From Maribacter zhoushanensis (GTDB taxonomy: Bacteria > Bacteroidota > Bacteroidia > Flavobacteriales > Flavobacteriaceae), in NCBI RefSeq assembly GCF_029350975.1, contig NZ_JARKMR010000002.1, forward strand, positions 1-64,000: 64,000 nucleotides of DNA. Reading direction: 5' to 3'. Position 1 is the stretch's first letter. Each line of letters starts with the position of its first letter. The translations under genes were made by a program, and so were the position numbers. The notes below the pieces were generated by a model that saw only the letters and a program-made list of their open reading frames with translations, did not search any database and was not told the origin of the DNA. This document shows positions 1 to 64,000 of the stretch, piece by piece.

Positions 1-57
1 GAAAAAAAGGTGGTTTAAGGCAAAAAAGAAAATATTAATTAACTTTAAGAAACTGGA

Positions 58-591
58 CTAAGGCTTTTCATAGGAGGATTTGTTAGGCGTAGTTTTTTTT
101 CTTTTCCATGTAATTACTGCTGTTATAATTAGCAAAATTATTATGAAAAACATAAGTCCATATCCAGTTTTAGCGTGATTTTTCAGTCCATTTAGTTGTT
201 CCCATTGTTCTGGGTCGGCTGTTAGTGGCGGATAAATGGTAAAGCCGTATTTTGTTTTTTCAGAGGTAGGAATAAAATATTTTTCAAGTCCATTCACCAC
301 TTTGACAATTCCATAAATTCCTAGAACAGATATGGACAGAAATATTAAAGTCAATTGGTTTTTAAGTCCATTATATTCTTTGGATATTAAAAATCTGATG
401 AAATAGATGTTCCCGCCTATTATACCCAATATCGAAATGAAAATCCATAAAATCCAGAGTAATCCTGAGTGTTCGAATCCTAGAGTCCAATTATAGTTTT
501 GAAATTGGGACAAGATGATAAAAGTGAGTACTAAAGCACATACCCCAATAAATAGAATGCACTTTATTTCCGATTTCCATTTCGTACTCAT
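58..591 (-). CDS. hypothetical four-helix membrane protein
   Basis: I do not recognise this 177-residue protein. It shows four hydrophobic segments at about residues 11-29, 44-66, 80-99 and 143-162, a soluble loop of about 40 residues before the last helix (with PPLTADPEQW), and a basic lysine-rich tail, so it is an inner-membrane protein. The ATG lies only about 15 bases inside the unit that starts at the GTT of the palindromic site 606-794, so it looks like the next cassette in the minus-strand series; the end of that cassette is outside the window. The stop is close to the window edge. Existence is well supported by codon-like composition and the membrane pattern; function is unknown. Confidence 0.7.
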   Translation of the reverse strand: MSTKWKSEIKCILFIGVCALVLTFIILSQFQNYNWTLGFEHSGLLWILWIFISILGIIGGNIYFIRFLISKEYNGLKNQLTLIFLSISVLGIYGIVKVVNGLEKYFIPTSEKTKYGFTIYPPLTADPEQWEQLNGLKNHAKTGYGLMFFIIILLIITAVITWKRKKTTPNKSSYEKP

Positions 592-605
592 TTAAAATTG
601 TGACT

Positions 606-794
606 AACGTTTAGTATAAGAAATCGTAGGGCAGGTGATAAGCACTATCTTTTCGGTTTATTACTTAGCTAAATATAAATATTTTGCTTATATTTTTTTT
701 ACTGTAAACGCCAAATTTTATATTTAGCGGACTTTGTTAATAAACACAGACCTTTCGATTAAGCACAAATGCCCTATGTTTTTTATACATTGTT
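606..794 (-). repeat. attC-like palindromic site after the YdeI gene
   Basis: Read on the minus strand this 189-base stretch begins with AAC and ends with GTT. Its two arms carry the same words in the same order when one is reverse-complemented: GTATAA, TAGGGCA, TTTATTA and GCTAAATATAAA, so the whole element can fold into one long imperfect hairpin. Its opening bases on the minus strand, GGCTTACAAC (plus 792-801), are the exact complement of GTTGTAAGCC that opens the same unit upstream of the WYL gene (plus 3142-3151). It shares the words CAATGTATAAAAAACAT and CGAAAGGTCTGTGT with the site at 33718-33902. No gene is seen inside it. Confidence 0.75.
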
Positions 795-810
795 GTAAGC
801 CGTTTTTATT

Positions 811-1392
811 TTATCGGAATTGTTTTGGTTTCGTGTTTCTACTAGCGTTTTCTGCTATTTCAATAATTCTTTTTTGTTTAGTTTCATCTCTTTTAGCTAG
901 TACAATCCAACTTAATAGAATTTTCTTTGCTGATTTACTTAAACTCTCGTAATATTCTAAAGCTCCCTCTCTTTTGTCAAATTCTTTTTTTAAATTTTCA
1001 GGAATAATTAGTGCTTCTACATCATCTAGTATAAACCAAGAACCATTTGCCTTTGCCGTTTCAATAGCTTTATAGCCAGCTTCTCGAATAAGTTTTTTTG
1101 AAGTTAAATATTCTACTTTATCTTTATTTACCTTAGACCAAATACTGTTAGGTTTTCTTTTGCTAAAATATTGGATGTACCTTTCTGAGTCAATTGTTTT
1201 TTTAGTACTATCTATCCATCCAAAACAGAGTGCTTCATCAACTGATTCACTCCAACTAATAGAGGCAACTTTTGTTGATTTTTTATAAAAAACAAGCCAA
1301 ACAGACTGTTTCAACTGATGATTTACTTCTAACCAGTTTCTCCAATCTGTTTGACTTTTAGGATAATATGTTTCTATTTCCTCTTTATTCAT
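811..1392 (-). CDS. YdeI/OmpD-associated family protein
   Basis: This 193-residue cytoplasmic protein matches the YdeI/OmpD-associated (OmdA) family. Visible family landmarks are the N-terminal W..WLEVNH, EALCFGWIDS in the middle, FSKRKPNSIWSKVNKDK, and AKANGSW before a helical C-terminus rich in lysine and arginine. Members have been tied to protection from bacteriocins or cationic peptides in enterobacteria, but the biochemical activity is not established. Its ATG overlaps the stop of the upstream hydrolase by 8 bases, implying translational coupling. It is the last gene of the cassette-like unit. A paralogue lies at 48209-48811 in an ordinary chromosomal setting. Confidence 0.85.
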   Translation of the reverse strand: MNKEEIETYYPKSQTDWRNWLEVNHQLKQSVWLVFYKKSTKVASISWSESVDEALCFGWIDSTKKTIDSERYIQYFSKRKPNSIWSKVNKDKVEYLTSKKLIREAGYKAIETAKANGSWFILDDVEALIIPENLKKEFDKREGALEYYESLSKSAKKILLSWIVLAKRDETKQKRIIEIAENASRNTKPKQFR

Positions 1393-2347
1393 TATGCTGT
1401 TCTAACCATTTTAATATGGCTTGATTAGTTTCTTCAGGTTTTTCTTGTTGGATACAATGACCACAATCTAAACTAACTACTTCTACATTAGGAACAAAAT
1501 CTGTTAAATTTTCAGATTTAGGAATCATATCTTGGTCTCCATATATCATAAGTGCAGCGTGTTTAATGATTGGATTCACGTCTGCCAATAAATGCCAATT
1601 TTGGTCAAGGTTTCTATACCAATTTATACCTCCTGTAAATCCTGATGTTTCGAAAGCAGAAACATAAACAGCCAATTCACTTTCACTCATTATAGGGTCT
1701 CCAAGTGATTTTTCTGCTTTTGCAAGATTAATCATCATCATACCTGGTTCAGGCATTGTAAGTGGTACATTTTTTCGGAACAAATTACCAAGAAATTGAG
1801 ATTTGTTTTCATCCAAAATAGCATCTGCGACTCCTACTTGTCTATTAAAGTGAACAAAATAATTATCTGGTCCAAATATTTCTTCCATAAACTCTATCCA
1901 AGGTTTTTCTCCTCTTTGCATATATGGTAAAGCCAAATTTATTATTTTATTTACTTTCTCAGGATTTAATAAAGCTAGACTCCAAACAATATTTGCTCCC
2001 CAATCGTGACCAATAAAGGTAGCTTTTTCATATCCGTAGTGGTCAAGTATAGCAACTAAATCTCCAGTTAAATGTTCAATGCCATAAGCTGTTATTTCAG
2101 TTGGGCAAGATGATTTACCATAACCTCTCTGATTTGGTACAATAACGTGATAACCAGCTTTAACAAGTTCGGGAATTTGAAAACGCCAAGAAAACGCATT
2201 TTCTGGAAATCCGTGACAAAGTATAATAGGTTTACCTTTATTCTCTTTACCTGCTTCAAATACTTCAAGTTCAATACCATTGACTGAAATCATAGTAGAT
2301 TTTGGAAATTCGATTGAATTAATACTTTTGTTCATTTGTGTTGTCAT
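1385..2347 (-). CDS. alpha/beta hydrolase, epoxide hydrolase-like
   Basis: This 320-residue protein has the alpha/beta-hydrolase fold of the epoxide hydrolase and haloalkane dehalogenase branch. HGFPENAFSWRFQ carries the oxyanion HG-P motif, FIGHDWGANIVW holds the nucleophilic aspartate in an H-D-W-G elbow, YGDQDMIP is the usual acid-containing strand, and CGHCIQQEKPEE gives the catalytic histidine. Asp rather than Ser as nucleophile favours epoxide or related hydrolysis; the substrate is unknown. There is no signal peptide, so it is cytoplasmic. Translation may start at MTTQMNKS or at the methionine four residues later. It sits between the WYL regulator and the YdeI gene and has its own promoter-like sequence at 2373-2407. 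Confidence 0.85.
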   Translation of the reverse strand: MTTQMNKSINSIEFPKSTMISVNGIELEVFEAGKENKGKPIILCHGFPENAFSWRFQIPELVKAGYHVIVPNQRGYGKSSCPTEITAYGIEHLTGDLVAILDHYGYEKATFIGHDWGANIVWSLALLNPEKVNKIINLALPYMQRGEKPWIEFMEEIFGPDNYFVHFNRQVGVADAILDENKSQFLGNLFRKNVPLTMPEPGMMMINLAKAEKSLGDPIMSESELAVYVSAFETSGFTGGINWYRNLDQNWHLLADVNPIIKHAALMIYGDQDMIPKSENLTDFVPNVEVVSLDCGHCIQQEKPEETNQAILKWLEQHNE

Positions 2348-2372
2348 TTTTTGTTTTAAAATAATTATACTA

Positions 2373-2407
2373 CAAAAGTAAATTGGGTCGATGACAGCCT
2401 TATGGCA
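2373..2407 (-). promoter_or_regulatory. promoter and WYL-type operator candidate before the hydrolase
   Basis: On the minus strand TACTTTTG (plus 2373-2380) matches the Bacteroidota -7 element TAnnTTTG exactly and lies 26 bases upstream of the hydrolase ATG. Just upstream are TGCCA and TGTCA (plus 2403-2407 and 2392-2396), spaced 11 bases apart, one helical turn. I infer that the WYL regulator encoded immediately upstream binds here and controls the hydrolase and YdeI genes. No good -33 TTG is seen at normal spacing, which fits an activator or a repressor site occupying that region. Confidence 0.45.
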
Positions 2408-2421
2408 AGGGTAAAAAAGAG

Positions 2422-3111
2422 TTACTGATATTTGTCAAAATATTCTTGTAAAGTCATATTATGAGGTTCGAAATTTTCTGTTAGAATTTCTAATTTTTGA
2501 ATTCTGTCTGGTCTAAAAAACCTAAACTCGTTACGCAAACGACAAAATGCAACTAAATACCAATTTTCAGAATTTAATATGGCAAATGGTTCTATTATTC
2601 TAATTGATGCAGAATTTTCTTTATTGATATATTCTATTTTAACAAGGTTGTAATTAGTTAATGCATTTTGTAAATCTGATAAATTATTACTATTCCTTTC
2701 TCTATTTATGTTTTCGTCATAACGTGTACGTTCAAGAAGTATATTAGCTTTATCTTTTGTTGTATATTTTAGAATTGATTTTATTTTATCTATTGCTTCC
2801 GAATAATCCTTGACAAATGATGCATCTTTACTATTTAGCACTAATTGTTCTGCAAGTATTAAAGCATTTGCTTGTTTTTCGGTAAACATTACAGGTGGGA
2901 TTTTATATCCTTCCATTAATGTATAGCCTTTTCCTTCTTCGGTTAATACAGGAACACCAGATTGTTCCAATGCCTTAATGTCTCTGTATATAGTTCTTTT
3001 GCTAATATTAAATTTATTAGCTAATTCCGAAGCAGTTACAATTCGTTTGGTCTGTAATTGAATTAAGATTGCTGTTAATCTTGATAGTCTATTTGTTTCG
3101 GAATAATCCAT
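2422..3111 (-). CDS. WYL-domain HTH transcriptional regulator
   Basis: The 229-residue protein begins with a DeoR/HTH_11-like winged helix (residues about 5-60, with TASELANKFNISKRTIYRDIKAL as recognition region) and ends with a WYL domain containing IEPFAILNSENWYLVAF and RFFRPDRI. Proteins of this YafY/WYL class bind DNA and sense a small ligand, often a nucleotide, through the WYL domain; in small operons they usually control the neighbouring enzyme. Here the stop lies 74 bases upstream of the hydrolase start. The gene lies about 30 bases inside the cassette-like unit bounded at 3142-3151. Confidence 0.9.
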   Translation of the reverse strand: MDYSETNRLSRLTAILIQLQTKRIVTASELANKFNISKRTIYRDIKALEQSGVPVLTEEGKGYTLMEGYKIPPVMFTEKQANALILAEQLVLNSKDASFVKDYSEAIDKIKSILKYTTKDKANILLERTRYDENINRERNSNNLSDLQNALTNYNLVKIEYINKENSASIRIIEPFAILNSENWYLVAFCRLRNEFRFFRPDRIQKLEILTENFEPHNMTLQEYFDKYQ

Positions 3112-3209
3112 TTTTCAATGTAGTTATTGGTTTTTTCAAATGGCTTACAACAATTGTATATGCACACAATTGCACATATTTCTACTATATGAATTATTAA
3201 ATCTATAAG

Positions 3210-3244
3210 ATTTGTACAATTTAAGAAAGAAAAATTGTACAAAT
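3210..3244. repeat. 13-bp inverted repeat between divergent genes
   Basis: ATTTGTACAATTT (3210-3222) and AAATTGTACAAAT (3232-3244) are perfect inverted copies separated by nine bases, each containing the palindrome TTGTACAA. The pair lies between the divergent WYL gene and the two-component operon, at the edge of the cassette-like unit. It could be a double operator or part of a degenerate palindromic site ending at 3149-3151. There is no T-run, so a terminator is unlikely. Confidence 0.5.
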
Positions 3245-3301
3245 TTATATGCACTCAAATCTGTACTGCACTAATTGGAAGAATGACAACTGTTTATACT
3301 A

Positions 3302-3332
3302 ACAGTTCAGTACCAAAAAAATACAGTTGGGT
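3302..3332 (+). promoter_or_regulatory. LytTR-type direct repeat upstream of the kinase gene
   Basis: ACAGTTCAGT and ACAGTTGGGT start at 3302 and 3323, exactly 21 bases (two helical turns) apart, the arrangement LytTR-domain dimers recognise. The same pair with ACAATT in place of ACAGTT occurs at 5303-5333. Both are followed by a TCA plus T-run plus AA stretch that could be the core promoter (TAATTTGG here). I infer binding by the LytTR regulator at 6739-7503, giving self-control. The kinase ATG is about 145 bases downstream. Confidence 0.65.
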
Positions 3333-3476
3333 CGTCATTTTTTTTAATTTGGAAGAAAAGGTTTCATGTTTGCTATTATCTAGGGCATTTATAGAAAGAA
3401 GTATACTTCTAAAAGGAAATCCCTAATTTTAGAAATCTGAAATTAGTATTTTACGATTCGTACAAAAATTTATTTT

Positions 3477-4799
3477 ATGAGTAATATTTTGAAAATAGTT
3501 AAGTACAGTACTGTAATTTCTTTGGGGATTATTGTTGTTAATCGATTTCTTAGTTGGGGAGAACCTTTTGTATGGAAAGAACAAGCTGAACAAATAATAA
3601 TTGTTTTTGGTATATCTATAGTTTTAACAATAATAAGTGTCTACTACGAGGCGTTTATATCTAAAAAATATTCATGGGAACAAGCCCCTAAAAAGAGGCT
3701 AATATATGGGTCTTTGGGTTCTATTTCAATAATAGTAGTTGCATACGGTTTGTTAAGATTATTACTTTATGTGGCATATTTTAATAAATCCTTAGTGGAT
3801 TTTATATCTAATGAAAATAGTAGTACATATTTAATATTTATCGCGGTTGCTGTATTTATATCCTTATTTATACACGCCTTCTACTTCTACAAAGCCTTAC
3901 AGGATACTAAAGTAAAAGAGCAGAAAATTATAGCAGGTTCAGCGTCTGCAAAGTTCGATGCTTTAAAAAATCAATTAGATCCTCACTTTCTTTTCAATAG
4001 CCTTAATGTGCTTACTAGCCTTATAGAAGAAGATCCTATGCAGGCGCAAAAATTTACGACTTCGTTATCTAAAGTGTATAGGTATGTATTGGAGCAGAAG
4101 AGTAAAAATCTAATTTCTGTAGATGAAGAATTAAAGTTTGCCAGAACCTATGTGCGATTATTAAAAATGCGTTTTGAAGATAGTATCATATTTGAAATCC
4201 CTGATGAGGCTACAAACCCAGAAGCTAAAATAGTACCATTATCGCTGCAGTTATTGTTAGAAAATGCAGTAAAGCATAATGTAGTCACGTCTTCCAAACC
4301 TTTGCATATAAAAATTTATGAGGAGGATAATTACTTGTATGTGGTCAATAACCTTCAAGAGAAACAGGTTGTTAAAAAGAGTAGTGGGGTAGGGCTGCAA
4401 AATATACGCCAGCGTTATGCCATACTTACTAAAAAAGAAATGCAAATTTTTAAGACCGCTAAAGAATTTAAGGTAAGGCTACCAATGTTGACCAATGCTA
4501 TTTCTTTTAAAGAAACACAAGATTCGCACATTAGTGCCAAGCGCTATGAGAAAGCTAAAAAGCGAGTAGAAGAAATTAAAGGTTTTTATGGTAACCTAAC
4601 TTCGTACTGTATTGTTATACCTGTTCTGGCATTTATAAATTATAGAACCACAAGCTTTGTATGGGTAATTTTTCCGGCTGTAGGGTGGGGTATAGGATTA
4701 ATAGCCCATGGATTAAAGGCATACGGACTAAATCCGTTATTCGGTCAAGATTGGGAAGAGAAAAAAATCAAGGAATTGATGGAGAAAGACAATTTCTAA
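3477..4799 (+). CDS. LytS-type sensor histidine kinase with C-terminal 2TM domain
   Basis: This 440-residue membrane kinase has four hydrophobic segments (about 10-28, 38-58, 77-100, 117-138), then a His_kinase domain of the LytS/YehU class with DPHFLFNSLN (H170 the phospho-acceptor), an N-box LLENAVKHN (N263) and a G-box GVGLQN (304-309). After residue 350 comes a full 2TM domain (YEKAKKRVEEIKGFYGN, two helices, then NPLFGQDWEEKKIKELM) that matches the four small proteins encoded downstream. The fused 2TM module is the odd part; it implies that 2TM proteins and the kinase assemble together in the membrane. The cognate regulator is at 6739. A 21-bp-phased direct repeat lies upstream. Confidence 0.93.
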   Translation: MSNILKIVKYSTVISLGIIVVNRFLSWGEPFVWKEQAEQIIIVFGISIVLTIISVYYEAFISKKYSWEQAPKKRLIYGSLGSISIIVVAYGLLRLLLYVAYFNKSLVDFISNENSSTYLIFIAVAVFISLFIHAFYFYKALQDTKVKEQKIIAGSASAKFDALKNQLDPHFLFNSLNVLTSLIEEDPMQAQKFTTSLSKVYRYVLEQKSKNLISVDEELKFARTYVRLLKMRFEDSIIFEIPDEATNPEAKIVPLSLQLLLENAVKHNVVTSSKPLHIKIYEEDNYLYVVNNLQEKQVVKKSSGVGLQNIRQRYAILTKKEMQIFKTAKEFKVRLPMLTNAISFKETQDSHISAKRYEKAKKRVEEIKGFYGNLTSYCIVIPVLAFINYRTTSFVWVIFPAVGWGIGLIAHGLKAYGLNPLFGQDWEEKKIKELMEKDNF

Positions 4800-4820
4800 A
4801 CGTGTTCTAAAATCGCTATT

Positions 4821-5273
4821 ATGAAGCTGACAGAAAATATTATAATGTCTATAAACGATAGTGTTCTGTGTTGGTTGGCGACATCGTCATTAGATAATAT
4901 ACCTAATGTATCACCAAAAGAGATTTTTAGCTTTTATGAAGAAGACATCATAATTGTTGCAAATATAGCTTCGCCACAAACGGTTAAGAATATAAGGGAG
5001 AACAAACATGTTTGTATCAGCTTTATAGACGTTTTAAAGCAAAAAGGATTTCAGTTGAAAGGTGAGGCTGAAATTATAGCGGAATCATCTTCAGAATTCT
5101 CTAGTATGGAAAAAGTACTTCTTTCACTTACAGAAGGCAAGTTTCCGTTCGCTACTATTACAAAGATTACCATCACCAGTACAAAACCAATACTAGCGCC
5201 TAAATACGTGCTGTACCCTAATACAACAGAGCAAGAACAAATTGAAAGTGCGAAGAAATCGTACGGATTTTAA
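4821..5273 (+). CDS. pyridoxamine 5'-phosphate oxidase-like flavin protein
   Basis: The 150-residue protein has the split-barrel flavin-binding pattern of the pyridoxamine 5'-phosphate oxidase-like superfamily: an N-terminal helix, CWLATSSLDNIPNVSPKEI as the first strands, IIIVANIASPQTVKNI with the phosphate-binding region, and NKHVCISFIDV. It is short, as in the putative FMN-binding members rather than true PdxH. Substrate is unknown; many relatives bind FMN or F420 or act on small oxidisable molecules. It starts 21 bases after the kinase stop and is probably co-transcribed with it, though a second regulated promoter follows before the 2TM genes. Confidence 0.8.
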   Translation: MKLTENIIMSINDSVLCWLATSSLDNIPNVSPKEIFSFYEEDIIIVANIASPQTVKNIRENKHVCISFIDVLKQKGFQLKGEAEIIAESSSEFSSMEKVLLSLTEGKFPFATITKITITSTKPILAPKYVLYPNTTEQEQIESAKKSYGF

Positions 5274-5302
5274 GGGTTTTATAGCTATAAATACCTCTTT
5301 CT

Positions 5303-5333
5303 ACAATTCAGTCATTAAAAATTACAATTGGGT
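5303..5333 (+). promoter_or_regulatory. LytTR-type direct repeat upstream of the 2TM genes
   Basis: ACAATTCAGT (5303) and ACAATTGGGT (5324) are spaced by 21 bases and match the pair at 3302-3332 in every position but one in each half. The similarity continues into a TCATTTTTTT stretch after the second half. The 2TM gene starts about 80 bases downstream. I infer that the operon's own LytTR regulator controls this promoter as well as that of the kinase. Confidence 0.65.
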
Positions 5334-5414
5334 ATTTCATTTTTTTAAAACCTGGGTTATCTACCGAAATTTGAAGTATAGTAATCAAATAATAATAACC
5401 TAAAACTTATAAAG

Positions 5415-5699
5415 ATGGAAACAGAATTCACAAATAACGATAATTACAAGTATCAAAAAGCAAAAGATAAAGTAGAAGCTATAAAAGGTTTTTACGGTAA
5501 TTTAATAGCGTACTGCATTGTAATTCCCATTTTGGCATATATCAATTATAACACCACTAGTTTTCCTTGGGCCATTTTTCCGGCACTGGGTTGGGGATTC
5601 GGATTAACTATGAACGGTCTTTATGCCTTTGGGTACAACCCTTTTTTCGTTAAGAACTGGGAAGAGAGAAAGATCAAACAATATATGCAAGAATCATAA
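5415..5699 (+). CDS. 2TM domain-containing membrane protein (1 of 4)
   Basis: A 94-residue protein consisting almost only of a 2TM domain (PF13239-like): a basic amphipathic start YQKAKDKVEAIKGFYGN, a first helix at about 33-50, a second at about 58-75, then YNPFFVKNWEERKIKQYM. It is nearly identical in plan to the C-terminal 90 residues of the kinase at 3477-4799 (NLTSYCIVIPVLAFINY there, NLIAYCIVIPILAYINY here), which suggests that the kinase tail arose by fusion of such a gene. Function is unknown; a role as a membrane partner or modulator of the LytS kinase is inferred from fusion and context. Confidence 0.9.
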   Translation: METEFTNNDNYKYQKAKDKVEAIKGFYGNLIAYCIVIPILAYINYNTTSFPWAIFPALGWGFGLTMNGLYAFGYNPFFVKNWEERKIKQYMQES

Positions 5700-5717
5700 C
5701 TTAATAAACTGAAGATC

Positions 5718-6008
5718 ATGGAAAACACAAAATATACAAAAGCAAAATTAAGAGTAGAAGCGATAAAAGAATTTTATGGTAAGGTAGCCTCGGCAGTCGT
5801 CACCATAATACTCGTAGCGGCATTAAATTATTACCTTAACGAATGGGAATATGCTTGGTTTCTTTGGGTAGTATTCGGATTAAGCATTAGCTTATTTTTA
5901 AAAGCGAATAAAATCTTTAACTTGAATCCGTTTATGAATCGTGACTGGGAAGAAAGAAAATTACAAGAGTTTTTACAACAAGAAGAAAATAAGCAAAGAT
6001 GGAACTAA
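5718..6008 (+). CDS. 2TM domain-containing membrane protein (2 of 4)
   Basis: A 96-residue 2TM protein with YTKAKLRVEAIKEFYGK, two hydrophobic helices (about 23-41 and 49-67), and LNPFMNRDWEERKLQEFL. It differs from its neighbours by EFYGK in place of GFYGN and by a Gln/Glu-rich tail. It lies 18 bases after the previous gene and its end overlaps the next gene by 10 bases, so the cluster is clearly one operon. The chosen ATG follows an A-rich leader and gives the family's usual N-terminus. Confidence 0.9.
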   Translation: MENTKYTKAKLRVEAIKEFYGKVASAVVTIILVAALNYYLNEWEYAWFLWVVFGLSISLFLKANKIFNLNPFMNRDWEERKLQEFLQQEENKQRWN

Positions 6009-6337
6009 ACGAATTTGATCAAGCCGATAAACTGGCAAGGGCCCAAAAGAAAGTAAAAGAGCTTAAAGGGTTTTATATTCACCTAAGTATTTATGTACTG
6101 GTCAATTTATTCATCATGACCATTACAATTATGGGTATTATGTCTGGTGGAGCTTCATTTTCAGAAGCTTTGTTCAACATAGGCACATTTTCAACTCCGT
6201 TTTTCTGGGGAATAGGGTTGGCATTTCACGCGGCCAAGGTATTTGGATTTAATCCTTTTTTTAGTAAAGATTGGGAACAACGCCAAATAAGTAAATATAT
6301 AGAGCAGGATAAAAAAGATGCTGAAAAATATAGATAA
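5999..6337 (+). CDS. 2TM domain-containing membrane protein (3 of 4)
   Basis: A 112-residue 2TM protein: LARAQKKVKELKGFYIH, a first helix at about 31-50, a longer loop with SGGASFSEALFN, a second helix at about 70-85 (FFWGIGLAFHAAKVFG), then NPFFSKDWEQRQISKYI. The extended loop between helices separates it from copies 1 and 2. The start overlaps copy 2 by 10 bases, indicating coupling. The role is unknown beyond the predicted link to the kinase and regulator encoded on either side. Confidence 0.9.
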   Translation: MELNEFDQADKLARAQKKVKELKGFYIHLSIYVLVNLFIMTITIMGIMSGGASFSEALFNIGTFSTPFFWGIGLAFHAAKVFGFNPFFSKDWEQRQISKYIEQDKKDAEKYR

Positions 6338-6338
6338 T

Positions 6339-6704
6339 ATGGAAACTAATCTACCAAACGATAATCTTGTAAGTGAAGAATTTAGCAGGCTGTCTAAATA
6401 CGAAAGGGCAAAAACAAAAGTGGCTAGTATAAAGAGTTTCTATAACCACGCACTAGTTTTTCTAGTTATAAATATCATTTTGTACTTCTTGAGACATAAA
6501 TTTGTTTTCATATTAGTGAGTAAAGATGCCTTAGGTAATCCTGAGTTTTTAGATTGGATAAATTGGAATGTATATGGCACCACCATAGTATGGGCAATTA
6601 TACTGGCTATACATGCAATTACTGTTTTTGGAAACCTACCTTGGCATTTGAAAAAATGGGAAGAGCGTAAAATTCAGAAGTACATCAACGCTAACAACGA
6701 ATAA
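6339..6704 (+). CDS. 2TM domain-containing membrane protein (4 of 4)
   Basis: A 2TM protein of about 121 residues. I choose the ATG at 6339, two bases after the stop of copy 3, over the upstream in-frame ATG at 6318 because the latter lies inside the preceding gene and adds only MLKNIDN. The domain shows KYERAKTKVASIKSFYNH, two helices with a loop carrying DALGNPEFLDWINW, and NLPWHLKKWEERKIQKYI. It is the most diverged copy. The response regulator gene follows 34 bases later. Confidence 0.88.
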   Translation: METNLPNDNLVSEEFSRLSKYERAKTKVASIKSFYNHALVFLVINIILYFLRHKFVFILVSKDALGNPEFLDWINWNVYGTTIVWAIILAIHAITVFGNLPWHLKKWEERKIQKYINANNE

Positions 6705-6738
6705 AGCATATTGTTTATAACCACCATAAATACCGACC

Positions 6739-7503
6739 ATGAAGACCATTATAATTGAAGATGAAAAACCAGCAGCACGTAGGTTGGGTAGAATGTTAGA
6801 GAGTTTAGACTTGTCTGTTTCTACTATGTTACATTCTGTGGAAGAGGCAATAGATTGGTTTCAGAACAATGAACATCCAGATTTAATTTTCTTGGACATT
6901 CAATTATCTGACGGACTCTCTTTTGAAATTTTTGATGTAATTGAGGTGCATAGCGCCATTATATTCACTACCGCTTTTGATGAGTATGCGCTTAAAGCTT
7001 TTAAATTGAATAGTATAGACTACCTTTTAAAACCCATTGATGACGAAGATCTAGAGCAAGCTGTAAATAAATACAGAAAAATGTTCAAGTCTGATAATGA
7101 ACCAAGTAAGATAGCTTTGGACTTTGAAGATATTAAGAAGCTATTGGTGAATCCGCTAGAGCGGGAATATAAAAAGCGATTTACAGCGAAAGTGGGTCAG
7201 CATTTAAAAATCATTAATGCAGAAGACGTAGAATGTTTTTACAGTGAAAATAAAGGCACCTACGCCGCTACAAAAGATGGTCGCAATTATTTGTTAGATA
7301 CTACTTTAGAACAACTAGAAGAGGAGTTGAAACCACAAGTATTTTTTAGGGTAAGTAGAAAGTTCTTCGTGAATATAGATCACATAAAAGATATAGTTTC
7401 ATACACCAATTCAAGGTTACAGATCAAGTTGAATAACAACGCTGATCACGAAATTATCGTGAGTAGAGAAAAGGTGAAAGATTTTAAGCTTTGGTTAGAA
7501 TAG
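6739..7503 (+). CDS. LytTR-family response regulator
   Basis: A 254-residue regulator with an N-terminal receiver domain (acidic pair ED at 7-8, phospho-acceptor D53 in FLDIQLSDG, FTTAFDEYALKAF and LLKPID with the conserved Thr and Lys) and a C-terminal LytTR DNA-binding domain from about residue 148 (FTAKVGQHLKIINAEDVECF, RVSRKFFVNIDHIKDI). It is the evident partner of the kinase at 3477-4799. LytTR proteins bind two direct repeats about 21 bases apart, and two such sites are present at 3302 and 5303 in this same operon, so positive or negative self-regulation is likely. Confidence 0.95.
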   Translation: MKTIIIEDEKPAARRLGRMLESLDLSVSTMLHSVEEAIDWFQNNEHPDLIFLDIQLSDGLSFEIFDVIEVHSAIIFTTAFDEYALKAFKLNSIDYLLKPIDDEDLEQAVNKYRKMFKSDNEPSKIALDFEDIKKLLVNPLEREYKKRFTAKVGQHLKIINAEDVECFYSENKGTYAATKDGRNYLLDTTLEQLEEELKPQVFFRVSRKFFVNIDHIKDIVSYTNSRLQIKLNNNADHEIIVSREKVKDFKLWLE

Positions 7504-7527
7504 AAGATTTAATAAATTGATATTAAG

Positions 7528-8733
7528 TTATTTACGATATAAATCTTCTTCTTCGTCAATTCTATTTTCATCAAATGCCGATGGCAATAGCTTAGGAATC
7601 AACTTAATAAATATGGGTAGTAGAATAGCACCGCCAGGTAAAATGAAAATGGCAAGAGAAGGTATGCTTTTAAAAATATCCAATAGTTGATTCTGAACCT
7701 TCTTTTTTTCCTCATCGCTTAAATCGCGTATGGTAGACTTTGATAATAATGCAACCAATTCTGCACTTTGAGAAAGCTCTTTATGTAACCGCTTACTATT
7801 TCTAAGAATAAGTTTCTTTACCAATTTACCCATACTATCATAGAACTGCATTGCCAAGTTCTTTTCCTTTAAATAAGGTATAGTATCAAAATTGAGTTTA
7901 AAGAATTGGGTAACATCCATAATAGATGTAGAAATAACGGTGTTGTCAAATCCAAGGTCTTTTCCTATTCCAAATATAAATTCAGATTCAGTGTAATCTA
8001 AAGAATGATCTTCCCAAACGGTAAGGCAGGCCATATCTAATAAATATCGGTTTTCCCAATTGTCTTTATTATCAAGTAATCTTTTACGGTAAGTACCATC
8101 AAAGCTATTTTCTGCACAACTTATATAGGTTAAAGAAGAAGCCAGCAGTTGAGAAAGTTTGTTATCCTTCCTATCCAACTCCTTAGAGCTTAACGCATCA
8201 TAGGTAATATTTATCGCTAGGTATTCAATCTCTTCGGCTTTTTTCTTTAAATCGGTATGGTTATTTAAAAAGTGTTTAAAAAGTAGCACATCTATAAATA
8301 GAAGTGAATTGGTAATAAGGCTATTAAAGGTTTTACTAATGATATTATCCTCAATGTAAATTCTTGAGGTCATCAGCTTTTCAAGCTTGGCAGAGGTTTT
8401 ACTTCCTGTAAACCATTTATCAAAAAATCCGGCTCGGCTAATATTCAGTATCTCATAGAACTTAAAAACCTGTTCTATAAATATAGAATAGTCTTCACCA
8501 CCTTCGGTTCGGTAGGTAAAGAATAGGGCATGTAGTAAATTAATTTTTGCTTTTTCGTCTTCAGATAATGTATGCTCCAATTCAATAAAATCAGGAATAC
8601 CAGAATTCAGTCCATACACAAACCCGCTTTTTTTAAGCGTAGCATACAAGGCTTCAAAAGTTGGAAATTCGTCTTGGTGTTTTTGAACAACCGAACCATA
8701 TTTCTCGATCCAACCAGAGGAAGACGGGTTCAT
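7528..8733 (-). CDS. LETM1-related biofilm-associated protein
   Basis: This 401-residue protein resembles the flavobacterial LETM1-related biofilm-associated family. The tell-tale part is the C-terminus (about 340-390): a charged helix LSDEEKKKVQNQLLDIF followed by SLAIFILPGGAILLPIFI and KLIPKLLPSAF, which is the LETM1 core seen in mitochondrial ion-exchange proteins. The N-terminal 300 residues are helical and not otherwise recognisable. It lacks a signal peptide, so the single hydrophobic LETM1 stretch is the only membrane contact. It is convergent with the LytTR regulator, 24 bases apart. The biofilm link comes from family naming, not from this sequence. Confidence 0.8.
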   Translation of the reverse strand: MNPSSSGWIEKYGSVVQKHQDEFPTFEALYATLKKSGFVYGLNSGIPDFIELEHTLSEDEKAKINLLHALFFTYRTEGGEDYSIFIEQVFKFYEILNISRAGFFDKWFTGSKTSAKLEKLMTSRIYIEDNIISKTFNSLITNSLLFIDVLLFKHFLNNHTDLKKKAEEIEYLAINITYDALSSKELDRKDNKLSQLLASSLTYISCAENSFDGTYRKRLLDNKDNWENRYLLDMACLTVWEDHSLDYTESEFIFGIGKDLGFDNTVISTSIMDVTQFFKLNFDTIPYLKEKNLAMQFYDSMGKLVKKLILRNSKRLHKELSQSAELVALLSKSTIRDLSDEEKKKVQNQLLDIFKSIPSLAIFILPGGAILLPIFIKLIPKLLPSAFDENRIDEEEDLYRK

Positions 8734-8935
8734 ATCTTAATTATTTAACACTGCAAAGTTAGCTAATTATTACTTCACAGTTATTTATAAATGGTTACAT
8801 AATAAGCTGTAACAAAGTTTTTTCTATGGGTCTCATTATACAGCTGAAAAGTAAATTTAATTTTTTTTAAGAAAAAATGAACCCTCCGTTTTTAACTCCG
8901 TAAGTAAGGGTGATTCTAATCTAAAAAAAGAGATA

Positions 8936-9646
8936 ATGAAAAAATCAAAATTATTTATGGGACTTGGGGCATTAGCCTTGGTAGGAGTTCTTTTAGTGGC
9001 TGCAGATCATATTGATGCACCTAGCGCTATGGGGACCACGGCAGATATTGCCGATTTTTATGCGTTTGAGCCAACAGAAGGTTCGGACAACACCGTTTTT
9101 GCGGTAGATCTTCAATCTAATGTACTGCCAGATTTAGCTTACGGTACGTTCGACGAGAATGTATTATTGGAAATCAATATCGATACCGATAACGACTTGG
9201 TAGAAGATTTGGTAATACAGGCAATACCAAGAGATGGTAAAATGTATTTCTTTGGTCCGGTTGCGCCAAGTGAAACAGGGCTAAACGGTTCTATTATGGT
9301 AGATGCACCATTAGGTTCAGTTGTCATTTCTGCAGAAACTGCTATTGTAGAAACTACGGATAGCGGAGTTTCATTATTTGCAGGTCCAAGACAAGATGCT
9401 TTTTTCTTTGACTTTTTTCAATTCAATGAAGTAATAGGTGGTACGGCACCTTTAGGTTTTAAACCAGCAGGTGATCCTAATTCTACTGACGACGACGATG
9501 AAACTGCCGTTGATACTTTTGATGGTGCCAATACAATGTCTATTGTAGTAGAACTACCTAACAGCCTTTTAGGTGCAACAACAGGCCAGAATGCACTTGG
9601 TTTAGAAGTGTATAAAACATGGGTAACTACCAACGCAAAACAATAA
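8936..9646 (+). CDS. DUF4331 family secreted protein
   Basis: The 236-residue protein has a signal peptide (residues 1-22, ending LLVAA) followed at once by DHIDAPSAMGTTADIADFYAFEP, the hallmark start of DUF4331 proteins. It is acidic and rich in beta structure, with a DDDDE run near residue 185. Members are exported and often occur with small lipoproteins; no activity is known. It leads a three-gene group with the Cys-rich lipoprotein 18 bases downstream and a TPR lipoprotein further on. The 200-base upstream gap holds GTAAC-N16-GTCT (about 8811-8835), a possible ECF-sigma promoter. Confidence 0.85.
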   Translation: MKKSKLFMGLGALALVGVLLVAADHIDAPSAMGTTADIADFYAFEPTEGSDNTVFAVDLQSNVLPDLAYGTFDENVLLEINIDTDNDLVEDLVIQAIPRDGKMYFFGPVAPSETGLNGSIMVDAPLGSVVISAETAIVETTDSGVSLFAGPRQDAFFFDFFQFNEVIGGTAPLGFKPAGDPNSTDDDDETAVDTFDGANTMSIVVELPNSLLGATTGQNALGLEVYKTWVTTNAKQ

Positions 9647-9664
9647 TAACCTCTTAAAAATATA

Positions 9665-10429
9665 ATGATGAAATATAAAAATATAAAATATACGTTTTTG
9701 TCTCTTATGGCAGTAGTAGCATTAGCTTCTTGTAGCGATGATGATGACAATACACCGGTAGTAATAACACCAACATGTGATGATGGTATAATGAACGGTG
9801 ATGAAACAGGAGTTGATTGTGGTGGTACATGTACCCCTTGTGAAGAGGCAATGGCGCCAGATTTTACAGGAACGTATGCACAAGTTGATTTTATGGGAAG
9901 ACCGGGTATTAATACCGTTTTAAGTGCAGATGGTACTTTAAAAGATGCACATAACGTGTCTATTCCTTCAGAAATGGCAGCTACGTTTCAAGCTGATTTT
10001 GAAGCAAGGTTAGAAGCATATCATGATGTTTACGCAAACATTTTAGGAGCAGATCCTGCAGCTGTAAATTATGAGAATAACATATTAGGATTAGATGCCC
10101 CTACATTAACGGGTTATTTGGCGGCAGATGTTTTAGAGGTGGCACCAAACTTACCTACTACTTACTTTAACCCGGGTACAGATGCCGATGATGACGGTAG
10201 AATTTTGGTTCCAGATGGTGATGAAGTAGCATTGACGGGTAGAACTCCACAAGATGATGTCATCGATGTTTCATTGATATTATTATTTGGTGGTATGGAA
10301 GGTGACCGTTTTAGTGGTCAAGATACCGATGGTGATGGTATGGCAGATTTACCAAGATTAACCTCAGATGGCGTTGGGCTAACCGCTACTGTAGGTACAA
10401 CGTTCCCATACTTGGGCGCACCTGAATAA
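9665..10429 (+). CDS. Cys-rich-repeat lipoprotein of the DUF4331 locus
   Basis: A 254-residue lipoprotein: signal with lipobox LASC (C23) followed by the acidic SDDDDN run typical of surface-exposed Bacteroidota lipoproteins. Residues 38-59 hold CDDGIMNGDETGVDCGGTC and TPC, a four-cysteine module (C38, C52, C56, C59) found near the N-terminus of many Bacteroidota surface proteins. The rest has calcium-loop-like aspartate stretches (TDADDDGRI, DTDGDGMADL). Start may be either of two adjacent ATGs. It is encoded 18 bases after the DUF4331 gene and ends before a strong terminator, so the two form a transcription unit. No activity can be assigned. Confidence 0.82.
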   Translation: MMKYKNIKYTFLSLMAVVALASCSDDDDNTPVVITPTCDDGIMNGDETGVDCGGTCTPCEEAMAPDFTGTYAQVDFMGRPGINTVLSADGTLKDAHNVSIPSEMAATFQADFEARLEAYHDVYANILGADPAAVNYENNILGLDAPTLTGYLAADVLEVAPNLPTTYFNPGTDADDDGRILVPDGDEVALTGRTPQDDVIDVSLILLFGGMEGDRFSGQDTDGDGMADLPRLTSDGVGLTATVGTTFPYLGAPE

Positions 10430-10502
10430 AATTGTCTAAACCGTATGTTTAATATATACGGTAGGCACATCCCTTAAGTGTTTATGAAAAAGAAAAGGGA
10501 AT

Positions 10503-10530
10503 GGGGGAGTTGAAAAGCTCCCCTTATTTT
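10503..10530 (+). terminator. Rho-independent terminator after the lipoprotein gene
   Basis: GGGGAG (10504-10509) and CTCCCC (10518-10523) form a stem with an eight-base loop, followed by TTATTTT. It lies between the Cys-rich lipoprotein and the TPR lipoprotein and would limit read-through. Confidence 0.75.
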
Positions 10531-10555
10531 AAACAATCCACAAAAAAACAACCTT

Positions 10556-11833
10556 ATGAAATTATTAAAGCTATTAATAGTAGTGATACTGGTGTCATCA
10601 TGTGATACCAAAAATCAGGACGCAATTGCAAATAAAGAAGATTACAACAAGTTTTTAGTCGCTAACGAAATTAGAACAACTTCAAAATATTTTGACCTAT
10701 GGAATTCTAAAATAAGACCAGATAGTATGCAGCTTACCAGCTTTGGTGTGGTAGGTGGGGAGTACAATAGGTACTTTCAGCAGACTGGTGATATTGAATT
10801 TTTAAAGAAGGCAGAAAGGAGTTTAAAAAAAGCCGTTGATATTGCCAATATCGGTAAGCCAGGTTTTTACAGGTCTTTGGCCAGAAATTATATATCTCAA
10901 CACCGCTTTAAAGAAGCATTGCAATTAGCGGATAATGCAGCGGCAATTGGCGGGGATAAAAGTGAAACACAAAGCTTGTATTTTGATGTTCATATGGAAT
11001 TAGGTAATTATCAATTGGCAGAAAGCTATTTAGATAGTTTAAAGAACATGTCAGATTTTGGGTATATGATTCGTTTAGCAAAATGGAACGATTATAAAGG
11101 CGATTTAGATACCACCATAAAATTTATGGAGAAGGCTAGAACAAAAGCTGAAACCGCAAAGAATAAAGATTTAATGTTGTGGAGCTATACCAATTTGGGC
11201 GACTATTACGGTCATGCAGGTAGAATTAAAGATTCTTACCATCACTATTTGAAGGCATTAGAAATTGATACTGATAATGCATATGCTAAAAAAGGAATTG
11301 CATGGATCGTTTTTTCAAATGATAAAAATGCCGAAGAGGCAATTCGCATTTTAGACTCGGTGACCAAAAACTATTCTGCACCAGATTATTTTTTGTTGAA
11401 AGCTGAAATTGCAGATTATATAGGTGACGATGTTGTGCGCACAAAGAATTTAGACGAGTATTTTACGAGAGTAAAGAATACAGCCTATGGCGATATGTAC
11501 AATGCATACAACCTAGATTTATACATTGGCGAAACCAAGCAATATGATAGTGCCTTGATTTTGGCACAACAAGAGGTAGCTAATAGACCTACACCAGAAT
11601 CTTATAGTTGGCTAGGTTATAGTCATTTGAAAAACGGCGATAAAGAGAAAGCAATGGAAATTATGAACACCTACGTTTATGGAAAAACATTTGAACCGGC
11701 TTTGTTGTATCAGGCAGCAGAAGTTTATAAAGCCAATGGCGAAGAAGAAAAAGTTAAGGAGTTGAAAGGAGAATTAATAGGGGCTATTTATGAATTAGGC
11801 CCTGGTATGGAAAAGCAAGTCCATGATTTGTAA
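10556..11833 (+). CDS. TPR-repeat lipoprotein
   Basis: A 425-residue lipoprotein with lipobox VSSC (C16) and a body of tetratricopeptide-like helical repeats: FKEALQLADNAAAIGG, LGNYQLAESYLDSL, GRIKDSYHHYLKALEIDTD, NGDKEKAMEIMNTY. It is likely anchored at the outer membrane facing the periplasm or surface and acts as a scaffold; partners are unknown. It follows the DUF4331 and Cys-rich lipoprotein genes on the same strand but is separated by a terminator, so it may have separate expression. A hairpin follows at 11892-11914. Confidence 0.85.
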   Translation: MKLLKLLIVVILVSSCDTKNQDAIANKEDYNKFLVANEIRTTSKYFDLWNSKIRPDSMQLTSFGVVGGEYNRYFQQTGDIEFLKKAERSLKKAVDIANIGKPGFYRSLARNYISQHRFKEALQLADNAAAIGGDKSETQSLYFDVHMELGNYQLAESYLDSLKNMSDFGYMIRLAKWNDYKGDLDTTIKFMEKARTKAETAKNKDLMLWSYTNLGDYYGHAGRIKDSYHHYLKALEIDTDNAYAKKGIAWIVFSNDKNAEEAIRILDSVTKNYSAPDYFLLKAEIADYIGDDVVRTKNLDEYFTRVKNTAYGDMYNAYNLDLYIGETKQYDSALILAQQEVANRPTPESYSWLGYSHLKNGDKEKAMEIMNTYVYGKTFEPALLYQAAEVYKANGEEEKVKELKGELIGAIYELGPGMEKQVHDL

Positions 11834-11891
11834 TTGATTGCCCAATTAATAGCATTTCATGTTTGTTTTAGGTTGGATTGTTTTTTTTCAG

Positions 11892-11914
11892 TGCCACGAT
11901 TTAAAGTCGTGGCA
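11892..11914 (+). terminator. hairpin after the TPR gene
   Basis: TGCCACGA (11892-11899) and TCGTGGCA (11907-11914) form a perfect eight-base stem. The T-run lies before the stem on the plus strand and the following sequence is only moderately T-rich (TTGTTAATATT), so termination efficiency is uncertain. Confidence 0.5.
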
Positions 11915-12063
11915 TTGTTAATATTACGTATTTCATCGAAAATTTGGTTTTTTTTAACAGGCGTATAGATGAAATACATATATTTACCGACCAAATGCAT
12001 TCAAAATGTTCCCAAAGATTTTGAATCTTGAACTAAAAGTAACCAAGTAAACCAATTAGTGTT

Positions 12064-12180
12064 ATGGAATACCTACTCTTTACATTATGGATTAGCTTAA
12101 TGATTTTAATGGTTGGCAAAATGATATTTGCCCACAGATCTCTACAAAAGACATTAGATCGCACAAAGAGCTCTATCTAA
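12064..12180 (+). CDS. small single-helix membrane protein (38 aa)
   Basis: ATG at 12064 opens a 38-codon frame ending TAA at 12180. The product starts MEYLLFTLWISLMILMVGK, one hydrophobic helix, then a short basic tail (HRSLQKTLDRTKSSI). Its stop overlaps the stop of the convergent MMPL exporter gene by four bases. The clean helix plus basic tail, the A-rich leader (AACCAATTAGTGTT) and the exact fit up to the neighbour's stop favour a real gene, but it is short and I know no family for it. Confidence 0.45.
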   Translation: MEYLLFTLWISLMILMVGKMIFAHRSLQKTLDRTKSSI

Positions 12181-14420
12181 ATCAATTTTCTTAGCAGTAC
12201 TGGCAACAGTAGTAAATCTAGTATCAAGGCGGTTACTAGGGTTACACTAATGATAAGCCCAATAGTTACACTAGGTTGATGAATAGAAAATAGCATTACC
12301 ATAAATCCGAAGAAAAGAATTATGGTCGTAATAACTAGTGCTCTACCTGTTTGTGCAAAAGTTTTTTCAAGAGCGGCTTCTTTATCCAGTCCTTGGCTAA
12401 TACCTAATTTGTACTTTCCTAGAAAGTGAATGGTATCATCAACGGCAATACCAAATACAATGGCGAATACCACAGAGAGTGAAGCCTCAAGCGGAATTCC
12501 TAAAAACCCCAGCATACCACCAGCAAATAGTATGGGCAATACATTGGGTACAAGTGAAATAAGGAAGATTTTGACATCTCTAAAAACAAAGGCCATAATC
12601 ACTCCAATTACTAACAATCCGTAAAGTAGGCCCTCTAAAAGGCTACTTCTAATATATTCAGAATTTTTGTCCAATAGAATACTTTTACCGGTGACCTTTA
12701 TTGTAACAATAGAAGTATCTAATTTGGTTTTGGCAAAATGATCGATATCGTCGTAAACAATTTTAAGGTTATCCGTACCAATATCTTGTAATCTACCGTT
12801 TATACGGGCAATTGTTTCGTCCGCATTAACGAATTTTGCTAACTGCTTTCGAGCAAGTTTACGCGTATCTTTTTGATATTTTAAAAAGGTTTTTTCGTTG
12901 TTAGGTAATGCAAAATAGGCGGCGCTATTAAGGTTGTTCGCTTTATTAAAAATTTTATAAGGTAGATTGGACGATTGTACGTTACCTATACTTTCAAAGG
13001 TTTTTAAATAAACCAAAAGCTTTTCTATTTCTTGCGCTACTTTAAAATCTGTAACCTTATTGCCTTCAGTGCTCATTACCGCGATTTCCAATGGTCTAAA
13101 TCCAGAAAAGTTACTTTGAAAGTAATCAAAGTCTTGGGCTATTTTACTTTTTGCAGGTAGTGTATTCTTTAATTCCTGATTGGTTTGTACCATGTAAATA
13201 CCCAATATGCAAAGCGCTGTAAAAACAACTGTTCCTACTATAATAGACTTGGGATAGTTTTTAGTGAACGTGTTTACTTTTAAAAGATAGTTTACCCAGT
13301 TTTCAGAAATACTTCTGCGACCTATCAGTGATTTTTCCGGTAGAAAAATCAATAAGGAACCTGTTAAGAAAATAACGGTGATATAAGCTACTAGAACACC
13401 AATAGCTGCATTGATGCCAAATTCTTGAATACTTACCAATCTAGAAGAAAGTAATGTTACAAAACCTACTGCAGTGGTTATAGAAGTTAGTAAGGTGGTC
13501 ATACCTACTTCTTTCAGAGAAGAGGTAATTGCTTTGTATCGTGGTATACCCGTTTGTAATTTTCTTATATAACTGTCCGTAAGGTGAATAACATCAGATG
13601 TACCTACAATGAGCATGAGCACCGGGTAGAAAGCGGCCATGGCATTCAATTCTTTGCCTAACCAGCCCAATAAGCCCATAAACAGTAACAGTGACATGGC
13701 AATGGAAAAAACCGATATAAGTACTACGGGCATGCTTCTGTACACCAATAGTAGAATTATAAAAACCAAAATAGAGGCTACAATGGTGGTGGTAAGCACT
13801 TCGCTCTTCTGCATTTCAACAATGGCTTCATAGAAAAAGGCTCTTCCTAAAATGTGGTAATCGGGTAAATTGTGCTCCTTTAATGACGTTCTAATACTAT
13901 TTAAAAGAAGTTCAGATTGTTTATAATCTAGGTTATCTTCGGTCTCTAATGCTAAGACCAACGATTTTCGTTTTTCGTCTACAAGTACGTTTACAAAAAG
14001 GGAATCTTCTTTAATCTTATCCCAATCTTTTTGGTATTGAGAAGGGTCGTCAATATGTATAATCGGTAATGTTGTATAGCCAAATGAAGTTTTAAGCGGG
14101 TAGGAGAGTGTTACTAAAGAACTACTTTCCAGAACATGGGTAAAGTTCTTACTTTCTTCTGAAAATGCCTTAAAATTATTAAGAAACTCTTGTTGAAATA
14201 CATTGGGGTCGTTTTTTACGGCAATAAGTAAAAAATTGTCGTCGGTTCCAAACTCTTCTACATAATCGTCATAAAAGGCTAAATCTGGATCTTCTTCTGG
14301 AAAGAACTGGCTAAAATCAAAAGAAAATCGGAGTTCTTCCAATTTAGAGGCAGCCAATACACCTAATAGGATAAATAATACAATGAAAAGCTTTTTAAGA
14401 AAGCCAAAGTTAACCTTCAT
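12177..14420 (-). CDS. RND superfamily exporter, MMPL type
   Basis: A 747-residue membrane protein with the duplicated RND layout: one N-terminal helix, a large periplasmic loop (about 25-210), a bundle of five or six helices (about 210-365), a helix near 395 with a second loop, and a final helix bundle from about 595. The helix-4-like segments carry GTSDVIHLTDSY and its counterpart AVDDTIHFLGKY, where the conserved Asp residues relay protons. The size fits the MMPL/COG1033 branch, which exports lipids or other hydrophobic compounds rather than drugs through TolC. No periplasmic adaptor gene is adjacent, which supports that reading. Confidence 0.88.
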   Translation of the reverse strand: MKVNFGFLKKLFIVLFILLGVLAASKLEELRFSFDFSQFFPEEDPDLAFYDDYVEEFGTDDNFLLIAVKNDPNVFQQEFLNNFKAFSEESKNFTHVLESSSLVTLSYPLKTSFGYTTLPIIHIDDPSQYQKDWDKIKEDSLFVNVLVDEKRKSLVLALETEDNLDYKQSELLLNSIRTSLKEHNLPDYHILGRAFFYEAIVEMQKSEVLTTTIVASILVFIILLLVYRSMPVVLISVFSIAMSLLLFMGLLGWLGKELNAMAAFYPVLMLIVGTSDVIHLTDSYIRKLQTGIPRYKAITSSLKEVGMTTLLTSITTAVGFVTLLSSRLVSIQEFGINAAIGVLVAYITVIFLTGSLLIFLPEKSLIGRRSISENWVNYLLKVNTFTKNYPKSIIVGTVVFTALCILGIYMVQTNQELKNTLPAKSKIAQDFDYFQSNFSGFRPLEIAVMSTEGNKVTDFKVAQEIEKLLVYLKTFESIGNVQSSNLPYKIFNKANNLNSAAYFALPNNEKTFLKYQKDTRKLARKQLAKFVNADETIARINGRLQDIGTDNLKIVYDDIDHFAKTKLDTSIVTIKVTGKSILLDKNSEYIRSSLLEGLLYGLLVIGVIMAFVFRDVKIFLISLVPNVLPILFAGGMLGFLGIPLEASLSVVFAIVFGIAVDDTIHFLGKYKLGISQGLDKEAALEKTFAQTGRALVITTIILFFGFMVMLFSIHQPSVTIGLIISVTLVTALILDLLLLPVLLRKLI

Positions 14421-14490
14421 AGAAAAATATAAATCTATTCTGGTACAAAGTTACCATTCTTCAAGATAATCTTGGTAAAAAGAATAAAAT

Positions 14491-14528
14491 AAGAGCGATG
14501 AAGTTTTTATTAAACCTACATCGCTCTT
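14491..14528 (-). terminator. terminator after the DUF547 gene
   Basis: AAGAGCGATG (14491-14500) and CATCGCTCTT (14519-14528) form a perfect ten-base stem. On the minus strand it is followed by TTATTTTATTCTTTTT, so it ends transcripts of the DUF547 gene just before the MMPL gene. Confidence 0.8.
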
Positions 14529-14543
14529 ACTACAGTATAATAA

Positions 14544-15332
14544 CTATAGGTCAATAAAATTATCAAGGTATAAGGTCCAATCGTAATTGGTGTACTCTAT
14601 ATCAACACCTTTGGTAGAAGGTATAATCTCATTGGCTTTCAGTATTTTCTTAATACCGCTTTTACCGCCAAAATCCCCTCTAAACCAACTGAATAATGAG
14701 GTAACCTTGACTACATTAGTTTCGCTATTGTAGGTGCTGGTTTTCTCTAAAAGTCTTTTTGTGCCAATATTTAATTGCTCTTGTAAACGTTGCCATTTAT
14801 ATATAGCAACAGGCGGGCAATCTTTAGCGCCACAATTTAAGGCAAAGTGAACGTTAAAAACAGGCTTGTTGACTCTTAGCTTACGCTCAAATTTACCAGG
14901 AAACCATTTGCGGATATAACCTAAACCATATTCCCATTGAGATTTTCTAATGATGCCGTGTTCAATTTTAGCAAAAGATACCATCTCACCTGCAATCTTA
15001 ATCTGCTCTAGTTTAAAAAAGGTACCACGATCATCATATAATTCAGGATTTTTTTCTAAAATGACTTGTATATAGGCATTGTAGATATTTAGCCAAAAAG
15101 CCAGGCGTTTATCATTGGTATCTAGTGCATTGTCTAATTCTGCAATAGAACTATTCGCTAAAATGTCTTGTAGGTCTTGTGTGTCTTTTTTGTCAATGAT
15201 CCTTTTTAAGAAGGTTTCTGATAATTCATTAAAATCAGTATCAGAAGTAGTATCAACTTGTGCTTGCACATCTGTCTTGGCCATAAAAAGTATAGCCAGT
15301 ATAGTTACAAGAAAAGAGATTTTTAATTTCAT
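14544..15332 (-). CDS. DUF547 domain-containing secreted protein
   Basis: A 262-residue protein with a signal peptide (about 1-24, ending VQAQ) and a DUF547 domain: RLAFWLNIYNAYIQVIL, DRGTFFKLEQIKIAGEMVSF, IEHGIIRKSQWEYGLG, and VHFALNCGAKDCPPVAIY. The conserved N-A-Y, E-H-G-I-I-R and N-C-G-x-x-x-C-P patterns are intact. DUF547 resembles a papain or transglutaminase-like fold, and the Cys/His residues seen here could form an active site, but no activity is established. It is divergent from the glycosyltransferase gene and ends at a good terminator. Confidence 0.88.
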   Translation of the reverse strand: MKLKISFLVTILAILFMAKTDVQAQVDTTSDTDFNELSETFLKRIIDKKDTQDLQDILANSSIAELDNALDTNDKRLAFWLNIYNAYIQVILEKNPELYDDRGTFFKLEQIKIAGEMVSFAKIEHGIIRKSQWEYGLGYIRKWFPGKFERKLRVNKPVFNVHFALNCGAKDCPPVAIYKWQRLQEQLNIGTKRLLEKTSTYNSETNVVKVTSLFSWFRGDFGGKSGIKKILKANEIIPSTKGVDIEYTNYDWTLYLDNFIDL

Positions 15333-15541
15333 AATAATAGTTTAGGTTACCATATCTACGTAATGGTAGTTAAAAGGTTTGTGAAACCTTGGTCGTTTAT
15401 TTATTCAATTGATTACGTTAACATTTTTATAAAAATGTAATGGGTTTTAAAACTATTATTCCCAACTTACGTAGGTAAGTCATGAATAGAAATATGAGTT
15501 AAATATCATAGTAATTTCTATATGCAAAGACTTGACCATTT

Positions 15542-16246
15542 ATGATAAGTATAATAATACCGGCACATAACGAATTTAATAATTTACAACGGCTATTTAA
15601 GGTAGCCTGTTTTTTAGAACATGAAAAACTTATAGAAATTATTATTGCAGTATCTCCCGGTAATACTGATGATATTGAGTATTTAGATTGTAGCGAGAAA
15701 GTAAAATTATTGCGTTGTAAACAAAAAGGTAGGGCGGCTCAAATGAACGAAGCTTCTAAAATAGCGTTAGGTAATATATTTGTTTTTTTACATGCCGATG
15801 TAGTGCCACCTATTGGATTCATTGATGATATTTTAAATAGTTTACAGAATGGGTTTGATGCCGGGTTCTTTTCATACAAGTTTGATAAAGATGCATGGTA
15901 CTTACGCATAAACGCAGCGTTTACTGCTAAAGACGGGTTATTTACCGGTGGTGGTGATCAATGTCTCTTTATAAAAAGAGAAGCCTTTAATCAATTAGGA
16001 AAGTTTGATGAAGAGCAAGTTCTAATGGAGGATTTTGAGTTTTTCCGTCGGATGAAAAAGGACAATATCCCTTATACAATCGTTAAAAATGACTTGATAG
16101 TTTCTGCTCGCAAATATGAGTCTAACTCTTATTTGCGTGTAAACCTTTCTAACTTTCTTTTGGTGGTACTTTTTAAATTTGGCTATCCAGGCAAGAAACT
16201 AAAAACGCTTCATAACAAATTGATACGTACCCCATATAATGGATGA
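15542..16246 (+). CDS. family 2 glycosyltransferase, TIGR04283 type
   Basis: A 234-residue GT-A glycosyltransferase: IIPAHNE at the nucleotide-binding start, LLRCKQKGRAAQMNEA, the metal-binding HADVVPP (variant DxD region), and GGGDQCLFIKREAFNQLGKFDE near the acceptor site. This combination belongs to the TIGR04283 group, named for co-occurrence with radical-SAM/selenodomain genes and assigned to arsenosugar biosynthesis. No arsenic methyltransferase or radical SAM gene is in the window, so that pathway is not confirmed here. It overlaps the following VOC gene by eight bases. Confidence 0.88.
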   Translation: MISIIIPAHNEFNNLQRLFKVACFLEHEKLIEIIIAVSPGNTDDIEYLDCSEKVKLLRCKQKGRAAQMNEASKIALGNIFVFLHADVVPPIGFIDDILNSLQNGFDAGFFSYKFDKDAWYLRINAAFTAKDGLFTGGGDQCLFIKREAFNQLGKFDEEQVLMEDFEFFRRMKKDNIPYTIVKNDLIVSARKYESNSYLRVNLSNFLLVVLFKFGYPGKKLKTLHNKLIRTPYNG

Positions 16247-17285
16247 GATTATAAACGGAATTCAACAAATTGGGATAGGAGTTCTCGATGTTAAAAATGT
16301 ATTCAACTGGTATAGAAAGCACTTAAATTTTGATATTTTGTTATTTGAAGATGAGGCGGTTGCCGCCTTGATGACAAAATATACTAATGGTAATGCAGAG
16401 AAACGTGAAGCCTATTTATCATTGAACATGACCGGCGGCGGAGGATTGGAAATTTGGCAATTTAAGGATAGGGTGCCTCAACCGCCAAGCAAAAGCATTC
16501 AATTTGGGGATTTAGGTATTTATGCCATGAAAATTAGATGTAAAAATCTGAATGAAATGCATACATATTTAAATAGTGTTGCGGTTATGCATCTTTCGGA
16601 TATCACCAAATCTAATGATACATATTTCTACTTTACCGATCCTTTTGGTAATAGGGTACAAATGGTTGAAGATCATTACATTTTTTGTAAAGAACCTTCA
16701 AGAAATGGGGGAGTACTAGGTGCCGTAATTGGCGTTAGTAATATAGAGACTTCAATCAAGTTTTATAGTACAATGCTAGGGTATACGGTGATAGCTTATG
16801 ATAATGTTGAAACACTAGAAAAATATAATACCAGTGAAAAATATAGAAGGGTAATTCTCTCGCAAGAACGAACATCTGTTGGCGGGTTCGGAGACCTTCT
16901 AGGACCTACACAATTAGAACTAATTCAGGTTTTGGATAGAACTACCGTAAAGATATTTGAAAATAGATTGTGGGGAGATTTAGGGTATATTCATCTTTGC
17001 TTTGATGTTTCTGGTATGGGGTCAATTAGAGAAAAAGCAAAACAGCAAAACTATCCTTTTACGGTAGACAGCGCCAATAGTTTTGATATGGGCGATGCCG
17101 CAGGTCATTTTAGTTATATGGAAGATCCTGATGGTACCTTAATAGAATTGGTAGAAACACATAAAGTTCCTATACTTAAGTCCGTGGGATTGTACTTAAA
17201 CCTTAAAAAAAGGAATCCGCATAAAACTTTACCAAAATGGTTGGTTAAAAGTTTAAGACTACACCGCGTAAAAAAAGATAAATAA
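16239..17285 (+). CDS. VOC (glyoxalase-like) protein with two VOC domains
   Basis: A 348-residue protein with two vicinal-oxygen-chelate domains, about 5-150 and 158-315. The first shows QQIGIGVLDVKNVFNWY and FTDPFGNRVQMVEDH, the second IGVSNIETSIKFYSTMLGY and MEDPDGTLIELVETH, where His/Glu residues on the beta strands would hold a divalent metal. Such doublets occur in dioxygenases and in glyoxalase or resistance proteins; the substrate is unknown. A basic tail of about 30 residues follows the second domain. It is translationally coupled to the glycosyltransferase. Confidence 0.85.
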   Translation: MDEIINGIQQIGIGVLDVKNVFNWYRKHLNFDILLFEDEAVAALMTKYTNGNAEKREAYLSLNMTGGGGLEIWQFKDRVPQPPSKSIQFGDLGIYAMKIRCKNLNEMHTYLNSVAVMHLSDITKSNDTYFYFTDPFGNRVQMVEDHYIFCKEPSRNGGVLGAVIGVSNIETSIKFYSTMLGYTVIAYDNVETLEKYNTSEKYRRVILSQERTSVGGFGDLLGPTQLELIQVLDRTTVKIFENRLWGDLGYIHLCFDVSGMGSIREKAKQQNYPFTVDSANSFDMGDAAGHFSYMEDPDGTLIELVETHKVPILKSVGLYLNLKKRNPHKTLPKWLVKSLRLHRVKKDK

Positions 17286-17303
17286 GTTAGAACAATATCT
17301 GTT

Positions 17304-17486
17304 TTAACTTTTACCGGTATTTCTAATTAATCCTATTCCAGAGAAGAAAAATATAGCGCCTAATACACCAAAAACGATAAGCTGTTTTGTAGTACCAGTA
17401 CTATTTCCAAATAATATAGCAGTATAAACAAGTCCGCCAATACCTAACAAGGTTAAAACGGTTCCAAAAAGTTTCTTTAAATCCAT
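17304..17486 (-). CDS. small two-helix membrane protein
   Basis: A 60-residue protein with two hydrophobic helices (about 7-25 and 36-53) connected by GNSTGTTKQ and a basic end. It resembles many short flavobacterial inner-membrane proteins of unknown role. It lies beyond a strong terminator from the anti-sigma gene and is convergent with the VOC gene, 18 bases apart. Confidence 0.65.
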   Translation of the reverse strand: MDLKKLFGTVLTLLGIGGLVYTAILFGNSTGTTKQLIVFGVLGAIFFFSGIGLIRNTGKS

Positions 17487-17507
17487 GGCGGAAAAATAAT
17501 AAAAAAA

Positions 17508-17533
17508 TTGGGCAGTTTTTTAAAACTGCCCAA
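17508..17533 (-). terminator. terminator after the anti-sigma gene
   Basis: TTGGGCAGTTTT (17508-17519) and AAAACTGCCCAA (17522-17533) form a perfect twelve-base stem; on the minus strand TTTTTTT follows. Confidence 0.9.
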
Positions 17534-17548
17534 TTATACTTTAATTCT

Positions 17549-18343
17549 TTACGAAGCCAGTACTACACCAAGTGTATATAGTTGCTCTAATGTTGGTGAT
17601 TCACTACCACCAGCAGGTTCTAAGGTAATACCGAATGCTTCAGATTCGTTCGGGTTGTTCAAAGCAAATACTTTATTTTCATCCGTAGCAAAATCTTCTA
17701 GCAGACCCATACTAGTAGGTGTTAGCGGTGATAGTTTAAGAGACCATACTTGGTAAACAAAACCATCTGGTGGTTCAGGTAATCCTTTGGCATCTATAAA
17801 TACCTTTTGATCTTCCTTGTTCCAATACGCTTTCGCGTATGACGTAGGTGACACTTCTTGCCCGCCCAATGCAATCACACTAATGTTTTGGTCGCGCAAC
17901 GTATTCAATAAATCTTGAGTCTGTTCCAAAGAGGAGTCCGTGTCTGCAATTTGTTGTTCTAAATCAATATTTTGCTTTTCAACGACTTCAATATCAGACT
18001 TTAAATCTTGATTCTGCTGATACATCCAGAAAAGCCCAACAGCCAATAGAACAGATGCCGCCCAACCAATGTATGATAAGAATGGCGAACTACGTTTTTC
18101 GTTAATATCTACAACTTTAACGTCACCATTAATTCTATTCATCAATGCATTAAACGAATAGTTATAACCTGGCGATGCTTTTTGCGACAACTCTAAAACA
18201 GCTGCTTCAATTGCTTCTATTTCTTTTTGAATTTGCGGATATTCTTTAGCATAGTTGGCAATTTCAAGATTTTCTTTTTCTGAAAGTGTACCAGCTATAT
18301 AAAGCTCCAAAATCCCTGATGCTATGTATTTTTCTACATCCAT
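17549..18343 (-). CDS. anti-sigma factor, RskA-like
   Basis: A 264-residue single-span protein. The N-terminal about 90 residues form a zinc-free anti-sigma domain (DVEKYIASGILELYIAGTLS, an AT-rich helical bundle), a transmembrane helix follows at about 106-124 (IGWAASVLLAVGLFWMY), then a coiled coil (NQDLKSDIEVVEKQNIDLEQ) and a periplasmic RskA-like domain with WNKEDQKVFIDAKGLPEP and YQVWSLKLSPLTP. It would hold the ECF sigma factor encoded one base upstream until a periplasmic signal triggers its release. It ends at a strong terminator. Confidence 0.9.
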   Translation of the reverse strand: MDVEKYIASGILELYIAGTLSEKENLEIANYAKEYPQIQKEIEAIEAAVLELSQKASPGYNYSFNALMNRINGDVKVVDINEKRSSPFLSYIGWAASVLLAVGLFWMYQQNQDLKSDIEVVEKQNIDLEQQIADTDSSLEQTQDLLNTLRDQNISVIALGGQEVSPTSYAKAYWNKEDQKVFIDAKGLPEPPDGFVYQVWSLKLSPLTPTSMGLLEDFATDENKVFALNNPNESEAFGITLEPAGGSESPTLEQLYTLGVVLAS

Positions 18344-18344
18344 A

Positions 18345-18881
18345 CTATTTTACGGCCATATTTTCCCTTAATTGGGAAATGCAACTTCTATTTCTTGTTT
18401 TTACAGTACCGATCGGAATTTCCAATTCTTCGGCAGCATCTTTTTGAGTGTATCCTCTAAAGTATAACAGTTCAATGATCTGAACACATTTTTCCTTTAA
18501 ATTTTTAACGAGGGTTCTTACTCCTTTGGTGTCTACGTTGGTAGTTTCTTCCTCTTGCTTGTTCTGTAAAATATTTACGAAGTAATCTGCACTAAGGTTC
18601 TTTTTTTCATTTTTATACGACCTACTGCGTATTTCATCGATAGCCGCATTACGTGCAATATTTAGGACCCATGTAAAAAATCGACCTTTAGAGGAATTAT
18701 AGCTATGGCAATTGTTCCATATTTTAACAAATACATCTTGACAAATTTCTTGCGAACGTGCATCGTTCTTAACGATAGTGTTTATTACACCACATATATT
18801 ATCGCTATACATGCCATATAGCTTTTCAAAAGCCGAGGGGTCTTTCTTTTTAAACTGATCAACCAACTGGTCTAGTTGCAT
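18345..18881 (-). CDS. ECF RNA polymerase sigma factor (SigK-like)
   Basis: A 178-residue ECF sigma factor with region 2 (DPSAFEKLYGMY, EICQDVFVKIWNNCHSY, FFTWVLNIARNAAIDEIRS) and region 4 (CVQIIELLYFRGYTQKDAAEELEIPIGTVKTR). Pairing with a membrane RskA-like anti-sigma places it in the SigK/SigL group that answers envelope or oxidative stress. The gene ends one base before its anti-sigma gene. No obvious ECF-type promoter is visible in the 74 bases upstream, which hold the terminator of the SOD gene. Confidence 0.93.
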   Translation of the reverse strand: MQLDQLVDQFKKKDPSAFEKLYGMYSDNICGVINTIVKNDARSQEICQDVFVKIWNNCHSYNSSKGRFFTWVLNIARNAAIDEIRSRSYKNEKKNLSADYFVNILQNKQEEETTNVDTKGVRTLVKNLKEKCVQIIELLYFRGYTQKDAAEELEIPIGTVKTRNRSCISQLRENMAVK

Positions 18882-18911
18882 AAGTAAATTTTAAAATCGG
18901 TTAAAAATAAA

Positions 18912-18936
18912 AAAAGCTGTTTCAAGAACAGCTTTT
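18912..18936 (-). terminator. terminator after the SOD gene
   Basis: AAAAGCTGTT (18912-18921) and AACAGCTTTT (18927-18936) form a ten-base stem with a five-base loop; on the minus strand the stem runs into a T-rich tail. Confidence 0.75.
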
Positions 18937-18955
18937 ATTCATAACATTATTAACT

Positions 18956-19558
18956 CTATTCAATAATACCTGCACAACTAACACGTGCACCAGCGGCACC
19001 ACTAGGCTGTGAAGTATAGTCATCCACACCTTGGTGAACAATTACACCTTTACCTAAAATATTCTTGTTTTCATCATCACAGCCAATACACCATTCTTCT
19101 GTTTCAAATTCAACTTTTGCATTACCATCTGCATCAGCGGTAAAGTTTCCAATATCCCCTTTGTGGTACCCTTCAGAGGCACCCCATTTACCATGTGGTT
19201 CATTGGTTGGGTTCCAATGCCCTCCCGCAGAAGATCCATCTGCTGCAGTACAATCCGCTGTTTGGTGAATATGAATAGCATGCTCGCCTTCAGACAAACC
19301 AGATAGCATAGCTACCATTTCTACCTCGTCATCATCTTGGGTAAATGTTACTTCACCCTTTACATTACTATCACTTTTAGGTTCAAGCATAAATTTCACA
19401 ACAGTTTCGTCGTCATTCATTTCTGCCTTGGCTTCATCCATTAATTCTTCAACTTCTTCTTTGGCTTCAGAAGCCTCTTTTTTAACCTCTTTACAACTAA
19501 AGGCAACTAATAGTACCAATAGCGTTAATTCAATTTTAAATATTTTCATTTTGCTCAT
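18956..19558 (-). CDS. Cu,Zn superoxide dismutase lipoprotein
   Basis: A 200-residue lipoprotein (lipobox ending at C22) with a short acidic helical linker and a Cu,Zn-SOD domain from about residue 53. Copper ligands H96 and H98 (HAIHIHQ), the bridging H114 (GGHWNP), H175 (VIVHQGVDDY) and zinc ligands H122, H132 and D135 are all present, as are the C103-C195 disulfide pair and R192 at the active-site rim. It would convert periplasmic or surface superoxide to peroxide and oxygen. Odd is an insertion carrying a CxxC pair (C157, C160) just before the H175 strand. Start may be MSKMK or the methionine at 19549. Confidence 0.93.
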   Translation of the reverse strand: MSKMKIFKIELTLLVLLVAFSCKEVKKEASEAKEEVEELMDEAKAEMNDDETVVKFMLEPKSDSNVKGEVTFTQDDDEVEMVAMLSGLSEGEHAIHIHQTADCTAADGSSAGGHWNPTNEPHGKWGASEGYHKGDIGNFTADADGNAKVEFETEEWCIGCDDENKNILGKGVIVHQGVDDYTSQPSGAAGARVSCAGIIE

Positions 19559-19651
19559 TTTTTATTTTGAGATGTTAAATTATTATATAAATCAATCACA
19601 GTCAAATGTTTACATGATATGAGCAATCCTTTTTTTCTTTAAAGGCAAAAA

Positions 19652-19681
19652 AAAAGGAGGAGCTCTTGGGCTCCTCCTTTT
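19652..19681 (-). terminator. terminator after the YceI gene
   Basis: AAAAGGAGGAGC (19652-19663) and GCTCCTCCTTTT (19670-19681) form a perfect twelve-base stem; nine T residues follow on the minus strand. Confidence 0.92.
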
Positions 19682-19702
19682 ATAAAGTAAAAATTAATCT
19701 TT

Positions 19703-20335
19703 TTATTTTGTCAATAGCACCTCTGCTTTAACGGCAACCTCGCTCCATGTTTTACTAACACCATCTTTACCGGTATGTAAAATTTCACAAGCTTTGTTTA
19801 TAGAAGCAACGGCATCCATAGCATTCCAGTTTGCTAAATCCATTGTACCTGTAAATGTAATTTTATCACCGTTCATTTCGTATGCAAGCGGAATGTTCTG
19901 TGTTTCTCCGTTCAAGGTAACATCAATAGAGCTTTTGTCTCCGTCAGCTTTAAAAACACCAGAGATCAATTCAGTATCCTTCAGTACGCCAAAGAAAAAT
20001 TCCAATAATTTAGGGTCTCTTGTTCCCGTTGGGTCGTTAGTGAATAAGCTACTAACAGGTATACTAAACTCAGTTCCGTTTAAAGTTTCCATAGCAGTTG
20101 CACCGCTATTGGTTTTTGTAAAGTTTATCTTTTTGAACATTCCGCCAACAGGTACCTTATCTGTTGTCTTGTAAGCGGTAAAACTTACTTTTGTTGAATC
20201 TTGTACTAAGCTGAACATTTCAGTTGCTTCGCTTGTAGCTTCAACGCTTTTAGATTCTTCACTTTTCTTAGCGTCTTTACAACTTGCAAAAACAATTAAA
20301 AGTGCACTAGCGAATGTAAGTGCTATTTTTTTCAT
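19703..20335 (-). CDS. YceI-like lipoprotein
   Basis: A 210-residue lipoprotein (lipobox FASC, C19) with a Ser/Glu-rich linker and a YceI-like lipocalin barrel: DSTKVSFTAYKTTDKVPVGGMFKKI, ISGVFKADGDKSSIDVTLNG, and a C-terminal WNAMDAVASINKAC segment. YceI proteins bind isoprenoid or other amphiphilic molecules in the periplasm. It is the last gene of the run from the BNR protein (26340) to a strong terminator, 28 bases after the DUF2490 gene. Confidence 0.8.
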   Translation of the reverse strand: MKKIALTFASALLIVFASCKDAKKSEESKSVEATSEATEMFSLVQDSTKVSFTAYKTTDKVPVGGMFKKINFTKTNSGATAMETLNGTEFSIPVSSLFTNDPTGTRDPKLLEFFFGVLKDTELISGVFKADGDKSSIDVTLNGETQNIPLAYEMNGDKITFTGTMDLANWNAMDAVASINKACEILHTGKDGVSKTWSEVAVKAEVLLTK

Positions 20336-20363
20336 GATAATGTGTTTTAATTATAGTATAAAT

Positions 20364-21089
20364 TTACTTCTTCTTTTTAAAAATGCCACGCAAATCAGTA
20401 TTATAAAATAAGCCTACTTGAAAACGATCAAAATTAGTTTCACTAAAATGATTTTTTAAATACCCAAATTGCATACTTAAATCTTCGGTAACATTCACTC
20501 CCAACGCTGTGTATGCTCGGTTTTGACCAAAAGCATCGTCTTGTAGGTTAATGAAAATTTCATCATAAAAATTCAAGAAAAAAATATCGGTTAGGGGTAA
20601 GGTCATTTGAATTCTGTAGCGAGCTCGGTGTAACGTATTGCTGATACCAGTGGCATTGTTTTGAACAAAGCGCTGTTCTAAACGATAGCGATGCTCAAAC
20701 TTAAATTCCCATACTTTGTTCTTAAGAATGAACTGCTCAAAAATACGGTGCTCTGAAATTGAATTATTTTCAAAAATGGCATCATCACCTAGAATATCAA
20801 ATTCTCTAAAGGTAGGGTCGGTATCAATAAATCCGTAACCTAAAGTGGCAATTGCATTGGGGTTGATATGATAATTAACCCCGGTTCTCAATAACAATTG
20901 ATTAAAATTACTCGCCATTTCGTAGTATCTAAACTGAGCTTCAGTATGTATACTCCACTTATCAGCTATTTTATTAGTGCCAAAATACATGAACCAACTA
21001 CCAAAATCGTCTTCACCGGTAATTTCACTTTGTGCATTGGTTTGCGTAATTGTTGCTAATAATACCAGTAACGTAATAACTTTCTTCAT
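20364..21089 (-). CDS. DUF2490 family outer-membrane protein
   Basis: A 241-residue protein with a signal peptide (about 1-19, ending TNAQ) and a DUF2490 beta-barrel pattern: GSWFMYFGTNKIADKWSIHTEAQFRYYEM, LLRTGVNYHINPNAIATLGYGF, WEFKFEHRYRLEQRFV and a final strand FDRFQVGLFYNTDL. Alternating hydrophobic residues and many aromatic girdle residues fit an outer-membrane barrel. Function is unknown. It is eight bases downstream of the S9 peptidase gene, clearly the same operon. Confidence 0.85.
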   Translation of the reverse strand: MKKVITLLVLLATITQTNAQSEITGEDDFGSWFMYFGTNKIADKWSIHTEAQFRYYEMASNFNQLLLRTGVNYHINPNAIATLGYGFIDTDPTFREFDILGDDAIFENNSISEHRIFEQFILKNKVWEFKFEHRYRLEQRFVQNNATGISNTLHRARYRIQMTLPLTDIFFLNFYDEIFINLQDDAFGQNRAYTALGVNVTEDLSMQFGYLKNHFSETNFDRFQVGLFYNTDLRGIFKKKK

Positions 21090-21097
21090 TCTTAAAT

Positions 21098-23062
21098 TTA
21101 AGGTGTAACTCTAGTTTTAGATTTATTTTCATCCGCCTCGATCGGGGTGGCTTTATCTTTCTTTAAATACAAATCTAAAAAATCTAATACCCTGCTGTAT
21201 GCCTCTATTTGATTTTCTTTTTTGACAAAACCATGTCCTTCATCTTCAAACAGCACATATTCTACGGGAACTCCGTTCTTTTTTACACCTGCGACAATCT
21301 CATCAGATTCTACTTGTAGCACCCGTGGATCTTGTGAACCTTGTAAAACAATTAAGGGTTTGGTCACTTTATCAGTATGGAAAAGAGGTGATATTTCTTT
21401 TAAACGAACCGAGTCTGCACTATACGGGTCGCCAAGTTCTAAATAAAGAGCATCTTTAAAAGACTCCCACCATGGCGGTATACTCTTTAGTGTTCGTATC
21501 CAATTGGTAACGCCAAATAAATTTACCCCAACGGCAAATTCTTCTGGAGTATAGGTCAATGCGGCCATAGTCATATAACCACCGTAAGAACCACCAATAA
21601 TTCCTATTTTATTGGCATCTATTTCTGGTTGTGCCGCAAGCCAGTTTTTGCCTTCTACGCAATCTTTTAAATCTTTGTCACCATGGTTTAAATCGTCCAT
21701 TTGATAAAACGTTTTTCCATAACCACTGCTACCTCTATTATTTACTGCTAGTACGGCATAACCATGGTTGGTAAGGTATTGAATAAAAGAACTGAAATTT
21801 TGACGGCTTTGTCCGCCCGGTCCTCCGTGAACCCATACAAGTGCAGGTACTTTTGCATTGGCATTTGCTTGGTGCGGTTTGTAATAAATTGCAGGAATCT
21901 CTACTCCGTCAAAAGATTTGTAGCGAATAACTTCTGCAGCAACAAGATCCTCAGTTTTAATTTCAGGATTCAGTACATCTGTTAATTGCTTCTGCTCTTT
22001 AGTTTCTAAATTATAAACATATAAATTACTTGGCGTATGTGAGCCACCAGCATAAAAACGCATCCATTTTTCATCATTTGAAAAATCTACATTTGTTATT
22101 GCCATGGCATCAAAAGCCGGTAAATCAATGTTTTTCATAGTGGCAACATCCATTACCTCTATGGTATTTTTTGCATCTTCATTAATATAGGTAACCAAGT
22201 AGGTTCCGTTCTCGGTAAAATAGCTTCCTAAAATATCCCAGTCGCGTGAAATCACTTTATCGGTTTTACCCGTAGCAATATTATATTTCATCAAGTATGA
22301 AAACTCACTGCCTTCGTCTGTAGTGTAATAAAGTTCATCACCTGCAGGAGAAAAATCTTGACTGCTATTGGCACTTTGCGTTTTATTGATCTTGATTTTT
22401 TTCTTTGCAGAAAGGTCATACAGGAATAAGTCAGAATCATTTGTATTTAATGACTTTGTCAGGGTAAGGTATTTTTGATCTTTGCTAAGGTTGCCAATAT
22501 CATACCCATCTTCATTCTTGTAAACAAGTTTTGGTGAATAGTTAAGAAAATCCATCTGATAGAGATCCATGTATCTAGAATCTCTTTTGTTAGACGTAAA
22601 AAAGAAACTTTGTTTGTCTTCTGCCCAACCCTTAAAACTAGCCCTTGCACCCTTTGTAGGAGTAAGGTCTGTATGGCTTCCATTAAGGTTACGTACGTAA
22701 ATATGATAGATCTCATCGCCATTACCATCCATACTAAAAAGTATGCGCTCATCTCTAGGGAAATAAGAAATAGCAAAGATTGATGCACTGTCTGATTGCG
22801 TTATCGGTATTAACTCTCCGCCCTTTGTAGAAACGCTGTACATATTGTAAATGCCAGATCTATTGCTAGAGACCAATAATTTAGAATTATTATGATAAAA
22901 ACTACCACCAGAAATAGCTTCATTGTCCATCATTTGTTTAATAGAGTATTGATCAGGAATTTTAGAGATTTCCATCTCTTTTTGCTCTTCCTTAGGTTCT
23001 TCCTTTTTTTCGGTACAACTCCAAATAAGAGCTATGGCAAAACAAGCGAGTAGTTTTTTCAT
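21098..23062 (-). CDS. S9 family prolyl oligopeptidase-like lipoprotein
   Basis: A 654-residue lipoprotein (lipobox WSC, C16) with an N-terminal seven-bladed propeller of WD40/PD40-like repeats (about 50-380) and a C-terminal alpha/beta-hydrolase domain of the S9 family. VWVHGGPGGQSRQNF is the oxyanion region, GGSYGGY holds the nucleophilic serine (about S492), SQDPRVL the aspartate, and EDEGHGF the histidine. It would cleave short peptides, perhaps after proline or as an acylaminoacyl peptidase, at the cell envelope. It lies 41 bases after the BNR protein gene and precedes DUF2490. Confidence 0.92.
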   Translation of the reverse strand: MKKLLACFAIALIWSCTEKKEEPKEEQKEMEISKIPDQYSIKQMMDNEAISGGSFYHNNSKLLVSSNRSGIYNMYSVSTKGGELIPITQSDSASIFAISYFPRDERILFSMDGNGDEIYHIYVRNLNGSHTDLTPTKGARASFKGWAEDKQSFFFTSNKRDSRYMDLYQMDFLNYSPKLVYKNEDGYDIGNLSKDQKYLTLTKSLNTNDSDLFLYDLSAKKKIKINKTQSANSSQDFSPAGDELYYTTDEGSEFSYLMKYNIATGKTDKVISRDWDILGSYFTENGTYLVTYINEDAKNTIEVMDVATMKNIDLPAFDAMAITNVDFSNDEKWMRFYAGGSHTPSNLYVYNLETKEQKQLTDVLNPEIKTEDLVAAEVIRYKSFDGVEIPAIYYKPHQANANAKVPALVWVHGGPGGQSRQNFSSFIQYLTNHGYAVLAVNNRGSSGYGKTFYQMDDLNHGDKDLKDCVEGKNWLAAQPEIDANKIGIIGGSYGGYMTMAALTYTPEEFAVGVNLFGVTNWIRTLKSIPPWWESFKDALYLELGDPYSADSVRLKEISPLFHTDKVTKPLIVLQGSQDPRVLQVESDEIVAGVKKNGVPVEYVLFEDEGHGFVKKENQIEAYSRVLDFLDLYLKKDKATPIEADENKSKTRVTP

Positions 23063-23103
23063 AATAAATGGTTTTAAATGAGCATTCTTATATAGTACAA
23101 ATT

Positions 23104-26100
23104 TTATTCTAAACTAAAAGATTCAACCTCTTTGAACGGAGAAAGTTCTAAGCTGTTCATGGAAGATTGATAGTCTTTCCAATCGGTAGAAAAGAAGGTG
23201 TTGGTCTTCTGTAACGCCGTCTCTAGCTCGTCTTTTGCAAATTGCATTAATTGCTTTTCCGTAGCGGTCATTCCTGCTTTTCTAGATCCTACGTAGCGTC
23301 TTGCAATTTGTAAACGTTGCATTACCGTCATTTCTTTACTACGCGTAATACCTTGTCTTTTGTCTACTTTACCAAGATATAGAGCGGTAACGGAATCTAT
23401 TTGTTTAATGATATCTTTAGATGATTTTATCTGTTCCTTGTATTTTTTATCATCTTCCTTTTTCAAATCTTTCTGAAATTTTTCAGCAACCTCTTTGCTT
23501 TTTGCCAATTGCTGTACTGCATCTGCTGCCGTTTGCATGTAAGATTGTAAAACCTTGCCGTTTTCATATGCTTCATTGATTGCTACTGCAGAAACATCTA
23601 AACGAGGGTCTGAAGCTACCGTAATTGTCGTTTCTTCTTCCATTTCACCATAAAGCATTTTTATCGTGTAGGTACCGGGCTTAACATCAAGTCCGCCAGA
23701 TTCCCTTTTCTTGGTAATTACTTTTCTAGAAGGTCTATCAGCTCCTTTTTCATCCATTCTCCAGTAGATTCTATGGAAACCGGCTTTTTCAGGAGTCTTG
23801 TATTTTAGGGTGCGAATTAACCTATCGCCATCATAAAAATCAAATTGAACAGAATCTTTCTTTTGCACGCCCGTTAACTTAACAGCATCGTCTTTTTTCT
23901 CAGTTTTTTCTTCGGATGCACCTTCTTTTTTATCCTTTTTGGATTTCTCTTTTTTCTTGGCTTTTTTACCTTCTTTTAAGTAATAGGTAATCATAGCGCC
24001 AGACTTTCTGTTCTCGCCTTGGTATAAACCATCAGCGCCAAAACGACTACCGGTTGGTTGTTGATAAGCTGCCTGATATGCAGTTGGTGGGGTAAATAGT
24101 TCAATTTCCTTGTTCAGGATGCTAGCGTCTGATGCCAGTGCACGTAGTGGGCGAATATCATCTAATACCCACGCAGCTCTACCAAATGTACCTATTACCA
24201 AATCATGCTCTCTTGGGTGAATAGCTAAATCTTTAGTAGAAACAGTAGGGAAACCTTCTGTCCATTTCTGCCATTTTTCACCGGCATTCAAAGAAATATA
24301 TAAGCCGTCATCAGTCCCTAAAAATAGTAAATTAGGATTTTCAGGATCTTCAATAATAGATAAGGTATAGCTTTCTACATCTGTAGCATCAACGATTCTT
24401 GTCCAGCTTTTACCATAATCTTTAGTTCTATATGCATATGGTGTATAATTGAATCTTCTATAATCGTTGGCAATTAATAACGCTTCACCTTTATTACGTG
24501 TAGAAGCTTTTATTTGCGGAATCCAGCTTCCTTTAGGTAATCCTTTAATGTTTGCGGTAACATCTATCCAAGTTGCACCACCGTTTTGAGTGTAATGAAC
24601 ACGACCGTCATCCGAACCTGTCCATAGCATATCTTTTTCAACAGGTGATGGTTCAATGACTAATATAGTAGTGTGATTTTCAGCTCCGGTAGCATCCATA
24701 GATAAACCGCCGCTTTCGCTTTGCTTTTGCTTTTCTGGGTCATTGGTTGTTAAATCTGGAGAAATCACTTTCCATGTCAATGCCTTATCAGTACTCTTAT
24801 GTACAAACTGACTACCAAAATATACGGTACTGTTATCGAAAGGATCTTGGCTAATTGCCGAGTTCCAGTTAAAACGAAGTTGAGTATCTGCATCTGGTGG
24901 AGTAGGGCGTACTATATAATTGTCACCCGTAACATGGTCAAAGCGTTGAACGTTACCTTGCTGACTCATAGTATAACCATATCTAGAATCTACAGGATCA
25001 GGAACAACATCAAAACCATCGCCAAAACTAATTTCTTGCCAGTAACTATTACGAATACCTTGAGCTTTCCAAACATATGCAGGACCTCTCCAGCTACCAT
25101 TATCTTGCATACCACCGTATACATTATAAGGATATTCGTTATCTGTTGCAATGTGATAAAATTGCGCTACGGGTAGGTTACCTACAAAGCGCCACGTTTT
25201 TCCGCCATCTTTAGAAATATTCAGTCCGCCATCATTACCATCCATCATAAACTGTCCGTTTTCAGGGTGAATCCAGAAGGCATGGTGATCAGGGTGTACC
25301 CCGTTATCTGCACGGTATGCCGGCATTAGTTGCGTAAAGCTCTTACCACCATCTTGCGATACATTTACGTAGGTAAATACAGAGAATACCCTGTTTTCAT
25401 TTTCAGGATCTACATAAATTTCAGAGTAGTAGAAAGGTCTGTTGCCGATATCACTTTTATCATTTACTTTTTTCCATTTAAAGCCGCCATCCTCAGATTT
25501 GTAAAGTGCATTCTTTTTAGCTTCAACCAAGGCATAAATAACATCAGGTTTTCCATGAGCTATAGCAACACCAATTCTACCCAAATCGCCAGCAGGTAAT
25601 CCATCTTCCTCGCTTAATTTTTTCCAGTTTTTACCACCGTCGTGGGTAATGTATAAACCACTACCAGAACCGCCTGAGTTAAAGAACCAAGGCTCACGCT
25701 TGTGTTCCCACATGGCAGCAATTAGCTTGTTAGGGTTGGTAGGATCCATGATTAAATCGGCAACTCCTGTTTTATTGTTTACGAAAAGTACTTTCTCCCA
25801 AGTTTCGCCACCATCGGTTGTTTTAAATACGCCACGCTCAGGGTGTTCGCCCCACGGAGAACCAATAGCACCTACATAAACCGTATTAGGGTTCATTGGG
25901 TCTATTTTTATTCTATGGATGTGTCTTGTTTTTTCAAGACCCATAGATTTCCAGGTTTTACCGCCATCAAGAGATTTGTATACTCCGTAGCCACCGTTTA
26001 AGCTATTTCTAGGGTTACCTTCACCTGTACCTGCCCAAATCACGGACGGATTACTTTGTTGTATAGCAACGGCACCAATCGATGCAGTGACTTCATTATC

Positions 26101-26340
26101 AAAAATAGGTTCCCATTTTATACCACCAGAAGTAGATTTCCATAATCCGCCAGAAGCGGTACCTACATACATTATATCTGGGTTGGAATTTACGACATCA
26201 ATACTGGTAACACGGCCACTCATACCACCGGGACCAATGTTACGTGGTTTAAGGTCTTGAGCCAATTCCATTTTGAAATCTTGTGCTGAAACGAAAACAG
26301 ATGCAAAAAGCACCAACAAGGAGAGTAATCTTCTGGTCAT
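23104..26340 (-). CDS. secreted VPS10/BNR-repeat protein
   Basis: A 1078-residue exported protein (signal about 1-19, ending VSAQ) whose first 750 residues consist of BNR/sortilin-like propeller repeats with many S-x-D-G-G-x-T-W Asp-boxes (KSTSGGIKWEPIF, KSLDGGKTWKSMG, KTTDGGETWEKV, ITHDGGKNWKKL, SKDGGKTWRFVG). The C-terminal 300 residues hold an Ig-like region and a helical end. At about 785-822 is a lysine/glutamate-rich insert (KKAKKKEKSKKDKKEG). This family is common in Bacteroidota, often named glycosyl hydrolase or sialidase without proof; no catalytic residues can be named. It likely heads the operon with S9, DUF2490 and YceI. Confidence 0.85.
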   Translation of the reverse strand: MTRRLLSLLVLFASVFVSAQDFKMELAQDLKPRNIGPGGMSGRVTSIDVVNSNPDIMYVGTASGGLWKSTSGGIKWEPIFDNEVTASIGAVAIQQSNPSVIWAGTGEGNPRNSLNGGYGVYKSLDGGKTWKSMGLEKTRHIHRIKIDPMNPNTVYVGAIGSPWGEHPERGVFKTTDGGETWEKVLFVNNKTGVADLIMDPTNPNKLIAAMWEHKREPWFFNSGGSGSGLYITHDGGKNWKKLSEEDGLPAGDLGRIGVAIAHGKPDVIYALVEAKKNALYKSEDGGFKWKKVNDKSDIGNRPFYYSEIYVDPENENRVFSVFTYVNVSQDGGKSFTQLMPAYRADNGVHPDHHAFWIHPENGQFMMDGNDGGLNISKDGGKTWRFVGNLPVAQFYHIATDNEYPYNVYGGMQDNGSWRGPAYVWKAQGIRNSYWQEISFGDGFDVVPDPVDSRYGYTMSQQGNVQRFDHVTGDNYIVRPTPPDADTQLRFNWNSAISQDPFDNSTVYFGSQFVHKSTDKALTWKVISPDLTTNDPEKQKQSESGGLSMDATGAENHTTILVIEPSPVEKDMLWTGSDDGRVHYTQNGGATWIDVTANIKGLPKGSWIPQIKASTRNKGEALLIANDYRRFNYTPYAYRTKDYGKSWTRIVDATDVESYTLSIIEDPENPNLLFLGTDDGLYISLNAGEKWQKWTEGFPTVSTKDLAIHPREHDLVIGTFGRAAWVLDDIRPLRALASDASILNKEIELFTPPTAYQAAYQQPTGSRFGADGLYQGENRKSGAMITYYLKEGKKAKKKEKSKKDKKEGASEEKTEKKDDAVKLTGVQKKDSVQFDFYDGDRLIRTLKYKTPEKAGFHRIYWRMDEKGADRPSRKVITKKRESGGLDVKPGTYTIKMLYGEMEEETTITVASDPRLDVSAVAINEAYENGKVLQSYMQTAADAVQQLAKSKEVAEKFQKDLKKEDDKKYKEQIKSSKDIIKQIDSVTALYLGKVDKRQGITRSKEMTVMQRLQIARRYVGSRKAGMTATEKQLMQFAKDELETALQKTNTFFSTDWKDYQSSMNSLELSPFKEVESFSLE

Positions 26341-27005
26341 TTTAGAGGTTTGTTAGTTAGGTTTCTAAAAATAGCTGAAAAGAAAGGGAAGTATTCTTAA
26401 AAGGATGTTAACAGTATGCGGTTTTAAAGAATCCGTAATTCTTTAACAGTTTTGCGGTTTAGTGCTCAGTAGTCAGTAGGCAGTATCAGTTCGCAGTAGC
26501 AGTGCTCAGTTTTCGGTTGGCAGCATCAGTTGGCAGTAGCAGTGCTCAGTTTTCAGTAGTCGGTATCAGTTCACAGTAGCAGTTTTTAGTAGATAATTAC
26601 ATAGTTGATTATGTTACTTAACTGTCAGTTCGAGTGGCTTTTTAGTTGTAGCGTATGGGAAACTAAAAAGTTGCCTGCCTACCGGCGGGCAGGTATCGAG
26701 AATCTTTGGAACATGCGATGGTTCTCGATAATAATTTCTTGTACCTCGAAGTTCACTCTAACTGACTAATAATGATTAAGGTCACTGAGCGTAGCCGAAG
26801 TGATAGTGTGTTCAGTAGGCAGTATCAGTTCGCAGTAACAGTGCTCAGTTTCCAGTAGACAGTATCAGTTGGCAATAGCAAAATCAGTTTTTATTAATAG
26901 TTGTACCATGCGATTCTCGTAAACCAAGGTCACTGAGCGTAGCCGAAGTGACCGAACAACGAACAACTAACAACTAACAACGAACAACCAACAACCAACA
27001 CCCCA
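26341..27005. repeat. repeat-rich intergenic region without genes
   Basis: This 665-base gap contains no convincing gene. From 26461 to about 26590 and again at about 26812-26890 it is built of a degenerate CAGT-type repeat (CAGTAGGCAGTATCAGTTCG, CAGTAGCAGTGCTCAGTTTT) with a higher-order period near 60 bases. Two exact 26-base copies of AAGGTCACTGAGCGTAGCCG plus AAGTGA lie at 26778-26803 and 26926-26951. A 140-base palindromic element sits between the two blocks (26625-26765), and AACAAC/CAACCA microsatellite ends at about 27000. A frame on the minus strand at 26930 ending HFGYAQ is a known by-product of the second repeat and not a gene. Confidence 0.75.
26625..26765. repeat. 140-bp palindromic repeat element
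   Basis: The ends TCAGTTCGAGTG (26625-26636) and CACTCTAACTGA (26754-26765) are inverted copies with one mismatch. Inside are TATCGAGAA (26694-26702) and TTCTCGATA (26722-26730), and CCTGCC with GGCAGG (26674-26693). It looks like a REP- or MITE-like element of the kind spread through flavobacterial intergenic regions. No open frame is present. Confidence 0.65.
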
Positions 27006-27599
27006 TCAACGAACTTGAAATATCCCAAACAACTCATTGCCCTGTCTAGGCTTAATAGAGTTGTAACAAGGATCGAAAGTGATCGTTTTAAAATAGGGTG
27101 ATAAATATTTGGTGTACAGATCTTTGTTTCCGCCAAATGGACGCTTTTCCATATCTCCCGTAAGTGGTATATTGAACCAAAGTCCTGCCAATTTACCATT
27201 CGGTTTTAACAGTTGAGCCATCTGTTTGGCATATGCATTTCTATTACTATCCGTTGGTGGAAAAGAACAAAAAAAGGTTTGTTCTAGAATTAAATCAAAC
27301 TGACCTTTAAATTGAAAAAAATCGGCTTGGTGTATATGTTCTTCAGGAAAATCAGGAGTCCTCTTTTTAAATTCCTTTAGCGGAATTTCAGAGATATCAA
27401 GAATGTGAACATTTTTAAATCCTGCCTTCCAGAGGTACTCTGCTTCATATGCATTTCCGGCTCCCGGTATTAAAATTTTTATGGACTTATCTGCCAATTG
27501 GTCTACATATTCTTTTATGGGAGTAGAAGGGTAGCCAACGTCCCAACCTGTACTATTATTGTTATACCGTTCTGTCCAATAATGCTCTTCTTCTTTCAA
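27006..27599 (-). CDS. TPMT-family SAM-dependent methyltransferase
   Basis: A 197-residue cytoplasmic methyltransferase of the thiopurine/thiol S-methyltransferase type: WTERYNNNSTGWDVGYPS at the substrate side, ILIPGAGNAYEAEYLW (motif I, SAM binding), VHILDIS (motif II), IHQADFFQF, and DLILEQTFFCSFPP (post-motif). The length fits the family. Substrates in relatives include thiols, halides and selenium or tellurium compounds; which applies here cannot be read from sequence. Its stop lies at the edge of the repeat-rich gap, and it is divergent from the tricorn-like peptidase. Confidence 0.9.
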   Translation of the reverse strand: MKEEEHYWTERYNNNSTGWDVGYPSTPIKEYVDQLADKSIKILIPGAGNAYEAEYLWKAGFKNVHILDISEIPLKEFKKRTPDFPEEHIHQADFFQFKGQFDLILEQTFFCSFPPTDSNRNAYAKQMAQLLKPNGKLAGLWFNIPLTGDMEKRPFGGNKDLYTKYLSPYFKTITFDPCYNSIKPRQGNELFGIFQVR

Positions 27600-27692
27600 G
27601 GTGATATAGTTTTTGCTAGCACAGTAAATTTAATTAGAATTAGCAATTTTCTACCATCTATGTAGAATAGAATACCATTGATCACAGATTTA

Positions 27693-27723
27693 TTGCCGTA
27701 GAAAAATCAAATACCTATCTTTC
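27693..27723 (+). promoter_or_regulatory. promoter candidate of the tricorn-like peptidase
   Basis: TTG (27693-27695), a 20-base spacer and TATCTTTC (27716-27723) resemble the Bacteroidota -33/-7 pattern TTG and TAnnTTTG with one mismatch. The ATG is 30 bases downstream. Confidence 0.35.
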
Positions 27724-27753
27724 AAAGCTACTAAGCACCAACTAAGTAAACGT

Positions 27754-30700
27754 ATGAAATACTCATTATTGACCGCTTTGGCGGTATGCCTAACGTATGT
27801 CTCAACAGCACAAACAAATCCAAAATGGGCACGTTACCCAGCAATTTCTCCAGACGGTAATACCATTGCATTTACTTATAAAGGTAACCTGTTCACCGTG
27901 ACTGTAGATGGTGGTGTGGCAAAACAATTGACCTATCATGCCGCACATGATTATGCGCCGGTTTGGAGTAAAAGTGGAGAAAAAATAGCCTTTGCATCTA
28001 ACAGATATGGCAATTTTGATGTGTATATTATGGATGCTCAAGGTGGTGCCTCAACACGTTTAACGTTTCATAGTAATGATGAAAAACCATTTAGTTTCTC
28101 CGCGGACGATACAACCGTTCTTTTTGGTGCAAATCGTTTAGATATTGCAGAACATCGTCAATACCCCACAGGGTCACAACCAGAATTGTATAGTGTTCCC
28201 GTAAATGGCGGTAGGGTAGATCAAGTATTGACCGTACCGGTAGAGGATGTGCAAGTAAATGCTGATGGTACTAAAATGATATATCATGACAGAAAAGGAT
28301 ATGAGAACGAGTTTAGAAAGCATCATGCATCTGCCATTACAAGAGATATTTGGTCGTATGATCCATCCACCGGAAAGCATAAACAACTTACTAATTTTAA
28401 AGGAGAGGACCGTAATCCGGTATTTTCAAAAGACGGCAATGCTATTTACTATTTAAGCGAGCAAGAAGGCTCTTTCAATGTCTTTTCAATGTCATTGACG
28501 GGAGCACCAGAAATTGCGGCGCATACCAGTTTTAAGACACACCCGGTACGCTCTTTAAGTATAGGTAATAATACTTTGGCATTTGGTTACGATGGCGAAA
28601 TTTATACGCTAAAAGCAGGTGAAGGCGCTAAGAAAGTAGATATTATAATTAGAACACAAGAAGACAGTAATGCTACATCATATGTATCTGTAAATGGGGG
28701 CGTTCAAGAGATGGATGTTGCGCCTAACGGTAAGGAAATTGCCTTTATAAGTAGGGGTGAGGTCTTTGTAACATCTGTAGATGGTTCGTTGACCAAGCGT
28801 ATTACCAATACTCCAGAGCAAGAACGTTTTGTAAAGTTCATGCCCAACGGTAAATCTATAGCTTATTCTAGCGAACGTAACGGTAAATGGAGTGTTTTTA
28901 AGGCATCTAAAGTAAGACAGGAAGAGCCTTATTTCTTTGCATCTACCTTAATAAAAGAAGATACATTGGTGACCTCAAAAAAAGATATCTACTTGCCAGA
29001 GTTCTCGCCAGATAGTACATATGTTGCCTATATGGAAGGCAGAAGAACATTGAAGGTCAAGAATTTAAAAACAAAAAAAGTGACCACCATTTTAACGCCA
29101 GATGAAGTCATTCATATGCGAGACGGTGATCAATATTACCAGTGGAGTCCAGATAGTAAATGGCTGTTGGTTGATTGGAGTGTTTCGCTAAATAATACAG
29201 AATTGCTTTTAGTATCTAAAGACGGAAAGCAACGTAAAAATTTGACTCAAAGTGGGTATTATGATTTTTCTCCTAAATGGGTGAATGATGGTAGTCAGAT
29301 CATCTATTTCTCAAATCGTGACGGACTTAAAAGTTATGCTACCAGTGGTTCTTTTGAAACCGATGTTTACAGCATGTTCTTAACTCAAGAATCTTGGGAT
29401 AAATTCAATAATACCAAGGAAGAGTACGATTTATTAAAAATGATCGAAGAAGCTGCAAAAGAGAAAAAAGGCGATGCAGAATCTGATGATAAAAAGAAGA
29501 AAGGCAAAAAGGATAAAAAAGAGGAGACAGCGGTTAAAACGGTAAAGTTCAATTTAGAAGATGTAGACCGAAGAAAATCAAGACTTACCATACACTCTTC
29601 TAAACTATCTGATGCGGTATTATCGAAGGATGGTGAAAAGTTATACTATTTGACCAAGTTTGAAAAAAATTACAACCTATGGGAAACCGAAATACGCACC
29701 AAAAGCACAAAAATGTTGATTCCGTTAGGTGCGAAATCGGCAAGTTTACAGTGGGATGCCAAGAAGGAAAACCTATTTCTTTTATCTGACGGCAGTATTT
29801 CTAAAATAGATGTCAAAGTCGCTAAAACAGAACCGGTAAAATTAAATGCCGAAATGGTTTTAGATGCCGATGCAGAACGTAAGTTCATGTTTGATCATAT
29901 TTGGTTGAAAACCAACGGAATATTTTATACATCTACCTTTCATGGTATTGACTGGAAAGCCATACGTACAGAATATGAAAAGTATTTACCTCATATTGGT
30001 AATGACTACGAGTTTTCTGAAATGATTTCAGAAATGCTGGGCGAGCTAAATGTGAGTCACGCTGGTGGTCGATTTTCAGATAATATAGATAATGGCGATC
30101 AAACAGCATCGCTAGGTGTATATATGGATTATAAACATACAGGTGACGGAATAAAAATTACCGAAGTCATCAAAGGTGGTCCATTAGATAAATCTGGATT
30201 TGATATAAAACCAGGAATGGTCATTCAAAAAATAAATGGAGAAACTATCGCAAAATCAACTGATATTGCTCGTTATTTAAACCGAATTGCGGGAGATTTT
30301 ACCTTATTGGATATTGTAGATGAAAAAAGCAAGAAAAAACAGATTACGGTAAAACCAATATCACTTAGACAAGAAGGTAGATTGCTGTATGAGCGTTGGG
30401 TAAAGAACAATGAAAAAGAAGTTTTAGAAAAGAGTAACGGAACCTTGGGTTATGTCCACATACCAGGAATGAGCGACGGACCTTACCGTACCATTTATGA
30501 AGAAATGCTGGGGAAATTCAATGATAAAAAAGCGGTCATCGTAGATACCCGTTTTAATGGCGGTGGGGACTTGGTAGCAGATTTGGCAATGTTTTTTACC
30601 GGTGTACCATTTCTAACCTATGAAACAGAATCTAGGGTAGTAGGTGGCGAACCAACCTCTAGGTGGACGAAGCCAACCTTGGCAATGTTCAATGAATCTA

Positions 30701-30990
30701 TGTACAGTGATGGATCTTGCTTTGCAAGTGGCTATGTAGATTTAAAGATTGGAAAAACCGTAGGTATGCCCGTACCGGGTACCTGTAGCTTTGCCGGTTG
30801 GGAGCGTTTACCAAATGGTGGCGTTTGGGGCGTTGTCCCTGTAAGTGCCAAAAACAAAGCAGGCGAGTGGATGGAAAACAACGAGACCAACCCAGAAATT
30901 ATGGTTAAAAATCAACCAGATGTCATTGCAAAAGGCATTGATCAGCAATTAGAGAAATCTATAGAAGTGTTATTGAAAGAGGTGGAGTAG
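27754..30990 (+). CDS. tricorn-type S41 peptidase, secreted
   Basis: A 1078-residue exported protease (signal about 1-19, ending VSTAQ). Residues 25-560 hold PD40/WD40 propeller repeats (YPAISPDGNTIAFTYKGNLF, FASNRYGNFDVYIMDAQGG). A lysine-rich insert (KKKKGKKDKKEE) at about 575-600 precedes the rest. A PDZ domain with GIKITEVIKGGPLDKSG and a C-terminal S41 catalytic domain follow; YSDGSCFASG contains the likely nucleophilic serine. The domain order matches tricorn proteases, here in a periplasmic or secreted form as in many Bacteroidota. It would degrade oligopeptides. A small attC-like palindrome begins 25 bases after its stop. Confidence 0.92.
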   Translation: MKYSLLTALAVCLTYVSTAQTNPKWARYPAISPDGNTIAFTYKGNLFTVTVDGGVAKQLTYHAAHDYAPVWSKSGEKIAFASNRYGNFDVYIMDAQGGASTRLTFHSNDEKPFSFSADDTTVLFGANRLDIAEHRQYPTGSQPELYSVPVNGGRVDQVLTVPVEDVQVNADGTKMIYHDRKGYENEFRKHHASAITRDIWSYDPSTGKHKQLTNFKGEDRNPVFSKDGNAIYYLSEQEGSFNVFSMSLTGAPEIAAHTSFKTHPVRSLSIGNNTLAFGYDGEIYTLKAGEGAKKVDIIIRTQEDSNATSYVSVNGGVQEMDVAPNGKEIAFISRGEVFVTSVDGSLTKRITNTPEQERFVKFMPNGKSIAYSSERNGKWSVFKASKVRQEEPYFFASTLIKEDTLVTSKKDIYLPEFSPDSTYVAYMEGRRTLKVKNLKTKKVTTILTPDEVIHMRDGDQYYQWSPDSKWLLVDWSVSLNNTELLLVSKDGKQRKNLTQSGYYDFSPKWVNDGSQIIYFSNRDGLKSYATSGSFETDVYSMFLTQESWDKFNNTKEEYDLLKMIEEAAKEKKGDAESDDKKKKGKKDKKEETAVKTVKFNLEDVDRRKSRLTIHSSKLSDAVLSKDGEKLYYLTKFEKNYNLWETEIRTKSTKMLIPLGAKSASLQWDAKKENLFLLSDGSISKIDVKVAKTEPVKLNAEMVLDADAERKFMFDHIWLKTNGIFYTSTFHGIDWKAIRTEYEKYLPHIGNDYEFSEMISEMLGELNVSHAGGRFSDNIDNGDQTASLGVYMDYKHTGDGIKITEVIKGGPLDKSGFDIKPGMVIQKINGETIAKSTDIARYLNRIAGDFTLLDIVDEKSKKKQITVKPISLRQEGRLLYERWVKNNEKEVLEKSNGTLGYVHIPGMSDGPYRTIYEEMLGKFNDKKAVIVDTRFNGGGDLVADLAMFFTGVPFLTYETESRVVGGEPTSRWTKPTLAMFNESMYSDGSCFASGYVDLKIGKTVGMPVPGTCSFAGWERLPNGGVWGVVPVSAKNKAGEWMENNETNPEIMVKNQPDVIAKGIDQQLEKSIEVLLKEVE

Positions 30991-31014
30991 TGCTTTGCAT
31001 TATTACTATTTTTA

Positions 31015-31066
31015 AACAAATTATATAAAAGGGCTAAATGTACCTTGGTACGTTTAGCGGATTGTT
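31015..31066 (+). repeat. short attC-like palindrome opening the cassette array
   Basis: A 52-base element running from AAC to GTT. Its arms read AACAA...GCTAAATGTACC and GGTACGTTTAGC...TTGTT, giving a stem with a TT tip. The GTT at 31064 opens the first unit of the array. It lies 25 bases after the stop of the tricorn-like gene and may be the site into which the array was built, or the remnant of a lost cassette. Confidence 0.6.
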
Positions 31067-31076
31067 GTAAACCATT

Positions 31077-31463
31077 ATGAAAAAAGCAATCTTATTTATA
31101 CTTATTTCTTCCATTTCAATTTTGGCTCAGGGACAATCAACGAATTGTTCTGGCTTGAAAAGTGGAGTATTTAGGTCCGACACAAATGGACAAAGGATAA
31201 TCGAAAGAAAAGCTGGAAAAGAAATTTTTACGTTCTCTGATTACGATTTAAAATTGGAATTTGACATTGAGTGGCTTAATAACTGCTCTTACAAAAGAAA
31301 ACTTTCAAGGATTTTGAAGAATCCGAATAATGAAGAAGTGCACTATAGTCATAAATGGACAATAGTAAAGCTAATTGATGGAGACGACAGCGGATACATA
31401 GAAAGACTTCACAATGAGGCTTTCAATATTACTGTGGACTTAAAATGGACAAAAGAAAATTAA
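31077..31463 (+). CDS. hypothetical secreted protein (cassette 1)
   Basis: A 128-residue protein with a signal peptide (about 1-20, ending AQGQ) followed by a small domain with two cysteines (STNCSGLKSGVF and NNCSYKR) that could pair. The pattern CSGLKSGVFR...IIERKAG and LKLEFDIEWLNNCSY suggests a beta-rich fold, as in short lipocalin-like or DUF-type periplasmic proteins. I do not recognise it. The ATG lies 10 bases after the unit's opening GTT, with the boundary acting as its leader; its stop is seven bases before the palindrome's R-like end. Confidence 0.7.
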   Translation: MKKAILFILISSISILAQGQSTNCSGLKSGVFRSDTNGQRIIERKAGKEIFTFSDYDLKLEFDIEWLNNCSYKRKLSRILKNPNNEEVHYSHKWTIVKLIDGDDSGYIERLHNEAFNITVDLKWTKEN

Positions 31464-31476
31464 AATAACGGTTTAC

Positions 31477-31600
31477 AACAAAGGCTAAAATTCATTGCTT
31501 ACGGATTTCCTAATCGGAAATCACGGGCAAAAAGCTATCTTTAGGTTCGTCTGGATTGTCCTTCGGACGAATCACAGCAACGAACCTTAGCCCAACCGTT
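31477..31600 (+). repeat. attC-like palindrome after cassette 1
   Basis: A 124-base element from AAC (31477) to GTT (31598). When the right arm is reverse-complemented the two arms share AAC, GGCTAA, TTC, TTGCT and GATT in the same order. Smaller hairpins lie inside (GATTTCC/GGAAATC; GTCC/GGAC). Extra unpaired bases occur in only one arm, as in the asymmetry of attC sites. Confidence 0.72.
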
Positions 31601-31618
31601 AGCTGCAATTACGAAAAA

Positions 31619-32617
31619 GTGAATAGAAAACATTGGACAGAACCGAATGGAGTTTTTATTGTCAATATTCCAGTTGATTGGCAATATAGAAATGCTGTGC
31701 TTAATAATATCGAAGAAAAATCACCTTACAGCTTTGAAGCCTATGATAATTCTATTGGCTGCTTCCAGCTAAGTTGTTATCCTTTATCAGAAAGAAGAAT
31801 CAATCCAAATTTCCCAGTACAAAAAAGTAATTCAAAAGTTGAGTGGTTGGAATCTCGAATGGATGACTCCGAATATGATATGTATTTGTGGCATGCCCAG
31901 ATTGAGGATCACCTTTGTATGGCGAAATGCATTTATTCAGGAACAGATCAAAATCATACAGCGGTTAAAGACCTCATAAAACAAAGTAGAGAATCGCTTG
32001 ATACTTTTAGGCTAATCCCTCTTGAAGATCGAAATCATGCTATAAACTTAAATAAGTATGACAATTTCATAGGCTCTTTGGCAAGTTCATACGACTTGCG
32101 AGAAAGGGCTATGGAGTCAAAATCGTATATTGAAATAATCGCTGTTATATCAAACCAAATTGATGCATTTTTAAGGATGTCTATTCTTCTTAAGAAACAG
32201 TTATTAGAAAACAGTAATGAGATTGAAATCAAGTATTTATTCCAAGGAGATAATGAAAGGGGAATAATCGAGAGAAGAATATATAAAGAAGCTAAAGATC
32301 TTGAAATAGTGGATCAAGAAACATTTGATGAACTTAATGATCTGTATGACTTAAGAAACAGAGTTATTCATAGATATATTATAAGCCACTTAAAAACGGT
32401 TGACATAGCGGGTATTTCAGTTAAATACTTTTTTCTTTCCGAAAGGATTAACGCAGTACTAAAAGAAATTGAAGATAACCAAATTGAACAAGGTATAGGT
32501 ATCTATGGTAATGGATATACTAAAGATTATGAGCCAACAAAGAATGACCAGAATATTGCGTTTTCAATGGCCAATGATAAACACTTGATGAAAGAATTTA
32601 AACGAAAAATTAAATAA
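31619..32617 (+). CDS. hypothetical protein with HEPN-like C-terminus (cassette 2)
   Basis: A protein of about 333 residues. The first in-frame start (31556) lies inside the palindrome; I favour GTG at 31619, just after the unit's GTT, giving NRKHWTEPNGVFIVNIP. The N-terminal 110 residues look like a small beta domain. The C-terminal 160 residues are helical and contain RNRVIH in LYDLRNRVIHRYIISHL, fitting the R-x4-H motif of HEPN domains, which occur in RNases of toxin and defence systems. Identification is tentative. It is the only gene of its unit and is followed at once by the next palindrome. Confidence 0.65.
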   Translation: MNRKHWTEPNGVFIVNIPVDWQYRNAVLNNIEEKSPYSFEAYDNSIGCFQLSCYPLSERRINPNFPVQKSNSKVEWLESRMDDSEYDMYLWHAQIEDHLCMAKCIYSGTDQNHTAVKDLIKQSRESLDTFRLIPLEDRNHAINLNKYDNFIGSLASSYDLRERAMESKSYIEIIAVISNQIDAFLRMSILLKKQLLENSNEIEIKYLFQGDNERGIIERRIYKEAKDLEIVDQETFDELNDLYDLRNRVIHRYIISHLKTVDIAGISVKYFFLSERINAVLKEIEDNQIEQGIGIYGNGYTKDYEPTKNDQNIAFSMANDKHLMKEFKRKIK

Positions 32618-32626
32618 AAAGCAGCT

Positions 32627-32686
32627 AACACTGTATATGAAATCATAGCCGCCTATCGGCAGGCTACACTTCAAATACTAAGGGTT
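32627..32686 (+). repeat. attC-like palindrome after cassette 2
   Basis: A compact 60-base element from AAC (32627) to GTT (32684). The arms share AAC, GTAT, TGAA and TAGCC when one is reverse-complemented; GCAGCTAAC at its start complements GTTAGCTGC at 31598-31606. Confidence 0.7.
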
Positions 32687-32722
32687 GCCATTCATTATAA
32701 AAATACTGCGAACATTTGAATA

Positions 32723-33739
32723 ATGCTAAAGAAGTTAAGTGAAATACCAGGAGTTTGGAGATTTATTGACAAAGCACCTAATGGTGCAATTTATTTTATA
32801 AGTCCAGAAAAGGAATTATGTCAATTCTCTGATTCTGAATTTAAAATTATTAAAAATGGTATTAAATGTGAGATAGCAGAACCTTGGTCAGGTGGATATG
32901 TAATTAATGAACAATTGTTTTTTAATACAAAAAATGTAAAACCATTACTTGATACCAATATTTATAAAAAACAGATAATTGATAATGATTCTCTTGTAGT
33001 TAAGAAAATTGACTTTGAAAAAGAAGAAATCATTTATGGAGTATTTAGAAAATCTCAAAGGAATATTGAATGGATAGAACTAGCTAATAAGAAACACATT
33101 CAATTGTTTGTAAATAATGATTGTATAATTTCCACTTCAGAAGATATGATTTATGGAGATACTTCGAATGGAGATAGCATTTGGAATCATTCTCTTTCCA
33201 ACCTTTTAGATATTTATAATTCATCATTAACTAACAACTTTATCCTAATCAGAGACAAACTAATGATTCAAGTCTATGATGGAAAGCAAGGGAGCTTATT
33301 TATTATTGATTTGAATTCTGGTAAGATACATAAGGTTCTAGACGGATTTAGAAGATTTGTTTATCAAGATGGTGAAAACATCTTCACGACACGATTTGAA
33401 AATATATTGTGTAAGCTAAATATAGAATCCTTTGAGTTTGAAAACTGGGATGTAAATGAATTGATTAAAGGAAATGGTTTCAATAGTATACACGACCATA
33501 GAAGTTTATGTTTCCAAGATATGTTTTATTTTACCGAAACATTGGGGGATACGAAAGCAAAATTTGGAGTTTTAGATATTGTCAATAAAAAACTACTATT
33601 TAAATATGACTTCAGACCAGAAAATGGCGGTATTTCAACTATCCAAAAGGTCGGAAATACGATATATATATGTACTAAAGACAACACACTACATATCTTC
33701 GAAAATAACGAAATGGCAACAATGTATAAAAAAACATAA
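32723..33739 (+). CDS. hypothetical beta-propeller-like protein (cassette 3)
   Basis: A 338-residue cytoplasmic protein without a signal peptide. Short beta-rich repeats (GAIYFISPEKELCQFS, GSLFIIDLNSGKIHKVLDG, NIFTTRFENILCKLN, NTIYICTKDNTLHIFEN) suggest a WD40- or PQQ-like propeller. Oddly, the last ten codons and the stop lie inside the following palindrome, whose shared word CAACAATGTATAAAAA is read as ATMYKKT. The C-terminus therefore belongs to the repeat, not to the protein family. No function can be assigned. Confidence 0.7.
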   Translation: MLKKLSEIPGVWRFIDKAPNGAIYFISPEKELCQFSDSEFKIIKNGIKCEIAEPWSGGYVINEQLFFNTKNVKPLLDTNIYKKQIIDNDSLVVKKIDFEKEEIIYGVFRKSQRNIEWIELANKKHIQLFVNNDCIISTSEDMIYGDTSNGDSIWNHSLSNLLDIYNSSLTNNFILIRDKLMIQVYDGKQGSLFIIDLNSGKIHKVLDGFRRFVYQDGENIFTTRFENILCKLNIESFEFENWDVNELIKGNGFNSIHDHRSLCFQDMFYFTETLGDTKAKFGVLDIVNKKLLFKYDFRPENGGISTIQKVGNTIYICTKDNTLHIFENNEMATMYKKT

Positions 33740-33902
33740 TGCGGACTTCAGGGCATAACCGAAAGGTCTGTGTATATTTATTAAATCTTATGGATTTAAC
33801 TCTAGAACAAAAAAAGAAAAAGCAAAACAATAAGCTTTAGCTTCGTGCGCAGACGGAAACCAAAAGTTTCCTTGCCTCCGCACTACGCTTAGCCGAACCG
33901 TT
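33718..33902 (+). repeat. attC-like palindrome after cassette 3
   Basis: A 185-base element from AAC (33718) to GTT (33900). Paired words include TGCGGA in both arms and GTCTGTG against CGCAGAC; GGAAAC and GTTTCC make an inner hairpin. Its middle (about 33771-33856) is nearly the same as that of the next site, and its start matches the minus-strand site at 606-794. Confidence 0.72.
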
Positions 33903-33933
33903 GTAAACAATTATATAAAACCTGATTTTAAGT

Positions 33934-34338
33934 ATGTTCAATTTTTTTAAAAAGAAAATTCTTGTTCCTGAATTTGAGTTTATAAAATCATACCCTCATA
34001 AGGACAAATACTTTTCGCGGACAAAAAAATGGGATTGGCTGAATTCTGAACAGATTAACTTATTTGCAAGAGATGATGTGGGGAAAGTGAAAATGACGAC
34101 AATGGATTATTGGTCGCAAGAGATGTTTCTAGATGCAGATGGACAAATAACTATTGAAGAATATTTAAATGTCCTTATAAAGCAGTTTCAGGATAGTAGA
34201 ATGAAAATACCAACGGACTTGGATGAGTTTATGACTGAAACTCTATGGAGTTTAAAAACGGATTTAAACGCAATAGAATTTACGGACTCACCGACTGAAG
34301 TAAAATCGGAATATAAAATACCGATGACTCAAAAATAA
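33934..34338 (+). CDS. hypothetical protein (cassette 4)
   Basis: A 134-residue cytoplasmic protein starting MFNFFKKKILVPEFEF. The middle is acidic and helical (DADGQITIEEYLNVLIKQF, PTDLDEFMTETLWSLKTDL), with aromatic residues near the N-terminus. I know no family for it. The start lies about 30 bases after the unit's GTT, the stop two bases before the palindrome. Size and solitary position are typical of integron-like cassettes. Confidence 0.6.
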   Translation: MFNFFKKKILVPEFEFIKSYPHKDKYFSRTKKWDWLNSEQINLFARDDVGKVKMTTMDYWSQEMFLDADGQITIEEYLNVLIKQFQDSRMKIPTDLDEFMTETLWSLKTDLNAIEFTDSPTEVKSEYKIPMTQK

Positions 34339-34346
34339 CTATTTAC

Positions 34347-34490
34347 AACGATACCTAAACGTAATGCGGACTTTAGGGCAAAAAAGAAAGGTCTGTGTAT
34401 ATTTATGAAGTCGCAAAATCTTATGGATTTAGCTTTAGACAAATAAAAGAAAAAGCAAAACAATAAGCTTTAGCTTCGTGCTTAGACGTT
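34347..34490 (+). repeat. attC-like palindrome after cassette 4
   Basis: A 144-base element from AAC (34347) to GTT (34488). The outer arms pair through AACG and CTAA. From GCGGACTT to AAGCTTTAGCTTCGTGC it is closely similar to the site at 33718-33902, but it lacks the second TGCGGA arm found there. Confidence 0.7.
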
Positions 34491-34518
34491 ATTATCAATC
34501 AAACTACTAGCTTTTCAA

Positions 34519-35241
34519 ATGAATAAGAACTTTTTCTTTAATTACGATGAATACGATTTTTGGCCGCTATATGACTCAATACAAAAGTACTATCCCATTG
34601 GGATTAAAAAGAACCAAGAATTTGACATTTACCGGAATTACAAGGGCATTCAGGAACTAGAAAATTTACTCCTAGATAAAATAGGTCCTGAAAATACCAA
34701 CTATAATAAGAATTGGGAATCATTTATCGAGAGAATAAGCAAAGAATTAGGAAAAAAAATCTTAGGAACTATTTATGGCATTGTTCCCAGTTATAGCGCC
34801 TTTTTATCTTTGGAAACAGAAGGAAATGAAGATAGATGGAAAAGTAAAGAGTTGCATTTTTCCGTAAGCCATTTAGGTAAGTTTTACCAAGTCTATGGTA
34901 TTGAAAAATCAGTGCGAAAATCTGTAATAATAGGTGATGGGGAAGAATTATCATACCAAACAGAAAATTTGACTAAAATAGTTGTTTCTCCAGTTGGTGA
35001 GTATAAAAACTATTTTGAGAGAATTGAAAACTATATTACCGAGGAATTCAGGGAGTATAGATTAGTTCCTTTTAAAATTGGTCAAACGATTATTGATGGA
35101 CTTCAAATATTACATATGGATAACGAAAAATGCTCAATAAATATGGCATTATTCAATGATTTTGTGGGTTTTGGAGAACAAGTAGACAAAGTGGAACCCG
35201 AAGGGAATTTGTTCTATGGAATGGAAAGTTGGAAAAAATAA
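34519..35241 (+). CDS. hypothetical protein (cassette 5)
   Basis: A 240-residue protein without signal or membrane segments. It is rich in aromatic residues (NKNFFFNYDEYDFWPLYDS, YSAFLSLETEGNEDRW) and has a probable mixed alpha/beta fold ending in FVGFGEQVDKVEPEGNLF. I do not recognise it. It lies about 28 bases after the unit's GTT. This is the one complete unit whose opening (GTTATTATC) is not complementary to the bases before its own AAC (ATTACAAC). Confidence 0.6.
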   Translation: MNKNFFFNYDEYDFWPLYDSIQKYYPIGIKKNQEFDIYRNYKGIQELENLLLDKIGPENTNYNKNWESFIERISKELGKKILGTIYGIVPSYSAFLSLETEGNEDRWKSKELHFSVSHLGKFYQVYGIEKSVRKSVIIGDGEELSYQTENLTKIVVSPVGEYKNYFERIENYITEEFREYRLVPFKIGQTIIDGLQILHMDNEKCSINMALFNDFVGFGEQVDKVEPEGNLFYGMESWKK

Positions 35242-35245
35242 TTAC

Positions 35246-35418
35246 AACTAGCAATGGTTTTAATATTAAGCGTATAAAGTCATGTGTTTTATGACTTGGG
35301 TATATTTATTAAGTTCGCTAAATCTTATGGATTTATCTTTGAACAAGAAAAAATAAAACTAAAAAATAAGCTTTAACTACGGGGTAAGCCAGAAAGAAAA
35401 CGCCAGTTTGCTCTAGTT
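35246..35418 (+). repeat. attC-like palindrome after cassette 5
   Basis: A 173-base element from AAC (35246) to GTT (35416). The outer arms are AACTAGCAA and TTTGCTCTAGTT. The centre, with ATATTTATTAAG and AAATCTTATGGATTT and AATAAGCTTTA, is homologous to those of the two preceding sites but more diverged. Confidence 0.7.
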
Positions 35419-35460
35419 ATGAAAATTTTAAAGCCTTACGTCTTAATTATAAAAACAGAA

Positions 35461-35904
35461 ATGACAATAAAAGAAGTTCATAGAAATGAATATACCATTT
35501 CAACTGATAAGGATAAGCTAGATATTCTGAGCATTCACGAATTTCTTGCAAATGAAACCGATTGGGCGAACGAAATTCCTATAGATACTTTGAAAACATC
35601 AATTGATAATTCATTGACTTTTGGACTTTATCATAAAAGCAAGCAAATTGGTTTTGCTAGAATAATTTCAGACTATTCAACAATAGCGTACTTAGGAGAT
35701 GTGTATATTTTGGAAGAATATAGGGGAAAGGGATTGAGTAAATGGCTGATAAATGAAATAATGGAGCATCCAAATCTACAAGGATTAAGACGCTGGATTT
35801 TACTAACTGATACAGCAGAATGGCTTTATAAAAAGTTTGGTTTTACAGAATTACCAAATCCAAAATTGTATATGGAGAAACATAATCCAAATGTATATAA
35901 GTAG
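35461..35904 (+). CDS. GNAT family N-acetyltransferase (cassette 6)
   Basis: A 147-residue acetyltransferase. I choose ATG at 35461 (MTIKEVHRNEYTI); an upstream ATG at 35419 is part of the GTT boundary and adds residues unlike the family. The fold shows the beginning strand, RIISDYSTIAYLGDVYI, the acetyl-CoA loop EEYRGKGLSKWLI (R-G-x-G-x-S/A), and the C-terminal WLYKKFGFTEL. It transfers an acetyl group from acetyl-CoA to an unknown amine. Acetyltransferases are common integron cargo. No palindrome follows. Confidence 0.88.
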   Translation: MTIKEVHRNEYTISTDKDKLDILSIHEFLANETDWANEIPIDTLKTSIDNSLTFGLYHKSKQIGFARIISDYSTIAYLGDVYILEEYRGKGLSKWLINEIMEHPNLQGLRRWILLTDTAEWLYKKFGFTELPNPKLYMEKHNPNVYK

Positions 35905-35909
35905 AAATT

Positions 35910-36077
35910 ATGAAAGACTTTTTTAGCGTTCAAAATTTAAAATTCGTACTAGGCTTCGCAGCCGGCTTCATTATTTATGATGCTTTTGCAAAAGATGAAA
36001 TTGACTGGGTAAAAGCAATTGTAGTAGCAATTCTGTCAGTAGTAATAATGTTTGGGATAAATCGCATAAAGAAATAA
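35910..36077 (+). CDS. small two-helix membrane protein (55 aa)
   Basis: ATG at 35910, five bases after the GNAT stop, opens a 55-codon frame ending TAA at 36077. The product has two hydrophobic segments, about 12-25 (FVLGFAAGFIIYD) and 36-49 (AIVVAILSVVIMFG), separated by KDEIDW and ending in basic NRIKK. Codon choice resembles the neighbours. It may be part of the last cassette or a chromosomal gene at its right edge. Confidence 0.6.
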   Translation: MKDFFSVQNLKFVLGFAAGFIIYDAFAKDEIDWVKAIVVAILSVVIMFGINRIKK

Positions 36078-36173
36078 GATTAAATTTGCCATTGGTTAAT
36101 GAAGGTTTACGAAACCTTTCATAATAAAATCTAATCAATTTCTTCATACAAAACCATCACCTAAAACTCCCTC

Positions 36174-37586
36174 ATGATTACATTTATCACCTCCATGATT
36201 TTATTGGTATTGGGTTATATTATCTACGGTAAGTTTGTAGATAAAACTTTTAAGCCCAATGAAACAGAGGAAACTCCGGCACATACTATGGAAGACGGAG
36301 TGGACTTTGTACCTATGAACAGTAATAGAAATGCATTTATACAAATTCTGAATATTGCGGGTGTAGGTCCTATTTTTGGTCCTATTTTGGGTGCCTTATA
36401 TGGACCAATTGCATTTATATGGATCGTAATAGGTTCTATTTTTGCGGGTGCTGTTCATGATTATTTAACCGGTATGATTTCCTTACGTTTTGGCGGAGCA
36501 CATCTACCAGCGTTGGCATCTCGGTTTTTAGGCAAATCATTCAGTCACGTTGTAAATTTCTTTGCCTTATTACTTTTAATTTTGGTAGGAACTGTTTTTG
36601 TAACCGCGCCCGCCAACATGATCAACGATGTTATTGGCTCAGAAACCAGTTATTTGACCATAGTACTTTTTGCCATATTCTTCTATTACATTGTGGCGAC
36701 CTTATTGCCAATAGATAAAATCATCGGTAAAATTTATCCCGTGCTAGGTTTGTTACTTATACTTAGTGCTATTGGTATTTGTATAGGTATGTTCGTTATT
36801 GGAAATCCTATTCCTGAACTTACGTTTCAGAATATGCATCCGCAAGGTATACCGTATTACCCGGTAATTTTCTTGACCATCTCATGTGGTGCTTTATCAG
36901 GATTTCATGCCACGCAATCACCCATAATTTCTAGAACTATCAATAATGAAAAAGACGGCAGAAAAGTATTTTATGGTATGATGATACTTGAAGCTGCCAT
37001 TGCCATGGTATGGGCAGCTGCATCAATGAGTATTTTAGATGGAGATACCTTAAATGAACTTTTACAAAATGGAGGACCTACAGCCGTTGTAAATAAAATT
37101 GCCATAGCCTCGTTAGGAGCCATTGGTGGTACTATTGCGGTACTTGGAGTCATTGTGTTGCCAATTACATCAGGAGATACTTCTTTTAGAGCCGCACGTA
37201 TGATTATTGCCGACTATTTGAACATAGATCAGAAAGTATTGAAGAATCGGTTTATGGTGGCTATTCCACTTTTTATCGTTTCGTTCATACTGACAAATAT
37301 GGACTTTCAGCTGTTGTGGAGGTATTTCTCTTGGGCAAACCAAGTAACTGCTTCCATAGCCCTTTGGATCGGAGCTGTATATTTATATCAAAAGAAAACA
37401 CATTATATCATTGCTTTAGTGCCGGCATTTTTCATAACCTCTGTGGTTGGTTCCTATATTTTTTATGACCCTAATGTTGGTTTGGGTTTAGATATTGTAA
37501 TTTCCAACTGGATCGGTATCGGAATTTCTACTTTACTGACGGTGTTGTTTTTTATGAAATTGAAAGTAGAAAATAGTGCATCGTAA
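36174..37586 (+). CDS. carbon starvation CstA family transporter
   Basis: A 470-residue inner-membrane protein with about 13 helices. Recognisable CstA signatures are MNRNAFIQI-like SNRNAFIQILNIAGVGPIFG, GALYGPIAFIWIVIGSIFAGAVHDY, and FLTISCGALSGFHATQSPI with SRTINNEKDGRKVFYGMM. It is clearly shorter than the about 700-residue enterobacterial CstA, as usual in Bacteroidota. Relatives import peptides or pyruvate. A hairpin (GAAGGTTT/AAACCTTTC) lies upstream, and the gene is the first ordinary one after the cassette array. Confidence 0.9.
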   Translation: MITFITSMILLVLGYIIYGKFVDKTFKPNETEETPAHTMEDGVDFVPMNSNRNAFIQILNIAGVGPIFGPILGALYGPIAFIWIVIGSIFAGAVHDYLTGMISLRFGGAHLPALASRFLGKSFSHVVNFFALLLLILVGTVFVTAPANMINDVIGSETSYLTIVLFAIFFYYIVATLLPIDKIIGKIYPVLGLLLILSAIGICIGMFVIGNPIPELTFQNMHPQGIPYYPVIFLTISCGALSGFHATQSPIISRTINNEKDGRKVFYGMMILEAAIAMVWAAASMSILDGDTLNELLQNGGPTAVVNKIAIASLGAIGGTIAVLGVIVLPITSGDTSFRAARMIIADYLNIDQKVLKNRFMVAIPLFIVSFILTNMDFQLLWRYFSWANQVTASIALWIGAVYLYQKKTHYIIALVPAFFITSVVGSYIFYDPNVGLGLDIVISNWIGIGISTLLTVLFFMKLKVENSAS

Positions 37587-37621
37587 TTTTTTGATAGTAT
37601 CATACTAACTAAACTTATAAA

Positions 37622-38164
37622 ATGAAAAAAACTCTGGTAGATTTTTTTAAAGAGATACTTACAATTATTGTCGGTATACTGATAGCACTGTATATCAATA
37701 ATTGGAACGAAAATCGGAAAGATGCAAATTATATGAATAAAATATTTGTATCAATGGATAAGGAATTGAAGGAGACCAATGAAGACATAAAGAAAAAAAT
37801 GCCTCAACAGCAAATACTTATCGACACCTTAGAATTTTACAAAAAGAATGATTCAATTTCTATTTTCGATGTAATGACGAAAGTTAATGGAATTCAAATG
37901 CCTCAGATTAGAATTAGTTCATGGAAAGCTATTTCTAGTTCAAAAATTGAATTGTTGCAATACGATAGAGTTTCCGCTTTGGCAAATATTGAGGAGGACA
38001 CAGAGTTGTTGAAATCAAAAACTCAATTTTTAATGCGTTTCCTTTATCCAAATATAAAAGACACCAGTTTTGACAAAAAAGAACTTATAATATTTATGAT
38101 GCAGGATATTATGGTTACGGAAAGAGGTTTGCAAAAGGAAATTGAGGAGGTCATTAAAGAGTAA
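37622..38164 (+). CDS. DUF6090-like membrane-anchored protein
   Basis: A 180-residue protein with an N-terminal anchor FFKEILTIIVGILIALYINNWNE, the hallmark start of DUF6090-type flavobacterial proteins, followed by a long helical extracytoplasmic region (YMNKIFVSMDKELKETNEDIK). A role is not known; the helix-rich part may form a coiled coil. It follows the CstA-type gene by 36 bases. Confidence 0.75.
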   Translation: MKKTLVDFFKEILTIIVGILIALYINNWNENRKDANYMNKIFVSMDKELKETNEDIKKKMPQQQILIDTLEFYKKNDSISIFDVMTKVNGIQMPQIRISSWKAISSSKIELLQYDRVSALANIEEDTELLKSKTQFLMRFLYPNIKDTSFDKKELIIFMMQDIMVTERGLQKEIEEVIKE

Positions 38165-38193
38165 TGATCAATGAAGCATACTCTCCGTAACAC

Positions 38194-38613
38194 TTGGACT
38201 TAAGATTTAAAGAACATAAATTGATTAAAATACTTAAAAAACTATCTTGGTTCATACTTTATCTCCTATTCAATGCAGTGCTATTTCTTATTGAAATAAG
38301 AGTATTGTTCACTACGAATGACGGTTTTACGGGTGGTAGCGGATTTGAGTCCATAGATGATATTTTAGAAGCTTTTAGTGCAATTTTTAATGTTCTGGAA
38401 GGCATAGTAATGGTGTACTATTTTTATTGGTCCATAGGCTTGGTAATCATAGCTCTATTATTATTTATACCTGTACAGGTGTATTATATAAATAGGAAAT
38501 TTAATAACCACAGAAAGAAGTTTTGGTACAGCTTATTGGCTTCCTTTGTTGTAGTTATAGGATTAAAATTGTTGATGTATTCTTGGATGTATATTGATAT
38601 GAATTATTTGTAA
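38194..38613 (+). CDS. hypothetical membrane protein
   Basis: A protein of up to 139 residues with about three hydrophobic segments (17-37, 66-95, 108-130), unrecognised. It has no ATG at its start: TTG at 38194 or 38221 must serve, unless one base is missing or extra, because ATG at 38171 opens MKHTLRNTWT in another frame that stops exactly where this frame begins. The 5' end is therefore uncertain. Confidence 0.55.
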   Translation: MDLRFKEHKLIKILKKLSWFILYLLFNAVLFLIEIRVLFTTNDGFTGGSGFESIDDILEAFSAIFNVLEGIVMVYYFYWSIGLVIIALLLFIPVQVYYINRKFNNHRKKFWYSLLASFVVVIGLKLLMYSWMYIDMNYL

Positions 38614-38673
38614 AATTAATTTTTGTTTAATTTTAAATCAGATAGTTTCAATACCGCCTTAAATAACTTAAAA

Positions 38674-39162
38674 ATGAACATCACTCAAGACTGGAATAAA
38701 ATAAGAACACATTTCAATAAGAGTTTTAGTTCTAATTTCCATATTTCCGTTGCATCTGTAGATTCAAATAATAATCCTACGGTTACACCAATTGGTTCTC
38801 TGTTTCTAAACGATAATCAAACCGGTTTTTATTTTGAAAAATTTCCTAAGAAATTACCACAGCACGCAAAAACGAATAAAAATGTTTGTTTTCTTGGCGT
38901 AAACAGTAGTCGGTTATTCTGGCTAGGGGCTTTGTTCAAAGAAAAATTTTCAAGTTATCCTGGAATAAAGTTATATGGTGAGCTTGGTGAGAGAAGATTA
39001 GCAACAGTAAAAGAAACAAAGCGACTTAACCGTAGAATGCGCATGACCAAAGGACTAAAAGGAAATACGTATTTATGGGGTAAAATGGAATATGTACGAG
39101 ACATCATTTTCGTTAAGGCTGAGATAATTAATCTTGGTAAAATGACATCAGTTTTACAGTAA
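38674..39162 (+). CDS. pyridoxamine 5'-phosphate oxidase-like protein
   Basis: A 162-residue split-barrel flavin-type protein. I choose ATG at 38674 (MNITQDWNKIRTHF) since the longer TTG reading adds an unrelated stretch. HISVASVDSNNNPTVTPIGSLFL, FEKFPKKLPQHAKTNKNVCF and GELGERRLATVKETKRLNRRM fit the putative flavin-nucleotide-binding branch. It belongs to a different subgroup from the protein at 4821-5273. Substrate unknown. Confidence 0.75.
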   Translation: MNITQDWNKIRTHFNKSFSSNFHISVASVDSNNNPTVTPIGSLFLNDNQTGFYFEKFPKKLPQHAKTNKNVCFLGVNSSRLFWLGALFKEKFSSYPGIKLYGELGERRLATVKETKRLNRRMRMTKGLKGNTYLWGKMEYVRDIIFVKAEIINLGKMTSVLQ

Positions 39163-39207
39163 ACTAATCATCTGAAACCTTTAACTCGCAAACAGTAACG
39201 GTAATCT

Positions 39208-39223
39208 CCCCTCCTTGGAGGGG
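39208..39223. repeat. GC-rich palindrome in an intergenic gap
   Basis: CCCCTCC-TT-GGAGGGG is a perfect palindrome standing out in AT-rich surroundings, followed by AAGGGGTGGG. The 296-base gap around it (39163-39458) contains no gene. Palindromes of this composition recur in Bacteroidota intergenic DNA. Confidence 0.55.
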
Positions 39224-39458
39224 ATTAAGGGGTGGGTGAGTCGCATGATAAATCACACCCTAATTATAAGAATTTATGATAAAACAAACATATTTTTAGG
39301 GGTACAGAATTGAAATGAAGGTAAATTTGCTGTAGACCTCAATGCAAGGCGAGGATAGAACTAAAGAATGCTTTTTAAAATAAAAACACAGTAAGTATAC
39401 ATGAGTTAAATGCCAATATATTAGGGTGTTAATACTTCTAATTAAAACAAAAACAACA

Positions 39459-39875
39459 TTGAAACAGACCATAGCACGTATAGCATTAGTAGTAGATAAT
39501 TACGATAAGGCCATTGAATTTTATACTAAAAAACTCGATTTTCTACTTCTAGAAGATACTGATTTGGGTGATGGTAAACGTTGGGTAATTGTTGCACCAC
39601 CAGGATCAAAAGAATGTTCTTTGGTATTGGCAAAAGCAGATGATGAAAAGCAGCGGGCAAGTGTAGGTAACCAAACAGGTGGTCGTGTATTCCTATTTTT
39701 ATATACAGATGACTTTTGGCGCGATTACTACAAAATGATGGAGCGTAAAATTAAGTTTGTTCGTTCTCCAGAAAAAATGCCATATGGCATGGTCGCCGTT
39801 TTTGAAGATCTTTATGGGAATAAGTGGGATTTATTAGAACCAATAGAAATGCAACAACAACAACAACAACAGTAA
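39459..39875 (+). CDS. VOC family protein with polyglutamine end
   Basis: A 138-residue glyoxalase/bleomycin-resistance-type protein: ARIALVVDNYDKAIEFYTKKLDF, RVFLFLYTDDFWRDYYKMM, FVRSPEKMPYGMVAVFEDLYGNKWDLLEP. The start is probably TTG at 39459 (LKQTIARIALVV), since no ATG is available; GTG at 39426 is an alternative. The last seven codons before the stop are a CAA/CAG microsatellite giving a run of glutamines, which is likely to vary in length between strains. Confidence 0.78.
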   Translation: MKQTIARIALVVDNYDKAIEFYTKKLDFLLLEDTDLGDGKRWVIVAPPGSKECSLVLAKADDEKQRASVGNQTGGRVFLFLYTDDFWRDYYKMMERKIKFVRSPEKMPYGMVAVFEDLYGNKWDLLEPIEMQQQQQQQ

Positions 39876-39904
39876 TTTTTATGTTTTCAGTTCAATCACT
39901 ATAA

Positions 39905-40537
39905 ATGATCAATTACTTTAAAAGCATATTCAATTTCAAAACATCGAAACCATTAACTGGTTTTAGTATGTCTAGAAATGTACTCAGTTTTAAAAAACTA
40001 ATATGTGGTATAGGTACATCTGAAATTGGACAGAACGAGATTTTAATCATGGATTACCCGTTTGAACCTTCTATAGCATACCCAGAATCAACAATCTTGG
40101 CAGAGGATATTGATTGTATGGCGTTGGAATTCGGAGTTTGTAAAGTACATGTAAAGCATGATGTTGTATTTGTTTCTTCAGAACAGAAAGAAGCATTGGA
40201 AGATTTTGCAGAAAGAAATAACATTCCGCTTATTCCTCAAAACTGGAATTGGGATTGGATTTTAGAACCGTATTTGGATACTGAATTTACCAAAGAAAAT
40301 GAGGAGCGCTGCTTACAAAGACTTGTAGAAAACGGTTTTACCTGTAAAGAGGTAAATGCAATACGTAAAGAAGTAGGTAAGCAAATGTATGCCTATAATT
40401 TTGATACCATGTTATGGGACTGGTGTAGCCTTAGCCTGTCTGATGTGTTATCTGCTATGTGTGCTAAATATGATAAAGAACAATTTTGTGACTTTTATAA
40501 GCGTGCTCTGGAAATTGAAAAACGTTCTATAAAATGA
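39905..40537 (+). CDS. hypothetical protein
   Basis: A 210-residue cytoplasmic protein without motif I can name. Notable are NWNWDWILEPYLDTEF and a C-terminal half rich in Cys and acidic residues (ENEERCLQRLVENGFTCKEV, AMCAKYDKEQFCDFYKRAL). It is followed by a strong bidirectional terminator shared with the convergent dps gene. Confidence 0.72.
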   Translation: MINYFKSIFNFKTSKPLTGFSMSRNVLSFKKLICGIGTSEIGQNEILIMDYPFEPSIAYPESTILAEDIDCMALEFGVCKVHVKHDVVFVSSEQKEALEDFAERNNIPLIPQNWNWDWILEPYLDTEFTKENEERCLQRLVENGFTCKEVNAIRKEVGKQMYAYNFDTMLWDWCSLSLSDVLSAMCAKYDKEQFCDFYKRALEIEKRSIK

Positions 40538-40576
40538 ACAATTTAGTATTTTCTAAAGTTCAGATAACACCATAAA

Positions 40577-40612
40577 AAAAGGGTAAAAATCAACTTAGAT
40601 TTTTACCCTTTT
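40577..40612. terminator. bidirectional terminator
   Basis: AAAAGGGTAAAAATC (40577-40591) and GATTTTTACCCTTTT (40598-40612) form a perfect 15-base stem with A/T flanks on both sides, serving both the hypothetical gene and dps. Confidence 0.92.
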
Positions 40613-40631
40613 ATTTTGCTGAAAATATGTA

Positions 40632-41108
40632 CTAGCGTAAAGTAGATTTCAGCATCCAAATTAATTTTTCTTGTCCAGATATTAAATCACTTACTAAAGC
40701 TGCGGTGCCTTCATCATTATTATCAGAAGAAAATTCTAAAATTTCTCGTTCTTGTATCAATAACTCGTTCAAATTATCGATCAATAATGATATTCCTGTA
40801 GCTCCGTCAGCTACTTCTTTGATAATTCTGATTGTCTTATTTTCTAAATAATCTTCGAAGGTGTGTAATGGTTGATGGTCTAAAGTTAAAATGCGTTCAG
40901 CAATTTCATCAACGGTTTCTGTTGCTCCTGTGTATAATTCTTCGAATTTTTCGTGTAAAAGAAAAAAGTTACTTCCTTTTACGTTCCAATGCATTCCTCT
41001 CAAGTTCATATAATGAATTTGATAATCAGCTAAAAGAGTGTTCAATTTATCACTGATAGCTACTTTATAATCTTGGTCTAATCCTACGTTTTTATTTAAA
41101 GTTTCCAT
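40632..41108 (-). CDS. dps: Dps family DNA-protection ferritin
   Basis: A 158-residue four-helix ferritin-like protein. The intersubunit ferroxidase site is visible as HWNVKGSNFFLLHEKFEELY (His, then Asp/Glu in the helix) and ATETVDEIAERILTL. LADYQIHYMNLRGMHWNV and LDHQPLHTFEDYLE are family hallmarks. It oxidises ferrous iron with peroxide and stores it, protecting DNA in stationary phase. Its upstream region has GTAACAAAAGTTAC, a possible operator. Confidence 0.92.
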   Translation of the reverse strand: METLNKNVGLDQDYKVAISDKLNTLLADYQIHYMNLRGMHWNVKGSNFFLLHEKFEELYTGATETVDEIAERILTLDHQPLHTFEDYLENKTIRIIKEVADGATGISLLIDNLNELLIQEREILEFSSDNNDEGTAALVSDLISGQEKLIWMLKSTLR

Positions 41109-41164
41109 AATTCTGTTGTTTTAATTTCTTACTGTAAAATTAGGTATAAAGCCCCTGTTTAAGG

Positions 41165-41178
41165 GTAACAAAAGTTAC
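41165..41178. promoter_or_regulatory. inverted repeat upstream of dps
   Basis: GTAAC-AAAA-GTTAC is a perfect inverted repeat in the divergent gap between dps and the fatty-acid hydroxylase gene, about 57 bases from the dps ATG. It could be an operator for stress control of dps; the binding protein cannot be named. Confidence 0.3.
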
Positions 41179-41303
41179 ATAAGCCATACGTTTTACTTAT
41201 ACTGTTATTAAATTTTATGAATGATAATTGTTGACTTTTAAAGTAATTGTAGTTCACGAATTAGATTCGTAAATTAGGGAGGTTAATATGACATTATAGA
41301 AGC

Positions 41304-42191
41304 ATGCAAATTCCTGAAATCCCCAATTTAATACACTACGCAATTCCGTTTTTTACGGTGACCGTAATCCTAGAAGTCATTCTATCTGTAAAGGTAAAAT
41401 TGCATGACTACGAGTTTAAAGATGCGGGTACTTCTATTGTAATGGGTTTGGGTAATGTGGCAATAGGTTTGGTTACTAAAGGCATTGCTTTAGGATTCTT
41501 TTACCTGCTGTATAATTTCTATCATCTATTTGAAATTCCGTTTGCATGGTGGTCTTGGATCATTTTACTTTTTGCGGAAGATTTATGCTATTATTGGTTT
41601 CATAGAACAAGTCATGTAAGTCGGTTTTTTTGGGCAAGTCACGTAGTGCATCACTCTTCAAAAAACTACAATCTAAGCACTGCATTACGGCAGTCTTGGT
41701 CTGGCGGATTTTACACTTTCATTTTTTGGACTCCATTAGTATTCATTGGTTTTCATCCAGTAATGATTTTGGTTCAGATGTCTATCAGTCTTATCTATCA
41801 ATATTGGATTCACACAGAATATATTACCAAACTGCCCAAGTGGTTTGAGGCTGTTTTTAATACACCCAGTCATCATAGAGTGCACCATGCTACCAACCCG
41901 CAGTATTTAGATCGTAACCATGCAGGTATTTTTATAATTTGGGATAGGATATTTGGCACTTTTGAGCCAGAGGTAGAGAAACCGGTATATGGCTTGGTTA
42001 CAAATATAAATACCTACAATCCTATTAAAATTGCTTTTGCGGAATGGTACAAAATGTTGAGCGATTTTTTCACCTCTAAAACCTCATTGATAAACCGTTT
42101 TAAGTATTTGATAAAACCACCCGGTTGGAAACATGATGGCACAAGTATTCTTTCAACAGATTTACGAAGAGAGTGGGAGGAAAAAAACTAA
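41304..42191 (+). CDS. sterol desaturase/fatty acid hydroxylase family protein
   Basis: A 295-residue membrane enzyme with four or five helices and the eight-histidine di-iron pattern of the family: WFHRTSHVSRFFWASHVVHHSS and later FNTPSHHRVHHATN with DRNHAG. It uses oxygen to hydroxylate or desaturate a lipid. The substrate is unknown; relatives in Bacteroidota act on fatty acids, sterol-like lipids or carotenoids. It begins a run of plus-strand genes up to 45221. Confidence 0.88.
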   Translation: MQIPEIPNLIHYAIPFFTVTVILEVILSVKVKLHDYEFKDAGTSIVMGLGNVAIGLVTKGIALGFFYLLYNFYHLFEIPFAWWSWIILLFAEDLCYYWFHRTSHVSRFFWASHVVHHSSKNYNLSTALRQSWSGGFYTFIFWTPLVFIGFHPVMILVQMSISLIYQYWIHTEYITKLPKWFEAVFNTPSHHRVHHATNPQYLDRNHAGIFIIWDRIFGTFEPEVEKPVYGLVTNINTYNPIKIAFAEWYKMLSDFFTSKTSLINRFKYLIKPPGWKHDGTSILSTDLRREWEEKN

Positions 42192-42221
42192 AATTTGATT
42201 TTGCATTTTAATTGAATCATC

Positions 42222-43358
42222 ATGATAGAAAAATTTAAAGTACATATTCCGCAATGTGATATCGATGATTTAAATAAACGAATTAAAAGCACCAGATGGC
42301 CAGATGAACTCAACAGCTCCGGTTGGTTGTACGGCACTAATTTAGGATACTTAAAAGAATTGTCAGATTACTGGAGCACAGATTTCAGTTGGCGAGCAGT
42401 AGAAGAAAAAATTAACTCTTTTCCCAACTTTATAGCAACCCTATCAGGTAGCAAAATTCATTTTCTCCACATAAAAAGCTCCAAGAAAAATGCGGTTCCG
42501 TTGATAATTACTCATGGCTGGCCAGGTTCATTTCTTGAAATGCTCAAGATAATTACCTATTTAAATAATTCTGATGAGTTGGCTTTTCATTTAGTAATAC
42601 CCTCAATTCGTGGTTTCGGTTTTTCTAATAAGCCTTTAGAAAAAGGGAATGACTATGGGGCAAATGCTAAATTATGGCATCAACTCATGCAAGAGCTTGG
42701 CTATACTAATTATGGAGTACAAGGGGGTGATATAGGTGCAGGTATAAGTATAAAAATGGCACAATATTATCCAGAGAACATTATCGGACTTCATTTAAAC
42801 TATATTTCCGATTCCTATAAACCTTTCACAGAAGACCAAGAAAAGTCCACTAAAGAAATTGAAGCATACAAGAAACATCTTAAAGAATGGACAGCTTCTG
42901 AAGGGGCATATGCTTTAGTTCATAGCACAAAACCACTGTCTTTGGCATATGGTTTAAACGATTCACCTGTTGGATTATGTGCTTGGATTATTGAAAAATT
43001 TCATGCTTGGAGCGATAATGATGGTCAATTGAAAAATTGTTTTTCTAAAGATGAATTATTGGCAAATGTAAGTTTGTACTGGTTTACGCAAACTATACAT
43101 TCTTCTATTAGAATGTATCACGAGATTAGCGGTAATCCACTGCATTTTAATGAAGACGACTATATAACTGTCCCTGTTGGTTTTGCTAAGTTTCCGAAAG
43201 AAATTCCTATACCGCCAAGGTCTTATGTGGAAAAAGGATTTAATATTGTCCACTGGTCAGAATTGTCAAAAGGAGGTCATTTTGCTGCTATGGAACAACC
43301 AGAAATTCTTGCTAATGATATTATAGGTTTTTTTAATAATCACTGTCTTTCTTATTGA
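42222..43358 (+). CDS. epoxide hydrolase (EHN-type)
   Basis: A 378-residue alpha/beta hydrolase with the N-terminal EHN lid segment (FKVHIPQCDIDDLNKRIKSTRWPDE) typical of microsomal-type epoxide hydrolases. HGWPGSFLEM is the oxyanion region, VQGGDIGAGIS carries the nucleophilic Asp, and KGGHFAAMEQPE the catalytic His. It would open epoxides to diols; the substrate is unknown. There is no signal peptide. It is 30 bases downstream of the hydroxylase gene and is not closely related to the hydrolase at 1385-2347. Confidence 0.9.
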   Translation: MIEKFKVHIPQCDIDDLNKRIKSTRWPDELNSSGWLYGTNLGYLKELSDYWSTDFSWRAVEEKINSFPNFIATLSGSKIHFLHIKSSKKNAVPLIITHGWPGSFLEMLKIITYLNNSDELAFHLVIPSIRGFGFSNKPLEKGNDYGANAKLWHQLMQELGYTNYGVQGGDIGAGISIKMAQYYPENIIGLHLNYISDSYKPFTEDQEKSTKEIEAYKKHLKEWTASEGAYALVHSTKPLSLAYGLNDSPVGLCAWIIEKFHAWSDNDGQLKNCFSKDELLANVSLYWFTQTIHSSIRMYHEISGNPLHFNEDDYITVPVGFAKFPKEIPIPPRSYVEKGFNIVHWSELSKGGHFAAMEQPEILANDIIGFFNNHCLSY

Positions 43359-43442
43359 TACATTTATGAAAATATAAATGTATTTGTAACATAACTGGTT
43401 AAGGGTAGTCATATAAACGGTAATTAAGTTTTTCAAAATAAT

Positions 43443-44075
43443 ATGAGCAATAAGCTAATAGCGTATATAGGGATTTTAGGGGTTAGTTTATTTGCAATTG
43501 CGGCCATTGTTGGTCCGTTATTAATAGATGACTACAGTGTGGTAAGCCAGTACATTAGTGAATCTTTTGCTATAAATACGGCATACGGAAGGTATTTACA
43601 GTACATGGGCTATGTGCCTAGCGGAATACTTATTACTATTTTCTGTTTTAGTGCACCTAAATATTTACCAAGTTCAAAATTGGTATTAGCAGGTTTTCTT
43701 GGTTTGGCATTGTTTTACGGATTGGGAACTATACTAGTAGGATTATTTCCGTGTGATGCCGGGTGCCCAACCAATGTCTTGGACTCTAGCTTATCACAAT
43801 TAATTCATAATGCAATGGCGTCCTTGACTTACATGTTCTTTCCAATTTGCTTGATAGGAATAGGACTGGGATTAAAGAAAAAGGAAGACTATAATCGCTT
43901 ATCACAAATAGCGATGATTACCGGTATAATTAGTGGCATTTTTATATTCTCTCTGTTCTCCGATCCAGATTCAGGTTACAGAGGCATTTTACAGCGTATT
44001 ATAGAAACTTGTTTCATCGTTTTTATAGTTTCTACCGCTTTGAGGATTAAGAAGGATACGGCGAGTGTAAATTAG
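43443..44075 (+). CDS. DUF998 family membrane protein
   Basis: A 210-residue protein with six predicted helices, fitting DUF998: an early DDYSVVSQYISESFA motif after helix 1, LVGLFPCDAGC in the middle, SLSQLIHNAMASLTYM, and a late LQRIIETCFIVFI helix. DUF998 proteins resemble ceramidase-type or GPCR-like folds in bacteria but no activity is known for most. GTAAC-N17-GTCAT lies upstream. Confidence 0.85.
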   Translation: MSNKLIAYIGILGVSLFAIAAIVGPLLIDDYSVVSQYISESFAINTAYGRYLQYMGYVPSGILITIFCFSAPKYLPSSKLVLAGFLGLALFYGLGTILVGLFPCDAGCPTNVLDSSLSQLIHNAMASLTYMFFPICLIGIGLGLKKKEDYNRLSQIAMITGIISGIFIFSLFSDPDSGYRGILQRIIETCFIVFIVSTALRIKKDTASVN

Positions 44076-44153
44076 TATAACGTAAAATTTTAATGTATTA
44101 GCCAAATCTTCCCCGGATTATTTATTTTTGAATACCATTAATTATAAAGGATT

Positions 44154-45221
44154 ATGAGAAAAATCGCCTTTTTATTTGTTTGCTTAATAAGTATAATTTC
44201 CTGTAAAACCGATACTAAAAATCAGCTTAAAACTGATGATAACTCTAAACCTAGTACAGAAAGTGAAACGGTTGTAAAGGAGGAAAAAGAGCCGGAAGTT
44301 GAAAAACCAAAAGACGAATTATTTACCGATAATTTCGATTGGACAGAAATACCTTTATCGTCAGTGCATATAGGAGAGTTTCCATATTTAGCTCCACCTG
44401 AAGGATTCTTTGTAAAAACAAAACAAGGAAAACCGGCAAAAGACGGTTTAACCAAGTTTTCTGATTTCGGTAGGTTAATGATGTATACTGGCGAAGCATT
44501 TTACAATGCGGATGGCAAAATGGCAAAAATGCTTTATGGTATGACAAAAAAAGGAAAAGCTTTCAACAAATTGCTGTTTGACAAGAGTGTAGATGGTTAT
44601 TTAGAAAGTATAGGTGCAGAATTGATATTTAAAGGAAGTGTACCTAGAAAAAAAATGTATGCTCTTGACAAAATAGACCCAATGGCACAGAGCGACTATA
44701 TTGTTGGTCGAGCCTATAATAGTGATCCAATTAGGCATTATGCATTGAATCATAAAAGTGGTAAAATAATGTTTCAGGTTTGGTCTAACACGTATGGGGC
44801 AGAGGTAGGCGTTGTTGAATTAGAAGACTTTGTACAGACCATAAAAGCACCTACGGCATCTGAAATGAAAGATGATATTGATACCAATGGTAAAGCTATT
44901 TTAAATATAAATTTTGATACTGATAAGGCAACCCTAAAAACAGATGTGTTAGAAATTGTAGATCAGATATTTATATTATTAGACACCAACCCAGAATTAA
45001 AATTATCTATAGAAGGGCATACGGATAACACTGGTACAGATGATAGAAATAAGCAATTATCAATAGATCGTGCTAATACGGTAATGTATGCTTTAGCAGG
45101 AAAAGGTATTGATATAAAACGGTTAAAGGCTTCAGGTTTTGGTTCTGAAAAACCATTGGTAGCCAATGATACCGGTGAAAATAAAGCTAAGAACAGGCGA
45201 GTGGAATTGGTGAAGATGTAA
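44154..45221 (+). CDS. OmpA-family lipoprotein
   Basis: A 355-residue lipoprotein (lipobox SC, C17) with an acidic linker rich in E and K, a middle domain of about 180 residues of unknown type, and a C-terminal OmpA domain. The peptidoglycan-binding signature is clear: NFDTDKATLKTDVLEIVDQI, SIEGHTDNTGTDDRNKQLSIDRA, ASGFGSEKPLVANDTGENKAKNRRVE. It should link the outer membrane to peptidoglycan. TATTTTTG, an exact TAnnTTTG element, lies at 44123-44130, 23 bases upstream of the ATG. Confidence 0.9.
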   Translation: MRKIAFLFVCLISIISCKTDTKNQLKTDDNSKPSTESETVVKEEKEPEVEKPKDELFTDNFDWTEIPLSSVHIGEFPYLAPPEGFFVKTKQGKPAKDGLTKFSDFGRLMMYTGEAFYNADGKMAKMLYGMTKKGKAFNKLLFDKSVDGYLESIGAELIFKGSVPRKKMYALDKIDPMAQSDYIVGRAYNSDPIRHYALNHKSGKIMFQVWSNTYGAEVGVVELEDFVQTIKAPTASEMKDDIDTNGKAILNINFDTDKATLKTDVLEIVDQIFILLDTNPELKLSIEGHTDNTGTDDRNKQLSIDRANTVMYALAGKGIDIKRLKASGFGSEKPLVANDTGENKAKNRRVELVKM

Positions 45222-45391
45222 ATGTTTTTGAGTATTGAATAGAAGCTAGTTAGTATTAATTATAGTATTTTTTAGTGATTGAACGTAGCTGTAATTAGCG
45301 TGTTCCAGTCCTTTCGGTTAAGCTTAGGACAACAATACGTTAAAGATACTAAGCGTAAGCGAAGTGACAACCAACAACCAACAACCAACAA
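45222..45391. other. gap with repeat fragments
   Basis: The gap has no gene. On the minus strand it contains GTTGTCCTAAGC and TTAACCGAAAGGACTGG, which resemble the interior of the attC-like sites (TAACCGAAAGGTCTGTG at 33762) and may be a decayed copy. It also contains ACTAAGCGTAAGCGAAGTGA, a relative of the 26-base repeat at 26778, and an AACCAACAACC microsatellite like that near 26990. Confidence 0.45.
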
Positions 45392-46636
45392 CTACTTCTT
45401 ATAGATAACCCCATCTTTCATTACAAAAGATACATTTTTCATAGAAGAAATATCGGCAACAGGATTACCTTTTACAGCTATAATATCAGCTAAAAAACCT
45501 TTCTTTAGGCTACCAAGTTGATTTAAGTGAAACATACTTGCATTGTTTGAAGTGGCGGAGATCAAGACATCTAACGGCTTCATACCGTAATCGACCATCA
45601 GTTCCATCTCACGATAATTTTCTCCGTGTGTAAAGACACCTACATCACCACCAAAAACTATTTGTACACCAGAGTCTAGAGCCATTTTAAATGACTTTCG
45701 TTTTTGTTGAATGCGTTCAGGTTCAGGATCGATACCTTTGTTCCAGCCACGATATTGGGTAATGGCATCACCAGCGGTCAGGGTAGGGCATAGTCCGATA
45801 CCTCTATCTTTCATCATTTTAAAAATTTCAGGTGTACCGCCATCGCCATGCTCAATAGTTTCTACGCCACCAAGTATAGCTCTTTTCATACCTTCAGGCG
45901 TACCTGCATGTGCAACTACGTATTTTCCGGCTGTAGTTGCTGTGGCGACCATGGCATCAATTTCTTCCTGTAAAAAAGTTGGTTTAGAATCTGCACCGGG
46001 AGTCCAACGATAATCGGCATAAATTTTAATCAAATCGGCACCGTTACCCATTTGTCTACGAACAGTGGTAATACATTCATCTACTCCGCTTGCAGGTTCT
46101 GCACCTAGTGGTACGGTTACACCATCATGAAATCCTTTTGGTCCGTATGCACCGGTAGCAACAATGGCGGGTCCGGCAACCAATAATCTTGGTCCGTCAA
46201 TAATTCCCTTTTCAATGGTTTTCTTTAAATATACATCTGTATATCCGGCGCCTTCGGCACCTAGGTCTCTCATGGTTGTAACCCCTGCCAATAAAGAATT
46301 CTTTACGTGAACCGTACCTCTTACGGCACGCTCTACAGGAGATTCTTTTAATACCTGGTCATTCCAATCCGTTTCATTGTACGGGTGCAACAATACATGT
46401 GAATGCCCTTCTATGATGCCGGGCATTAACGTAGTGCCTGCTAAATTCACTTCAGAGGTATTTTTGGGCAGTGATACTCCGTTCGCTTTTCCTGCGTAGC
46501 TAATTTGATTGTCTACTACCAAAACCACCCAATTATCATGCATTGCGGTGCCATCAAAAACACGGTCTGGTTTTAAGAGTGTTTGTGTAAAACCAAGAAA
46601 GGTAGAGAATAAGCAAATGACAAATATTGATTTCAT
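45392..46636 (-). CDS. secreted amidohydrolase, imidazolonepropionase-like
   Basis: A 414-residue exported metallohydrolase; I choose the ATG at 46636, which starts the signal peptide MKSIFVICLFSTFLGFTQT, over the upstream one inside the preceding gene. The TIM-barrel metal site shows GHSHVLLHP (HxH), VVAHAGTPEGMKRAI and IEHGDGGTPEI (histidines), and the late FGGDVGVFTHGENYREMEL (Asp). It belongs to the group including prolidase-like and imidazolonepropionase-like enzymes that hydrolyse cyclic amides or dipeptides. It is coupled to the upstream amidohydrolase. Confidence 0.87.
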   Translation of the reverse strand: MKSIFVICLFSTFLGFTQTLLKPDRVFDGTAMHDNWVVLVVDNQISYAGKANGVSLPKNTSEVNLAGTTLMPGIIEGHSHVLLHPYNETDWNDQVLKESPVERAVRGTVHVKNSLLAGVTTMRDLGAEGAGYTDVYLKKTIEKGIIDGPRLLVAGPAIVATGAYGPKGFHDGVTVPLGAEPASGVDECITTVRRQMGNGADLIKIYADYRWTPGADSKPTFLQEEIDAMVATATTAGKYVVAHAGTPEGMKRAILGGVETIEHGDGGTPEIFKMMKDRGIGLCPTLTAGDAITQYRGWNKGIDPEPERIQQKRKSFKMALDSGVQIVFGGDVGVFTHGENYREMELMVDYGMKPLDVLISATSNNASMFHLNQLGSLKKGFLADIIAVKGNPVADISSMKNVSFVMKDGVIYKK

Positions 46637-46649
46637 AATAGTAGTTGGT

Positions 46650-48074
46650 TTAGTTGGCAATGGCAGATTTTAAAAGACCGTCCAAATCGGCTTTTGTATG
46701 TTGATTTCCATTAGATAAGACCATGAAAATGTCTTGCGTATTTTTAATATTTTCTAGTGGATTGGTATTCAGTAAAACGATATCGGCTATTTTATTTTCA
46801 GAAATAGTTCCGTAATCGGCACTTTGTTTTAAAAATTTAGCTCCGTTATAGGCAGAAGATTTTAATGCGTCTAGCGGAGAAATTCCCGTTGCAACCATTG
46901 CTTCCATTTCTTTATGAAGGGAAATGCCAGGGTAGGTGTAGCTGTTATAAGCACCACTATCGGATCCAGCCAATAAGGATACCTCGTTTTGGTTCAATTG
47001 AAATGCTAATTTACCAAAGAATTGATCTAAAGCTTTTCTATCGGCAACTTGTTTTGCTGTTGCATATTTTACACGGTCAATTCTGCCTTTATAAGTTTGC
47101 TGTATGCCCTTGCTCATATATTTTAAATATTCATCATTGCTATGGTCAACTTCATCTAGATAACTTAGAACGCCACCAATATGCAACGTAGGAACCACAA
47201 AGACATTATTTGCTTTCAATTTAGAAAAAGTAGCTTTGGCGGTAGTATCGCTATATGAAGCTTGTAGTAGGGGCATGGCATCCCAAAAACCAATTTCCTT
47301 TTTAATTAATTGCTCAGTTATATTTTGTTCATCATTTGAGCAGCCTTTCATAATATAATATAGGTGTTCTACTGCATCAATACCGGCATCAATAGTAGCA
47401 TTAAGTTCAACGGTAAAAGGCATATGGCCAGAAGTAATCAAATTACGTTTCTCTGCTTCTTGAATTACTTTTAAGTAGTTTTCACCAGAAATTCGGCTAT
47501 CATATATTTTTACGAAATCAGAGGGTATGGATTGTAAAGAATCTAGCGCTAGAGTAATGTCCTCATCGGTGTTTACTTCTAAAGAGCCTGCCCAAGTACC
47601 GGCAAGACCATCAATCTTTGGTCCAGATGTAAAAATGGTTGGACCTATAAGCTCATTCTTGGCAATAGCTTTTCTCCATTCTAAAACAGATGTGGTAAGA
47701 TCACCACCTGCATCGCGCACTGTGGTAATTCCTTTGGCCATAAAGAGTTTTAAGAAGTTTTTATTTGCGCCGATCAAAGAATCACCACCTCTAAAATGGG
47801 TGTGGTTGTCCCAAAATCCTGGCACTATATATTTACCGGTAGCATCTATAATTGTTTTGGCTTCTGCGCCTTTCAAATTATTGTCTGCAGTTATTTTTTG
47901 TATTCTGTTATTACTGATCAAAATATTGGAAACGCTAATTGACCCATCTTCTAAGTCAATAAGATTACCGTTTTTAATAATTACATCATAGGTTGTAACG
48001 TTTTCCTCTTTACAGCCTGCAAACGTTATTAATAATATGAAAGCTACAACTTTCACCATGTTCAATAATCTCAT
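46650..48074 (-). CDS. amidohydrolase lipoprotein
   Basis: A 474-residue lipoprotein (lipobox FAGC, C21) and amidohydrolase of the same broad group as its downstream neighbour. WDNHTHFRGGDSLIG gives the HxH pair, LITSGHMPFTVELNA and DAVEHLYYIMKGC the next histidines, and LAGSDSGAYNSYTYPG the metal-binding Asp. The two genes lie 13 bases apart by my start choice and probably act on related substrates in the periplasm, perhaps on peptides. A further ATG is at residue 6. Confidence 0.87.
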   Translation of the reverse strand: MRLLNMVKVVAFILLITFAGCKEENVTTYDVIIKNGNLIDLEDGSISVSNILISNNRIQKITADNNLKGAEAKTIIDATGKYIVPGFWDNHTHFRGGDSLIGANKNFLKLFMAKGITTVRDAGGDLTTSVLEWRKAIAKNELIGPTIFTSGPKIDGLAGTWAGSLEVNTDEDITLALDSLQSIPSDFVKIYDSRISGENYLKVIQEAEKRNLITSGHMPFTVELNATIDAGIDAVEHLYYIMKGCSNDEQNITEQLIKKEIGFWDAMPLLQASYSDTTAKATFSKLKANNVFVVPTLHIGGVLSYLDEVDHSNDEYLKYMSKGIQQTYKGRIDRVKYATAKQVADRKALDQFFGKLAFQLNQNEVSLLAGSDSGAYNSYTYPGISLHKEMEAMVATGISPLDALKSSAYNGAKFLKQSADYGTISENKIADIVLLNTNPLENIKNTQDIFMVLSNGNQHTKADLDGLLKSAIAN

Positions 48075-48208
48075 AATATAATAGCAATTTACAAGGGTAA
48101 GGTATAAAGAATATGTGGCAAATGAGTATTTCTGTTTTATAAATTAAATGGAATTAAGGCATTGACAATGAATGGAACTTCCATTTATAATCTACTGATA
48201 AAAGCCTA

Positions 48209-48811
48209 TTATTTTTGCTTTTTAGCAGACTGCCATCCTCCGCCATCTCTGTATTTTATATTGGCTTCTGCATGCTTTACAATTTCTGTAACGCGCTTTG
48301 TTCTGGTTTCTGGTCGCTTTGCTTGGTTTAACCAGTAGAGATAACTTTTGCGTTGACTATGTGTAAAATTTTTGAAATTAGTGAATGCATCAAGGTTTTT
48401 ATTAAAAGCCACTTGTAGTTCTTCAGGTATAACGCCATTTTCCACTTCATCTAAAGAAGTCCAAGAACCATTTTCTTTTGCAACTTTTATAGAAGCCAAT
48501 CCTGCGGTGTGCATTCTTCCATTGGCTTTAAGTTCTTTTATATAATTCTTATTGACTTTGCTCCAAACACTTTTTGGTTTCCGTGGGCAAAAGTATTGTC
48601 TTCGTTTTCCGTCACCCAAGCTTTTTACAGTGCTATCAATCCAGCCATAGCAAAGCGCAACCTGCACAGCTTCTTCCCAACGCATACTATCATTTTCATG
48701 AGCAACCGAGTAAAAAATAAGATGAACACCTTTATGTTCAGAATGGTTATTATGCAACCAATTTTTGAATTCAATATCGTTTTTAAAATATAACTCTGGT
48801 ATTTCTGACAT
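48209..48811 (-). CDS. YdeI/OmpD-associated family protein (second copy)
   Basis: A 200-residue paralogue of the protein at 811-1392: WLHNNHSEHKGVHLIFYS, ALCYGWIDSTVKSLGDGKRR, FCPRKPKSVWSKVNKNYIKEL and AKENGSWTSLDEVENGVIPE align in order. The C-terminus (LYWLNQAKRPETRTKRVTEIV) is basic as in the family. It sits alone between two operons without cassette boundaries, so it is probably the native chromosomal copy. Confidence 0.85.
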   Translation of the reverse strand: MSEIPELYFKNDIEFKNWLHNNHSEHKGVHLIFYSVAHENDSMRWEEAVQVALCYGWIDSTVKSLGDGKRRQYFCPRKPKSVWSKVNKNYIKELKANGRMHTAGLASIKVAKENGSWTSLDEVENGVIPEELQVAFNKNLDAFTNFKNFTHSQRKSYLYWLNQAKRPETRTKRVTEIVKHAEANIKYRDGGGWQSAKKQK

Positions 48812-48869
48812 AATTCTATTAAAAGGGTATTAATTTATCATAAATGTACAATGTTTAATAGACAAAATA

Positions 48870-48900
48870 TTGGTTAATACAGCTACTCGCCCTATTTTTA
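48870..48900 (+). promoter_or_regulatory. promoter candidate of the ThuA fusion gene
   Basis: TTG (48870-48872), a 20-base spacer and TATTTTTA (48893-48900) fit the Bacteroidota promoter pattern with one mismatch. The spacer length equals that of the candidate at 27693. The ATG is 37 bases downstream. Confidence 0.35.
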
Positions 48901-48937
48901 AGCTTTCAAAAATCAACTAAACAACAACAAATTACGT

Positions 48938-51900
48938 ATGAAAAAAATCTTCATTGCGCTGCTTTTGGGCTTTGCGCTTATTATTGTCTCATGTGGTGGC
49001 AATAAACGAGAGGGAGAACCTAAGGTTTTGGTTTTCTCAAAAACAATGGCTTTTAAGCATGCATCTATACCTGCGGGCATTGCAGCAATTCAAAAATTAG
49101 GCTTAGAGAACGGTTTTGCAGTAGATACTACCAAAAACGCAGAACTATTTACAGATGAAAATTTAAAACAATATTCAGCTGTTATATTTTTAAGTACAAC
49201 CGGCAATGTTTTAGATCAATATCAAGAAGCTGCCTTTGAGCGCTACATTCAAGCCGGTGGTGGTTATGTGGGTATACATGCCGCAACGGATACGGAATAT
49301 GATTGGGGATGGTACACAAAGTTATCTGGAGCTCAATTTTTAAGTCACCCAAGGGGAATGCCTACTGCAGATTTTGTAATTAAGGACAAGAACTTTAAGG
49401 CAACACAGTTTTTTACAGATTCCATATGGACAAGAACAGATGAATTATATAACTACAAGAACATCAATCCTGATATAAATGTTTTGATGACATTAGATGA
49501 GTCATCTTATGAAGGTGGTAAAAACGGAGATTTTCACCCCATTGCATGGTACCATGATTTTGACGGCGGTCGTGCTTTTTATACAGGTGGTGGGCATGCA
49601 GATGCCAGTTTTTCTGAAGATTTATTTTTGAAACATCTGCTAGGCGGAATTGAATATGCCATTGGTGAAAATTTGATATTGGATTACTCCAAAGTAACGT
49701 CTCAAATACCACCGGATGCTGACCGTTTTGCAAAAGTGACTTTGAGCGAAGGTCAGTTTTTTGAGCCTACTGAAATGACAGTTTTACCAAACGGCAATGT
49801 ATTGGTAGCGCAACGTAGGGGCGAAGTCATTTTATATAACGATGAGACAAAAGAATTAAGCGAAGTATTAAAATTAGATGTCTATAGCAAAACATTGAAT
49901 ACACCCGGCGTAAATGCCGAGGAAGGATTAATGGGATTACAGAAAGATCCGGATTATGCCAATAATCATTGGATTTATTTATACTATGCCCCAACTGGTG
50001 ATCAATGGGTAAACCGTTTATCAAGGTTCAAATTTGAAAATGGTAAGTTTGATGTAGCATCTGAACAAGTAATAATGGATGTAGACAGCCAGAGAGAAAT
50101 ATGCTGTCATACCGGTGGCTCAATAGCCTTTGGTCCAGACGGATTATTATATCTGTCTACAGGGGATAACTCTACACCATTTAATGAAAAAGGGGTAAAG
50201 TATGTGAATAACGGATTTGCACCTTTAAATGATATTCCTGGTCATGAGCAGTACGATGCTCGCCGTTCTTCTGGTAATACAAATGATCTTCGTGGAAAAA
50301 TATTAAGAATTAAAGTTAAGGAAGATGGTACGTATGATATACCTGAAGGAAACTTATTTCCGGTAGGTACCGAAAAGACCAGACCTGAAATATATACCAT
50401 GGGTCATAGAAATCCATATAGAATATCGGTAGATATGAAAAGAGGATATCTGTACTGGGGTGACGTTGGTCCTGATGCTAGAGCCGATAGTTTGGGTACT
50501 AGAGGTCCAAGAGGATATGATGAAATGAATCAGGCTAAAAAAGCCGGTAACTTTGGTTGGCCGTTGTTCATAGGGAACAATTTTGCCTATAATGCCTACG
50601 ACTATGAAACGGGTGAGACAGGTGCTGAATTTGACCCGGAGAAACCTATAAATAATTCTCGTAATAATACGGGATTAACGGAGTTGCCACCAGCAATGCC
50701 GGCGTATGTGTATTATCCGTATGTTGATTCACAAGATTTTCCGCAGACGACTACGGGAGGTAGAAATGCAATGGCAGGACCTACTTACTATTCAGATATG
50801 TTTCAAGGAGATGAAAAACTGCCTAGTTATTATGATGGAAAGGTGATTATCTATGATTGGATGCGTGGTTGGATGTTTGCCGTTCATTTAGATGAAAATG
50901 GAGACTTTAGTAAAATGGAGCCTTTTGCACCCGATGTAAAGGTCAATAGTTTAATTGATATGGAATTAGGACCGAACGGAAAAATATTTTTGTTAGAATA
51001 TGGTAGTGGTTGGTTCTCACAAAATTCAAATTCTTCTTTAGGGTATATTGAATTCAACGGAGGAAATAGACCACCGTTAATCAATGAAGTAAACGTAGAT
51101 AAAACAGCAGGTAAAACCCCGTTGACTGTTTCTGCTACTATAGAAGCAAGTGATCGTGAAGATGATGCCATTAAGTACATTTGGGATTTTGGTAACGGTG
51201 ATACCAGAGAAACCACAGAGGCAAATGTCAGCTATACGTATGAAGATGCAGGAGTCTACAAGTTAAAGGTAACCGTTGCAGATGATAAAGGAGAAGAGGC
51301 AGTTAGTGAAAGCACCGGTATTGTTGCTGGTAATTCAAGACCAGAAGTAACTATCTCATTAGGTGAAAGTGCACCGGCATTTTATCAGCCTGGTCAGAAA
51401 ATTGCTTATGATGTATCGGTAACAGATTCTGATGGCACAGAAATAGATGCAAGCAATATATTCGTAAGTGTTGATTACTTAGAAGGTATGGATAAGGTGG
51501 CCATGAATTTGGGGCACCAACAAGTATCTGCAGCGGTTACTGGAAAAGCGCTGACCCAAGCAATGGACTGTAAAACATGCCATAAAGAAGAAGAAGCTTC
51601 TATAGGGCCAAATTACAAGGATGTTGCGGCGAAGTATAAAGAACGTAAAGATGCTTTAAAGTACTTGCAAGGTAAAATGAAAACAGGTGGTTCAGGAGTT
51701 TGGGGAGAAGTAACTATGCCTGCACACCCAAATATCACATCTGATGAAACAAGACAAATTGGATTGTATATTCTTTCATTGAACGGAGATGATAAAAAAG
51801 AGAAGTCATTACCGGCAAAAGGAACTATAACCGCAGAATCATCTGCACCAGGTAATATGTTGGTAATTACAGCTAGTTATACAGATGCAGGTGCCGAAGG

Positions 51901-51958
51901 TACTATACCACTTACAGGTTCTAAATCTGTTGTAATACCTGCTAAAACAGAGAAATAA
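48938..51958 (+). CDS. ThuA-sugar dehydrogenase-PKD-cytochrome c fusion lipoprotein
   Basis: A 1006-residue lipoprotein (lipobox VSC, C19) with four modules. Residues about 30-245 are a ThuA-like trehalose-utilisation domain (VLVFSKTMAFKHASIPAGI, GGYVGIHAATDTEYDWGWY, FYTGGGHADASF). About 255-700 is a PQQ-type sugar dehydrogenase propeller (GNVLVAQRRGEVILY, AEEGLMGLQKDPDYANNHWIYLYY, GHRNPYRISVD). About 715-800 is a PKD domain (IKYIWDFGNGDTRE). About 865-945 is a class I cytochrome c with CKTCH (C878, C881, H882) and a candidate axial Met in VTMPAHP. It could oxidise a sugar and pass electrons to its own heme at the cell envelope. Confidence 0.92.
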   Translation: MKKIFIALLLGFALIIVSCGGNKREGEPKVLVFSKTMAFKHASIPAGIAAIQKLGLENGFAVDTTKNAELFTDENLKQYSAVIFLSTTGNVLDQYQEAAFERYIQAGGGYVGIHAATDTEYDWGWYTKLSGAQFLSHPRGMPTADFVIKDKNFKATQFFTDSIWTRTDELYNYKNINPDINVLMTLDESSYEGGKNGDFHPIAWYHDFDGGRAFYTGGGHADASFSEDLFLKHLLGGIEYAIGENLILDYSKVTSQIPPDADRFAKVTLSEGQFFEPTEMTVLPNGNVLVAQRRGEVILYNDETKELSEVLKLDVYSKTLNTPGVNAEEGLMGLQKDPDYANNHWIYLYYAPTGDQWVNRLSRFKFENGKFDVASEQVIMDVDSQREICCHTGGSIAFGPDGLLYLSTGDNSTPFNEKGVKYVNNGFAPLNDIPGHEQYDARRSSGNTNDLRGKILRIKVKEDGTYDIPEGNLFPVGTEKTRPEIYTMGHRNPYRISVDMKRGYLYWGDVGPDARADSLGTRGPRGYDEMNQAKKAGNFGWPLFIGNNFAYNAYDYETGETGAEFDPEKPINNSRNNTGLTELPPAMPAYVYYPYVDSQDFPQTTTGGRNAMAGPTYYSDMFQGDEKLPSYYDGKVIIYDWMRGWMFAVHLDENGDFSKMEPFAPDVKVNSLIDMELGPNGKIFLLEYGSGWFSQNSNSSLGYIEFNGGNRPPLINEVNVDKTAGKTPLTVSATIEASDREDDAIKYIWDFGNGDTRETTEANVSYTYEDAGVYKLKVTVADDKGEEAVSESTGIVAGNSRPEVTISLGESAPAFYQPGQKIAYDVSVTDSDGTEIDASNIFVSVDYLEGMDKVAMNLGHQQVSAAVTGKALTQAMDCKTCHKEEEASIGPNYKDVAAKYKERKDALKYLQGKMKTGGSGVWGEVTMPAHPNITSDETRQIGLYILSLNGDDKKEKSLPAKGTITAESSAPGNMLVITASYTDAGAEGTIPLTGSKSVVIPAKTEK

Positions 51959-51980
51959 TAATAATTTTTAACCCATTAAA

Positions 51981-52002
51981 AAGCCCGCTATTTAGCGGGC
52001 TT
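51981..52002 (+). terminator. terminator after the ThuA fusion gene
   Basis: AAGCCCGCTA (51981-51990) and TAGCGGGCTT (51993-52002) form a ten-base stem with a two-base tip, followed by TTTTT. Confidence 0.93.
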
Positions 52003-52024
52003 TTTTTATAAATATAAGTAAGTT

Positions 52025-52492
52025 TTAGTTTAATTTTTGGCTGATAAGTTCACCAATTTGCATTAGTAATTCCATCTCAGTTTCTGTAAAATCATAAGGT
52101 ACCGGTTTAGCAATACCAATAGTACCATATAAATTATCATTATGCATTAGCGGTGCAGCCAATGATCCTTCTACTTTAGTGTCTTTTGCCGAGGGTCTAG
52201 CTACGCCAGAGTCATCTGTCTGTAGGTTACACATTTCAACGGGTTTTCTGCGCTCTGCAGCAATACCGGCCATACCCTTACCTATAGGAATAGTAGATAG
52301 TTTTGGAATTAAAAACTCAGGAATTCCTACTTGAGATTTCAGTTGTAATAAAGAGTTCTCATCTAAAAAATGTAGTGTACCCGTAGAACAATCAAAATGC
52401 GCTAAAATCAGTTTTAGAAGATCATCCCAATTGGGAGTGTCCTTCTTTAATTCGCCACTAACAGTAACTAAAAATTCTTTAGAGTTGTTCAT
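52025..52492 (-). CDS. GAF domain protein
   Basis: A 155-residue protein that is one GAF domain: FDCSTGTLHFLDENSLLQLKS, GKGMAGIAAERRKPVEMCNL, VEGSLAAPLMHNDNLYGTIGIA. It would bind a small molecule such as a cyclic nucleotide or sense redox state. Only two cysteines are seen, so it does not have the three-cysteine set of free methionine-R-sulfoxide reductases. It ends the short minus-strand group 52025-53139. Confidence 0.85.
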   Translation of the reverse strand: MNNSKEFLVTVSGELKKDTPNWDDLLKLILAHFDCSTGTLHFLDENSLLQLKSQVGIPEFLIPKLSTIPIGKGMAGIAAERRKPVEMCNLQTDDSGVARPSAKDTKVEGSLAAPLMHNDNLYGTIGIAKPVPYDFTETEMELLMQIGELISQKLN

Positions 52493-52503
52493 ATTGTTTT
52501 ATG

Positions 52504-53139
52504 CTAAGTATTTCTAAATTCAAAATTAATGATTTCGCTGATTTCATTTGCTCTATCTACAATCATAAAATGTTCTCCACCTTCTATAAGTTTTGTTCTG
52601 GTAGTACCCTTTGGCGGAATCAGCTTATCTTTTGTACCGTTTATTTTAAGAACTTTTTTAGATGGTTTTATATTCTGCCAAGAAGTAAATTCTTGTAAAG
52701 CCCATTTTACAAATTTAAAATCGGTGTCATCTAATATTGCATTAAATAATTCCACATTTTTAGCTCCCATGATAAACTTTGCAAGAAACCTTGGTGGGTT
52801 GAATAGAGACGGAGGTATGAGTTTTAAAATTCTAGATTTACCCACCCATTTATATATTGGTCTTAATTCATATTTTGTTTGTGCAGAAGAAATAAGAATT
52901 ACTTTATTAGGATTTAGTATTTTACTTATCTCTGTAGCTATTAATCCGCCAAAACTGACTCCGATCAAATAAAACTCATCGGTGGTATCAATAACTTCAC
53001 TAAGTCTTTTGGAATATTCTTTAATAGATTCGTTATGGTGAGGTGTAATCCAATCTATAGTAACTAGTTCAACGTCTAAAGTTAAGTGTTTAAAGACCCT
53101 TTGATCGGCACCTAATCCACTAATTGCGTAAATTTTCAA
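52504..53139 (-). CDS. alpha/beta hydrolase
   Basis: A 211-residue small hydrolase: ISGLGADQRVFKHL gives the oxyanion region, LIGVSFGGLIATEIS the GxSxG nucleophile elbow, INGTKDKLIPP the Asp strand, and EGGEHFMIVDRA the catalytic His. It lacks a large lid domain. Likely an esterase, thioesterase or lipase-like enzyme of unknown substrate, cytoplasmic. It lies 11 bases before the GAF gene. Confidence 0.85.
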   Translation of the reverse strand: MKIYAISGLGADQRVFKHLTLDVELVTIDWITPHHNESIKEYSKRLSEVIDTTDEFYLIGVSFGGLIATEISKILNPNKVILISSAQTKYELRPIYKWVGKSRILKLIPPSLFNPPRFLAKFIMGAKNVELFNAILDDTDFKFVKWALQEFTSWQNIKPSKKVLKINGTKDKLIPPKGTTRTKLIEGGEHFMIVDRANEISEIINFEFRNT

Positions 53140-53211
53140 TGTTACCTTTTATGAAACGATTCTTATCTATTGCTAAAGGTACGTTTAAACTCTTTTTCAA
53201 AGTAATTTACA

Positions 53212-53817
53212 TTAAACTTCATTGTCTTTACCGGGTAGTTCTCTGTAAGCGTAATAGGCTAAAACAGCATAGATAGCTTTCTCTATGGCAATTCTTATCG
53301 GGAACAATTCTTCTCCTAAAGATTCATCTATGGAGCGCAGCTGCATGTAATAATTACTAATAAGGGGATATTTTTTGTTAGCTGCAATATGTGCATTGGC
53401 ATTATTGAAAGCTTCAGTTTTTTGCTCTTTAATTGGTTTGCAAGTAACTAGTTTTGGTTTATTGTTTTTATGCAACATGGCAGAAAAGCCAAACAGTCTG
53501 CAAATGAGTCCGCGGTGGGCATATTCTGAACAAAAACCTTTAGAATCAGGAGTAATGATTTCGTTCAATACAGGACATATTTTATTATCCTTATTATTCT
53601 TAAGTTTTTCTAACCATCGTTCTGTTTCCCCATTTTTTAAAAGGTGATAGGCTAATGGTAAAAATTCTAACGCAGTAGCGTTGATGTCTGGTTTTAAACA
53701 ACATAGTCCGCAATTGGCTACACAGCTAAGTCCTGTAGATTGTTGAAAGGAGCCTAACTCCTTATCCAATTGGCTGAAAATACGATCTACTGCTTGAACC
53801 TTTTGATATATTGTCAC
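53212..53817 (-). CDS. YkgJ family cysteine cluster protein
   Basis: A 201-residue protein with the CxxxCxxCC-type cluster of YkgJ proteins: CVANCGLCC at about residues 30-38, CPVLNE, CSEYAHRGLICRLFGFS and a final CKPIKE. Such clusters are predicted to bind Fe-S or Zn; the role is not known. No membrane or signal segment is seen. It follows a 72-base gap from the hydrolase and could share a transcript with it. Confidence 0.85.
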   Translation of the reverse strand: MTIYQKVQAVDRIFSQLDKELGSFQQSTGLSCVANCGLCCLKPDINATALEFLPLAYHLLKNGETERWLEKLKNNKDNKICPVLNEIITPDSKGFCSEYAHRGLICRLFGFSAMLHKNNKPKLVTCKPIKEQKTEAFNNANAHIAANKKYPLISNYYMQLRSIDESLGEELFPIRIAIEKAIYAVLAYYAYRELPGKDNEV

Positions 53818-53957
53818 TTATGAGTTTAAGGTCTCACGAAGGTAGTCTATGTTTTCATACGGCAAACAATTAATAATAATATTAACGGTTTTAGGTAAAA
53901 TCTAACTACCTGATTAGGTTTAAAACACTGAAATATAACAATTTAAAAGTTGTAGTC

Positions 53958-55073
53958 TTAAAATTTGGAAGTTTTAAGTCGCAAAGGTTTTTGATCAGTT
54001 TTAGGTTTTATTTCAAACGCTATAACACCTAATACCTGTTCTTCTTCAGTAAGTACTTGTACTTCCCATTCACCAGGTATAACATTGGTTTTATAAGTAT
54101 ACCCTCTAAAACCACCATCTCTACCGCCGGTAATATCGTAACTGATATCATCAAGATTTTCCCATTCTTCAGTTTGCGTATTATACCTTCTCCATCTATG
54201 AAAAATGGATTTCTTTAAGTCTGTAGGTGCAAAAATTGAAGAAAAAATATAAACGCGTTCATCTGGAGTATAACTAAAATCAAGTTTATGTTTACGCCAA
54301 AAAATAAAAGACTCTTCAGACTCATAAGTAACCTCATATTTGCCGTTTTTCTGAATGATTTTATGAGCTACTATTCCTTTATCCAAAGCCAACGGTACAG
54401 GTGGTATCAAATTCAAGAAATAGAATAGATTAATACTACCGTATATGGCAATAATGATAAAAACCATTTTACCCAAATTAATCTCTTTTCTGCTACTTGG
54501 GCTTTTTCTATAGATAATGATGAGAAGAAGCAAAGTGCTAAATAAACTAACTGCTCCTGAAATTAGAAATACCGTAGTATTCAATTCTTTCAAGAACACA
54601 GGAATCATAAATGTGAAAAAAGTGAAGCTAATAAAGTAATATACCCCAAATTGAAGATACTTATTGGAAATCCGTTTTTTAAGAAATTCATTCGCAATTA
54701 ATAGCAACACTAAAATTATAAAGAATGACGCTGTTTTTGATAGGGAAACACTTCTAGAAAAATAAATTACATAGGCACTTGATAGTCCCCCAAAAAAGAA
54801 TTGAATGGCAAGAGGGAAATACTCTTCATACCGTGCTATAAAAGTATCTTTCCATTTACCATCATCTGCTAAATTATACAGATATAATGTTATGGATAAC
54901 GAGGTCATATGCAGACATAGAACCGTTAAGTCATAGGTTCTGTCAATTCGTCCTAAGGTTAAGGTATCAAAGATGAACCCGCCCATAAAGAACAATATTG
55001 GTGCATATTTAGAGTGCCTTCTGATAAAACTTCTGAAGGCACTATTTCTGTATTTGGCAAGGGTTTTTTTCAT
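53958..55073 (-). CDS. DUF2914 membrane protein
   Basis: A 371-residue protein with about seven hydrophobic helices in the first 250 residues and an extracytoplasmic C-terminal DUF2914 domain: VYIFSSIFAPTDLKKSIFHRW, IFHRWRRYNTQTEEWENLDD, and RGYTYKTNVIPGEWEVQVLTE near the end. The C-terminal domain adopts an immunoglobulin-like pattern in relatives; no function is known. A 100-base AT-rich gap separates it from the M1 peptidase gene. Confidence 0.85.
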   Translation of the reverse strand: MKKTLAKYRNSAFRSFIRRHSKYAPILFFMGGFIFDTLTLGRIDRTYDLTVLCLHMTSLSITLYLYNLADDGKWKDTFIARYEEYFPLAIQFFFGGLSSAYVIYFSRSVSLSKTASFFIILVLLLIANEFLKKRISNKYLQFGVYYFISFTFFTFMIPVFLKELNTTVFLISGAVSLFSTLLLLIIIYRKSPSSRKEINLGKMVFIIIAIYGSINLFYFLNLIPPVPLALDKGIVAHKIIQKNGKYEVTYESEESFIFWRKHKLDFSYTPDERVYIFSSIFAPTDLKKSIFHRWRRYNTQTEEWENLDDISYDITGGRDGGFRGYTYKTNVIPGEWEVQVLTEEEQVLGVIAFEIKPKTDQKPLRLKTSKF

Positions 55074-55178
55074 GAAAGCTTAAGACTATGAGCGCAAAAG
55101 TAATTGAATGAAACAATTGAACTTTGCCTTATTTAACATTTCATGAACGCTAAAGATCAAAACGTTAAATGCGTTGAT

Positions 55179-56786
55179 CTAATTTTTAGTTTTAACATAA
55201 AAATTGGGGTCTACTTCCAGAGAAGTTAAATTGCCTTTCACTTTCTCGGTTTTCCATTCTGTTGTTGGCTCTATCCAAACCGGCGTATCATTGATGTATA
55301 CTTTTAGAGGAATAGAGAAATTAGCAACGGTATTGGTAAAGCGGTACATCATTTTCTTACCCTTTACTTTGTATTCAAAAACCGGAATTTTTGTGGTTCT
55401 TAAATACTGATCAAAGAAAGGTTTTAAATCTCTTTTCATTTCTAAAGCAATAACCTTTTCAATTTCATCGGTTGTTACGGTTTTATGGTAAAACTCTGAA
55501 TTTAATCCACGTAATATGGTTCTCCATTTTCTATCATCATTAACAATTTGGCGTAGGGTATGTAGAATATTTGATCCTTTATAATACATGTCTCCACTAC
55601 CTTCATGGTTTACATTATAAATGCCAATAATGGGTTTGTCATTTTTAATATTGTTTCTAATTCCTTGTACATAAGCATTTGCGGCTTCAGTACCATAATG
55701 ATAATCTAAGAATAGGCTTTCAGAGTAACAGGTAAACCCTTCATGAACCCACATATCTGCGGCATCTTTATAGGTAATGTTATTGGCGAACCATTCATGA
55801 CCGGCTTCATGTATAATGATGAAATCGAATTTTAATCCCCATCCGGTATTTGATAGATCTCTACCTAAGTATCCCTTTTTGTATTGATTTCCATAAGTAA
55901 CGGAACTTTGGTGTTCCATTCCCAAATAAGGTACTTCTACCAATTTAAATGAATCTTCATAAAAAGGGTAGGGACCAAACCAATATTCAAAAGCCTTCAT
56001 CATTTTGGGAGCGTCCTTAAAATGTTCTTTTGCCTTTTCTAGATTGTCCTTTAAAACATAATAATCCATATCAAGAGCGCCTTTTTCTCCTTGATATACT
56101 TCATCAAAATGAACGTAATCACCAATGTTCACATTAACTCCATAATTGTTGATAGGATTAGAAACAAACCAATTATAGGTGTTGGTTTCTTTATCAACGC
56201 TTTTAAGACGACCATTAGATACGTTCATTAATCCTTTAGGTGCTTTTACACTGATTAGCATACTATCGACCTCGTCATACATATGGTCTTTATTTGGCCA
56301 CCAAACACTAGCGCCAAGCCCTTGGCAAGAAGTGGCGACAAAATCTTTACCGCTCAGGTCTTTTTTCCAGGAAAACCCACCATCCCAAGGGGCTCTTACA
56401 GCTTCTTTTGGGTGTCCAGAATACATGACTACAACCTCATTGAAATCGCCAACTAGCTGAGGTTTTTTAAGTTGAATGAAATGTGCATTTATATTATGTA
56501 CAACCTGTAATTCTTCACCATCTTGTGTTACTTTTTCTATGCTTAAAGGAGGTTGTAAATCTACCTGTAAAACTTGATGAGGTTCCAGTACCTTATAGCG
56601 AATAGTATTACTACCACTGATAAATTTATCATCAGGATTCACATCAATATCCAAATGATAATAATTTAAATCCCACCATTCACGTTCAGGGGTAATACTA
56701 CCTCTTAATGTATCTTGTTCGGTAAAGGTTTGTGCCTGTGTAAATGAGCATATACCTAAAGCCAGTACAGCTATTATTTTTTTCAT
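55179..56786 (-). CDS. M1 family metallopeptidase, secreted
   Basis: A 535-residue exported aminopeptidase-like enzyme (signal about 1-18, ending TQAQ). The zinc site is HEAGH (H326, E327, H330) with the third ligand E349 in WVHEGF, 19 residues further on. The exopeptidase-type region LGMEHQSSVTYGN (in place of GAMEN) precedes it. It would trim amino acids or dipeptides from peptides in the periplasm or outside, together with the M28 enzyme encoded 18 bases upstream. Confidence 0.93.
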   Translation of the reverse strand: MKKIIAVLALGICSFTQAQTFTEQDTLRGSITPEREWWDLNYYHLDIDVNPDDKFISGSNTIRYKVLEPHQVLQVDLQPPLSIEKVTQDGEELQVVHNINAHFIQLKKPQLVGDFNEVVVMYSGHPKEAVRAPWDGGFSWKKDLSGKDFVATSCQGLGASVWWPNKDHMYDEVDSMLISVKAPKGLMNVSNGRLKSVDKETNTYNWFVSNPINNYGVNVNIGDYVHFDEVYQGEKGALDMDYYVLKDNLEKAKEHFKDAPKMMKAFEYWFGPYPFYEDSFKLVEVPYLGMEHQSSVTYGNQYKKGYLGRDLSNTGWGLKFDFIIIHEAGHEWFANNITYKDAADMWVHEGFTCYSESLFLDYHYGTEAANAYVQGIRNNIKNDKPIIGIYNVNHEGSGDMYYKGSNILHTLRQIVNDDRKWRTILRGLNSEFYHKTVTTDEIEKVIALEMKRDLKPFFDQYLRTTKIPVFEYKVKGKKMMYRFTNTVANFSIPLKVYINDTPVWIEPTTEWKTEKVKGNLTSLEVDPNFYVKTKN

Positions 56787-56804
56787 GTGTGATGTAATTT
56801 TGGT

Positions 56805-58136
56805 TTACCTGAATATTCCATTTGGAAAAACAACCGGACTTTCAAATCCGTCTTTACCAACGGCAGAAACTCCAAAAAAGAAATTGTCGATAACAATACC
56901 GTCTAAGGTGAATTCTGTAACGTCACCTACATACCTACTATAATCCCAAGTTGGCGATGTGGTATCTCTCCAATAAATTTTATAACCTTTTGCACCATCA
57001 ACTTTACTCCATTGAAATTTTGCTGCAGGTTTAACTATACCTCCTATTTTAACGGTGGTAGGACTTGGTGGAGCCCAAGCAATAGAAGCAAGGTTAATTG
57101 CATTTACAGCAGTTAATTTGGCTACATAGGCAAAATTCACATGTTCTAGAACATCGCCATAAGCAATACCGTCTTCAACGCGAACATCTTGGTGCTGCTG
57201 TGTGTAATTTTCATGAGCTTCCATTATTCGTATACCTGGAAAACCTGCATCGTTAAAAGGTCTATGGTGACCACCACGACCAAAACGGTCTAAACGATAA
57301 ATCATCATTGGGTTCATTTCTGGCATATACAATTTTACATTTTTATGAATGTAACGTGCCAATTGTCTAGAAACCCCATCAACTTCACCACCATAAAAAC
57401 GTCTTGCTTTACGTTGTTTTTCTGTTTCAGTAGGAGGTACAGGTTCAGAGAAAATTCTAAAATCAACATTGCTAACAATACCGTCTACCCCGGAAATATT
57501 ACCAATCATATCATTATTAAAAATACCGATGACATCCCAGCCTTTGTCTTTCATAAACTGGGCAACACCACCACCTCCAAATAGACCTTGTTCTTCACCA
57601 GACAACCCCATGTAAATAATACTATTTTCAAATTTATATTTTGAAAGCACACGAGCAGCTTCTAAAGTACCCGCCATACCGGTAGCATTATCATTTGCAC
57701 CAGGCGCATCATCTGTATAATTATTAGGGTCGCTAATACGAGAATCAATATCACCGCTCATGATGATGTAACGGTTAGGATATTTTGTTCCTTTTTGTAT
57801 GGCAAGAACGTTGACCACTTCAACATCTTTTACGATACGATCGTTGGCCCCTTTTTTTACTAAATCTTTCTGAAAGAAAACATCTAGGCAACCTTGGCAT
57901 TCCGTAGAGGTTTTTTCGAATTCATTTTTGATCCAACGTCTAGCAGCGCCAATCCCTCTTGTCGTAGAAACGGTGTCACTTAAGGTATGTCTAGTTCCAA
58001 AATTAGCAAGTTTGGTTACATCGTTTTCAATACGCTCAGCAGAAACTGCATTGATAATATCATAAATGCGTTGGTCTGTTTGTGCTGTTAGCGTAAGAGC
58101 AGAGATTAATAAAGCGGGTAATAAGAATTTTTTCAT
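56805..58136 (-). CDS. M28 family metallopeptidase, secreted
   Basis: A 443-residue exported zinc peptidase (signal about 1-18, ending LTAQ). The M28 core shows GDIDSRISDPNNYTDDAPGANDNATG (second-metal Asp), LSGEEQGLFGGG (catalytic Glu and ligand Glu), IFNNDMIGN (Asp) and a late HQDVRVEDG. The final 90 residues form a fibronectin-III-like domain (KFQWSKVDGAKGYKIYWRD). It would remove N-terminal residues. It heads the pair with the M1 enzyme, indicating a peptide-scavenging operon. Confidence 0.92.
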   Translation of the reverse strand: MKKFLLPALLISALTLTAQTDQRIYDIINAVSAERIENDVTKLANFGTRHTLSDTVSTTRGIGAARRWIKNEFEKTSTECQGCLDVFFQKDLVKKGANDRIVKDVEVVNVLAIQKGTKYPNRYIIMSGDIDSRISDPNNYTDDAPGANDNATGMAGTLEAARVLSKYKFENSIIYMGLSGEEQGLFGGGGVAQFMKDKGWDVIGIFNNDMIGNISGVDGIVSNVDFRIFSEPVPPTETEKQRKARRFYGGEVDGVSRQLARYIHKNVKLYMPEMNPMMIYRLDRFGRGGHHRPFNDAGFPGIRIMEAHENYTQQHQDVRVEDGIAYGDVLEHVNFAYVAKLTAVNAINLASIAWAPPSPTTVKIGGIVKPAAKFQWSKVDGAKGYKIYWRDTTSPTWDYSRYVGDVTEFTLDGIVIDNFFFGVSAVGKDGFESPVVFPNGIFR

Positions 58137-58259
58137 TTCAAGTTTTTTGGGTGAGTAATGTTAGTATAGGTAATAGGTTTCTAAAATTAAGTAAAATATG
58201 GGGCCAACCATAATTTCATTAAATAAAGTATTTAAGCATGAGCTAGTGGTTTGCGCTAG

Positions 58260-59426
58260 CTAGTTCTTCTTTTTGGACATTAGATAATACACACCCAACA
58301 ACGGTCCTATGGCTAAAGGGATAAATAAAAGAGATATAGGGATGATCGATTGAAGTGATCCTAGAAGCTGTATACTGATAATTGTAATGGCAAAACCAAT
58401 ACTATTTACCAGGGTAAGAGCGGTGCCTTTTAATTCTGGAACTACTGCAGATGCAACTAGGTTTGAGAATTGGGGCGAGTCTGCCGTAACCGCAATACCC
58501 CATAAGCACCAACCTACTAAGAACCAATAGACGGGAAGTGAAAATAACAATGGTGAAATCAAGCATAGAAAGCCAGATGCTATCAAGGCGATTAAAGCAA
58601 CTTTCTTGCTGCCTATACGTTGAGAGATTATACCACCAAAAGCGCAAGACAATCCACCGAGTGCAATTACGATTCCTGACCATAGCGATACGGAAATATC
58701 ACTACCAGATTCCATGGCAAACCATTGAATGGCAACAGGTGTAAATGCCCAAAATGCATAAAGTTCCCACATATGTCCAAAATATCCGAATGCTGCTTTT
58801 TTAAATTTAAAATTTTTAAAAAGTCTTGGTCCGGCATCTAGTTTCAATGTAGAACTTGCTACTCTATACGGACCATTTGGTACCAGTAAGAACAATAATA
58901 ATCCTCCTAAAGCGGTAATACCTGATGTCAGTTGTATAACACTATCTGGATGATTGGCTATGGGGCTACCTTTAATTAAGAACGGAAAAGCAGTACCAAG
59001 AACTAAAGCTCCTACCAAATACCCTAATGCTTTGCCTAAACCTTTTTCATAATAATCTGCGGCTATTTTCATGCCTACAGGATAGATGCCGGCTAAAAAG
59101 AAACCTGTGCTAAATCTGGCTAATAACAATCCGGTCACGTTTAATTGCGGATAGATTAATGACAAATTTGAAACGGAAGCTAAAAAAGCGCAAACCATAA
59201 AAACTTTAGAAGGTGAAAACCTGTCGGCAATCATTAGTATACCAAAAATTAACGTTCCGATTATGAATCCAAATTGAACGGATGAAATAACGTAGCTAAC
59301 AATGTCTGCACCAAAATCTAATTTTTTAGTCAGTGATTCTATAATGGCATTACCTGCAAACCAAGTAGAGGTACTGGCAAATTGAGATAGAATGATGATG
59401 GGGAGAATATGTAGTTTTTGTTTCAA
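58260..59426 (-). CDS. MFS transporter
   Basis: A 388-residue major-facilitator protein with twelve helices. The loop after helix 2 has ILMIADRFSPSKV, a variant of the G-x-x-x-D-R-x-G-R-K motif, and SQRIGSKKVAL occupies the matching place in the second half. Substrate is unknown. It follows the trehalose synthase gene on the same strand but is separated from it by a hairpin. Confidence 0.88.
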   Translation of the reverse strand: MKQKLHILPIIILSQFASTSTWFAGNAIIESLTKKLDFGADIVSYVISSVQFGFIIGTLIFGILMIADRFSPSKVFMVCAFLASVSNLSLIYPQLNVTGLLLARFSTGFFLAGIYPVGMKIAADYYEKGLGKALGYLVGALVLGTAFPFLIKGSPIANHPDSVIQLTSGITALGGLLLFLLVPNGPYRVASSTLKLDAGPRLFKNFKFKKAAFGYFGHMWELYAFWAFTPVAIQWFAMESGSDISVSLWSGIVIALGGLSCAFGGIISQRIGSKKVALIALIASGFLCLISPLLFSLPVYWFLVGWCLWGIAVTADSPQFSNLVASAVVPELKGTALTLVNSIGFAITIISIQLLGSLQSIIPISLLFIPLAIGPLLGVYYLMSKKKN

Positions 59427-59443
59427 TAGATTAATAGTAATTA

Positions 59444-59475
59444 CCAGAATCTAATTATCTAAAATTAGATTCTGG
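59444..59475 (-). terminator. hairpin after the trehalose gene
   Basis: CCAGAATCTAATT (59444-59456) and AATTAGATTCTGG (59463-59475) form a perfect 13-base stem between the trehalose synthase stop and the MFS start. The following minus-strand sequence is only weakly T-rich. Confidence 0.65.
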
Positions 59476-59484
59476 TTAGTTAAC

Positions 59485-61698
59485 CTATTTTTTGTCGGCA
59501 AATTTCTTCAAAATTGCACGCACATTTTTTGTGTTATCAACAAAATATCTTGCTTGTGTTTTTTGGCGACCTACTTTAACGGTAATAGAATCTTCTGGAA
59601 GCTCTTGAAACATAAATTCATCTGTCCAGTCATCACCGATTGCGAAAACAAAATCATATTCATGCTCCGTATATACGCGCATAGAGGCTCTACCTTTATT
59701 TACGTTGCTACTTTTTATTTCCATTACTTTATTACCGTTTAAAACACTTAGGTCGTCATTGGCAATAAGGCTGGTAAGTACAGTATTCAGCTCAACCGAC
59801 CGTTTTTGACCAAAATCTGGATCTGTTTTTCTGTAATGCCAAGCTAGAGAATAGTTTTTCTCTTCAATAAAACTACCGGGAGTACGATCAACAAAAGATT
59901 CTAACACTGGTAGAATTTTCTCCATCCAGTCTTTCTTTACGGTTTCTAACATCCTAAATTCCTCACCACCTTGTGAGATCCATACGCCATGCTCAACGAT
60001 CATGTTGTATTTTTTAGGTAAGAACCATTTAGTGAATGTTTCTTTATCACGCCCACTAATAAGATACATATCCGTATTTGGTTGAGATGAAATTTCATCT
60101 AATAACTTGTATAGTTCCTCATCTGGCGATGCTTTTTGTGGATCAGGATGAAAACCTGCCAAGGTGCCGTCATAATCTAAGAAGACTAATCTACGTTTGG
60201 CATTACTATACTTATCCATCACGGTATTCATGATGTCTTCGGATAATTTCCTTGATTTATAGGTTTGATCTTTTTCCTTTTGACCTACTAATGAATTCAT
60301 GAAATCATTGGCCCATCTTTCAACGTTGTAACGCTCTAACCTTTTTTGTAATGAAGTGTTTCTAGAAATCTGTTCCTCTTTTGGCATGTTGATAGCCTCG
60401 TAGAGCGAATCTGCTATCTGTTCAAAGTTGTTTGGGTTAATTAGTAATGATTCGTTCATTTCATTGGCAGAGCCAGCCATTTCACTTAAAATAAGTACTC
60501 CCGTTTTGTCTGTTCTAGTAGCAATATATTCTTTGGCAACTAAATTCATACCATCTCTAATAGGTGTTAACCACGCAATATCAGAAGACGTGTATAGATC
60601 AATTAGATTTTCAAAAGGCATGGATCTGTAGAAATACCAAATTGGTGTCCAGCTAACCGTTGAAAGCTCTCCGTTAATACGTCCTACCAACTCGTCAACC
60701 TCACGTTTTAGTAATTGGTATTGTGGAACGTTGGAACGCGAAGGCACGGCGAGGATAATCAATCTTACTTTCTCTTTGTATTGAGGGTATTTGTTCAAGA
60801 AATACTCAAAGGCATTCAAACGTTTGGCAATACCTTTGGTGTAATCTAAACGGTCTATAGATAAAAAGAACTTGGCATCTGGTGCTGATTTCTTATGGGT
60901 ATCCAATCTTTTTTGTAGTTCAGATTTTTCATCTTCGCTACGTTGCGAATGTTCTTTGGCAGCTTCGCTAAATTTTTTATAATCAATCCCCATGGGGAAA
61001 GAGTCTACTTTAATTACCCTGTCGTCTAGGTAAATGTCATTAAAACTTACCTCTAAGCCCAAAAGCCTACGTACAGAGCTTAAGAAGTGACGCTCATAGT
61101 CATAGGTATGAAAACCAATTAAATCAGAACCTAACAAACCTTGTAGCACCTCTTTTCGCCAAGGTAGTGTTCTGAATATTTCATAAGAAGGAAAAGGAAT
61201 ATGTAAAAAGAACCCAATAGAAATATCCGGTCTTTCTGCGCGTACCATTTGTGGTACTAACATCAACTGGTAGTCATGAATCCAAATTGTATCTTCATTA
61301 TCTGCTTTTGCGAGAATAGCATCTGCAAATTTTTGATTTACCGCTTTATAAATTTCCCAACTTTCCAGTTCAAACTCAGAGTATTCTAAAAAGTAATGAA
61401 ATAGAGGCCATACGGTTCTATTACTGAATCCGTAATAAAAACCATCGACCTCTTTTTCTGTAAGGTTAACCTTTGAAGATCCGTGCTTTGCAAGTGCGCT
61501 ATCAATTTTGGGTACTAATTCTTCAGGTATTTCTTCATCGGTTAATCCACTCCAACCAATCCACAAGCTATCACCACCAGAGTGTACAGATTTCATTCCA
61601 GTAGCCAATCCGCCTACACTTGGTACTGCAGTAATGTCTCCATTGCTAATTTGTAATTGTACAGGTAGTCTATTTGAGATAATGATAGTTTTCGCCAT
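59485..61698 (-). CDS. otsAB: fused trehalose-6-phosphate synthase/phosphatase
   Basis: A 737-residue two-domain enzyme. The first 470 residues are a GT20 synthase with SVGGLATGM, WIHDYQLMLVP, FFLHIPFPSYEIFRTLPWR, DRLDYTKGI and RDGMNLVAKEY at the UDP-glucose and glucose-6-phosphate sites. From about 500 a HAD-type phosphatase follows: FLDYDGTLAGF (nucleophilic Asp), YLISGRDKETF and IGDDWTDEFMF. Together they make trehalose in two steps, for osmotic and stress protection. The fused form is common in Bacteroidota and eukaryotes, whereas E. coli has separate genes. The divergent GH15 gene starts 103 bases away. Confidence 0.95.
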   Translation of the reverse strand: MAKTIIISNRLPVQLQISNGDITAVPSVGGLATGMKSVHSGGDSLWIGWSGLTDEEIPEELVPKIDSALAKHGSSKVNLTEKEVDGFYYGFSNRTVWPLFHYFLEYSEFELESWEIYKAVNQKFADAILAKADNEDTIWIHDYQLMLVPQMVRAERPDISIGFFLHIPFPSYEIFRTLPWRKEVLQGLLGSDLIGFHTYDYERHFLSSVRRLLGLEVSFNDIYLDDRVIKVDSFPMGIDYKKFSEAAKEHSQRSEDEKSELQKRLDTHKKSAPDAKFFLSIDRLDYTKGIAKRLNAFEYFLNKYPQYKEKVRLIILAVPSRSNVPQYQLLKREVDELVGRINGELSTVSWTPIWYFYRSMPFENLIDLYTSSDIAWLTPIRDGMNLVAKEYIATRTDKTGVLILSEMAGSANEMNESLLINPNNFEQIADSLYEAINMPKEEQISRNTSLQKRLERYNVERWANDFMNSLVGQKEKDQTYKSRKLSEDIMNTVMDKYSNAKRRLVFLDYDGTLAGFHPDPQKASPDEELYKLLDEISSQPNTDMYLISGRDKETFTKWFLPKKYNMIVEHGVWISQGGEEFRMLETVKKDWMEKILPVLESFVDRTPGSFIEEKNYSLAWHYRKTDPDFGQKRSVELNTVLTSLIANDDLSVLNGNKVMEIKSSNVNKGRASMRVYTEHEYDFVFAIGDDWTDEFMFQELPEDSITVKVGRQKTQARYFVDNTKNVRAILKKFADKK

Positions 61699-61801
61699 AA
61701 AAGAGGTTTTTTTGCTACTTTTTGTTAATTATTTCTCTAAATTTCGGGAAAAAGGAGGGCAATACCAATTGAAACCTCATATGAATCAAGATTTTTATTG
61801 A

Positions 61802-63604
61802 ATGGATAATTTAGACTACGGAATAATAGGGAATTGTAGAAGTGCAGCATTAATTTCAAAGACAGGAAGTATAGACTGGTGTTGTTTGCCAGAATTTGAT
61901 AGTCCGTCAGTATTTGCCAAATTATTAGATGAAAATATTGGTGGTAGTTTTGAGATTAACGTAGATGACAGTTATGAAATCTCACAGAAATACGAACAGT
62001 ATACAAATATATTAATCACTACTTTCAAGTCTGGCAATGATCATTTTGAGATTCATGATTTTATGCCTAGATATCGTAAAGAAGAGAAGAAGTATCATTC
62101 TCCACCAGAATTGGTACGTTATTTTAAGCATATATCGGGTAAACCCAGCTTTTCAGTATTATATGACCCAAAGTTAGAGTATGCAATGGGTACAACAGAA
62201 ACCTTTATTAAAAAGGATTTTATTGCGAGTCTTACCCACGATGTAAAATTTGACACCGTTTTTTTATATACATCTTTTGATAAAAACGCCGTTGTAGAAA
62301 GTACTACCATTACGCTTACGGAAGATGAGTTCATGATGATGGGTTATAATGAGAAATTGTTATTGCCAACAACAGATAGAGCTTATTTAGATTTGCAGAA
62401 CACAAAAGTATATTGGTTGAATTGGGTAGACTTAACGCCTACATATAAAAAGTTCAACGAAGAAATTACCAGAAGTGCATTGACCTTAAAACTTTTAAGT
62501 TATGATAAAACGGGTGCCGTACTAGCAGCAGCAACTACATCATTACCAGAGACTATTGGTGAAGTACGTAATTGGGATTATCGTTTCTGTTGGATTCGTG
62601 ATGCCTCTATGGTAATTAAAGTAGTATCAGAACTAGGGCACAAGAATGTAGCAAGACGTTATTTACAATTCATCATAGATTTAATTCCTGATAAGGCAGA
62701 GAAGCTACAAATCATGTACGGAATTAATAAGGAGAAAAAGTTAACGGAAGAAACACTAGAACATTTAGCAGGTTATAAAGGTTCAAAACCTGTACGTATA
62801 GGTAATGCGGCATATCACCAAAAACAGAATGATATTTATGGTATTCTGATGGATGTGATATACGAGCAGATGGTGAAATTCAGCATTGATATAGAAAATG
62901 GTGAGGATTTATGGGCGATAACGAAAGGAATCGTGTGGATTGTTAGCAATAATTGGAAAGATGCCGATAAGGGTATTTGGGAGTTTAGAGCAGAAGATAG
63001 GCATTTTACTTTCTCAAAGGTGTTATGTTGGACAGCCTTAGATCGTGCTATTAAGGTAGCAGAGATGTTAGGTAAAAAGCATAAAATTGAAAAATGGGAA
63101 CCTATTAGAGCTGAAATCTGGAAAGATATTTATGATAATGCATGGAATGATGAAGTAGGTGCGTACACGCAATCTTACGGTTCTAAAGAGCTAGATGCCT
63201 CTGTGTTATTGATGGAATCTTATGGTTGTGTGAATGCAAAAGATGAACGCTACATAAAAACAGTTAACGCCATAGGAGAGGAGCTAAGCAATGACGGATT
63301 GCTATATCGATATAAGAATGAAGATGATTTTGGTTTACCATCATCGTCGTTTACAGTATGTACATTCTGGTACATTAATAGCCTGTTCAAAATTGGAGAA
63401 CGCAAGAAAGCATTAGAGCATTTTGAAAGATTACTGAGTTATAGTAATCATTTAGGTCTCTTTAGTGAAGATATTGATTTTAAGACTAAAAGATTATTAG
63501 GAAACTTCCCTCAAGCGTATTCACATTTAGCACTGATAGAATGTGCTATAAACTTCTCTAAAAAAGAAAGTGAAGATGAAATGATGGAATCTCTAAGAGA
63601 ATAA
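61802..63604 (+). CDS. glycoside hydrolase family 15 protein
   Basis: A 600-residue cytoplasmic enzyme with an N-terminal beta-sandwich (about 1-230, IGNCRSAALISKTGSIDWCC, DSPSVFAKLLDE) and an (alpha/alpha)6-barrel from about 245 with SLPETIGEVRNWDYRFCWIRDASM, WEFRAEDRHFTFSKVLCW and the late GLFSEDIDFKTKRLLGNFPQAYSHLAL. GH15 includes glucoamylases and bacterial trehalases. Being divergent from the trehalose synthase gene, a trehalase or a similar trehalose-linked role is the most likely, though not proven. It ends one base before the convergent decarboxylase. Confidence 0.92.
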   Translation: MDNLDYGIIGNCRSAALISKTGSIDWCCLPEFDSPSVFAKLLDENIGGSFEINVDDSYEISQKYEQYTNILITTFKSGNDHFEIHDFMPRYRKEEKKYHSPPELVRYFKHISGKPSFSVLYDPKLEYAMGTTETFIKKDFIASLTHDVKFDTVFLYTSFDKNAVVESTTITLTEDEFMMMGYNEKLLLPTTDRAYLDLQNTKVYWLNWVDLTPTYKKFNEEITRSALTLKLLSYDKTGAVLAAATTSLPETIGEVRNWDYRFCWIRDASMVIKVVSELGHKNVARRYLQFIIDLIPDKAEKLQIMYGINKEKKLTEETLEHLAGYKGSKPVRIGNAAYHQKQNDIYGILMDVIYEQMVKFSIDIENGEDLWAITKGIVWIVSNNWKDADKGIWEFRAEDRHFTFSKVLCWTALDRAIKVAEMLGKKHKIEKWEPIRAEIWKDIYDNAWNDEVGAYTQSYGSKELDASVLLMESYGCVNAKDERYIKTVNAIGEELSNDGLLYRYKNEDDFGLPSSSFTVCTFWYINSLFKIGERKKALEHFERLLSYSNHLGLFSEDIDFKTKRLLGNFPQAYSHLALIECAINFSKKESEDEMMESLRE

Positions 63605-64000
63605 TCAGCCAGTAACATAAGCCTTAATTTTAGCAATTAGGGCTTTAAAATGTTGCTCGGTCGTAAACGGATTCATAACGGTAATACGCAAATAATGTTT
63701 TCCTTTCAACTTCGTTTGTACAATATAAAATTCGCCATCTTCTAAAAGAAATTGGCGAATTTTTTCATTTAAGGCATTTAGACTTTCTGTATCTGAATCT
63801 GGCGTGCAGTATCTAAAACATACAATATTGGACATTGGTTGTAGTGCCAATTCAAAATTTAATTCTTGCTCAATCAAATTTGCAAATAGCGCACCCATAT
63901 CATAAAGTTGGGTGACATTGGCATCAAAAACTTCTTCACCGTAAAATTTTAAAAGCGTAAACCAGTGAATACTCATCATGTTTTTGGTACACTCAAATGT
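63605..64000 (-). CDS. PLP-dependent group II decarboxylase, C-terminal part
   Basis: The frame continues to the window edge (TFECTKN before MMSIHWF), so this is the last 131 residues of a larger protein cut by the window. Its pattern, TKNMMSIHWFTLLKFYGEEVFD, ELALQPMSNIVCFRY, IVQTKLKGKHYLRITVMNPFT, is that of the C-terminal domain of pyridoxal-dependent decarboxylases such as glutamate, aspartate or 2,4-diaminobutyrate decarboxylase. The PLP-binding lysine is outside the window and the substrate cannot be told. Confidence 0.8.
   Translation of the reverse strand, partial: TFECTKNMMSIHWFTLLKFYGEEVFDANVTQLYDMGALFANLIEQELNFELALQPMSNIVCFRYCTPDSDTESLNALNEKIRQFLLEDGEFYIVQTKLKGKHYLRITVMNPFTTEQHFKALIAKIKAYVTG

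Follow-up and report, generated by a model that had tools for sequence, protein, structure and literature searches.

The window, by which we mean the whole 64,000-nucleotide stretch of Maribacter zhoushanensis DNA analysed here, carries at positions 3477–7503 the genes for a LytS-type kinase whose C terminus is a 2TM domain (PF13239); four free 2TM proteins and a LytTR response regulator are encoded with it (Table 1). The preliminary description had recognized the 2TM tail of the kinase and the LytTR regulator downstream, and the Pfam matches bear out both; it had also placed four 2TM proteins between kinase and regulator, and these are indeed present, but a PNPOx_N gene between the kinase and the first free 2TM gene had been missed. 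This latter gene is found in only part of the genus (nine of 21 loci, the window and 20 others). The convergent LETM1-related gene has no box in front of it and is a frequent neighbour in the fetched stretches, at 26 of the 44 loci of the family and at 19 of the 20 further loci of the genus; a literature search on LETM1 and biofilm gave off-topic matches only.

Table 1. Features of the 2TM-LytTR locus (positions in the window unless marked aa)
Feature	Position	Strand	Evidence
LytTR-type box of two 9-bp direct repeats with a 12-bp gap, 5' of kinase	3302..3331	+	exact ACARTTNRG-N12-ACARTTNRG match; kept in relatives
-7 promoter element CATGTTTG, 33 nt past box end	3365..3372	+	register from 100 aligned sites
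LytS-type histidine kinase (N-terminal membrane region, PF06580, 2TM tail)	3477..4799	+	Pfam
Kinase domain PF06580	aa 158-236		Pfam, E 6e-25
Kinase tail, PF13239 2TM	aa 358-436 = 4548-4784		Pfam, E 3e-33
PNPOx_N-domain protein gene	4821..5273	+	PF01243, E 9.5e-14
Second LytTR-type direct repeat, 112 bp 5' of first free 2TM gene	5303..5332	+	exact match; position same in relatives
-7 promoter element GAAATTTG, 33 nt past box end	5366..5373	+	register from 100 aligned sites
Free 2TM protein 1, tail-type	5415..5699	+	PF13239, E 3e-29; in clade with all 71 tail domains
Free 2TM protein 2	5718..6008	+	PF13239, E 3e-17; dN/dS 0.03-0.16
Free 2TM protein 3	5999..6337	+	PF13239, E 1e-26; dN/dS 0.04-0.08
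Free 2TM protein 4	6318..6704	+	PF13239, E 1e-16; dN/dS 0.07-0.20
LytTR response regulator, presumed binder of boxes	6739..7503	+	Response_reg PF00072, 4.5e-15; LytTR PF04397, 1.2e-23
LETM1-related biofilm-associated protein, convergent	7528..8733	-	NF040639, E 4e-149

All five 2TM domains of the window score above the curated PF13239 cut-off, and in the free proteins no other model passes its own cut-off; Pfam gave no above-cut-off match to DUF3021 or DUF2154 in these, nor any match to the PspC and Toastrack models in either the fused or the free 2TM proteins. The kinase has no separate Pfam match to HATPase_c; its His170, Asn263 and Gly306 (phospho-His, N-box and G-box residues) and the PHFLFN motif are invariant in an alignment of 61 of the 71 kinases, from which the truncated L095 and nine kinases of the genus were left out (a further set, A3, took in 50 of the 71). 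The regulator also matches the BtsR and LytR models, with scores below their cut-offs. The presence of both a kinase domain with its key residues and a receiver-LytTR partner places the pair among the LytS/LytTR two-component systems. Two AlphaFold2 single-chain models have good kinase cores but low pTM (0.44 and 0.49). Tail helices are predicted at residues 340–391 and 398–415; the second 2TM domain of the natural double-tail kinase L052 is poorly predicted (block pLDDT 53–66, residues 431–490). The best 50 of 587 Foldseek matches are histidine kinases and phytochromes, with GanS (6swk and 6swj) at the top followed by DesK, and a sequence search of solved structures returned GanS and one receptor chain at E = 1.

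The tail had been called nearly identical to the first free 2TM protein, which is too strong, because only 55 of 92 residues (60%) are identical (79% positive); the other three free proteins are 27–36% identical to the tail. In a tree of 296 of the 297 2TM domains (the remaining one is shorter than 65 aa), a single clade holds every one of the 71 tail domains and also 34 free ones, 28 of which are the first of their row. One kinase (L052) has two tandem 2TM tails, a second locus (L057) has a tail-less kinase plus one free 2TM protein, and at a third (L318) a stop cuts off the frame of the tail, which is joined to a free 2TM protein. Judging from these three arrangements, the tail and free forms interchange. 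The number of free copies ranges from one to six across loci. In five comparisons with close relatives, some with dS near saturation, all four free 2TM genes of the window are under purifying selection (dN/dS 0.03–0.20), and each time free proteins 2 and 3 show a higher identity than the kinase does. Given this selection and the recurrence of the layout in other members of the family, the arrangement in the window is not due to chance; on the dN/dS values, a pure tandem-duplication artefact was rejected.

The unit of kinase, 2TM proteins and regulator was found in 44 of 60 genomes sampled from the family, and 42 of the 44 operons have a regulator match on their own strand. These operons account for 134 2TM domains by our own profile, while Pfam finds 185 matches over the 60 genomes together. 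The genome of the organism itself has six PF13239 matches, five at this operon and a sixth just upstream of a DHFR gene; at the 14 other fetched 2TM loci of the family, 2TM is in every case next to DHFR or fused to it. At 80 loci identified through the kinase, free 2TM genes adjoin 53 of 56 tailed kinases but only one of 24 tail-less ones, the three tailed kinases with no adjoining free gene in the DNA examined being those of L313, L320 and L329. Thus, it is the tail, and not simply a LytS/LytTR pair, that free 2TM genes accompany. The survey proposed in the preliminary description, of how often 2TM genes lie beside LytS/LytTR genes, has a divided outcome. Within the family the association holds and adjacency gives good support to a functional link with the kinase, whereas in more distant families, where 17 loci were fetched of 26 2TM matches, only L057 lies in a LytS/LytTR operon; at another of these loci, L060, the nearest regulator match is at a distance of about 4 kb.

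The strongest new evidence, absent from the preliminary description, comes from the LytTR-type boxes, which point to feedback. A direct repeat lies near the kinase operon or its 2TM genes at 69 of the 71 kinase loci (L049 and L083 have neither box under the limits used), given a 1,400-bp distance limit that was chosen once the distances were known. Where the gap between the kinase and the first free 2TM gene is at least 85 bp, a second box is found 93–125 bp before a 2TM gene at 26 of 35 loci and is lacking at nine; with shorter gaps, it is found at three of 35. The repeat period is strictly 21 bp, with 22 exact pairs and none at spacings of 12–20 or 22–40. In 100 aligned box sites the A at +64 is 96% conserved and TTTG at +67 to +70 is 85–94% conserved; the motif [TC]AnnTTTG occurs 44 times downstream of these sites, 43 times exactly 33 nt past the box, compared with 19 scattered occurrences in the opposite-strand control. 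The 9-bp repeats, the 12-bp gap and the distance of about 10 bp to the -33 region match the geometry of LytTR-dependent promoters, in which 9-bp direct repeats lie 11–13 bp apart immediately upstream of the promoter (PMC6193735). The box, its strict period and its promoter register are new here.

The strict box pattern gave 22 sites in 14 of 26 genomes and none in the reversed control. Boxes with one mismatch were found in 16 of 16 genomes with the operon and in one of 16 without it, and a box lies somewhere in the locus at 50 of 56 tailed-kinase loci compared with three of 24 tail-less ones. When two mismatches were allowed in the organism's own genome there was no enrichment over the reversed control (53 versus 54 sites), and therefore only exact or near-exact sites carry weight. 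The own genome has eight one-mismatch sites, two of which, chosen by eye, were followed; the near-match sites outside kinase loci number 22, and all but G018:C1:1339296 were covered. As well as the kinase and 2TM genes, the box precedes DUF2141, DUF2807, outer-membrane-receptor and TPR-like genes. In the organism's own genome, the genes following the boxes at C14:177410, C14:189735, C11:787175 and C17:2242 are predicted to be under direct control of the regulator. Counting the sites that have an ORF at a fitting distance, which leaves out 17 of 104, 83 of 87 belong to eight gene families, including the kinase and 2TM families; three of the five DUF2807 sites tallied have no promoter element in register. 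The regulator of this operon is the presumed binder of the box, since operon and box tend to occur in the same genomes. Another regulator could use it, because the genome has 17 LytTR matches. In addition, near-matching sites occur twice in G006, a genome that lacks the operon and whose only regulator homologue is distant (33%); one of these sites precedes a DUF2807-like gene.

Like the BtsS-BtsR and LytS-LytR systems, the present one combines a PF06580 kinase with an invariant PHFLFN motif and a receiver-LytTR regulator; unlike them, it has a 2TM tail after the ATPase region and one to six free paralogues of that tail in the operon. No papers were found for PF13239 or for DUF2141 together with DUF2807, and the literature on '2TM domain' with 'histidine kinase' yielded, in the portion available, only generic uses of 2TM or the unrelated glycine-zipper 2TM. 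The same unrelated domain accounted for the surveyed part of the literature on '2TM domain-containing protein', and that on LytTR in Flavobacterium contained, as far as surveyed, no description of such a 2TM operon. The F. johnsoniae pair FJOH_RS09515/09520 (PMC10197871) is probably another pair, judging by its adjacent locus tags. Some LytTR and Toastrack operons are linked, according to PMC11237479, and in L138 and L200 a boxed DUF2807 gene stands behind a PspC-Toastrack gene; such phage-shock systems differ from the window, where the 2TM proteins have no PspC or Toastrack match and the box within the PspC gene group lies elsewhere in the genome.

The operon architecture, its conservation and co-occurrence, the boxes in fixed promoter register and the recurring target families can all be read from the DNA. 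As an explanation we favour, at about an even chance, an autoregulated envelope-response LytS/LytTR system in which free 2TM proteins, once induced, would exert feedback through the tail of the kinase. The kinase joins its N-terminal membrane region and catalytic core to a 2TM hairpin at the C terminus, which would return to the membrane. Its phosphorylated LytTR partner would bind the direct repeat beside a Bacteroidota-type promoter and, we infer, activate the boxed promoters: those of the kinase operon and of the free 2TM genes, and those of a few envelope genes, which encode a CarboxypepD/Plug outer-membrane receptor and exported proteins of the DUF2141, DUF2807 and TPR-like kinds. Being paralogues of the tail, the free 2TM proteins would associate with it within the membrane, as in the hetero-oligomers suggested in the preliminary description, and would adjust the activity of the kinase, damping being the likeliest effect. 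A feedback loop of this kind would resemble that of MgrB, a single, regulator-induced inner-membrane protein of 47 aa proposed to act on the PhoQ kinase (PMC2789325), but here there are several proteins, and they are paralogues of a domain inside the kinase.

It is also possible, if somewhat doubtful, that the free 2TM proteins are merely part of the output, being small proteins that protect the membrane and are induced along with the envelope regulon, while the tail senses the same membrane state and does not bind them. Their genes do belong to a boxed regulon with other envelope genes, proteins 2 and 3 are better conserved than the kinase, and 2TM domains are also found apart from kinases, as in those that adjoin DHFR or are fused to it. 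Against this reading, free 2TM genes closely follow the tail, and the tail and first free protein are often placed in one clade and exchange the fused state for the free one. We consider it unlikely that the free proteins act on the regulator as membrane inhibitors, with the tail a bystander. This would be as in the LytTR regulatory systems (LRS; HdrRM and BrsRM), in which membrane proteins adjoin the LytTR regulator and autoregulatory 9-bp direct repeats, mostly 12 bp apart, lie about 10 bp before the promoter (PMC6193735), a geometry shared by our boxes. However, according to the same text LRS have no kinase, and most of their membrane proteins in S. mutans are of DUF3021 or DUF2154; an LRS would also have a LytTR regulator lacking a receiver, whereas here the regulator has a receiver domain and a kinase partner, the free proteins match PF13239 instead, and the kinase itself carries a 2TM domain in 70 of 71 loci; membership of the LRS was therefore rejected. 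Least probable, and very unlikely in our view, is that the tail does no more than anchor the kinase in the membrane, and that tandem duplication left behind free copies of little function. The variable copy number and the recurrence of a tail-like free copy would fit this, but the selection on all four free genes, the at least one free copy beside nearly every tailed kinase and the dedicated boxes before free 2TM genes in many loci all speak against it.

The feedback system that we favour gives the uncharacterised 2TM family a concrete and widespread context, a predicted operator in register with a promoter, and a small set of target genes, so that the question of 2TM function becomes directly testable. 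If the free 2TM proteins act on the kinase, this would be a kinase tuned by separate paralogues of a domain that it carries itself. A broader reading, which we put forward only tentatively, is that 2TM is a portable sensor tail, and that the fused tail and one to six autoinduced free paralogues form mixed membrane assemblies whose composition would set the output, the receptor being retuned on activation. Should this be true, it would provide the first function for PF13239, and a case of kinase control by detached copies of the kinase's own domain.

The genes at 3477-7503, all on the forward strand, encode a histidine kinase, a PNPOx_N protein, four stand-alone 2TM proteins (free 2TM proteins) and a receiver-LytTR response regulator. 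Domain matches bear out the preliminary description of a kinase ending in a 2TM domain, four free 2TM proteins and a LytTR regulator, in which the PNPOx_N gene was overlooked. The kinase combines PF06580 with a C-terminal PF13239 (2TM) domain, here called the tail. This tail had been described as nearly identical to the first free 2TM protein; the identity is only 60% over 92 residues, and it is 27-36% to free 2TM proteins 2-4. The catalytic His, the N-box Asn and the G-box Gly are unchanged across 61 kinase sequences. Hydropathy places membrane segments of the kinase in its first 137 residues and in the tail, for which a model gives helices at residues 340-391, 398-415 and 424-436. With a cytosolic ATPase region in front of it, the tail is expected to form a hairpin whose two ends lie in the cytosol. 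Free 2TM protein 3 has a single segment above the hydropathy threshold.

The free 2TM genes accompany tailed kinases. Among 80 loci of named organisms (Maribacter, Muricauda, Flavobacterium, Tenacibaculum, Polaribacter, Chryseobacterium, Sphingobacterium, Hymenobacter and others), found by kinase alignment with a tail-bearing query, whose 80 best matches were kept, a choice biased toward tailed kinases and not toward the association of tails with free 2TM genes, 53 of the 56 tailed kinases adjoin a free 2TM gene (the exceptions are loci L313, L320 and L329), and so does one of the 24 tail-less kinases (L318). In 60 sampled genomes of the family, a set not independent of the named loci (L284 and L087, for example, lie on the same contig, judging by its length), 53 have a 2TM match and fetched loci contain the kinase-2TM operon in 44. 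The remaining 16 have no or one 2TM match, too few for the operon (four single matches are unlisted, and some genomes are only 80-93% complete). With our own profile the 44 operons contain 45 tails and 89 free 2TM domains, compared with 185 Pfam matches across the sample; a regulator follows the operon genes on the same strand in 42. Free copies number one to four per family operon, three to five in loci of the genus and up to six in named relatives, among which the Maribacter sp. locus L267 is 80% identical. In wider samples 2TM domains are rarer (13/51 genomes for the phylum, 24/119 for the class and 10/40 for the order), and in families other than that of Maribacter and the related f2, a kinase and regulator adjoin 2TM only in L057, among 17 loci fetched of 26 matches.

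Several loci differ in how tail and kinase are joined. One kinase carries two tandem tails (L052), and that of L057 has no tail and one free 2TM gene upstream. In L318, a metagenome assembly in which an error is possible, the kinase frame ends at a stop codon before the tail, whose own frame continues into a free 2TM. In a tree of 296 2TM domains, weak because it is built on 92 columns, all 71 tails group in a single clade (support 0.876) that also holds 34 free domains, 28 of which are the first of their row, that of the window included; the other 161 free domains lie outside it. This suggests that the first free 2TM protein of the window is a detached copy of the tail, and that the others represent older, separate lines. 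All four free 2TM genes are under purifying selection (dN/dS 0.03-0.20 in five comparisons, in some of which synonymous changes are near saturation).

Two copies of a two-part repeat, hereafter the box, were found by inspecting the DNA.

Direct repeats of LytTR type at the operon
Feature	Position	Location	Basis
Two-part repeat ACARTTNRG-12 bp-ACARTTNRG	3302-3331	Upstream of kinase	DNA inspection
Two-part repeat ACARTTNRG-12 bp-ACARTTNRG	5303-5332	Upstream of first free 2TM	DNA inspection

Both strands of 71 kinase loci (791,707 bp) contain 22 exact repeat pairs whose starts are 21 bp apart, and none with a spacing of 12-20 or 22-40 bp. If 14 or more of 16 positions are required to match, 69 of the 71 loci have a box in the 1,400 bp in front of the kinase, between the kinase and the regulator, or in both places (40 upstream only, 22 in both, 7 between only). 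At this threshold the shuffled window yields 0.87 per 64 kb on both strands, and therefore chance would supply only a few hundredths of a box per locus. A further site lies 93-125 bp before a 2TM gene in 26 of 35 loci where kinase and first free 2TM are at least 85 bp apart, and in 3 of 35 with shorter gaps. Alignment of 100 sites revealed a T-rich stretch at +39 to +42 and A..TTTG at +64/+67 to +70; [TC]AnnTTTG, presumably the Bacteroidota -7 consensus, follows the sites 44 times, 43 of them at 33 nt past the box (19, scattered, on the opposite strand). The box thus looks like the neighbour of a predicted Bacteroidota-type promoter. Repeat length, gap and promoter distance agree with those reported for LytTR repeats in PMC6193735 (9 bp long, usually separated by 12 bp, and preferentially placed 10 bp before -35).

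The strict pattern has 22 occurrences, spread over 14 of the 26 family genomes; a reversed control has none. With one mismatch allowed, sites occur in 16/16 operon-bearing genomes (44, including the operons' own 22; control 3) and in 1/16 operon-less genomes, which are smaller on average (2; control 1). The best regulator homologues in operon-less genomes reach 45% (G007), 43% (G022) and 33% (G006), others being weaker and three genomes having none; genome G001 has an orthologue at 79% and a paralogue at 41%, about the level of the G007 and G022 proteins. The comparison favours use of the box by the operon's own regulator, unproven given 17 LytTR matches in the window's genome and the exception of G006. 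There, at locus L200, a near-matching box precedes a DUF2807-like gene in a PadR/PspC-Toastrack group.

The window's genome has four exact sites. Two are those of the operon; the others precede a DUF2141 gene and a DUF2807 gene, the latter sitting behind a PspC-Toastrack gene. Two of the genome's eight one-mismatch sites, chosen as the best-looking, precede a CarboxypepD/Plug receptor gene and a DUF2306-like gene, whose product has no Pfam match itself and a 41% identical relative in L118, weakly matching DUF2306 and encoded inside the operon between the 2TM genes and the regulator. Half of the 44 sites in the 16 operon-bearing genomes lie outside kinase loci, spread over 11 genomes; of the 21 examined among these 22, 15 lie in front of genes resembling the DUF2807, DUF2141, receptor or DUF4440 families (set by similarity, with Pfam for some only), two lie in front of other genes and four lack an ORF at a suitable distance. 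A tally widened to 104 sites, which overstates kinase-adjacent genes since many come from loci picked for the kinase, has 87 with an ORF, 83 of them in eight families: DUF2141 20, TPR-like 18, 2TM 15, receptor 12, kinase 10, DUF2807 5, DUF4440-like 2 and DUF2306-like 1 ('TPR-like' and 'DUF4440-like' denote Pfam scores under the cut-offs). The promoter element is out of register or missing at three of the five DUF2807 sites.

A LETM1-related biofilm-associated gene (NF040639; 7528-8733), a frequent neighbour of the operon, has no box. Lineage-specific guests inside the operon are an ICMT-like methyltransferase (Chryseobacterium; L305, L310, L312), an amidohydrolase (L082, L080, L277) and a DUF2306-like protein (L280, L274, L118), named by Pfam in L305, L082, L280 and weakly L118 and by eye in the rest. 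A second class of 2TM either immediately precedes dihydrofolate reductase or is fused to it in 14/14 such fetched loci (for example L036:8010-8444 in contig C17 of the window's genome, L037, L044 and L115; PF00186 was confirmed in L037 and L044), a putative membrane-tethered enzyme. Outside the family, single 2TM genes in L056 and L071 have, as judged by eye, a gene for a small winged-helix-like regulator nearby, which hints that 2TM has further uses in regulation. In Flavobacterium johnsoniae, a LytTR regulator or its adjacent histidine kinase (FJOH_RS09515/09520) was mutated in 5/5 lines coevolved with an antibiotic producer, according to PMC10197871.

In its simplest interpretation this is a two-component system that would activate its own kinase, the free 2TM genes and a small envelope regulon. 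Judged from sequence, the free 2TM proteins most likely act on the kinase tail, because they are its paralogues and are present alongside it. A precedent is MgrB (PMC2789325), a small membrane protein that is induced by its regulator, acts on the kinase PhoQ and damps it, and a like role is proposed here; because MgrB damps PhoQ, our guess is that free 2TM proteins would damp the kinase in negative feedback. It is possible that they co-activate the kinase, or that they are membrane-protecting outputs. No description of the system of tailed kinase, free 2TM proteins and regulator was found among the open-access papers examined on PF13239, 2TM kinases, 2TM/LytTR, Flavobacterium LytTR or Bacteroidetes LytTR repeats. 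LytTR two-component systems, LytTR repeats and small membrane modulators are already known kinds; what is new is their combination with detached paralogues of a domain of the kinase.
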